From: a virus
Strand: one strand, 5' to 3'
IMG/VR virus record: IMGVR_UViG_3300025095_000001
Span: 1 to 31,225 of that record
Length of the DNA: 31,225 bases
Position 1 is the first letter of the stretch, and each line of letters starts with the position of its first letter. Below are positions 1 to 31,225 of the stretch, one piece after another. Both the position numbers and the translations under genes were made by a program. The notes beneath the pieces were generated by a model. The model was not told where the DNA came from, did not search any database, and saw only the letters and a program-made list of their open reading frames with translations.

Positions 1-82
1 CATTTTAAAGCACAAAAGTAAGAGTATATATATATATATATTTTATTTTCTAAAAATTTTGACTGTCTTCTTTTTTCTCTTA

Positions 83-103
83 AATATATTATTATAATAT
101 ATT
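83..103. repeat. A/T inverted repeat
   Basis: AATATATTA, a 3-base spacer (TTA) and TAATATATT form a perfect 9-bp inverted repeat. It could be a DNA-unwinding or protein-binding site, but palindromes of this kind also arise by chance in such A/T-rich DNA. Confidence 0.4.
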
Positions 104-263
104 GAAATAAAAAACACCATACACGTCAAAATTCAGGCTGCGCAGTTTTTGTAATCGTCATTATACAATAGCATTTATGCTGTCATGTCCAAATATTTTG
201 TTGTTTTCAGCATCCATTTTCATCATTTTTGTAACTCTATATTTATCAAGCATATTTTTTTTG

Positions 264-359
264 ACTATCAATAATTATAACTTACCGCACAATATATAAT
301 CTAATCTATCAACAATAATCTATAACTTCAATACTATCAATAATAATCTTTTAACTCTT
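264..359. repeat. Three iteron-like direct repeats
   Basis: Three related segments start with CTATCAA(T/C)AAT and run on to an AACT-containing end, at 264-283, 305-328 and 333-359. They are imperfect copies in the same orientation, with start-to-start spacing of 41 and 28 bases. Short A/T-rich direct repeats next to a DnaA box are typical of origins bound by a replication initiator. The low sequence complexity is the main reason for doubt. Confidence 0.4.
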
Positions 360-426
360 TGATTTTAGTTATCATAATATACCTTATGGGCGTTTGTTAA
401 TTGCTGATAAAATAAGGGTTTTTGAG

Positions 427-435
427 TTATCCACA
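427..435 (+). promoter_or_regulatory. DnaA-box match
   Basis: TTATCCACA matches the bacterial DnaA-box consensus TTATNCACA exactly. I see only one perfect copy in the region, so a functional origin is suggested rather than shown. It lies about 70 bases to the right of the three iteron-like repeats. Confidence 0.35.
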
Positions 436-722
436 ATTAAAAATCTGTAATAGACTATAATCTATAGCCGGCGCGCTACATGATCCTTTTCCACGCAATA
501 TGATATATTCCTTGCGCTATATAAGTAGTATCTACATTGTATTGTTTTATATGATATCTTTATACCTTAATGTTGTTGATCTACACAATCCTAATCGACA
601 TGTTACCTTTTATAACTACAGTAACTGTATATGCAGATAAATAATACTATTGCCATGTACACTCATTCGTCTAATGGCAATTCCTAATCATCTGCCGCCT
701 TTTTTCTATATTTTGTAAATAG

Positions 723-779
723 GGTACCGGTATAAATTAATTTTAGAATAAAGGTACCGGCCGTTTTAAAATTTTAAAA
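723..779. repeat. GGTACCGG repeat pair and 16-bp palindrome
   Basis: GGTACCGG occurs at 723-730 and again at 753-760. Because GGTACC is its own complement, the two copies can pair as a stem. Immediately after, TTTTAAAATTTTAAAA (764-779) is a perfect 16-bp palindrome. This is a G/C island in an A/T-rich tract. It could be a terminator for transcription entering from the left or a protein-binding site. Confidence 0.4.
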
Positions 780-804
780 ACTAGTCGCTTTTTTTAATTT
801 TGGA

Positions 805-867
805 TAGTAATGTATCTTAGTTAAGGGACATATCTGGTTAAGTTTAGTAGTAGTAATGTATCTTAGT
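805..867. repeat. Two perfect 17-bp repeats beside the promoter
   Basis: TAGTAATGTATCTTAGT occurs at 805-821 and 851-867, identical in all 17 bases. A shorter copy, TAGTAATG, lies at 911-918 just after the -10 box. The copies therefore bracket the promoter at 875-902, as operators for a phage repressor or activator would. The function is inferred from position only. Confidence 0.5.
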
Positions 868-874
868 AAAACAC

Positions 875-902
875 TTGACAAATACTATCTATTTGTTATA
901 CT
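875..902 (+). promoter_or_regulatory. Strong sigma70-type promoter
   Basis: TTGACA at 875-880 is a perfect -35 box. After a 16-base spacer comes TATACT at 897-902, one base from the TATAAT consensus. Transcription would start near 908-910, about 36 bases before the first gene. The rightward genes that follow are mostly separated by only a few bases or overlap, so this could be the main promoter for the packaging and structural operon, read by the host RNA polymerase. Confidence 0.75.
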
Positions 903-945
903 ATATGTAGTAGTAATGGAATAAATTTCACACAATAGGTGGTGT

Positions 946-1206
946 ATGAATAAATATTTAACTCAAATGATAGTGTATATGTTGAATAAATCAGTGAAGA
1001 GCGCTGTTAAATATAATTCAGAAGATGAACGAATTAAGATGAGCAAGGTGTATCGTAAGACGTATCCATTAGATTTAAGATTGACAATTGGTAGACCTAA
1101 TTATTCCGAGAGGAAATTCATTAAACAGTGTGTTAAAGCCGGCGAGCCATTTCCAATTAAGAAGATACAATTGAAGTATTGGCCAATGAAAAAATCCAGG
1201 CGGTAA
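946..1206 (+). CDS. Small basic protein, first gene of rightward operon
   Basis: This is an 86-residue protein rich in Lys and Arg, ending in KKSRR. I do not recognise a family. The ATG follows AGGTGG (937-942) at good spacing and lies just downstream of the promoter at 875-902. The next gene, the likely terminase small subunit, starts 1 base after its stop. A basic protein ahead of the terminase genes could bind DNA, but that is a guess. There is no signal peptide and no clear membrane segment. Confidence 0.65.
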   Translation: MNKYLTQMIVYMLNKSVKSAVKYNSEDERIKMSKVYRKTYPLDLRLTIGRPNYSERKFIKQCVKAGEPFPIKKIQLKYWPMKKSRR

Positions 1207-1207
1207 T

Positions 1208-1690
1208 ATGAATGAATCTTTAATACTTAAGAAAGACATTAGGAAGCAGTTGGTAGAGAACTATGTTCAGAATTTTGATATTGAGGAAGTAGGTTATATT
1301 TATTTAGTATCAATTGGTAAGATACCTGAATATAAGTCAATTGAGGAAAGGAAGAGGTTGTGTGATCCTGCAATTGCGCGAATGAATGGATTTGAAGTAT
1401 TGAAGGATAAGAAGTTGCAGGAGGAGATTGACAAAGAGATAATTGAGAAGAGGATAACACCGGAAGCCATGAAGGTGAAGGCGTATAAGATGATGCATAT
1501 GGAAATGGATGGAAGGGTAAGGGTCGAAGCATTGAAGACATTAGGCAAGTGGTTGAAGTTGGAAGATGCGCCGACATTTAATATGTATAACCTCACGTTA
1601 CAAAGTGTGATTCAGGAAGCACATAGTAACAAGAGGAAGGCTGAGGTCAAGATAACTGAAGAGAGTAGAAGAGTATTGCCTGAGGAATAA
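1208..1690 (+). CDS. terS: Probable terminase small subunit
   Basis: This 160-residue, charged, largely helical protein sits directly before the large terminase subunit, the usual place for TerS, which recognises phage DNA for packaging. The segment RVRVEALKTLGKWLKLED (about residues 99-116) resembles the helical stretch of TerS-like proteins, in which a regulatory helix ends in a leucine-rich 'LGK.LGL' pattern. The N-terminal part is predicted helical and may carry the DNA-binding element. The call rests mainly on position, size and this segment. Other frames over this gene are antisense shadows. Confidence 0.6.
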   Translation: MNESLILKKDIRKQLVENYVQNFDIEEVGYIYLVSIGKIPEYKSIEERKRLCDPAIARMNGFEVLKDKKLQEEIDKEIIEKRITPEAMKVKAYKMMHMEMDGRVRVEALKTLGKWLKLEDAPTFNMYNLTLQSVIQEAHSNKRKAEVKITEESRRVLPEE

Positions 1691-1693
1691 ATA

Positions 1694-3226
1694 ATGCCGA
1701 CAGAGACAATTGATTATAATTCTGTACTTGCATTACAAGAAGATTATCAATTACATCCGGAGAAATATTTTAAAGATATACTGGGAGTTTCAGATAAGAG
1801 TTTATGGGATGTTCCACGGAAGATAATAAATGCGATAGCAACACATAAGAGAGTAGCGATTAAGTCAGGGCATGGAGTAGGGAAGTCATTTTGTTGTGGC
1901 CGACTTCCATTGTGGTGGTTATCAGCATTTGGACCATTGGCTAAAGTAATGACGACAGCGCCGACATTTCCCCAGGTGAAGTCAATTATATGGGATGAGT
2001 TGAAGGGTGCGCACAAGAATGCTATAAGACCTATCGGCGGGGAATTGCATGATGTTGACTTGTGGATGGGTGAAGGTTGGTGGGCGCAGGGTTTAAGCAC
2101 CGACGATCAGCAAAGATTTCAGGGGTTCCATAGCGATAACTTACTACTGATATATGATGAGGCTGGAGGTATAAGACCGGAGATCTGGACTGGCGGATTG
2201 GGTATCGCCACTAGTGAAAACTCCAGGGTTCTTGTAATAGGTAATCCGATAGAATCACAAGGAAATTTTTACAATTGTTTTAAACCGGATAGCGGATATT
2301 TTTGTATCACTATATCTTGTTTAGATACACCAAATTATAAATTAGGGAAGTTATTGGCAGAAGGTAAGATAACGCAGAAGGAATATAGAGCAGGAATTAT
2401 ACCGGGACTGTCATCGTATGAATGGGTTGAACAGTGCCGCAAGGAGTGGGGAGAAGGATCAGCTCTTTGGTCAAGTAAGGTATTGGGTGAGTTTCCGGTT
2501 GAATCAAGTAATACTTTAATACCTTTAGCCTGGGTTGAACAATGTAGGAAGGAAGAAATTGATTTAGATAAGTTACTTGGAGTTCATAGAGACCAAAGAT
2601 ATATAGGAGTAGATGTTGCCAGGTTCGGTTCATGCAGTACGATAATAACAGTCTTTGATGGTTATAATATGTTATATCAGCGTGAGTTTAACAAGAGGTC
2701 AAATACTGAGGTTGCAGGATTTATAATAGATACTCTACGTGATGAGCAGAACATGGAAGCACCGATAGCAATAGATGATACAGGACTTGGAGGCGGAGTA
2801 TACGACATACTCAAGGAACAAGGATACAATGTAGTTCAGGTTATATTAAGAAGTAAGTCAGATGATGAGACGAAGTTTTACGATTTAAGAACAGAAGTAT
2901 TTTGGGATCTTAGAGATAAGTTTCAGAAGAAGACAATTAGTATTAAGGACCCGGATAATAACCCAAGGAAGTACGATAGATTAGCGATGGAACTTACAAG
3001 TTTGACTTACGATATGGATAAACGCGGGAGAATAAAGGTAACACCCAAAGAACGATTAATTAAGAATATGATAAGCAAAGGTCAGGATGGAGAATCACCG
3101 GATAGAGCTGACAGTCTCAGCCTCGCGGTGTATGCCAGTAAGGGTAGTAATAATAGAAGAAGAGGTAAGAAGATTACAGATCCACATAAACGTATCTTTG
3201 CGGGAGCCGGACGCGGAGGCTATTAA
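1694..3226 (+). CDS. terL: Terminase large subunit
   Basis: This 510-residue protein is the ATP-driven DNA packaging motor and headful or site nuclease, docking on the portal. The ATPase domain is clear: Walker A SGHGVGKS (58-65), then Walker B LLLIYDE (150-156) with the catalytic Glu, and a likely coupling motif around IGNP (182-185). The C-terminal RNase H-like nuclease has its acidic residues in GVDVAR (D307), AIDDTG (D361/D362) and SPDRADS (D470/D473). The protein is full length for the family. Its TAA overlaps the ATG of the portal gene, as is usual for this gene pair. Confidence 0.95.
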   Translation: MPTETIDYNSVLALQEDYQLHPEKYFKDILGVSDKSLWDVPRKIINAIATHKRVAIKSGHGVGKSFCCGRLPLWWLSAFGPLAKVMTTAPTFPQVKSIIWDELKGAHKNAIRPIGGELHDVDLWMGEGWWAQGLSTDDQQRFQGFHSDNLLLIYDEAGGIRPEIWTGGLGIATSENSRVLVIGNPIESQGNFYNCFKPDSGYFCITISCLDTPNYKLGKLLAEGKITQKEYRAGIIPGLSSYEWVEQCRKEWGEGSALWSSKVLGEFPVESSNTLIPLAWVEQCRKEEIDLDKLLGVHRDQRYIGVDVARFGSCSTIITVFDGYNMLYQREFNKRSNTEVAGFIIDTLRDEQNMEAPIAIDDTGLGGGVYDILKEQGYNVVQVILRSKSDDETKFYDLRTEVFWDLRDKFQKKTISIKDPDNNPRKYDRLAMELTSLTYDMDKRGRIKVTPKERLIKNMISKGQDGESPDRADSLSLAVYASKGSNNRRRGKKITDPHKRIFAGAGRGGY

Positions 3227-5142
3227 TGGCTAGACGTAAGAAAGTTATAGAATCTGAACAGCAATATAATGCCGCTATTATGGAACAGCAGAAGGCTGAT
3301 TATATTATTGGTCTTGTAGATGAAGGGCAGCAGTATATGGACCAGTTTAAGAATAAGTGGGATGATATTAATTCTAAGATAAGAACTGAGGAACCGGCTG
3401 AGTGGAATGATAAAGAGAAATGGCAAACGAGAGTAGTTGTACCGATGTTTGCCAAGGGTTCAGAAGTTGGTATGTCTTATATGAACAAGATGTGCTTTGG
3501 AAGTAAACGGTTTTATTCTATATGGGGAACAAAGTCGGAACTCAACAAGTATTGTACGCCCCTTATGGATTTGATTGATGCAATACTTGATAGAGGACGG
3601 TTTAATTTCAACAAGAATTTTGCACTTCAGGAAGCAATTGATATAGGTACAAGTTTTATTAAACCCTTAGTGAGACCGGATAAAAGAGGGATTGATTTTC
3701 CATGGGTATCGGCATACGCTTGTTTCTGTGATGTTGGCGCACGTCATGATTTTTATAAATCGCGCATGTGGTCTCATAATTATAGTTACGATCTTCACCA
3801 AATGATAGACGATGTTAGACAGGGACCTAATGCCTTATGGACAAGAGAAGGAATCAATAAACTAATAGATATAGGAGTTGGAGAAGCGAATACATTAATT
3901 GAGGAACAACCTACTAAATCGGAAGAGAATTTATCAGTTGTTCAGAATATAGACGGTACGGCACAGATGAAAGTTACTAAGGCATTTGCCAATGTTGAAG
4001 TGAATGAATATTGGGGATTATGCCCGGTTGAGAAAACGAAATGGAATGAAGAACAGAAGAGGGATATAACTTATTGTGAATATGAACTTAAGAAGGTTAT
4101 TGTAGGGAATAGGAAAGTAATATTAGCTGAGGAAAAGTGTCCATATAGACGGATTCCGGCATTTGCGATTAGAACCAAGAAGAGACCTTATGATCTGTAT
4201 GGACAGGGATTCTTTCTTAATAGCACAGGGCTACAGGAACTAGCATCATCTATGCTTTGTTTTGGATTTGATAGTTCCAAATTAGCATCTATGGATATTG
4301 TTATCATGGATAAGAGCAAGGCTAATGACCAAGATAGCATAGTTGTACGGCCTTTACAGATATGGGATGTTAAGAATCCGCAGGATGTTAGATTTACAAG
4401 AGCAAATAACGGTATGTCGGCTCTTAACGATGCGTTCAAGGGTATAGCGTTTCTTGATAGTTTATTTCAGGATACAACCGGTATAACAAGACAGGTATCG
4501 GCTAATCAGTCTTTACCGGGAACACCGGGTGGAGGGGAAGATACACTTGGTATATATCAGTATCAACTTCAGATGGCGGACCAGAGGTTCTTAGATCAAG
4601 CGAAATTCATTGAAGATGATTTTGAACATCCTCTACTTCACTTTATACTTGATTGCATTATGGACCCGGCGCTTATAAGTCAGGATTTTATTAATGAAGT
4701 TCTGGGATTTAAGGCAGAACCTGTAATGGATGACAAAGGACAACCTACGGGTATTACTAAGAATATACCTGTACTTGACCAGAGTGAATTAGTTGAAAAA
4801 CTAAATGAATTAAGACAGAAAGATAAGTCAGCAGATTTTGATTTTACAATGATAGGACTTACGCAGTTTATTGAGAAGATTAATTTACTGAAGAAGTTGG
4901 ATGGATTGATTCAGAGGGCTACAACCACACAGGCATTTGCTTCATATGTGAAGTTGAATGAGGTAGTGAAACGGTGGTTTGAACTCAGTGAGATACCAGA
5001 TTGGGAAGATTTGGTGCAAACAAATGCGCCTGAATTGGCCCCTTTTCCACCTACAGTAGAACCAAATGGTAAGATAGCTAGTACACCTATAGCACCTGTT
5101 GTACCGGCCAAGGCAGCTACGGGAGGATCAAGTGCCATTTAA
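3226..5142 (+). CDS. Portal (head-tail connector) protein
   Basis: This 638-residue protein, directly after TerL and coupled to it by a TAATG junction, has the size and position of a podovirus portal, the dodecameric ring through which DNA enters and leaves the capsid. It has a long helical N-terminus. Its middle section (about residues 325-425) includes YGQGFFLNSTGLQELASSM, which resembles the portal region where the chain turns into the stem and clip, and a later TGITRQVSANQS segment common in such portals. The C-terminus is Pro/Ala-rich (APELAPFPPTVEP and beyond) and probably flexible. The start is fixed by the overlap with terL. Confidence 0.85.
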   Translation: MARRKKVIESEQQYNAAIMEQQKADYIIGLVDEGQQYMDQFKNKWDDINSKIRTEEPAEWNDKEKWQTRVVVPMFAKGSEVGMSYMNKMCFGSKRFYSIWGTKSELNKYCTPLMDLIDAILDRGRFNFNKNFALQEAIDIGTSFIKPLVRPDKRGIDFPWVSAYACFCDVGARHDFYKSRMWSHNYSYDLHQMIDDVRQGPNALWTREGINKLIDIGVGEANTLIEEQPTKSEENLSVVQNIDGTAQMKVTKAFANVEVNEYWGLCPVEKTKWNEEQKRDITYCEYELKKVIVGNRKVILAEEKCPYRRIPAFAIRTKKRPYDLYGQGFFLNSTGLQELASSMLCFGFDSSKLASMDIVIMDKSKANDQDSIVVRPLQIWDVKNPQDVRFTRANNGMSALNDAFKGIAFLDSLFQDTTGITRQVSANQSLPGTPGGGEDTLGIYQYQLQMADQRFLDQAKFIEDDFEHPLLHFILDCIMDPALISQDFINEVLGFKAEPVMDDKGQPTGITKNIPVLDQSELVEKLNELRQKDKSADFDFTMIGLTQFIEKINLLKKLDGLIQRATTTQAFASYVKLNEVVKRWFELSEIPDWEDLVQTNAPELAPFPPTVEPNGKIASTPIAPVVPAKAATGGSSAI

Positions 5143-5335
5143 AAGTTTAAAGCAAGAGCGTTTCATGTACTCCAATAAACCGGAAATTGCAAGTAAATGG
5201 ACCAAGGAGGAACATATGGCGAAGAAGAAGAATTTTATGAAGAAGAAAGCCAAGAAGAAATTGACACAGGCTGACAGAAATATGAGGTTGGCGAAGAAGA
5301 TGAATCATCCGTCAATGTTGAACGGCGGTTATTAA
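5132..5335 (+). CDS. Small basic phage protein, PFKS...PEIA..W type
   Basis: I choose the GTG at 5132, giving 67 residues. It follows GGAGG (5122-5126), and the N-terminus VPFKSLKQERFMYSNKPEIA matches a small protein common in phage genomes (PFKS-x-Q-x-x-FM-x-x-x-PEIA-x-x-W). The second half is very Lys-rich. The gene begins inside the last 11 bases of the portal gene. An alternative start at ATG 5216 has a fine AGGAGG (5205-5210) and would yield only the 39-residue Lys-rich tail. Two products from one frame are possible. The function is not established. Confidence 0.6.
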   Translation: MPFKSLKQERFMYSNKPEIASKWTKEEHMAKKKNFMKKKAKKKLTQADRNMRLAKKMNHPSMLNGGY

Positions 5336-5589
5336 TGGAAGATAAGGAAATACAAAATAAGATGAGCCTTGGTAATGCCATTAGGACGATTACAAGTCAT
5401 CCTGAATGGAAGGTTATTGAGGATATGTTACTTAAGGAATACATGGATGCATTAAGTGTTTTGATTGATAAAGAAGATGAAGTAGCACGGGCAACTATAA
5501 ATGCTATTGGATTATTGTATAAGAAAATAACAGGCGGATTGCTTATGGCCGACAAAGCCAGAGAGCAATTGGCTCAGAAAATGAAATAA
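5335..5589 (+). CDS. Hypothetical protein between portal and scaffold
   Basis: This 84-residue, helical, acidic-to-neutral protein has a start (TAATG) that overlaps the stop of the preceding gene. I do not recognise the family. Small helical proteins at this place in podovirus head operons may be head-assembly accessories, but there is no motif to prove it. It ends 10 bases before the scaffold gene, in a segment carrying AAAGGAGG. Confidence 0.6.
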   Translation: MEDKEIQNKMSLGNAIRTITSHPEWKVIEDMLLKEYMDALSVLIDKEDEVARATINAIGLLYKKITGGLLMADKAREQLAQKMK

Positions 5590-5599
5590 AGGAGGAAGT

Positions 5600-6310
5600 A
5601 TGCAAAATTCAGACACTCCGGTAGTGAACCCGGAACTGGAAGCAGCAAAGAAAGAAACGGAAGATTTGAAGAGAAGGAATGAAGAGGCGCAGAAGAGATT
5701 GACCGAGATAGCTACAGAGAATGCAACTCTAAGGAAAAGGCAGGAAGATTTAGGTCAGGTAGAGGTAGAGAAGAAACACCAGGCTGAAACTACACAGGTA
5801 ACAGCGGAAATGCAGGATATTATAAACGAATTAGCGGCAAATCCTACATCTCAATCAGCGGCTGCAAAATGGGCGGCATTATTGCAAAGGACTAAATCAG
5901 AATCAGCGCGGGCCGCAGTTAATGAGTTTTTGCCTAAAGTTGAGAGTTTTATAAATAAACGGGATTACATGAATGATATGAGAGGCAAGCATCCCGAATA
6001 CAAAGAACATGAGAAACTTATGGCTCCAATGATTGAATCTAAAATTAAAAGTGGTATGACGCTTGAAAAAGCGATTGAGGAAACCATGGAGACATTTAAA
6101 CCGTTTGTAGAATCTACAAAAAGAAACCAATCAGCTCCGGCTGGGGCGAGTGGGTACACGGGTGCTAACCCTATTCCTGCCCAGAGACAAGCCAGCGCAG
6201 AGCCTGAGTATGTAAATAGAGATTTTGGTGAACATTCAAGAATTGAAACCACAAATGAGATTGCCGAGCGAAAAGCATGGCAAAGGGGGAAACATATAAC
6301 TAAGAAGTAA
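5600..6310 (+). CDS. Probable capsid scaffolding protein
   Basis: This is a 236-residue protein. Residues about 8-70 are rich in Lys, Glu and Gln with heptad spacing, a clear coiled coil. A Pro/Gly/Ala-rich stretch lies near 175-195 and a basic tail ends in ITKK. Composition, length and position immediately before the major capsid gene match scaffolding proteins, which hold coat subunits during procapsid assembly and then leave. No sequence motif defines the family, so the call rests on architecture and synteny. The AAAGGAGG binding site at about 5588-5595 is strong. Confidence 0.7.
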   Translation: MQNSDTPVVNPELEAAKKETEDLKRRNEEAQKRLTEIATENATLRKRQEDLGQVEVEKKHQAETTQVTAEMQDIINELAANPTSQSAAAKWAALLQRTKSESARAAVNEFLPKVESFINKRDYMNDMRGKHPEYKEHEKLMAPMIESKIKSGMTLEKAIEETMETFKPFVESTKRNQSAPAGASGYTGANPIPAQRQASAEPEYVNRDFGEHSRIETTNEIAERKAWQRGKHITKK

Positions 6311-6328
6311 CCCCCAAAAGGAGATAAT

Positions 6329-7249
6329 ATGCAGGTACAAGTTACGGGTAGTTTGGGCGGATATGGTTCCGTTCCTAAACTCTCAAAAATGTTCAGGATG
6401 GTAGCCGCGCCCCTTTACATATGGAGACAGTTTTGTGAAGTTAAAGAAGCCATAGGTATGAGGAACGGCGAATCAAGGTTATTTGATAAATGGAGCAGGG
6501 TTGTAACCGGAGGCGGAAAAGTTGCTGAAACTGCAACCGTACCGACCGACAGCTACAAAATCACCCAGGATACGGTTACTGTTGACGATTTCGCCAACAG
6601 CATTCCGTTTACTGAAGATCTTGCCAAAACATCAGAGTTTGATATTGACAACAATATCCACGTGATGATAAGGGACGATATGAAGAATACCTACGACAAG
6701 GCTATTGCTTCTGTCGCCAAGACTGCCAAATTTGTAGCAGTTTGTACCGCTACGACTAAGGCAGGTATAGTATTTACGTCTACCGGTACGAATACCGGCA
6801 CTTCTGCTACAACTCTTTCCAGGTTGAATGTAGAAGGGATAATTGAGTTTATGAAGAAGAAACTTATACCCAGATACAAAGGCGGGAAAGATTATGTGGG
6901 TATAGGTTGTATTACGGCGCTGGGTAATCTACATGACGATCTCACTCCGTATATGGCATATACCACACCGGAATATCTGTATAATTCCGAGTTTGGCCGC
7001 TATTACGGTTGCCGTTTTGTAGAGGATGACAGCGGTAATATGACGGAATCCGCGCAGGAGATGTTGTTCATGGGCGGAGATGCACTCTGGGAATGTATCG
7101 TGTTCCCTGAGGAATTCAGAACAGACTACGCTACGGATCTTGGCAGGAGCCAGAAGAAGGGTTGGGTTGGCCGTCAGGGATTCAAGAAAGTCTGGGATTG
7201 GACAACTGATGCAGAAGAACATTTAGTGAGAGTTAACAACAACCAGTAA
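6329..7249 (+). CDS. Major capsid protein (HK97-fold type)
   Basis: This 306-residue protein follows the scaffold gene and has a strong site (AAGGAG) before its ATG. The N-terminal half carries a pattern typical of HK97-fold coat proteins, notably those annotated as N4 gp56-like: a glycine-containing segment GGGKVAETATVPTD, then ITQDTVTVDDFANSIPFTEDL and a long helix with DIDNNIHVMIRDDM (the spine helix). The C-terminal half holds VGIGCITALGNLHDDL. It is the likely building block of the capsid. A stem-loop lies directly after the gene. Its G/C content looks somewhat higher than that of its neighbours. Confidence 0.85.
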   Translation: MQVQVTGSLGGYGSVPKLSKMFRMVAAPLYIWRQFCEVKEAIGMRNGESRLFDKWSRVVTGGGKVAETATVPTDSYKITQDTVTVDDFANSIPFTEDLAKTSEFDIDNNIHVMIRDDMKNTYDKAIASVAKTAKFVAVCTATTKAGIVFTSTGTNTGTSATTLSRLNVEGIIEFMKKKLIPRYKGGKDYVGIGCITALGNLHDDLTPYMAYTTPEYLYNSEFGRYYGCRFVEDDSGNMTESAQEMLFMGGDALWECIVFPEEFRTDYATDLGRSQKKGWVGRQGFKKVWDWTTDAEEHLVRVNNNQ

Positions 7250-7256
7250 ATATAAG

Positions 7257-7311
7257 GCTTTCTAAGGGGTTGGGTACTTGTACATGATACTTGTATCCAA
7301 TCCCAAGAAAG
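7257..7311 (+). terminator. Stem-loop after the capsid gene
   Basis: TTTCTAAGGGGTTGGGTAC (7259-7277) can pair imperfectly with GTATCCAATCCCAAGAAA (7293-7310) across a loop of about 15 bases. There is no run of T after it, and a ribosome binding site follows within a few bases. An RNA-processing or mRNA-stabilising hairpin, or a leaky terminator setting the capsid-to-downstream ratio, is therefore more likely than a full stop. Confidence 0.5.
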
Positions 7312-7332
7312 AATAAAAAGGAGGATAACAAA

Positions 7333-7782
7333 ATGCCAGATTATTCACACGCAAGATATGGTGTTACTCAGCGTATTAGGATGCCTGGAGATGGTGGTAC
7401 ATCACTATTGCTCTCTCCTGCCGGTACAGCTACGGCTGCCGGTACGACAACTAATACCATAGCCGGTAAGAATGTAGGTTTTGGTATACCGGTTAAGATT
7501 AAACAGATAGTATATACTATCTTCTCTGCTCAGACTGGTGCAGGAGACAATGTAACTCTCCAGTTGTTCACCGGAACAGGTGCAACTGCTGTTGGACAGT
7601 TGGCAATAACCACGCAGTTGGCATCAAGTGTCAATACGTCTTCTGTATTGAATGTTCAGATTCCCGCTAATACGCCTATCAGAATAGATGCTGTTGCAGT
7701 TCAAACTGCATCTGGAGAGAAAGCGGCTTACGGCTATCTGGATGTAACATACCAGGAAGCGTTTGATAACATTGACCGTTAA
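7333..7782 (+). CDS. Probable head decoration or head-fibre protein
   Basis: I start at ATG 7333, which follows AAGGAGG, rather than at upstream in-frame codons that lie in the stem-loop. The product has 149 residues, is rich in Thr, Ala and Gly, and has alternating short beta-strand patterns (VTLQLFTGTG, SSVLNVQIPANTPIRIDAV). This suits a jelly-roll or immunoglobulin-like surface protein. It sits just after the major capsid gene, where decoration proteins are usual, and between two stem-loops. Being exposed and Ser/Thr-rich, it is also a candidate acceptor for the glycosyltransferases encoded next. That last point is inference. Confidence 0.6.
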   Translation: MPDYSHARYGVTQRIRMPGDGGTSLLLSPAGTATAAGTTTNTIAGKNVGFGIPVKIKQIVYTIFSAQTGAGDNVTLQLFTGTGATAVGQLAITTQLASSVNTSSVLNVQIPANTPIRIDAVAVQTASGEKAAYGYLDVTYQEAFDNIDR

Positions 7783-7788
7783 GAAATA

Positions 7789-7822
7789 GGATAGGGGGAG
7801 TGTTCTAGGCACTCCCTCATCC
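7789..7822 (+). terminator. Strong stem-loop before the sugar-gene island
   Basis: GGATAGGGGGAGTG (7789-7802) pairs with CACTCCCTCATCC (7810-7822) around a 7-base loop, giving a G/C-rich stem. The bases after it are AAAACC, not a T-run. It separates the capsid and decoration genes from the glycosyltransferase island, so it could be a partial terminator or a processing site that lowers expression of the following genes. Confidence 0.55.
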
Positions 7823-7844
7823 AAAACCTCTAAAGGAGGGGAAA

Positions 7845-9356
7845 ATGTATAGTCCGTCTCTGTCTTTTGGTTATGAATCAAGGAAATGTAGATATAGGAT
7901 TTTGGAATATACTCATGGTATCGGTTTGGATCTTGGTTGTGGACATGAAAAGATAAATCCCGCAACAGCTATAGGTATTGACGCAGGCGGTAATGCTGCT
8001 AATATAAACATAGATTTATCTAAACCAGATGCTTTAAAAATATTCTCAGATGAATATTTTGACTATGTATTTTCCTCACATTTACTTGAAGATTTCTATG
8101 ACACAGAAACGGCACTAAGAGAATGGTGGAGGGTTATTAAACCCGGCGGACACCTTATTCTTTATCTTCCCCATAAATATTTCTATCCTGATTTTAAAGA
8201 CGATCCGGGTGTAAATCCAAATCATAAGCATAATTTTATCCCTACGGATATTATTAAGCATATGGATAAATTTGCAACTTATAATTTAGTTAAGAATGAT
8301 AGTTATAACGAGAAAGACGAATATAGTTTTGAAATGGTATTTGAGAAGACTGTATATCCGGTCAAGGTTGAAGCAAAGATAACTACAGCGCCCAAGGCAA
8401 TTGTTTTCAGATGGGGTGCAGTAGGTGATTTATTGCAAATTACGCCTTTATTATCGGTACTCAAAAAACACGGATATGAAGTTACTTTAAATTGTGCTTC
8501 AGATACTAAATTTGTATTGGAGAATAACCCCAATATAGATAAATTTATTTTACAGGAAAGGGATGCTGTTCCTAATTGGGAAATTGGGAATTACATGGAG
8601 TATGTCGGTAAGAATTATCAGAAGAGCATAAATCTATGTGAAAGCATTGAAGGTAGATTGCTTTATCTTCCACAGAATAATAAGTTTTATAAGTCCAAGG
8701 AAGATCGTGCGCATGATATAAATTATTTTGATGAGACGTTGAAAATTGGAGGTTTTGATGAAAAAGGCCTCAACCCGGAAATGTACTTATCTGAAGCCGA
8801 AGAATTCATGTTTAATATTTTTAGAAAACGCAATGAGAAATTTTTTAAGATTCTTTGGGCTTTAAAGGGTTCAGCGAATCATAAACTATTTGCTCAGGCG
8901 CAGGATATAATGCAGGCGATAGTAGATAAATACCAGGATGCAAGGATATATGTAGTAAGCGGTGAAGATGCTAATCCGATGGAATTTAAGTATGAACGAA
9001 TATTTTGTATGAGTAAGGTATGGAAACAACGTATAAGTTGTTTGGCTACTAAGTATGTAAACTTGGTGGTCAGCCCTGAAACAGGGATATTGACAGCATC
9101 CGGGTGTTTTGATACTCCCAAGATAGGGTTATTGTCTCACAGCAACAAGGAAAATCTTACCAAGTATTTCAAGAATGATTATAGCATTCAATCTAAGGCT
9201 CCATGTTCACCTTGTCATAGGATGTATCATGGCGCGGAATGTGATTTAGACAAAGATTGGAATTTACCTTTATGTACTACTATGTTTGATCAGAACGAAA
9301 TAATGGCAACGGTAGATAAGTTACATAAGGAGTGGTATGATATATCTGGGAAATAA
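7845..9356 (+). CDS. Fusion: SAM methyltransferase + GT9-type glycosyltransferase
   Basis: This 503-residue protein has two domains. Residues 1-170 are a class I SAM-dependent methyltransferase: motif I LDLGCG (28-33), the acidic end of strand 2 in IGID (43-46), and IKPGGHL (98-104). From about 183 a heptosyltransferase-like (GT9) domain begins with FRWGAVGDLLQITPL (188-202), the family's nucleotide-sugar fold start, and continues to the end. Its C-terminus carries four cysteines (C454, C457, C466, C477). GT9 enzymes normally add heptose or related sugars to lipopolysaccharide. Here the substrate is unknown. The second GT9 gene at 9759 is a paralogue. AAAGGAGGGG precedes the ATG. Confidence 0.85.
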   Translation: MYSPSLSFGYESRKCRYRILEYTHGIGLDLGCGHEKINPATAIGIDAGGNAANINIDLSKPDALKIFSDEYFDYVFSSHLLEDFYDTETALREWWRVIKPGGHLILYLPHKYFYPDFKDDPGVNPNHKHNFIPTDIIKHMDKFATYNLVKNDSYNEKDEYSFEMVFEKTVYPVKVEAKITTAPKAIVFRWGAVGDLLQITPLLSVLKKHGYEVTLNCASDTKFVLENNPNIDKFILQERDAVPNWEIGNYMEYVGKNYQKSINLCESIEGRLLYLPQNNKFYKSKEDRAHDINYFDETLKIGGFDEKGLNPEMYLSEAEEFMFNIFRKRNEKFFKILWALKGSANHKLFAQAQDIMQAIVDKYQDARIYVVSGEDANPMEFKYERIFCMSKVWKQRISCLATKYVNLVVSPETGILTASGCFDTPKIGLLSHSNKENLTKYFKNDYSIQSKAPCSPCHRMYHGAECDLDKDWNLPLCTTMFDQNEIMATVDKLHKEWYDISGK

Positions 9357-9762
9357 AATAGAACAGATAGATAATGCCAAAGTAAAGGACCGTAAGAAGA
9401 AATTTTACGGCCGTAGGTTCTTTATAAATGGAGAGTTTACTACAATAACTCGTTGTAGAATATGTGGCAAGGAGATACAGTATAAAGGTTTGAAGGCTCC
9501 GGCTCACTGTGGTAGTACTGCTTGTACTGAATGGTGGAGATTGCATTTTAAGCACGTATTTATGTCAAGCAATATGGTAAGGGATAAGGAATTTTTCGGC
9601 AGGAACAATGTAATTAAGAATATATTGAATAATGCTAAGAACACACGAGAAGTAGAAGATGGTATGAGGCGTGAACGTATTATCCCTGAGCAGATGATTA
9701 AACGTAAAGTTGATAGGAAGAGAATGGTGTTTGCCAATTTTAAATTAAAGGGGAGTGTATGA
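9337..9762 (+). CDS. Zinc-ribbon-type hypothetical protein
   Basis: This is a 141-residue, strongly basic protein. C40-x2-C43 and the pair C58 and C63 (with H57 nearby) look like a small zinc-binding site. The rest is Lys/Arg-rich helix. I do not recognise a family. A nucleic-acid-binding role is plausible from charge and the zinc motif but is not shown. The gene starts 20 bases inside the end of the methyltransferase-GT9 gene, with AAGGAG before the ATG, and its stop overlaps the start of the next GT9 gene, so all three should be translated together. Confidence 0.6.
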   Translation: MIYLGNKIEQIDNAKVKDRKKKFYGRRFFINGEFTTITRCRICGKEIQYKGLKAPAHCGSTACTEWWRLHFKHVFMSSNMVRDKEFFGRNNVIKNILNNAKNTREVEDGMRRERIIPEQMIKRKVDRKRMVFANFKLKGSV

Positions 9763-10778
9763 GGGAAAGGATACTAATTGTTAGGATTGGAAGGGCGTTT
9801 GGGGATTACATTATAATCTCAAGTATTTTTCATCACTTGAAAGATTTAGGGCATGAAGTATATTTTCTTGGAGGAGAAGCAGCAGAACAGTTATGTAAAA
9901 ATAATCCATATATAGATAAGTTTATCCTTTATAAAGAGAATACTGTTACTATAGATAAGTTGGAAGAATTTATACAATCAATTAAGACTGCTTATGAATG
10001 TGATCGAGTTATCGATTTTACTGGAAGTCTTGAGAATTCACTTTTGAGGCATCCAAATCAACCTGAATATAACGATACTAAAGAAGAAAGAATGAAAACT
10101 TGTAACAAAAATGTTTATGATTTTGCTTACAGTTGGGCTGGTTATTCTGAGATTAAAGGTAGGGTGGGTGAATTATATTTTGACGTTGAAGAAGAAAAGA
10201 AAATCAAGGAGCAAATAGATAATATTAGGGGTAAGAATGGGTTTGTTATATTGTGGGCGCTTGCAGGAAGTGGAGGGAACAAGGCTTATCCATATTATTC
10301 CGCTATATGGAACGAATTAATATGTAAATATAAGAATGTTAAAATAGTTTCAGTAGGAGACGAAACCTGCCGAATACTTGAAGTTGCTATAAAAGAACAT
10401 TCTAGATATATTCCAAAATCAGGTAAATGGAAAATGATTGAAAGCATGATAGCAAGTAAATATGTTGATCTTGTGGTTTGTCCAGATACAGGTATACACC
10501 ATTCGGCAATTTGCTTTAATACCAAAATTCTTTGCATCTTGGGTCATTGCACCAAGGAACACGTTTGTAAGTATTCCAAAAACGATTATAGTCTTGAATC
10601 AGATACAGATAAAGCTCCATGTTCTCCTTGTTTTCGTTTAGTATATTCTCCTTATTGGCAATGTTCAATAGAATCGGAGACCGGTACTCCAATTTGCATG
10701 ACATTAGGACAACCAAAGGAAAGAATTATTAAAACTATTTGTGGTATAATAGATGAGGCATATGATAAAAAAATGTGA
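9759..10778 (+). CDS. GT9 (heptosyltransferase-like) glycosyltransferase
   Basis: This 339-residue protein is full length for the GT9 family. The N-terminal motif is RILIVRIGRAFGDYIIIS (residues 4-21), and the second domain has VDLVVCPDTGIHHSA, the sugar-nucleotide-binding region (usually 'D.G..H'). It resembles the GT9 domain of the fusion gene at 7845: both share ILWALAGS or ILWALKGS, and both end in a cysteine set (here C288, C291, C302, C313) with CSPC(H/F)R. The paralogues probably arose by duplication and may add successive sugars. The acceptor is unknown. The gene overlaps its neighbours on both sides. Confidence 0.85.
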   Translation: MRERILIVRIGRAFGDYIIISSIFHHLKDLGHEVYFLGGEAAEQLCKNNPYIDKFILYKENTVTIDKLEEFIQSIKTAYECDRVIDFTGSLENSLLRHPNQPEYNDTKEERMKTCNKNVYDFAYSWAGYSEIKGRVGELYFDVEEEKKIKEQIDNIRGKNGFVILWALAGSGGNKAYPYYSAIWNELICKYKNVKIVSVGDETCRILEVAIKEHSRYIPKSGKWKMIESMIASKYVDLVVCPDTGIHHSAICFNTKILCILGHCTKEHVCKYSKNDYSLESDTDKAPCSPCFRLVYSPYWQCSIESETGTPICMTLGQPKERIIKTICGIIDEAYDKKM

Positions 10779-11424
10779 GACATGTGGAAAAGAATTTAAA
10801 ATAAACCCCTATAATATAAAAAGGGGATGGGGGAAATTTTGCTCTAGGGCGTGTAAAGATATTTCTCAAATTGGTGAAGATAATTGTAAATGTATTATTT
10901 GTGGTAAAAAGTTTCATAAAAGTTTAGCTTTATTAAAAAGAAATGCAGGTAGGTTTTGTAGTAAAAAATGTTATGGGGTTGGAAATTCTGGTAAAAATAA
11001 TACAATGTGGAAAGATAAAAAGATAAAAAAAACATGTTTAGTTTGCAACAAAAAATATAATACATACAACCATTATAGTGAATTTTGTTCTAGGAAGTGC
11101 AAGGGAGTGGTTCAGAGATTAATATTTAAAGGAAATAACCACCCAAATTGGTTAGGTGGTAAATCTTTTGAAACATACCCTAAAGAATTTAATTATTATT
11201 TAAGAGAAAAGATACGGGAACGGGATGGGTACAAGTGCCAAGTATGTGGAACACCACAAATAGAGTGTTATAAGAGTTTACAGGTTCACCATATAGACTA
11301 TGATAAGAAGAATTGCAGTATAAACAATTTGATAAGTTTGTGCAATAAATGTCACGCCAAAACAACTAGGGGTGATAGGATAAATTGGACAGAAACTTTA
11401 AAGGAGAAGATATGTCAATCGTAG
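10753..11424 (+). CDS. HNH homing-type endonuclease with zinc knuckles
   Basis: This protein has 223 residues from ATG 10753, or 220 from ATG 10762, which has GAGG just before it. Three cysteine modules come first: C8/C11/C30/C34, C47/C50/C69/C73 and C95/C98/C112/C116. A NHPNWLGG segment (129-136) resembles the short DNA-binding repeat of homing endonucleases. The HNH nuclease follows: C162/C165, LQVHHIDYDKK with H179/H180, Asn191/192, and C197/C200/H201. It probably cuts double-stranded DNA at a specific site and is likely a freestanding mobile nuclease. The gene looks more A/T-rich and more A-run-rich than its neighbours, which fits separate acquisition. Confidence 0.85.
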   Translation: MRHMIKKCETCGKEFKINPYNIKRGWGKFCSRACKDISQIGEDNCKCIICGKKFHKSLALLKRNAGRFCSKKCYGVGNSGKNNTMWKDKKIKKTCLVCNKKYNTYNHYSEFCSRKCKGVVQRLIFKGNNHPNWLGGKSFETYPKEFNYYLREKIRERDGYKCQVCGTPQIECYKSLQVHHIDYDKKNCSINNLISLCNKCHAKTTRGDRINWTETLKEKICQS

Positions 11425-12185
11425 CCGTCTGCCCTTTTTGTACGCGTCGGGTTATAACAAATTTAACTATAGACCTTGGTAAAGATTCCAAGGCGGTTTG
11501 GTATACTTGTAGTTGCGGTTGTTATTTCAAGAAAGACAAAGGAATAGACAAGAAGGTATTTGATGATAAATATAAGACGGAATATGCCAAGGGTCATGGT
11601 ATAAAGGAAAGACTGGATTATCAGCGCAAGGTGTATCTACCTTTAATTTCAGAACTAACACCGGGAAGAGTAGCGCTTGTAGTTGGTCCGACAATAGACC
11701 ACGATGTAGTAGAATTACGCAAATTAGGTTTCGTAGCAGAGGGTATAGACCTTATTAAGAACGATAACTCCAATATTTTTGTTGGTGATTTTGAGTATTT
11801 TGAATTCAAGAAGCAGTATGATATTATTTTCATGCAGGACGTTGTTCAGAGTTTTGACGATCCGATTAAGGCTATTATCAAAGCCAATAACTTATTGAGG
11901 CCCGGCGGTGTATTATTTATCTCCACTCCTGAACCTAGATTGATAAATGAGACTGGTTATAATATGTGGGGATGTTGGAATAATGCAGAGCATAATGTCT
12001 ATTTGACTAGCGACAATTTGAATAAATTGTTGCAGAATATAGGTATGGAAGTAGTGTTGAAGAGGGAGAACATAGAGAGAAGATTTAATTGTTGGAATAA
12101 TCATCATAGCATAAGTCAGAAGGTGTATGGAGGGAACAATGTCCAAGAGAACGAACTTACAAATATTGAACCGATGCCTGAATAA
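11412..12185 (+). CDS. Zinc-ribbon SAM methyltransferase
   Basis: ATG 11412 is chosen because AAGGAGA precedes it; this gives 257 residues. The N-terminus has C7-x2-C10 and C33-x-C35-x-C37, a zinc ribbon. The methyltransferase domain starts near 85: VALVVGPTIDHDV replaces the usual glycine-rich motif I, then GIDL (111-114) and LRPGGVLFISTP (162-173). Architecture and context (glycosyltransferase island) suggest methylation of a sugar or a glycosylated protein. The motif I loop is degenerate, so activity is probable but not certain. The start lies 13 bases inside the HNH gene. The last 47 bases overlap the tail tubular protein A gene. Confidence 0.75.
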   Translation: MSIVAVCPFCTRRVITNLTIDLGKDSKAVWYTCSCGCYFKKDKGIDKKVFDDKYKTEYAKGHGIKERLDYQRKVYLPLISELTPGRVALVVGPTIDHDVVELRKLGFVAEGIDLIKNDNSNIFVGDFEYFEFKKQYDIIFMQDVVQSFDDPIKAIIKANNLLRPGGVLFISTPEPRLINETGYNMWGCWNNAEHNVYLTSDNLNKLLQNIGMEVVLKRENIERRFNCWNNHHSISQKVYGGNNVQENELTNIEPMPE

Positions 12186-12891
12186 GATTAATGAACCGGA
12201 AGTATCTTCATTTGCTTCGTGTACAGACGGTAATCGCGCGTATCAGGCATATAATAATCTCATAGAGGCTCAGAGGTTCATCTATAACACAAATAAGGGT
12301 AAATGGAGATGGGCTGAGGCACTTGGTACAGGAACATTTGTTACTTCGGCAATAACTTATACACCTCCTACAGATCTTAATATGGAGGATTATGGCAGTT
12401 TCCGAATAGCTAATGCTAATTGTTCTAAAGCCATAAATTACTTGGATGCTGATAAATTTGAAGATGCATACCCATATATAGACCCTGCAACAGAAGTTGG
12501 TTGGCCTAATTATTTTACTAAATTTGCCAATCTTTATCAGTTTAATAAGTATGCTGGTACGGCGCAGAATAGTGCTAATTATTATTTTAGATACTGGAAA
12601 TTTGAAGCAGGCATAAGTACAGCATCTGCTTCTTCAACTGCAACGGCTTCTGGTGCTACGCCTACATTTACTGCTACTTTACTATTGCCTGAACAGTTTG
12701 AAGAATTGCTTACTGATTATGCGGCAATGCTTCAATTGGACTTTGAAGGTGATCTTCAGGCTAATACCTACAGAGTGAAGGTATATGGTGGTATGTTGAA
12801 TGGTAAGGAAATAAGAGGCGGTATTAATGAGATGAAGGACATATGGAATAGTACGGAGAAATTTACAATACCTGTAGATATAATTTTATAG
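12139..12891 (+). CDS. Tail tubular protein A-like (head-tail adaptor)
   Basis: I use ATG 12139 (250 residues) with GGAGGG just before it. The N-terminal helix pair ILNRCLNKINEPEVSSF and the following segment with RFIYNTNKGKWRWAEA match the pattern of podovirus tail tubular protein A (T7 gp11 type), which forms the ring between portal and nozzle. It is followed, as in T7-like phages, by a tail tubular protein B homologue. A Ser/Thr/Ala-rich stretch near residues 158-175 is probably a flexible loop. The gene overlaps the methyltransferase gene by 47 bases. Confidence 0.8.
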   Translation: MSKRTNLQILNRCLNKINEPEVSSFASCTDGNRAYQAYNNLIEAQRFIYNTNKGKWRWAEALGTGTFVTSAITYTPPTDLNMEDYGSFRIANANCSKAINYLDADKFEDAYPYIDPATEVGWPNYFTKFANLYQFNKYAGTAQNSANYYFRYWKFEAGISTASASSTATASGATPTFTATLLLPEQFEELLTDYAAMLQLDFEGDLQANTYRVKVYGGMLNGKEIRGGINEMKDIWNSTEKFTIPVDIIL

Positions 12892-12900
12892 GAGGTAATT

Positions 12901-15342
12901 TTGGCGCGACTACTTTCTAAAATTCCAGAGATAATCGGAATGAAACAAATAGAAGATCCTACAGTAACCCTTAATCCGGGGTACTGTCAGTTGATTTCTA
13001 ATTATTATAAGAATGATGGAGTATGGTTTCAACGTACCGGTGCTACCAAGGTACTTGGAAGCGCTACAGGACAGGCCATAACCGGTATCAAAGAAGTATT
13101 ATGGGATGACGCAAGTAAATCAATGATAGTGGCATCTGGTGATAAATGGTATACGGATAGTGGGACTGGATGTGTAACGCTTACTTCTATTAAGTCTGGA
13201 TTATTAAATAATCAGAAGATAAATGTTAAGCAATTTAAGATAAGCAATGTAAGTAATGCTGTAATTGCGAGTAAGGCATTGCAGGTACAGAAATATAACA
13301 AGACGACTTTAAGCGATTTAACAAGTTCATTTTCATTAGATTTTAGTTCTGTTGAAGATACGACTTTAAGTGGGTTAGACAATGCAATTGTTTCATCTAT
13401 AATAGATTCAACCAAGACTTATTTATATGTTTTGAGAACTGCAAATCCCGGGTTAGTAACTAAAATAAAAATTGAAGATATGACCATAGTTGGAAGCGCA
13501 ACATTACCAACCGGAACATTTATATTGAGTGCTTTAGCAATAGATTCAACAGACACTTATTTGTATATATCTCGTAGTGCATCTAGTGGTGGATTAATAA
13601 ATATAGTACGTTTAACTCTTGCAGATTTTTCTACTACTTCAGTAAAAACATTAGCAGCGGGAGAAGTTTATGCAAACGCTTTAGCAATAGATTCAACAGA
13701 CACTTATTTGTATATTGCATGTGGCGTTGGTGCAAATAAAATAGTACGTTTAACTCTTGCAGATTTTACCACTACTTCAACTAAAAGTATTGCAATACTT
13801 CCAACAAAATTAATAATAGATTCAACAGATACGTATTTATACATTGGAGATGGAGCAATACCAGCAGACATAGTACGTTTAACTCTTGCAGATTTTACCA
13901 CTACTTCAACTAAAACCCTTGCGGCGGGAGAGAATATTGTAAATGGGTTGGCAATAGATTCAACAGATACGTTTTTGTATATTGGTTGTGGAGTAAATCC
14001 CGGAAAAGTTGTAAAACTAACTCTTGCAGATTTTTCTACTACTTCAACTAAAACTTTAGCAACTGGCGAAGGCATGGTATATGCTGGTGGTTTAGCAATA
14101 GATTCGACAAATACCTATTTATATATTGCATGTTATATTCTTTCAAGTCCAAATAAAATAGTGCGACTTACTCTTTCCGATTTTACCACTACTTCAACTA
14201 AAACTTTAAATACAGGAGAAGAGGGGTTTCAGTCATATTTTATTATGTCAGATATGTTTTTATTTTTTGCATTATCAGTTAATCCAAATAAAATGTTTAG
14301 ATTATCATTGAAACTTATACCCCAATTCGCCGAAACCCACCATTCAAAGATGTGGCTTGGAGGTTTTGATAATGACGTTTACCGTTTCATGGAGTATTTC
14401 AGCAAAACAGGAGATGCTACTGATTATGTAACGGCAGCAGACGCAGGAACACTAACTTTTGCCACAGAGTTATCAATACTAGATACTTTTATGGGAGTGA
14501 AAAGCTGGGGAGATTATATAATATTCTGGTTTAAAAACAATATTCTTATTTACTATGCAGGTACTAATCCTAATGATTTTAAACTGGTAAAACACATACA
14601 CGATGTCGGAAGTTTATCAGACAGTGTACTTTCATTCGGCGCGGACATATGGTTCCCTACATTTTCCGGCATTAGATCATTGCAGAACGCATTTACATCA
14701 GGGGATATAGTATTCAATAATAAATCACAGGATGTTGACCCGGTCTGGTCCACTAAAATAACGGCATACCCGACTAATACGGATCGTATAAGCATTAAGT
14801 ACGATAAGATACGCAATCAGATAATGGTTCTTGCCAACGACTCGGCAAATCAGGGCATTTGTTTTTACATTTATAGTGTTGGAGACAAGGTATGGTCTAC
14901 CTATAATATTCTTGGACTTGGCGCGTCAGTAAGTGTAACCTGTTTTGAAATAACTCAAGACGGGTTAATTTATTTCGGAACATCTGATGGCAACATATAC
15001 CAGTTGTTTTCTGGTACAACGGATAACGGAACGGTTATATCTTATGTAATAAGACCGACAACACTTTATTTCGGGAATTCCACAAGTTTTAAAAAAGTAA
15101 AATATATAAGATTATGCGTTGACATGGCTGTAACTAATGGAAGTATAACATACGATATAGATCAAAAGGGTATTCCAAGAAGCACGGCAGCAGTTGTAAT
15201 ACCTTCAAGTGGAACTAAAGGTTTACTTTATAGCAATCTTATTCCTGTCAGTAACCGTGGAAGAAGTTGGGATTTTCAATTTACTAACTGCGGGCTTCTG
15301 CGCCAAGTTTTATTTTATGGTTCTACGGACGGAGATAAATAA
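12901..15342 (+). CDS. Tail tubular protein B-like nozzle with inserted repeat domain
   Basis: This 813-residue protein has a TTG start with an excellent AGGAGG six bases before it. The N-terminal (about 1-150) and C-terminal (about 478-813) parts look like the tail nozzle of T7 gp12 type. The segment [20 protein letters not shown] resembles the conserved 'HH..LW.AG.....V.FS' part, and GDATDY the following Asp-rich turn. Between them, residues about 165-470 are a run of about seven repeats of 43-49 residues with the core [11 protein letters not shown]...VRLTLADF(S/T)TTSTKTL. This matches YVTN-like beta-propeller blades. Canonical homologues lack this insert as far as I recall. The nozzle body is the tube for DNA ejection. 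Confidence 0.8.
13402..14240 (+). repeat. In-frame tandem repeats encoding propeller blades
   Basis: Copies of ATAGATTCAAC begin at 13402, 13540, 13687, 13816 and 13954, with ATAGATTCGAC at 14098. The spacings are 138, 147, 129, 138 and 144 bases, all multiples of three. The linked block GATTTT(T/A)C(T/C)ACTACTTCAACTAAAA recurs between them. High DNA identity between neighbouring units points to recent duplication or gene conversion. A seventh, decayed unit follows at about 14240-14310. Confidence 0.85.
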
Positions 15343-15479
15343 TGCATGATCATGCAACCGGTAAAGTAAGGGAAATACTTTGCAATAAGTGTAATACAGG
15401 GTTAGGGCAATTCAACGATAATATATTTTTAATGAAACAAGCAATTCAATACCTTGAAAAATGGGAAGGGCAGAAGTAA
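15342..15479 (+). pseudogene. Orphan C-terminal half of endonuclease VII
   Basis: This 45-residue frame is joined to both neighbours by TAATG junctions. Its sequence reads [26 protein letters not shown], the C-terminal half of the recombination endonuclease VII family (T4 gp49), which resolves branched DNA. It keeps the second half of the DHDH motif (H2, D3, H4), the cysteine pair C14/C17 and the catalytic-type Asn18. It lacks the N-terminal half with the other zinc cysteines and the first Asp, which is replaced by the start Met. The frame upstream is closed by a stop at 15336-15338. It is either a remnant or a half-protein needing a partner. No partner is visible nearby. Confidence 0.7.
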
Positions 15480-16081
15480 TGGACAACATTATTTTCACAA
15501 AAAAATGTATCTTGTTCCCCTTAGACCCTAAGGATCTTGATTTATTTGTTACCTTAATACAAGAGAACGAACACGAGATAGAATTATTTAAAGGAATTAA
15601 ACTTGAAGAACTAAAACAAATTATATGGGATAGAGTTAAAAATGGTATAATGAGGATATGGCTAGCTACAACTAAGCAAGGTAAGGGTTCAAGGCCTATA
15701 GGGTTCTTGTATCTTACAAATATATTACCTTATCGGGCAAATGTTCATGGAATGATAAGCAAAGTCTTTTTAAAAGATTTAGTAAAAGAGTTGGAGACGC
15801 GTTATACCTACACAGAAGATTGTTATACAGGTTTTATTGACTGGTGTTTTAATAATCTTAATATAGAACGTCTTGAAACTATCATTAAGAGAGATAATGG
15901 ACTTGCATATAGAATAGATAAGAAAGTTGGATTTAAAACAGAGGGTGTGTTGAAGTCATATATCAAAGAAGAAGATGGTACGTATTCGGATATAGTTGTT
16001 ATGGCAATACTGAAAAATGAAAGGTTGCAATCCAACTCCGCGATACCCAGCGATAAGGTGGAACAACCTATCAAGAGGTAG
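15479..16081 (+). CDS. GNAT-family N-acetyltransferase
   Basis: I start at ATG 15479, overlapping the preceding stop (TAATG); this gives 200 residues rather than the longer frame from 15461. The C-terminal half has the classic RimJ/RimL-type ending: RLETIIKRDNGLAYRIDKKVGFKTEGVLKSY, then YSDIVVMAILKNE. The acetyl-CoA loop (usually R/Q-x-x-G-x-G/A) is not clear: that region reads VFLKDLVKELETRYT. The enzyme could acetylate a protein N-terminus, an amine or a sugar. It sits between nozzle and internal virion genes, where such small acetyltransferases occur in podoviruses, with no proven role. Confidence 0.75.
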   Translation: MDNIIFTKKCILFPLDPKDLDLFVTLIQENEHEIELFKGIKLEELKQIIWDRVKNGIMRIWLATTKQGKGSRPIGFLYLTNILPYRANVHGMISKVFLKDLVKELETRYTYTEDCYTGFIDWCFNNLNIERLETIIKRDNGLAYRIDKKVGFKTEGVLKSYIKEEDGTYSDIVVMAILKNERLQSNSAIPSDKVEQPIKR

Positions 16082-16086
16082 TATAT

Positions 16087-16833
16087 ATGGGAATTGAAAC
16101 TATTATAAGTGGTGTATTGTCTTTGGCTTCTGCTGCTTCTAAATCGCATGAAGCAGAACTAGCAGAATCTTGGCGTGTTCATCCTAATAACCCTGCTAAT
16201 ATTGCCGCACAAAAGCAGAAAGATGCTGAGACTAAATTAGAAGCTGATAGACTTACTGCTGAACAGAAACAGAAAACAAATCAGGAATCCTATCAGGCTA
16301 CTATAGACCGTCTTAATCAGCAATTTGAGCAGGGATTAGCTGAAACTGATGCTAGTGGTAATCCTACGGATCTTGGATTAGCTATGAAACAGATAGTAAG
16401 TAACTTCCAAGAAACATCACAGACGGCAATACGTCAATGGGCTTATGAACGTGGTGTAGCTGGTTCCACAATAGAAGGAACTAAGATAAATGAGGCATCT
16501 ACAAAGGCTCAGGAATCAGCGCAGGCGTATAAACAGACAGAAGCCAATAGATTGTATACTCAGAAGGAAGATTTAACAAATAAAGCCAAAGATGTATATA
16601 ATATGGGTAATGAAGCAGATAAATTAGGTCTTAATTTAGATGTTAATGCTTTAAATTCAGCTAATGCAGCGGTTGCAAGTAATCCACAAACACAACAAAA
16701 GGATTGGTTTTCTACGTTCTCCGATGTATCTCCTGATTTAGCGGCATTAAGTGGGAATATTAATGATTTATTTAAAACTAAAACAGTTACAGGTTATGAT
16801 AAAAAGGCAGGAACAATATTCAATAAAGAATAA
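16087..16833 (+). CDS. Probable internal virion (ejection) protein, small
   Basis: This 248-residue protein is rich in Ala, Gln, Lys and Glu. A hydrophobic N-terminal helix (IISGVLSLASAAS) is followed by a long stretch of coiled-coil-like helices with RLTAEQKQKTNQESYQATI. Size, composition and position (after the nozzle, before two larger proteins) match T7 gp14-type proteins that leave the head first and form a channel across the outer membrane. No sequence motif is decisive, so the call is by architecture and synteny. Confidence 0.55.
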   Translation: MGIETIISGVLSLASAASKSHEAELAESWRVHPNNPANIAAQKQKDAETKLEADRLTAEQKQKTNQESYQATIDRLNQQFEQGLAETDASGNPTDLGLAMKQIVSNFQETSQTAIRQWAYERGVAGSTIEGTKINEASTKAQESAQAYKQTEANRLYTQKEDLTNKAKDVYNMGNEADKLGLNLDVNALNSANAAVASNPQTQQKDWFSTFSDVSPDLAALSGNINDLFKTKTVTGYDKKAGTIFNKE

Positions 16834-16842
16834 GGAGGAAGT

Positions 16843-17976
16843 ATGGCAGATTTACTCATAGATCAAGATACAAATATACCTGATCCTACTCGTACAGTTA
16901 ATCCTATAGATAGTCTCATACAAGATTATACTATGGGTGCGCCAACACAGACTGAACAGATACAGAATAAGGAATCATTTCAACCTGAAGACTACAAAGT
17001 ACCAGGTGCTGGATTTAGAGAAGCCGGCAAGAAAGTTCAGCAGATGGGAAATATTGCTAAAGAGAAAGAGCAGAATGATAAACTTTATAAACTACATCAG
17101 GCATTTAACTCAGAAACGACACAGATACTTAACGATACAGCAAATGGCAAAATAGATTATAACGATGCTGTATTGAAATTATCTTCATTACAGATTAAAG
17201 CTAGTAATGCCGGACTTAAAACTGCATCAGATACAATAGCAGCTGCGCAGAACAATGTATTAAAATTAAGTGGGATAAAAGAGAAACAAGATGCAAGGTT
17301 AGCTAAAAGATACGCCAATTCTACACCGGTAGGAAAAGCAAAAGAACAAATAGATGCACTTAATGCAGAATTAGGGAGTAATGCTTCTAGTATGGACTTG
17401 ATAACTTGGGACCCGGACAAGAAATGGGTAGATAATGACCAACTAGATACCAATATAGCAACGGCAAGAGTACTCGCCTATATGCAGAAGGAAGGAAGCA
17501 AAGGAGTAGGCAGTAAGAGTAAGGATGAAATAGAGAAAATGCCCCAGAATATACTCAACATCAAGACAAAGATAGCTAATAGGCCCAAGACACAAGGATT
17601 GAGCGATAAGAAGGCGCAGGCGGCACTTGATATCCAAGAATTAGTAAGTGCAGGCGCAACTATAGAAGACGCATATATGGCTTCTGTTAAAAACAAGACA
17701 GAATGGTTTGGCTATGGTGATACAGTTCCTACATGGCCGTTGGAAGATGTATTAACTCCCGATCAGATGAAATTGGCTAAGGAAAACGAAACTTCATGGC
17801 AACCGGTCAGGGATTGGTTGGCGGGAAAGAAACAGAGTAAGGGTGGAGTTGCAATATCGAAACCCGGTATATCAAACCCAACAACTAAATCACCTACTTG
17901 GCCCGAATGGAAGGCTAAATATGGTGCAAAAGCGGCAGAAGAAGCCAGGAAACAAGGTGTAAAATTTAAGAAATAG
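16843..17976 (+). CDS. Probable internal virion protein, medium
   Basis: This is a 377-residue, mostly helical, hydrophilic protein with a strong AGGAGG before its ATG. The N-terminus LLIDQDTNIPDPT resembles the DIP-type repeats of the next gene. The C-terminus ends in a Lys-rich segment (AKYGAKAAEEARKQGVKFKK), and a WPEWKAKYGAKA stretch could be a small binding motif. It lies in the middle of a three-gene set like T7 gp14-gp15-gp16. I do not recognise the sequence family. A core or ejection protein is inferred from position and helical content. Confidence 0.5.
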   Translation: MADLLIDQDTNIPDPTRTVNPIDSLIQDYTMGAPTQTEQIQNKESFQPEDYKVPGAGFREAGKKVQQMGNIAKEKEQNDKLYKLHQAFNSETTQILNDTANGKIDYNDAVLKLSSLQIKASNAGLKTASDTIAAAQNNVLKLSGIKEKQDARLAKRYANSTPVGKAKEQIDALNAELGSNASSMDLITWDPDKKWVDNDQLDTNIATARVLAYMQKEGSKGVGSKSKDEIEKMPQNILNIKTKIANRPKTQGLSDKKAQAALDIQELVSAGATIEDAYMASVKNKTEWFGYGDTVPTWPLEDVLTPDQMKLAKENETSWQPVRDWLAGKKQSKGGVAISKPGISNPTTKSPTWPEWKAKYGAKAAEEARKQGVKFKK

Positions 17977-17984
17977 GAGGAATA

Positions 17985-20900
17985 GTGGTAGATACTAACA
18001 ATGACATACCTGCTGACCTCCTAGACACGTCTAGTGATATACCTAGCGATTTGTTAGACACGTCTAACGACATACCTGCTGATTTGTTAGATACTACACC
18101 TGAAATCCTCAAACCCTATGATTTTGCTGTACAAGATATGGGCCTAGCAGATCCTGCCGAAATGAAATATTCGGAAGACCCTAAGGCTACTCGTATTGGT
18201 GGTACAGTAGCCGTTGAGGATATACCAAGATACACAGAACAATTAGGAGCTACAATATTCTCTCCATTTTCCTTTCTCGTTAAACAAGTTGCACGTGGAT
18301 TTGGAGGTATAGGTTCCATGCTTGGACTTGGAGATTATGCTAAATTAACTCAAGAGAACGAACGCACACTTGGTAATATAATGAATTCACTAGGATATGT
18401 TGCAAGTGTTGTAGTGGATTATGGCGCGGACAAGATAAGCGGAGATAAAGAGCGCACTAAATTGGATTTCATAGATCGTGTGAAGAATAATTGGGTATCC
18501 GGTAAGACACTTGGACAGTCATATATAGACGTTATGAAGCAAATGGGATTTAATGAAGGTGAATACTCGTCTATGTTGAATCAGGTTGCTTCTCAGGGTA
18601 TAGACCTTGCGACTACACTTGGCACATTCAAATTAGCTAAGGGTGCGGGAGTAACTGAACAGGGTGGAATCAAGTCTGGGATAGAAAAAGCGAATAAGTC
18701 TGTAACTCAGGAGATTAACGCTCAAAATGTGATAGTAGATGAAATTGTTAAACTAGAAAAGATGAACGAAGAAGTCAACCGTCAAGTTAAAATAGAACAG
18801 ATAGCCAAGGGTAAAGAAATAGCCGCCAAGGAAGCTACAGGACAGGCTGTATCACCTATGGAAGTAGTGCAGAATGAGATTAAACTGCCGGGTAAGGTGG
18901 TGAAGCCAATCAAGACCATTAAGGGAGATATCAACAAAGCCAACGCCGAGATGGACTTACAGGAAATAACACCTGAGATAGAAGAGACTATCAAACAGGG
19001 TGGTTATGATTCCATGCAATCTTTTATAATAGAACAGAATAATATCATTAAAGAAATACAGGGTAATGGAGACACTAATCTCAAGATTGGAGAGAAAGGG
19101 CAATTGATAGTAGAAGATGTACCTATGGATTCTAAGATGAAGGCTACATTAGGTAAGATGGAAGTTGGCACGCAGAAATTAAGACAAAAAGGTGTAGATA
19201 TACAAAATAAGATAGCAAAGACCGGGCCTGTCGGTGAATTATTCAGCCGACAATTGACCAATATTATATATAAATCTGATAAACTTTCCGCAGAATGGAA
19301 GAACCCATTTAGGCAAAATAGGATATTTCAGAAATTTGATAAGTTCTTGACTTCAGAAAAGACTAAATGGGGTGAGAATTTATTTGATGTAGTTGAGAAG
19401 AAATTGGATAAAAATGGTAATCTAATAAAACCTCTTAATGAAACTATTGCTAAGGCAGCAGAAGCATGTAAAACAAGTTTAAAACTGATAGCCGATAAAG
19501 CAGTTACAGAAGGCAAGATGATAACATTTGCAGATGGTTCAACGTTACCATTTGCGCCCAGAGATTTTTATATGCCTCACAACCTCATGTATGACTTATA
19601 CCGTAAGGGTGGTAAGTATAGACAGGAAGGTATATTTAAGATAATGCAGAAGCCGGGGTTGAAGGAAAAAATGGGAGCTAAAACAGCAGAACAAGCTCTT
19701 GACATATTAATTAAGAGACATGACGATCCTAATGCCAGTAATAGTGTGAGAAATGGTAATCTTGCATTTGCAAGAGAGGCTAATTTTGACGGTTATAGCC
19801 GTGATCTGTCTGTTGTAGAAAAATACATTGATTCTGCTTCTAAGGAATTTGCAGTTGATGAAGTATTTGGCAAAGACCGTATGGCATTAGAAAAATCAAC
19901 TAATGATTGGATAAGAGAATCAGGTATCTCTGATGAACAGGCAAGAAGTATGGTCCGTATGTTCTCAGATATAATGCCTGAAGGTAATAAGATGGGAATT
20001 ACGGAATCAACACTAAAGCAAATATATAATATGGCTAAATTACCATTTATAACTCTAGGACATCTTCCTCAGGCTGCATATTTAAGCAGGTATCCGGGAT
20101 TAGAAGTTTGGAAGAAAAACATTACTACCATGGTAGACGAAGCAAGGAAAACAGGTGCATTAGAGGAAGAATATAGAACATTTCAGAACGCATCTAAAGA
20201 TTATCTAAGCAACTGGTGGATAAGCCGTAAGTATATGCAAGGCACAGGAATGACCCCTTTTAGATTATTTATTAAGGGATTATCAGGCGAGAAAGCTGTT
20301 AACTATGCGTTTGACCAACTTAAATCACTTCAAGATAACAAGATAGATAACTCTCAATTACAAACTGTTATAAGAAAAAATGCAGATCAATTCGTAAACA
20401 GGAAAGAGATAATTACTAAATATAGGAATATGGTTAATGCCAAAGCAAGATTAGCTGAATTTGGTATAGACCCGAATAAGGTACTTGACAGGGGATATTT
20501 AACTCCTGAAGAAATACTAGATGTAAGACGTAAAGGCGCGGCTTATGTCTTTGGTGAACAACATCCGACTAATTTTCCTTTATGGAAATCAACAGGTTTT
20601 GTTGGTAGGAATATGTTTATGTATCGTGCTGACCAATATATTAATTTCAAAACGATTACACATGATTTAATACAGAAAGAAGGAATTGAGAGAGGTAATT
20701 GGAAACCAGTTCTTAAAATAGTTGCTGTAGGCGCGCCACTTGGGGCTATATCTGCTACTATAGTAAGAAAAATGGTTAAAGGTCAACCCTTATTGAAGGA
20801 TGAACAAAATGTATTAGATTTATATTTACAAGGTGCTTTAACTGCTCACTTTTTAGGAGTAGCACAGGACGTTTACTATAGTGCTTTATATGGTAGTGTG

Positions 20901-21050
20901 GCGAATGTAGTATTAGGTCCCATGGCTACAGAAGGTACTAAATTAGCCAAAAATACATTTACAAGCAATACTGAAGCATTGAAAAAACAGGCAGTAGGGT
21001 TGTTACCAGGTGGATCTATTATAGCGCCGCGCGTCTATCCTAAGGAGTAA
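17985..21050 (+). CDS. Large internal virion / ejection protein
   Basis: This 1021-residue protein has a GTG start with AGGAGG just before it. Residues 3-35 are three tandem 11-residue repeats of the form DT(S/N)(N/S)DIP(A/S)DLL. Then come long Lys/Glu-rich helices (residues about 220-420). The C-terminal half has hydrophobic segments such as VLKIVAVGAPLGAISATIV and a tail around GGSIIAPRVYP. Its size and place (last of three before the tail fibre) match the large ejection protein of T7-like phages, which helps carry DNA across the envelope. I see no transglycosylase motif, unlike T7 gp16, so any peptidoglycan cutting must come from elsewhere. Confidence 0.6.
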   Translation: MVDTNNDIPADLLDTSSDIPSDLLDTSNDIPADLLDTTPEILKPYDFAVQDMGLADPAEMKYSEDPKATRIGGTVAVEDIPRYTEQLGATIFSPFSFLVKQVARGFGGIGSMLGLGDYAKLTQENERTLGNIMNSLGYVASVVVDYGADKISGDKERTKLDFIDRVKNNWVSGKTLGQSYIDVMKQMGFNEGEYSSMLNQVASQGIDLATTLGTFKLAKGAGVTEQGGIKSGIEKANKSVTQEINAQNVIVDEIVKLEKMNEEVNRQVKIEQIAKGKEIAAKEATGQAVSPMEVVQNEIKLPGKVVKPIKTIKGDINKANAEMDLQEITPEIEETIKQGGYDSMQSFIIEQNNIIKEIQGNGDTNLKIGEKGQLIVEDVPMDSKMKATLGKMEVGTQKLRQKGVDIQNKIAKTGPVGELFSRQLTNIIYKSDKLSAEWKNPFRQNRIFQKFDKFLTSEKTKWGENLFDVVEKKLDKNGNLIKPLNETIAKAAEACKTSLKLIADKAVTEGKMITFADGSTLPFAPRDFYMPHNLMYDLYRKGGKYRQEGIFKIMQKPGLKEKMGAKTAEQALDILIKRHDDPNASNSVRNGNLAFAREANFDGYSRDLSVVEKYIDSASKEFAVDEVFGKDRMALEKSTNDWIRESGISDEQARSMVRMFSDIMPEGNKMGITESTLKQIYNMAKLPFITLGHLPQAAYLSRYPGLEVWKKNITTMVDEARKTGALEEEYRTFQNASKDYLSNWWISRKYMQGTGMTPFRLFIKGLSGEKAVNYAFDQLKSLQDNKIDNSQLQTVIRKNADQFVNRKEIITKYRNMVNAKARLAEFGIDPNKVLDRGYLTPEEILDVRRKGAAYVFGEQHPTNFPLWKSTGFVGRNMFMYRADQYINFKTITHDLIQKEGIERGNWKPVLKIVAVGAPLGAISATIVRKMVKGQPLLKDEQNVLDLYLQGALTAHFLGVAQDVYYSALYGSVANVVLGPMATEGTKLAKNTFTSNTEALKKQAVGLLPGGSIIAPRVYPKE
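17991..18089 (+). repeat. Three 33-nt in-frame repeats
   Basis: These encode DTNNDIPADLL, DTSSDIPSDLL and DTSNDIPADLL, at 17991-18023, 18024-18056 and 18057-18089. Codon use varies between copies, so the protein motif rather than the DNA seems to be under selection. Repeated short acidic motifs at a protein end can dock on a partner. Confidence 0.85.
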
Positions 21051-21051
21051 T

Positions 21052-22809
21052 ATGCCCTTAATTGAACATAGGTTAAGAGAATTAGAGACCAAATTTCAAT
21101 ACCTGACCGGGCATAAACATACCGGCGCACAGGGTGATGCTCCTATTATTAGTGCATTTGGTGGTGATTCTGATAGCATTACGGAAGGATCTGTAAACTT
21201 ATTCACTACTGTAACAGAGAAGGCTAACTGGAACTCTGCGTATGGTGCGATGCACACCCAAAATACCGACACTGGAACTACGTCTGAGTTATTTGCTGTT
21301 AGGACTGGCGGGTATGCGTTAATTTTAGACGCTACTGATTATCTTGCTAATTATGCGATTAACAAGACAAAAACTGACGCATGGGATAGTGCGGCTTCCG
21401 CTTCTCACGCAGAACTAACACTCGGCACAACCCATGATGGATTATCTATAGCTACTGGACAGGTATTATCTTCCAACTTATCTGGTTACGTTTTGCTTGC
21501 AGGTAGGGCGGGTGGACAAACTATAATCGGTGCGTCTGATGATAATGGGGACTTAGTATTGAAGTCTGGGGCAACTGCCACATCTAACTATATAGAGTTG
21601 GGTGTGTCTGGTGGTATCAATCACTTGAACGGAGCGAATGAGTTTATTCATGCGGTAGGAACATGGCCTACTAATCCGGGATATAAACTGGTTATAGGTA
21701 ACGGCGGACCTGGATTATGGAATGATACAAGTGCTGGATTCGAGGGAATGTATTGTGAGGGCAATTTCAACATTTGGGCTGGATATGTCCGTGCTGATTC
21801 GTTTCAGATAAGAAGCTCTGTGGCTACAAACAAGAAGATAATACTCGCAACTCCCGCTAATGCCGATTATACATTAACCTTACCCTCTACTGGCGGAACT
21901 GCTGACTACCTTATTAAGACAGACGGCGCAGGTGTATGGTCTCATGTTGACCCCGGGACACTTTCTGTCAGTTATGCTGATACGGCAGGCACGGCGGGAA
22001 GTGCTGCTTTTGCTGATGATGCAACTCATGCAAACTCAGCAGATACGGCGGGTAACTGGGCTGGTCATCCCTACCCCGCAGGTGCTGTCGGTGTGTTATA
22101 TAACGATGGTGCTGATAATTTATCTTGGGTATCAGCGTTAACTTCTGCTCTTGCTGACGGAAAGATATTCGTTGGTAATGTTTCAAATGTTGCAACGGCT
22201 GTTACTCCAAGTGGCGATGTAACAATAAGTAACGCAGGTGTAACGGCTATAGGTGCTACAAAAATAACAGATGCAATGATTAACAGTGGTGCTGTATCAA
22301 TCTTACACCCATCGGGTTCTATTATTATGTATGGCGGTGCTGCGGCTCCTACTGGTTGGCTACTTTGTGATGGTGCTTCATACTTAAGGGCTGACTATGC
22401 GGCTCTCTATGCAATTATAGGTAATGCTTTCGGAACGGCTGACGGAACGCATTTCAATGTCCCTGATATGAAGGGAGCGTTTCCTCGTGGTGCAGGGCAA
22501 TCCACTATATTCACTGACAATGTTACCGAGAGTATAGGAAGAACGGCAAGTAAGACGGGTGGTGCAACAAGCGGTGTTGGTAGTAAACAAGATGACCAAT
22601 TTCAGGGGCATTTTCATTCACAGGATATTCGCTCCCCAAATACTGGTGGAACTGGAACAAATTATATAGGATGGACTGGCTACGATGGAACGGGAACTGT
22701 TACACAGGGAATAGGAAACCCGTCAACTGATGGTGTTAATGGGACACCTCGCTCTGCTTCTGAAAATCGCCCGAAGAACATAGAGGTTAATTTTATAATT
22801 AAGACTTAA
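21052..22809 (+). CDS. Tail fibre / collar-domain protein
   Basis: This 585-residue protein begins two bases after the preceding gene, whose last bases hold the AAGGAG site. The N-terminus HRLRELETKFQYLTGHKHTG resembles podovirus fibre attachment sections. The middle is Ala/Gly/Thr/Asp-rich repeats (GTAGSAAFADDATHANSADTAG). Residues about 418-480 are a Phage Tail Collar domain: GSIIMYGGAAAPTGWLLCDG, then DGTHFNVPDMKGAFPRG. The C-terminus has HFHS and the ENRPKNIEVNFIIKT ending, typical for this domain. It should recognise the host receptor. Confidence 0.85.
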   Translation: MPLIEHRLRELETKFQYLTGHKHTGAQGDAPIISAFGGDSDSITEGSVNLFTTVTEKANWNSAYGAMHTQNTDTGTTSELFAVRTGGYALILDATDYLANYAINKTKTDAWDSAASASHAELTLGTTHDGLSIATGQVLSSNLSGYVLLAGRAGGQTIIGASDDNGDLVLKSGATATSNYIELGVSGGINHLNGANEFIHAVGTWPTNPGYKLVIGNGGPGLWNDTSAGFEGMYCEGNFNIWAGYVRADSFQIRSSVATNKKIILATPANADYTLTLPSTGGTADYLIKTDGAGVWSHVDPGTLSVSYADTAGTAGSAAFADDATHANSADTAGNWAGHPYPAGAVGVLYNDGADNLSWVSALTSALADGKIFVGNVSNVATAVTPSGDVTISNAGVTAIGATKITDAMINSGAVSILHPSGSIIMYGGAAAPTGWLLCDGASYLRADYAALYAIIGNAFGTADGTHFNVPDMKGAFPRGAGQSTIFTDNVTESIGRTASKTGGATSGVGSKQDDQFQGHFHSQDIRSPNTGGTGTNYIGWTGYDGTGTVTQGIGNPSTDGVNGTPRSASENRPKNIEVNFIIKT

Positions 22810-22820
22810 GGAGACTACCA

Positions 22821-22898
22821 ATGGTTATAAGAACAAAGTGCAAAGACGGTTCGGTGAAGATTGACTGGGTAAAAACGATAGTGTCTATGACGATATAA
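22821..22898 (+). CDS. Very small hypothetical protein
   Basis: This 25-residue frame begins at ATG 22821, with TAAGGAG starting eight bases before it. It ends 11 bases before the start of the next gene. The peptide is basic at its start (VIRTKCKDGS) with a Val/Ile-rich end. The call rests on the ribosome binding site and its packing between two genes. I do not recognise a family. Confidence 0.4.
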   Translation: MVIRTKCKDGSVKIDWVKTIVSMTI

Positions 22899-22909
22899 GG
22901 AGCTTACTC

Positions 22910-23326
22910 GTGGACCAAGAGAGACGGGAGTTCGATAGGAAATGGCGAGAGGATATGCAAAAGGATTTAAAGGAGAACACCAGACTCACGGTGGAAATAC
23001 AGAGAGTTCTAGCAGTGCACTGTGAGGGAGAATTAGCCATTAAGAAAGAGCTTAGCGAAGTCCGTACCGCCGTCTACGGTAACGGCGTTGCGGGTCTTAA
23101 GTCGGATAACGTAGAGAACAAGAAGGACCTAGCGGATATTAACCTCACTCTTTATGGGGAAGACTCAGAGTCAGGCATTACTAAGCAAGTTAAGGATATG
23201 GCGGTCTCACTTTCTTGGGTGTGGAAGATACTCTTATTCGCTTGGTCTTTCATTGTCGGACTTGCTACACTGGCGATAGGGCAATGGGAGGCTATACAGC
23301 ATTGGATGAGGGGAGGAAAGGCATGA
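22910..23326 (+). CDS. Membrane-anchored coiled-coil protein, likely lysis accessory
   Basis: This 138-residue protein starts with GTG, with AAGGAG eight bases before it. Residues 1-60 are highly charged helix, GNGVAGLKSD (about 58-67) is a short loop often seen in XhlA-like proteins, and the C-terminus has one membrane span (WKILLFAWSFIVGLATLAI, about 105-123). XhlA-type proteins work with holins in lysis or phage-related membrane permeabilisation. That link is from pattern only. It is coupled to the next gene by ATGA. Confidence 0.6.
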   Translation: MDQERREFDRKWREDMQKDLKENTRLTVEIQRVLAVHCEGELAIKKELSEVRTAVYGNGVAGLKSDNVENKKDLADINLTLYGEDSESGITKQVKDMAVSLSWVWKILLFAWSFIVGLATLAIGQWEAIQHWMRGGKA

Positions 23327-23535
23327 AGATATCCTACGGTAGCAAACGAGCTAACATGGTTCGGGAAGTTCTTTACTTAACCGTATTGCTTAGAGCGCTC
23401 GAGAAACTTGATAACTACTCTTTCGTTGCCGTTATTCTAGGTGTCGTAGGCGGGTATCTTACCAACAGGATACTTACTGATAAGAAGGAGGACAAAGATG
23501 TCAGCGATAAAAGTAAAGACCAAACTAAAGCCTGA
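23323..23535 (+). CDS. Small membrane protein, probable holin
   Basis: ATG 23323 overlaps the stop of the preceding gene (ATGA) and gives 70 residues; the longer upstream frame is a shadow of that gene. One membrane span (residues about 31-50, YSFVAVILGVVGGYLTNRI) is followed by a charged tail (KKEDKDVSDKSKD). Length, single span, acidic/basic tail and position before the endolysin fit a small holin, which lets the endolysin reach the cell wall. A second membrane protein upstream could share the work. Confidence 0.6.
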   Translation: MKISYGSKRANMVREVLYLTVLLRALEKLDNYSFVAVILGVVGGYLTNRILTDKKEDKDVSDKSKDQTKA

Positions 23536-24076
23536 GGCCATGATAGGATTTGACCCTGCTTTTAACGTCAATCATTTCTTCTTTGAGAAACAAAACTTTC
23601 TTAAGGACTGGAAGACTGAGGACGAAAAACAGGCAGGGAATATAATAAATGCTTACTGTTCCCAATTTGGGATTAATCAACGCATGATAGTTGTTACCTT
23701 ACAGCGAGAACAGGGATTGATTGAGGACTTAGGAAAACCGTTTATTAACCCTCCACAGGATATACGGCGCTTAAACGGTGCTACCGGGTGCGGTATGTGG
23801 GATGACGGAACGGTTATAAGCAAAACACAAGGTTTTGAACAGCAGATAGCCGGGGCGTGTGCAACCTACAAGAAGTGGTATTTGATTTGGAAACAAGGTA
23901 TACAGAAAGAACTTGTGCCTCCCGACAAGGAAAAGTGCTGTGAGCCGCTAAATGCGATTACTTATTCTTTGCTGATGTATACGCCTCATGCCTCAGTTCT
24001 TAAGCTCAACGAGAATATTTATGACCGATACTTTCCGGGGTATACTAATACAGATAAATTATGGCCCAATGCTTAG
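23498..24076 (+). CDS. Probable endolysin (lysozyme-like)
   Basis: This 192-residue protein starts 38 bases inside the holin gene, with AAGGAG upstream. The segment IVVTLQREQGLI (64-75) looks like the catalytic-Glu helix of lytic transglycosylase / lysozyme folds, with E71 the likely acid. GATGCGMWDDG (95-104) corresponds to the glycine-rich strand near the active site. Then come GFEQQIAGACATYKKW and a closing YTPHAS (161-166). The pattern is shared by a widespread group of uncharacterised phage and bacterial peptidoglycan hydrolases. No signal peptide is visible, so a holin is needed. Function is probable, substrate not defined. Confidence 0.7.
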   Translation: MSAIKVKTKLKPEAMIGFDPAFNVNHFFFEKQNFLKDWKTEDEKQAGNIINAYCSQFGINQRMIVVTLQREQGLIEDLGKPFINPPQDIRRLNGATGCGMWDDGTVISKTQGFEQQIAGACATYKKWYLIWKQGIQKELVPPDKEKCCEPLNAITYSLLMYTPHASVLKLNENIYDRYFPGYTNTDKLWPNA

Positions 24077-24084
24077 GAGGCAAT

Positions 24085-24177
24085 TTGAATACGACATTAT
24101 TCACTTTGATAGTTCTTCTTGCCCTGGTTGTCAGTCTTATTCTTTGGGTGAATTATTTAGAAAGGAGAGATAAATAA
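24085..24177 (+). CDS. 30-residue single-span membrane peptide
   Basis: The frame starts with TTG at 24085, preceded by AGGAGG (24075-24080), and ends one base before the next gene's ATG. The peptide is almost wholly one membrane helix (LFTLIVLLALVVSLILWV) with a charged tail (NYLERRDK). Small membrane peptides near endolysin genes may act as holin partners, antiholins or inner-membrane spanins. This one is too short to assign. Confidence 0.6.
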   Translation: MNTTLFTLIVLLALVVSLILWVNYLERRDK

Positions 24178-24178
24178 A

Positions 24179-24670
24179 ATGGCTAAAAAAAAGGTTATAT
24201 TCTGGGATGTCAAGATGAAGGTAATATTTGGTCTATCTGTCCTCTGTATTATTCTGGGATATACTACATTTAGTAAACCAAAACCGATATCCGATAATCA
24301 TACTATCTCTGGGCAAGGAACAGGTGTAACAACGTCTACAACTCATTCTAACGCGGTTATAACCGGAGCAACTAGTGCTACAACTCTTCCTAACGGCTCT
24401 GTAGCGGTTTCAGGCAGTAATTTATCTATAAAAACTGCTTCTGATACGGCAACTAAGGCTATAACTGAATATGTATATAAAGACAAAGAGGTAATTAAAT
24501 ATAACTTTAACGCTATCTATATAGACGGATTAATTAAGTCTGATTTGACAAATGTTAATATAGGATTAGGTGTAACATTTGCTAATAGAGAATTTAAAAT
24601 CTTGGCAGGCTATTTCTTCTTGAAACCTGAGTATTTCTTGTCTGCCGGGAAGTCTGTGTTTGTTTTTTAG
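24179..24670 (+). CDS. Membrane-anchored Thr/Ser-rich protein
   Basis: This is a 163-residue protein with a Lys-rich start, an uncleaved-looking membrane span (VIFGLSVLCIILGYTTF, about residues 15-31), a Thr/Ser-rich linker (about 45-90) and a C-terminal domain of beta strands (NVNIGLGVTFANREFKILAGY). The layout matches an inner-membrane-tethered periplasmic protein, such as the last gene of a lysis cassette. I cannot identify it as a spanin: there is no second gene and no long coiled coil. Its last 77 bases overlap the opposing VRR-NUC gene. Confidence 0.55.
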   Translation: MAKKKVIFWDVKMKVIFGLSVLCIILGYTTFSKPKPISDNHTISGQGTGVTTSTTHSNAVITGATSATTLPNGSVAVSGSNLSIKTASDTATKAITEYVYKDKEVIKYNFNAIYIDGLIKSDLTNVNIGLGVTFANREFKILAGYFFLKPEYFLSAGKSVFVF

Positions 24671-25073
24671 ATAAATTCATAGCATCCATAATAACCTTAG
24701 TCTCTATAAACCACTTTCTAGCACGTTCTATCTTTTCAGGTTCAAGTTTATCCCATATTTCGTTTATCTTATATTGAACTTCAAATAGAGATAAGGCAAA
24801 AAACCCTAGCCCTCCACTTGCATTAATCCTGCATAGGTATTTAGTTTGTTTTGCTAATCTATCAGGATCTGTTTTATTACCCGGAACCTTGACCTCTATA
24901 GCCAGTATCCTGCCTCCCGGTAATACTCCTCCTATATCTGCTATTCCGGGACAAGGATGCTTCCAAAATCCACCCTTGTTATCAGGTATACCTGTTGTCA
25001 TATTGGGCCAACAGAATATACCTATAGATTCAAGCCAATCTCTTATTTCTTTTCTTATACTAGATTCTTTCAT
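24594..25073 (-). CDS. VRR-NUC nuclease
   Basis: This 159-residue protein contains a virus-type replication-repair nuclease fold. The conserved residues are visible: PGIADIGG (D46), ILAIEVKVPG (E60 and K62) and KQTKYL (Q76), the D...E-x-K...Q set of this PD-(D/E)XK group. Such nucleases act in phage DNA processing or repair. After the core (about 100 residues) a basic C-terminal tail ends in SRRNSLPRF. The start overlaps the stop of the gene before it (TAAATG at 25070-25075). The 3' end runs 77 bases into the opposing 24179 gene. Confidence 0.85.
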   Translation of the reverse strand: MKESSIRKEIRDWLESIGIFCWPNMTTGIPDNKGGFWKHPCPGIADIGGVLPGGRILAIEVKVPGNKTDPDRLAKQTKYLCRINASGGLGFFALSLFEVQYKINEIWDKLEPEKIERARKWFIETKVIMDAMNLSKKQTQTSRQTRNTQVSRRNSLPRF

Positions 25074-25339
25074 TTAAACTCCTTTACAACTGGTTTAGTT
25101 GTCTTTATCTCTTCCATCTCTATACACCTCTTTCCCAGTTTATCACACACATACTCATGTTTACCGATTATCCTTTGTTGCTCCTTTAATACTTGGTCAA
25201 GATGTTTTTTTATCTCATCAGCCAGCTTCTCTATACTTACAACATCATCGTATAAATCCTGCATGTCCTTGGGTTTATCCTCCATATTATACTTCTTATC
25301 ATTATATGAGAATATCCTCTGTGCCTGTTCCTTCGTCAT
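25070..25339 (-). CDS. Hypothetical helical protein
   Basis: This is an 89-residue protein rich in Lys, Asp and Glu, predicted coiled coil or paired helices (residues 25-60, VVSIEKLADEIKKHLDQVLKEQ). A C44-like pair of cysteines (EYVCDKLGKRC) lies near residues 63-72. ATG 25339 overlaps the preceding gene's stop (ATGA), with AAGGAGG nearby. I do not recognise a family. It is translationally coupled upstream and downstream. Confidence 0.6.
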   Translation of the reverse strand: MTKEQAQRIFSYNDKKYNMEDKPKDMQDLYDDVVSIEKLADEIKKHLDQVLKEQQRIIGKHEYVCDKLGKRCIEMEEIKTTKPVVKEFK

Positions 25340-25515
25340 ACTTCCTCCTTTTTCTGTCTCACCATACTATCACTAATTTCTTTAATACATATTTCACAGT
25401 AATACGCCTTAGTAGTCTCATCTCTCTTTAATATATGACCATGAGAACACTTGCGATTGAATATTGCATCATAATTATTGTTCCATTCAGGAGTTGGTGG
25501 TTTACTGCGTATCAT
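25336..25515 (-). CDS. Small zinc-finger-like protein
   Basis: This 59-residue protein starts at ATG 25515 and is joined to both neighbours by overlapping stop-start codons. The segment KCSHGHILKRDETTKAYYCEIC (residues 22-43) has C23, H25, H27, C40 and C43, the spacing of a small zinc-binding site as in phage HNH-like or zinc-ribbon proteins. Without the downstream helix of HNH nucleases it is probably a structural or nucleic-acid-binding zinc finger. The role is not known. Confidence 0.6.
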   Translation of the reverse strand: MIRSKPPTPEWNNNYDAIFNRKCSHGHILKRDETTKAYYCEICIKEISDSMVRQKKEEV

Positions 25516-25685
25516 TTACCACCTCTTAACATAAACCATATTAATTGCCATGGAAATTTAACAATAATATTAAAATGGGTAATCATATATCTGATTCTAC
25601 CCCATAATGTTCTACGTTTTAACGGAAAAGGTAGTAATAATTTATTTGGATAACTCTCGGACCAGAATTTATCGTCATAATTCAT
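25512..25685 (-). CDS. Small basic hypothetical protein
   Basis: This 57-residue protein starts at ATG 25685, just after a GGGGAGGG sequence that ends the preceding gene, and its stop overlaps the next start (ATGA). It has a basic, aromatic-rich middle (LKRRTLWGRIRYM) and a hydrophobic C-terminal third (FNIIVKFPWQLIWFML) that could form a short membrane segment. I do not recognise a family. Confidence 0.55.
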   Translation of the reverse strand: MNYDDKFWSESYPNKLLLPFPLKRRTLWGRIRYMITHFNIIVKFPWQLIWFMLRGGK

Positions 25686-26317
25686 CTTCTCACCCTCCCC
25701 AATATCTCTTTCAATACTTCCATTCTTTTTTCATATGGAAGTCCCGGCGCATGGAATATGAAATCTCCCTCTTCCCATTTACCTCCTTTATCATCCTCAT
25801 AAGGATATAACCAATACGGCATGGCATTGATTTCTTTTTGATGTATAACTGCCACACCTCTAGGGTCCTGACCTATGAGATTCTGCATAACATGCTGGTC
25901 ATTAGCGAATATATCATGTTTGTTATTATCGAAACTCTTAGCAAGTCCAATTACAGAACCGATAAATTGTACTGCCTCTCCACACGATCTAATCAGTATA
26001 ACGTCATTGTTTATACCATTTACATCTTTACCTATAATCATAAATTTATCATCACCATATTTAGTGATAAGAGATTCTATTTGAATATTCATATTGCTGA
26101 AGCATGTGTCTACACCCATAAATAATAGCCAATCGCAATATTTCAACTGGTCTATTATCTGTATCTCTTTCTCCATAACATATTGTTTAAAACTGAAGTA
26201 TCTAGGTAGCACTAGTTGATACCTATTTTTCATGCAATATTCCAATCTATTAGGAGCCGTTAATTGCATCATCTCCCAAGTAACATCATCTGATGGACAG
26301 AGTACAGTTATTCGCAT
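25682..26317 (-). CDS. GT34-like glycosyltransferase
   Basis: This 211-residue protein has a good GGAGG before its ATG. The conserved GT-A features of the GT34 (GMA12/MNN10) group are visible: CDWLLFMGVDTCFSN (61-75), where the usual DxD is replaced by GVDT; GINNDVILIRSC (101-112), the acceptor/donor loop; ANDQHVM (138-144); and GDFIFHAPG (184-192). GT34 enzymes transfer galactose, xylose or mannose onto glycans. Donor and acceptor here are unknown. Its position downstream of the epimerase and transketolase genes suggests that it attaches the sugar they make. Confidence 0.8.
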   Translation of the reverse strand: MRITVLCPSDDVTWEMMQLTAPNRLEYCMKNRYQLVLPRYFSFKQYVMEKEIQIIDQLKYCDWLLFMGVDTCFSNMNIQIESLITKYGDDKFMIIGKDVNGINNDVILIRSCGEAVQFIGSVIGLAKSFDNNKHDIFANDQHVMQNLIGQDPRGVAVIHQKEINAMPYWLYPYEDDKGGKWEEGDFIFHAPGLPYEKRMEVLKEILGRVRR

Positions 26318-26505
26318 GTTACCTCCGCACTATGATGATTTTCAAGGGGGGTATAGTTTGGAAGCAGTATTTCAACTTCCTCTTGAAGACCATCGAGTGT
26401 TACACCAATTGTTTTTATTATTTTAAAATCATATTGTTCATTAACAGATACCAAGATTCGTTTATCGCACTTCCTAAGTAATTTAATTAGTTCTTTTACT
26501 CGCAT
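26308..26505 (-). CDS. Small hypothetical protein
   Basis: I use ATG 26505, which follows AGGAG(G)AAA, giving 65 residues; the upstream in-frame ATG at 26544 lacks such a site. It has a helical start MRVKELIKLLRKCDK, then strands (RILVSVNEQYDFKIIKT). The end reads into the GT34 start by 10 bases. Its family is not known to me. Confidence 0.55.
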   Translation of the reverse strand: MRVKELIKLLRKCDKRILVSVNEQYDFKIIKTIGVTLDGLQEEVEILLPNYTPLENHHSAEVTCE

Positions 26506-26728
26506 TTTCTCCTCCTTTTTTAGATTCAATAAATTTGACACCATAATACCTGCCTATATTTGAACCAAATATAGGTCTTTTATCTATACTTCTAAGATAT
26601 AGATAATCTTCATATTCGTATTCACTTATAACTTTAAACCCGTTTAGAGATACAAATGGATGATTTTTTTCATTATACTTGCTTTTTCTTTCTAAATACA
26701 ATTTACATAATTTTTCTATTATATTCAT
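26483..26728 (-). CDS. Hypothetical protein
   Basis: This 81-residue protein has a clear GGAGG before ATG 26728. It has a basic helix first, then an acidic aromatic run (SEYEYEDYLYLRSIDKR) and a Gly/Tyr segment (GSNIGRYYGVKFIESKK) with mixed strands. The end overlaps the next gene by 23 bases. I do not recognise a family. Confidence 0.55.
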   Translation of the reverse strand: MNIIEKLCKLYLERKSKYNEKNHPFVSLNGFKVISEYEYEDYLYLRSIDKRPIFGSNIGRYYGVKFIESKKGGENASKRTN

Positions 26729-26732
26729 ATCA

Positions 26733-26957
26733 TTACCTCCAACTATTTGTATTTGTTTTTACTCTATTACTAAAGAATTCTTTAATTAACGCCCAAATTA
26801 TTTTGATAATATCCCTCCTATCAATTTCCATAGCCCAATGTTCTTTTTGTTTACCATCTTTAGAATGAAAACTTGTCCATAGTCTGCCATCAAATATTTC
26901 AAACCAATAATTTGTTCTATCTACCCATTGGTTATGACATATTATTCTTGTTCGCAT
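26733..26957 (-). CDS. Hypothetical protein
   Basis: This 74-residue protein starts at ATG 26957 with GAGGAGG before it, 16 bases inside the epimerase gene. It is rich in Trp and Arg (WVDRTNYWFEIFDGRLWTSF). A hydrophobic stretch (DIIKIIWALIKEFF) could be amphipathic helix. Trp-rich small proteins of this kind may bind nucleic acid or protein surfaces, but no family is visible. Confidence 0.5.
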   Translation of the reverse strand: MRTRIICHNQWVDRTNYWFEIFDGRLWTSFHSKDGKQKEHWAMEIDRRDIIKIIWALIKEFFSNRVKTNTNSWR

Positions 26958-28075
26958 ATCATCCTCCTCATGCCTTCCTCCAATGTAGTCTTAGCCTTCC
27001 AACCTAATTTTTCTTCTGCTATTCTTGGATTACCATACCATGCACTTAAATCCCATTGCCTTTTCTCCATAGAACCGAAACTTAAATGCCCGGTACAGTT
27101 AAATATCTTATTAGATATTTTTGCCACCTCTTCCATATTAGTCTGAACTCCACTTGCTATATTTATCACCCACCCCTTGACACTATCTACCTTTACTGCC
27201 GCCAAAATAAGGGCCTCTATGCAATCGTCTATATAGACAAAATCTCTTGATATATCTTTATCTACAAAATGAGGATAGCATCCTCTTTTACCATATTCTA
27301 TAACCTTAGGTATCAACCGTTCTTTATCTTCCAATGGTCCATAGATCGAATATAGTCTAAGGTCTACAACAGGGAAGTTAAGGACTTGACCGTAATACTT
27401 AATCAAATAACTTACTCCTATCTTGGCACAAGCATAATCGGAATTTGGTACTAAGGTATCTGTTTCCCTAGGACCTGAGCAGTTAATACCATACTCCGAC
27501 TGACTACCGGCTTGAACAAACGCATCATAACCAATTTCCTTAAGTATTCTGAGTAGGTTGTTTGTTCCCATATAGTTGATATTATATATCTGGGTGCTAT
27601 CTGTCTGTATAGATGTACCGCCGTAGGTTGTAAGGTTGAATATGGTGGCAGGTTTTAAGAAGTTAAGCATATGTTTCATCTGTTCATAGTTGGTTATATC
27701 GGCGAACAGTAAATTGCTTTCTTCTTGGTTGCGCCAACTGTAAGGCTGACGTGAACAGCCGTAGATATCCTCTCTGAACCGTTTAAGATGTTTATATAAG
27801 GAAGCACCTATGAATCCTGATACTCCGACTATTAGGATAGGGCCTTTGAGTTGCATGGCTATATCTCGTTGCCAAACATATTCAGGACAAATTGCCATTT
27901 TTATATCTTTAATTGGGATAACAGAAGTAAGACATACACCTGAACCAAGTCCAGTATCTCCCGGTTTTGGTTCCAAAGTGATACCAGGTTCACCGCCAGT
28001 CATGGTATATGGATACGACTGAACTGTTCTTACCTCACCACAATGGATTACTTTATCTCCTTTCTTATATCCCAT
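26942..28075 (-). CDS. NAD-dependent sugar epimerase/dehydratase with N-terminal extension
   Basis: I start at ATG 28075 (377 residues), after GAGGAGG; an upstream in-frame codon at 28168 would overlap the transketolase gene by over 100 bases. Residues about 79-377 are an extended short-chain dehydrogenase: GVSGFIG (84-90) for NAD binding, GSQSEYG (190-196) with the Ser, YACAK (214-218) for the catalytic Tyr and Lys, and DISRDFVYIDD (274-284) for sugar-nucleotide binding. Residues 1-78 are a separate small domain (KKGDKVIHCGEVRTVQSY, possibly SH3-like) not usual in the family. It would convert a nucleotide sugar. Confidence 0.85.
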   Translation of the reverse strand: MGYKKGDKVIHCGEVRTVQSYPYTMTGGEPGITLEPKPGDTGLGSGVCLTSVIPIKDIKMAICPEYVWQRDIAMQLKGPILIVGVSGFIGASLYKHLKRFREDIYGCSRQPYSWRNQEESNLLFADITNYEQMKHMLNFLKPATIFNLTTYGGTSIQTDSTQIYNINYMGTNNLLRILKEIGYDAFVQAGSQSEYGINCSGPRETDTLVPNSDYACAKIGVSYLIKYYGQVLNFPVVDLRLYSIYGPLEDKERLIPKVIEYGKRGCYPHFVDKDISRDFVYIDDCIEALILAAVKVDSVKGWVINIASGVQTNMEEVAKISNKIFNCTGHLSFGSMEKRQWDLSAWYGNPRIAEEKLGWKAKTTLEEGMRRMICEQE

Positions 28076-28943
28076 TAACCGCCTCCTCAATGCTTTTCTT
28101 ATCCAATCTATTCTCCTTCTGATGATATGCCTGTGAGCCATAGAGACCGTTCTGATAGCCCTTGGCATACAGATGTTTGAACACTATATTATCCTTAGCA
28201 TTCGCCAACATCATCAACTCATGCGCTATCATCTCCCCTATGCCTCCACGTTTAACGTGTTCTTCTATGACGATCAATTTCTCTGTTCTTGCGATACTAG
28301 CTATCACTTCATTGTCTAATGTAAATGGAACTTCGTTGATGGCAAACACATCTGCGCCTAAGCCTATGGCGTTGAGAACTACCGGACCAATTCCTATTAT
28401 TGTGGCCTTATTACCTGCACTTAATTTCCGTATGGGATAATACTCTCGCCACATACACGTATCTTCACCATATCCCAACCTTAAGTATGCTGGTTCTGAC
28501 TGGTACATCATCCAATTTGTAACAAAACTAACATCGTTATTGTTACACGGCACATAACACTTCATATTCTGAAGACAGGACATTATCGCTATGTCTTCAA
28601 TCGAGTGATGGGTAGCACCCATTATGCCGTAGCCATAGCCTCCGCCGTTACCCACGATCTTAACATTCATATTATGCAGACAGACATCTACCTTAATCTG
28701 CTCTAGGCATCTGGCTGTAACGAACGGCGCTATGCTATATACCACCGGCTTAAGCCCCTGTGATGCCATCCCGGCAGCCATAGACATCATATTAGCCTCT
28801 GCTACCCCACAGTTTATGAATCTATCTCCGATAGCCTTCTGTAGAGACTCACAAGCCATAAAACCTACGTCACCTGTAAGGAACCGAATCTTGTCGTCTG
28901 CGATAGCTAACTTCTCTATAGTGCTGAAGAATTCTTTTCTCAT
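28065..28943 (-). CDS. Transketolase-type protein, C-terminal half
   Basis: This 292-residue protein corresponds to the pyrimidine-binding and C-terminal domains of a transketolase-like thiamine diphosphate enzyme. Visible signatures: CGVAEANM (45-52) with the catalytic Glu49, GATHHSIEDI (109-118), and a C-terminal domain from about 170 with AINEVPFT and IVIEEHVKRGG. It must pair with the N-terminal half encoded at 29312. ATG 28943 overlaps the stop before it (ATGA). Split pairs of this kind are common in bacterial sugar gene clusters. I see no phage precedent in my own knowledge, so check it. Confidence 0.85.
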   Translation of the reverse strand: MRKEFFSTIEKLAIADDKIRFLTGDVGFMACESLQKAIGDRFINCGVAEANMMSMAAGMASQGLKPVVYSIAPFVTARCLEQIKVDVCLHNMNVKIVGNGGGYGYGIMGATHHSIEDIAIMSCLQNMKCYVPCNNNDVSFVTNWMMYQSEPAYLRLGYGEDTCMWREYYPIRKLSAGNKATIIGIGPVVLNAIGLGADVFAINEVPFTLDNEVIASIARTEKLIVIEEHVKRGGIGEMIAHELMMLANAKDNIVFKHLYAKGYQNGLYGSQAYHQKENRLDKKSIEEAVNGI

Positions 28944-29137
28944 CTACGCCCCCTCTTAATAATACTCATTTCTTTTCTCTCTGAATCATATAAATTTCGT
29001 TTAACGCTATTAAACCTTTTCTTGTGGCAATATCTGCACTGTTGTTCTAGGTAAAAACTCATATCTATACTTGTAGTTTTCCAGACAGTGGTTGTTTTCC
29101 ACCCGTGTATACCTAACCAACATAGGAATTTACGCAT
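28940..29137 (-). CDS. Small zinc-knuckle-type phage protein
   Basis: This is a 65-residue protein. The start MRKFLCWLGIHGW resembles a small phage family with an N-terminal 'LLG.H.W' motif and a CxxC. A second pair lies at C34 and C37 (QQCRYCHKKR). The C-terminus is very basic (RKEMSIIKRGRR). The site GGAGGAGGATG lies just before ATG 29137. It is coupled by overlapping codons to the transketolase C-half. The function is unknown. Confidence 0.6.
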   Translation of the reverse strand: MRKFLCWLGIHGWKTTTVWKTTSIDMSFYLEQQCRYCHKKRFNSVKRNLYDSERKEMSIIKRGRR

Positions 29138-29315
29138 TTTTCATCCTCCTCCAAATCTCATACAACAACTCCTTGGTTGTATACTTCTTAAATTCCCAAC
29201 CTTGACACTTACAAAGTGTTACCGGGATATTGTTGGTCCATGTGGTAAACATAACCCCATCCCTAATAATGGGTATCTGACCACCACACTTCTTGCAGTT
29301 GGGTAACATGCTCAT
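29130..29315 (-). CDS. Zinc-ribbon-type small protein
   Basis: This 61-residue protein has C7-x2-C10 and C35-x-C37, the spacing of a zinc ribbon. The C-terminal half is a basic helix (TKELLYEIWRRMKNA). ATG 29315 overlaps the stop of the transketolase N-half (ATGA). It lies between the two transketolase halves and might act as an adaptor. That is a guess from position. Confidence 0.6.
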   Translation of the reverse strand: MSMLPNCKKCGGQIPIIRDGVMFTTWTNNIPVTLCKCQGWEFKKYTTKELLYEIWRRMKNA

Positions 29316-30136
29316 ATGTCCACCTCCCCCATAGCTATCTCATATTGTTCCTTATTCATCGGTAGATAATGCCATCTATAGTCGTGTTCCATAAATGACA
29401 CACCGTCTCCCTTAACTGTATGCACTACCGTGCAGTTGGGAAGTGAGGATATGAAGTCATCCACGTTAAGAATATCGTTTACATCTCCCAACCCCTGCAA
29501 CTGGTTCTTGTCGACTATTATATGCAGGTTCTTTATCTTGTGTTGTTTGATAAACAGCGCCGCTTCGTGAGTTTGTCCTTCTTGGCAATCGCCTTCACTA
29601 AGGAGGCAGTACACTTGTCCTTTTGTAACCGACGCAATTCCAATAGAGATAGATAACCCATGTCCGAGAGATCCGGTACCAAATATGATGTTACAAATTT
29701 GCTTGTTACACGGAGGGTGCGCAGTAAGTCTCGTTCCGTCCTTGTAGTACGTTTCAATTTCTTCATCTAATATTACCCCCTTGGCCCATAGGACCGCGTA
29801 TAGTGCTGATGCCTTGTGTCCCGGTGATAAGACAAAGATGTCTTCGTCTTTCATGACATTAAAGAACAGGTTGATGAGTATATCCACACAGGATAGAGAG
29901 CTACCTATATGACCCGAATGTGCCTTGTAGTGCATCGTGAGAAGCTTTTTTATTACTTTCTTACGAATATCTATATTGTCAAATCGACATTTGCCATGAC
30001 ATAGTTCCTCATCCCTTTTGCACCTATAAGGATGACCCTTCATAGCTAATGGGCTAAGTCCACCTACAAATATCATACTTAGTTTATCTTGATACCTTTC
30101 TTGACATTCTTCAATTTCCATATCCAGTACCCCCAT
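29312..30136 (-). CDS. Transketolase-type protein, N-terminal half (TPP-binding)
   Basis: This protein has 274 residues from ATG 30136. The thiamine diphosphate domain is clear: KAHSGHIGSSLS (71-82), SPGHKASALYA (104-114), FGTGSLGHGLSI (152-163) and the cofactor motif EGDCQEGQ (181-188) with N211. Residues 1-57 add a Cys-containing segment (C39, C46, C50) not needed in the family. The start is uncertain: ATGs at 30121 and 30076 are alternatives, the last removing the overlap with the radical SAM gene. The partner half is encoded at 28065. Confidence 0.85.
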   Translation of the reverse strand: MGVLDMEIEECQERYQDKLSMIFVGGLSPLAMKGHPYRCKRDEELCHGKCRFDNIDIRKKVIKKLLTMHYKAHSGHIGSSLSCVDILINLFFNVMKDEDIFVLSPGHKASALYAVLWAKGVILDEEIETYYKDGTRLTAHPPCNKQICNIIFGTGSLGHGLSISIGIASVTKGQVYCLLSEGDCQEGQTHEAALFIKQHKIKNLHIIVDKNQLQGLGDVNDILNVDDFISSLPNCTVVHTVKGDGVSFMEHDYRWHYLPMNKEQYEIAMGEVDI

Positions 30137-31225
30137 TTCCCGCCTATTCTACTCCAATCACCATGAGTAATATGATCTAAACCACGTTTAATGTGATAAA
30201 TATGTTTAACTATCCAATGTAGTTTAGGGTATTTTACATAGTATCGTTTTAACATTAAATCAAATAACCACCTAGGCGGTTTAACTATAGTTAATAAATA
30301 TAATATTATATTCTGCATTGTAGGTTGAGTTTGCGTATATGGAGTTGTCGGTAAATTAGGTAATTTCTCATATAACTTAGTACCGGGAAACGAACGTAAA
30401 GAGAATAAGGTTATTGTATATGGTCTATCTAAATCATATAGTAGTTTCTCTGTCTTACCGTAATCCACAATACCTTGTAATGGATTATCAGTTATAATAT
30501 CAAATGCAGGCGGGACCATATTATACTCTCGTCCAATATTTATCAAAATATCAGCTGATTCTCTTATCCTTCCTACGGTCGTTGTTCTGTTATACATATT
30601 CAACATATTTTTTGAACCTGATTGTATACCCATTCTACAACGATTCATGCCTGCCTGCGCCAATCGTTCAACTTTCTGTTTATCAACAGTGTTCGGATGC
30701 ATACCATAGATAACAAATGGCAGGTTAATACGTTTTTTCCATTCAACGCAAAATTGTATAATAACATCAAGGGGTAGAGATATGAAATTATCATCATCAA
30801 ATGCTATGGTTGTAACGAAAGGATATTGTTTTAATGCTAACTCTATTTCTTCTATTATCCAGTCTACCGATTGATACTTGAGTTTTTTATATCCGGGATC
30901 AAGACTAATGAGCGCGTCATTGGCACAGTAAGAGCAACTGAATGGACAGCCGGTAGTCCAGAGGGTTCTGAAGAGCGTTCCATTATAAATGGCGTAGTCA
31001 ATAGGTGTGAGAACTCTAAATAACTTGGTTCTAAAATCATATATTTTGCAGTCGTAGCCTTGATATGAATGTCTTTGAATATTGGAGACACCCAAGTACG
31101 CACTTGTCCATTCTTCCCCTTCCCCACGGCAAATAATGTCCGCATATTTACTAGCCTCCTCTGGATAAAGGGTTGGATGCGCTCCTCCCCATACTGTTTT
31201 AATATTTATATTATTATATTTAATT
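30079..31225 (-). CDS. Radical SAM enzyme with B12-binding-type N-terminus (partial)
   Basis: The frame is open from the stop at 30079 to the right edge of the window, so the true start lies outside. The first visible residues (from 31225) include WGGAHPTLYPEEASKYADII and RGEGEEW, the hallmark end of a cobalamin-binding domain in B12-dependent radical SAM proteins. Then TTGCPFSCSYCAND (about 30958-30919) gives the 4Fe-4S motif C-x3-C-x2-C. GMHPNTVDKQK and CRMGIQSGSKN match the usual radical SAM barrel elements. Such enzymes make methyl transfers or rearrangements on unactivated carbon. Here it heads the sugar operon, so a sugar or acceptor is a plausible substrate. Confidence 0.85.
   Translation of the reverse strand, partial: IKYNNINIKTVWGGAHPTLYPEEASKYADIICRGEGEEWTSAYLGVSNIQRHSYQGYDCKIYDFRTKLFRVLTPIDYAIYNGTLFRTLWTTGCPFSCSYCANDALISLDPGYKKLKYQSVDWIIEEIELALKQYPFVTTIAFDDDNFISLPLDVIIQFCVEWKKRINLPFVIYGMHPNTVDKQKVERLAQAGMNRCRMGIQSGSKNMLNMYNRTTTVGRIRESADILINIGREYNMVPPAFDIITDNPLQGIVDYGKTEKLLYDLDRPYTITLFSLRSFPGTKLYEKLPNLPTTPYTQTQPTMQNIILYLLTIVKPPRWLFDLMLKRYYVKYPKLHWIVKHIYHIKRGLDHITHGDWSRIGGKWGYWIWKLKNVKKGIKIN

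Follow-up and report, generated by a model that had tools for sequence, protein, structure and literature searches.

Sugar cassettes are already known from phages, and the operon described here is a new variant among them. We know of no transketolase that has been biochemically proven to branch a sugar. The two-chain architecture is represented by the split-gene transketolase of Carboxydothermus hydrogenoformans (6YAK/6YAJ). Split-gene transketolases also belong to miharamycin and amipurimycin biosynthesis in Streptomyces antibiotic clusters, where keto-sugar branching was put forward as a proposal only, and the same paper refers to 13 split-gene candidates from Streptomycetes only, none of them characterised (PMC12247030). 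Among viral sugar transferases, domain 1 of PBCV-1 A064R (2P6W) is a capsid glycan rhamnosyltransferase, i.e., it transfers a 6-deoxyhexose (PMC9614988). The papers searched gave no account of split transketolases in phages. In the GenBank phage collection most transketolase matches were fragments, unannotated or of bacterial appearance, in records labelled as phage, and a GT34 match was absent.

The sugar operon and its phage context

The window, i.e., the whole stretch of DNA analysed, is an entire IMG/VR phage contig of 31,225 b. It carries an operon of a B12-radical SAM enzyme, the two halves of a split transketolase (TKN and TKC), an extended SDR and a GT34-like transferase, together with small ORFs:

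30079..31225, minus strand: B12-binding radical SAM enzyme, 5' cut by contig end (Pfam Radical_SAM 1.3e-12; CPFSCSYC)
29312..30136, minus strand: split transketolase N half (TKN), ThDP-binding, true start uncertain (Transketolase_N 2.5e-15)
29130..29315, minus strand: small Cys-rich ORF between TKN and TKC, 4-base overlap with TKN, no Pfam or PHROG match
28940..29137, minus strand: small ORF, 4-base overlap with TKC, phrog_15735 (family without assigned function)
28065..28943, minus strand: split transketolase C half (TKC), pyrimidine and C-terminal domains (Transket_pyr 2.4e-26; Transketolase_C 7e-07)
26942..28075, minus strand: extended SDR, NAD epimerase/dehydratase family, SQSEYG (Epimerase 1.2e-37)
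26733..26957, minus strand: small ORF, no Pfam match
26483..26728, minus strand: small ORF, no PHROG match
26308..26544, minus strand: small ORF, weak phrog_22847
25682..26317, minus strand: GT34-like (GT-A fold) glycosyltransferase, GVD for DxD (Glyco_transf_34 4.5e-09)
24594..25073, minus strand: nuclease/Holliday-junction-resolvase-like gene (phrog_93 2.5e-11; phrog_5702)

The five sugar-type ORFs lie on the minus strand where the sequence-only reading had placed them, and the operon-like packing it described holds, with adjacent genes overlapping by a few bases or nearly touching. Shine-Dalgarno-like sequences are found at most operon gene starts. All five enzymes have Pfam support; to ascribe the family motifs to each goes slightly too far, as the DxD of the GT34-like enzyme reads GVD and TKN lacks ~36 aa. 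The five small ORFs listed above were absent from that earlier reading. The gene at the downstream end of the operon (24594..25073) belongs to phage DNA metabolism, not to sugar.

Two contigs with 100% identity to the window, L002 and L240, extend its sequence, with no mismatches among the three, and bring the sequence known for this phage to roughly 42.6 kb; with the helicase as bait to close the genome, no further contig was found. In these extensions SSB-like and primase-helicase genes precede the sugar operon, and the far side runs into the terminase end (L002, L240). With replication genes on one side of it and the terminase end on the other, the operon consists of phage genes, as had been supposed, and is not a host flank; the two contigs rule out that the right arm is host DNA. 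Rightward extension in L002 also yields the whole radical SAM gene and reaches the primase-helicase gene. L240 carries a 3.36-kb deletion through the operon core and is otherwise identical; the deletion may be genuine or may stem from faulty assembly, and this one contig bears on the inactivity in relatives that had been named as a possible counter-finding.

Enzymes of the operon

The radical SAM gene is whole in L002 (6374-7795, 473 aa), where its start overlaps the primase-helicase gene by 4 bases. The CxxxCxxC cluster motif is present as CPFSCSYC, and the B12-binding domain falls below the Pfam cut-off in the cut window copy and above it in the orthologue from the bacterial locus L283. The full-length orthologue in L283/L285 is 33% identical over 467 aa (E 3e-93). 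A strict partnership of the radical SAM enzyme with transketolase was considered and rejected, as other bacterial orthologues lie in loci without transketolase.

Pfam, best PDB matches and fold all place the ThDP-binding N half and the pyrimidine-domain C half of the transketolase on separate adjacent genes. The best PDB matches of both subunits are 6YAK/6YAJ, and structure comparison also puts the TKN fold nearest to 6YAK; compared with the C. hydrogenoformans enzyme, identity is about 32%, the phage TKN lacks ~36 aa and the phage pair sits among sugar genes. The missing ~36-aa stretch is found in bacterial split TKNs in the alignment, and the conserved His, Asp, and Asn positions are kept despite its loss. 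Catalytic and cofactor residues are likewise kept in the alignments (TKN H24, H55, H88, E134/N159, and H204; TKC E49 and H112). TKC is 41% identical to the bacterial operon copy, and in a tree of TKN plus TKC the window groups with the bacteria that carry rSAM-TKN-TKC-SDR (99% local support). Most bacterial genomes checked have a full-length transketolase alongside the split pair.

The SDR ORF opens at 28168 and the protein bears an N-terminal extension of ~75 aa; the most likely start is 28075 (GAGGAGGCGGTTAATG) rather than 28168. Motifs of the nucleotide-sugar type are present (GVSGFIG, YACAK, and SQSEYG with the catalytic Ser/Thr), and the T-D/S-E motif of 4,6-dehydratases (RmlB/GMD) is absent, the window SDR reading SQSEYG. 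Identity to the SDRs of bacterial transketolase operons is 37-41%.

The transferase scores 36.8 bits against PF05637 (Glyco_transf_34; cut-off 23), and its model has a GT-A fold, with 2P6W (PBCV-1) and 6BSU (XXT1) nearest. The DxD site reads GVD in the window and ECD, GCD, or GTD in phage relatives, the second Asp alone being invariant in the phage group. As the DxD motif is thus incomplete, the enzyme is named GT34-like. Although PBCV-1 A064R domain 1 is viral and the nearest solved fold, it comes from an algal virus, has a typical DxD and shares about 15% identity, and its function cannot be transferred to the phage enzyme. No GT34 homologue was found in the bacterial loci examined.

Related operons in bacteria and other phages

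The order rSAM-TKN-TKC-SDR is identical in two Pseudomonadota genomes (G071/L283 and G175/L285), with all four families at 33-41% identity to the window. The bacterial operon differs from that of the phage in its full-length TKN, in the lack of a GT34 and in an SDR fused to a GT2, which we read as the polyprenyl-phosphate type; a methyltransferase comes next.

Thirteen other viral contigs (L186, L201, L210, and others), T4-like where tested, carry GT34-SDR1-methyltransferase-miniTKN-miniTKC-SDR2; in those whose surroundings were tested (L210, L172) the cassette has head and tail genes as neighbours. Like the window these phages combine a GT34, an SxSEYG-type SDR (SDR1) and a split transketolase; they differ in gene order and backbone, in a TKC without C-terminal domain, in the lack of a radical SAM enzyme and in the presence of an RmlB-type dehydratase. 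The latter is SDR2, of the RmlB dTDP-glucose 4,6-dehydratase family with the motif TDEVYG, recognised by motif in 12 of the 13 cassettes; SDR2 is truncated in the remaining one (L183). Among SDR-selected viral loci, SxSEYG-type SDRs adjoin a transketolase in 14/14 cases and other SDRs in 1/62. Order kept in two bacterial genomes and families kept together in 13 other viral contigs show that the genes form a co-inherited set, as had been suggested. Unrelated phages and bacterial sugar-coat operons share this core set, which is hence a real module with testable chemistry.

Proposed function and alternatives

It is about an even chance (probability roughly 0.5) that this is a phage sugar-modification operon, kin to a bacterial glycan operon, which modifies a nucleotide sugar and whose GT34-like enzyme transfers the product. 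We favour this because of the bacterial gene order, the sister cassettes, the 14/14 against 1/62 pairing and the tree, and the viral capsid 6-deoxyhexose transferase nearest to the GT34 model was counted on the same side. Most likely an unusual, perhaps branched, sugar is made and attached to something. In this reading the split transketolase is paired with the SxSEYG-type SDR, and both would act on a nucleotide sugar. A ketose phosphate would donate a two-carbon hydroxyacetyl unit, which the transketolase adds to a (6-deoxy) nucleotide sugar at a keto group; the SDR would then reduce or epimerise the product. The keto sugar would be supplied by the host in the window phage and by a phage-encoded dehydratase in the sister cassettes. 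The B12-radical SAM enzyme might make a further change to the sugar, and the GT34-like enzyme would transfer it in the cytoplasm, with either a virion protein or a glycan of the host surface as acceptor. A nucleotide sugar as substrate is strongly indicated, C2 branching of a keto sugar moderately so, and the radical SAM role only weakly.

The pathway is not the complete one first supposed: the ORFs examined in the ~42.6 kb yielded no nucleotidyltransferase, sugar kinase or 4,6-dehydratase, and the keto-sugar-forming dehydratase that would accompany the carboligase in a branched-sugar cluster was not found in the window. With such a set the host must carry out the initial steps. The association of split transketolases with branched sugars, on which the sequence-only reading leaned, has its literature link, as a proposal only (PMC12247030); branched-sugar synthesis by this phage is likewise putative, and the miharamycin/amipurimycin enzymes resemble the phage pair in being split and in their sugar-modification setting. 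Counting against a sugar-modifying operon are also the heptose genes that adjoin many other split transketolases of phages and bacteria, the radical SAM orthologues without transketolase, GVD in place of DxD and the L240 deletion.

Heptose genes suggest a supply route in which the split transketolase yields sedoheptulose 7-phosphate, host GmhA/HldE convert this to a nucleotide-activated heptose, and the heptose is modified by the SDR and transferred by a GT9 or the GT34 enzyme. GmhA-like SIS genes occur in 23 of the split-transketolase loci compared, which are both viral and bacterial, and other such loci have HldE-like and GHMP-kinase genes; a second glycan block of the window includes two GT9-like proteins:

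7845..9356, plus strand: methyltransferase (Methyltransf_11 1e-10) with GT9-like C-terminal part, the latter read from sequence
9759..10778, plus strand: GT9, heptosyltransferase family (Glyco_transf_9 2.8e-07)
11385..12185, plus strand: methyltransferase (Methyltransf_23 1.6e-16)

However, GmhA, HldE, and a nucleotidyltransferase were not found in the window phage, and neither the L283/L285 operon nor the 13 sister cassettes hold a GmhA inside the cassette, which makes heptose supply doubtful. It is quite unlikely that the GT34-like enzyme places the sugar on phage DNA bases: a cytosolic GT-A enzyme in a replication operon, with the 4-base overlap with the primase gene, would fit, but none of the ORFs examined was recognised as a base-hydroxymethylating or thymidylate-synthase-like gene, and the tested sister cassettes adjoin structural genes. 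The usual reading of viral transketolases (PMC4053976, PMC8319345, PMC12615777) would have the enzyme feed the pentose phosphate pathway for nucleotide synthesis, with the adjoining sugar genes as unrelated passengers. Replication genes do adjoin the operon, yet the closest relatives sit in glycan operons of genomes that also have full-length transketolases, and pairing with a single SDR type is strict; this reading is very unlikely. Chance capture followed by loss of function, to which the L240 deletion, the reduced TKN and the GVD motif could point, is less probable still, as every ORF is intact in the window and L002, the fold is kept, starts have Shine-Dalgarno sequences, and many phages have short TKNs and GxD/ExD transferases.

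Beyond this locus it is tempting to speculate, tentatively, that phages encode a dedicated pathway for C2-branched nucleotide sugars, often with a miniature two-domain split transketolase, which also attaches them to virion or host glycans. If true, we know of no earlier example of a branched-sugar pathway in a virus, and the enzyme pair would also explain an uncharacterised bacterial glycan operon. If functional, minimal transketolases without a C-terminal domain would give phages a new route to alter surfaces. Virome surveys usually count viral transketolase genes as central-carbon genes; since many of those seen here come in two halves, have sugar-nucleotide enzymes as neighbours and cluster with paralogues from glycan operons, that assignment may often be wrong. 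Two-carbon addition by transketolase to a sugar ketone is a question already raised (PMC12247030), and the miniature phage subunits, which measure about 160 and 205 aa and have an SDR, a dehydratase and a transferase as fixed partners, are compact material on which to test it.

The operon and its place in the phage genome

All five sugar-type genes claimed by the sequence-only reading were found where it had placed them, each backed by Pfam, in a minus-strand operon as closely packed as that reading had described. Shine-Dalgarno-like sequences precede most of the starts, and five small ORFs absent from the earlier list are interleaved.

Glycan gene blocks of the window
24594-31225, minus strand: operon of B12-radical SAM (rSAM, 30079; truncated by the contig end), the split transketolase halves TKN (29312) and TKC (28065), an extended SDR (26942; start probably 28075) and a GT34-like transferase (25682)
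7845-12185, plus strand: second glycan block, between head and tail genes, with a methyltransferase with GT9-like C-terminal part, a GT9, an HNH endonuclease and a methyltransferase

With two such blocks the phage invests in glycans twice. G+C falls to 0.33-0.35 across much of 7845-12185. The window SDR has an N-terminal extension of ~75 aa (27850-28075) that is not in the bacterial operon copies described below.

At 31,225 bases the window spans a whole IMG/VR record. Contig L002 (IMGVR 3300002093_000170) is 100% identical to it over 9,178 bases and extends 6.6 kb upstream, supplying by rightward extension the complete rSAM gene. At the outer end of this contig, ahead of the replication genes, lies a pentapeptide-repeat-like protein (L002:2-379, NADLSNAKL repeats). 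Next come small ORFs, a Pam3_Gp34-family protein whose position is SSB-like, and a primase-helicase with CHC2, Toprim and MCM domains; the rSAM start overlaps the primase stop by 4 bases. A second contig, L240 (IMGVR 3300009285_000921), connects window position 1, on the terminase side, with the L002 region, and these joins place the operon between replication and structural genes of one phage, known over at least about 42.6 kb. The right arm is therefore not host DNA, one of the findings that would have overturned the sequence-only reading.

L240 is identical wherever aligned, yet is without 3,362 bases from inside the rSAM gene to inside the SDR gene, which takes out most of the rSAM-transketolase-SDR core. 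It has two further junctions, one with 517 bases missing and the other, at the helicase gene, with an unassigned stretch. Essentially no homology is seen at the three junctions (L240:13995, 8733, and 7686), which may reflect either genuine deletion variants or errors of assembly.

A bacterial counterpart of the operon

The neighbourhood search that had been proposed earlier recovered rSAM, TKN, TKC and SDR in the window's order in two Pseudomonadota genomes (G071 and G175; loci L283 and L285), with identities between L283 and the phage of 33% for rSAM (E 3e-93), 37% for TKN, 41% for TKC and 38% for SDR. The bacterial SDR carries a fused GT2 domain which, judged from its sequence, looks like a sugar transferase of the polyprenyl-phosphate type. 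Downstream lie a methyltransferase and large proteins that match no Pfam family and read as membrane proteins. Related loci carry TKN-TKC-SDR::GT2 (L319, L320) or TKN-TKC-methyltransferase-GT2 (L318). In a FastTree tree of TKN+TKC the window joins four sequences of this bacterial operon group with 99% local support. Most of eight other bacterial genomes checked have a full-length transketolase beside the split pair, which is thus not the housekeeping enzyme there. Full-length rSAM orthologues also occur in bacterial loci without transketolase (G071 order; L310-L313), which marks rSAM as a separate glycan-locus family.

Sister cassettes and proposed function

A scan seeded with the SDR, and with neither transketolase nor GT34, gave 13 contigs with the order GT34, SDR1 (SxSEYG-type), methyltransferase, miniature TKN, miniature TKC and SDR2 (RmlB-type dehydratase); L173 and L191 hold a GT34 truncated by the contig end, and L183 a shortened SDR2. 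SDR2 of L186 belongs to the RmlB dTDP-glucose 4,6-dehydratase family, and the cassette contigs tested (L210, L172) carry T4-like head or tail genes. The window SDR has the motif SQSEYG, a type shared by the SDRs of L013 and L014, both adjacent to transketolase. In the scan, 14/14 SDRs with S-x-[S/A]-E-Y-G had a transketolase no more than 5 kb away, against 1/62 of the other SDRs (Fisher 2e-14). This value overstates the evidence, since the contigs sort into roughly four groups and transketolase-linked SDRs made up part of the seed alignment. SDRs with and without the motif are nonetheless clearly separated by transketolase proximity.

Alignments of proteins from the window and from phages served as input for AlphaFold models. 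The GT34 model (pLDDT 88) comes closest in the PDB to 2P6W (E 5e-11), the capsid glycosyltransferase of PBCV-1, a domain described as a retaining beta-L-rhamnosyltransferase (PMC9614988), and next to xyloglucan xylosyltransferase 6BSU; the TKN model (pLDDT 84) comes closest to 6YAK, the Carboxydothermus split transketolase.

The sister cassettes suggest the logic of a pathway. Their dehydratase would yield a 4-keto-6-deoxy nucleotide sugar, transketolase would put a two-carbon unit on a ketone, SDR1 would reduce or epimerise the product, and methyltransferase and GT34 would complete the pathway. According to a review, such two-carbon transfer by split-gene transketolases has been proposed for miharamycin and amipurimycin, in vitro proof being absent (PMC12247030). 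The window phage differs from the sister cassettes in its additional rSAM. It had been read as carrying a complete set of sugar genes, but the ORFs examined in the about 42.6 kb known, which include part of the small ones, yielded neither a dehydratase nor a nucleotidyltransferase nor a sugar kinase. The host must carry out the opening steps of any pathway, and the keto sugar would have to come from one of its enzymes. Of the earlier proposal that the phage makes and transfers its own sugar, the making and transfer of a modified nucleotide sugar is retained, with a probability of about 0.7. C2 branching by the operon is a more tentative proposal, somewhat short of even odds. The leading rival reading of the operon is heptose supply.

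Sugar cassettes in phages are already known. What appears new here is their transketolase-based form: no report of such a cassette with fixed SDR type and GT34, miniature transketolases in many phages and a matching bacterial operon was found in the literature searched, the coverage of which was incomplete.

Miniature transketolases

A TKN profile search matched 297 viral stretches, and among the best 80 of these sugar genes are common beside TKN, frequent neighbours being DegT aminotransferases, PseB-like and other SDRs, GmhA-like, HldE-like and RmlC-like proteins, GHMP kinase, PP-loop protein, methyltransferase and NeuB. The called TKC is <200 aa in 36 viral loci, many being about 155-170 aa and the pyrimidine domain alone, while a few may owe their length to contig ends or ORF calling; TKN is short to match (about 202-240 aa) in most of these loci. 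Split-type TKN is present in 84/399 Pseudomonadota and 55/297 Bacteroidota genomes; among the matches listed, a single open frame falls below 250 aa (212 aa, G997). For the sample and thresholds used, the miniature form therefore appears to be chiefly viral.

Other viral arrangements were seen. A single-chain miniature transketolase of about 420 aa, with N and pyrimidine domains only, lies a few genes from NeuB (Pfam-supported in L037) on two contigs (L037:9902-11176, L064:6926-8188). In L010-L012, L015, and L020, a miniature split transketolase, a DegT aminotransferase and a PseB-like SDR form a conserved row, with a PP-loop protein in some and a terminase gene near that of L010. Two further contigs (L016:325-4163, L019:203-2773) have a split transketolase with a radical SAM/SPASM gene, adjoining genes that the two contigs share, and a PfkB kinase is also present in the L016 locus.
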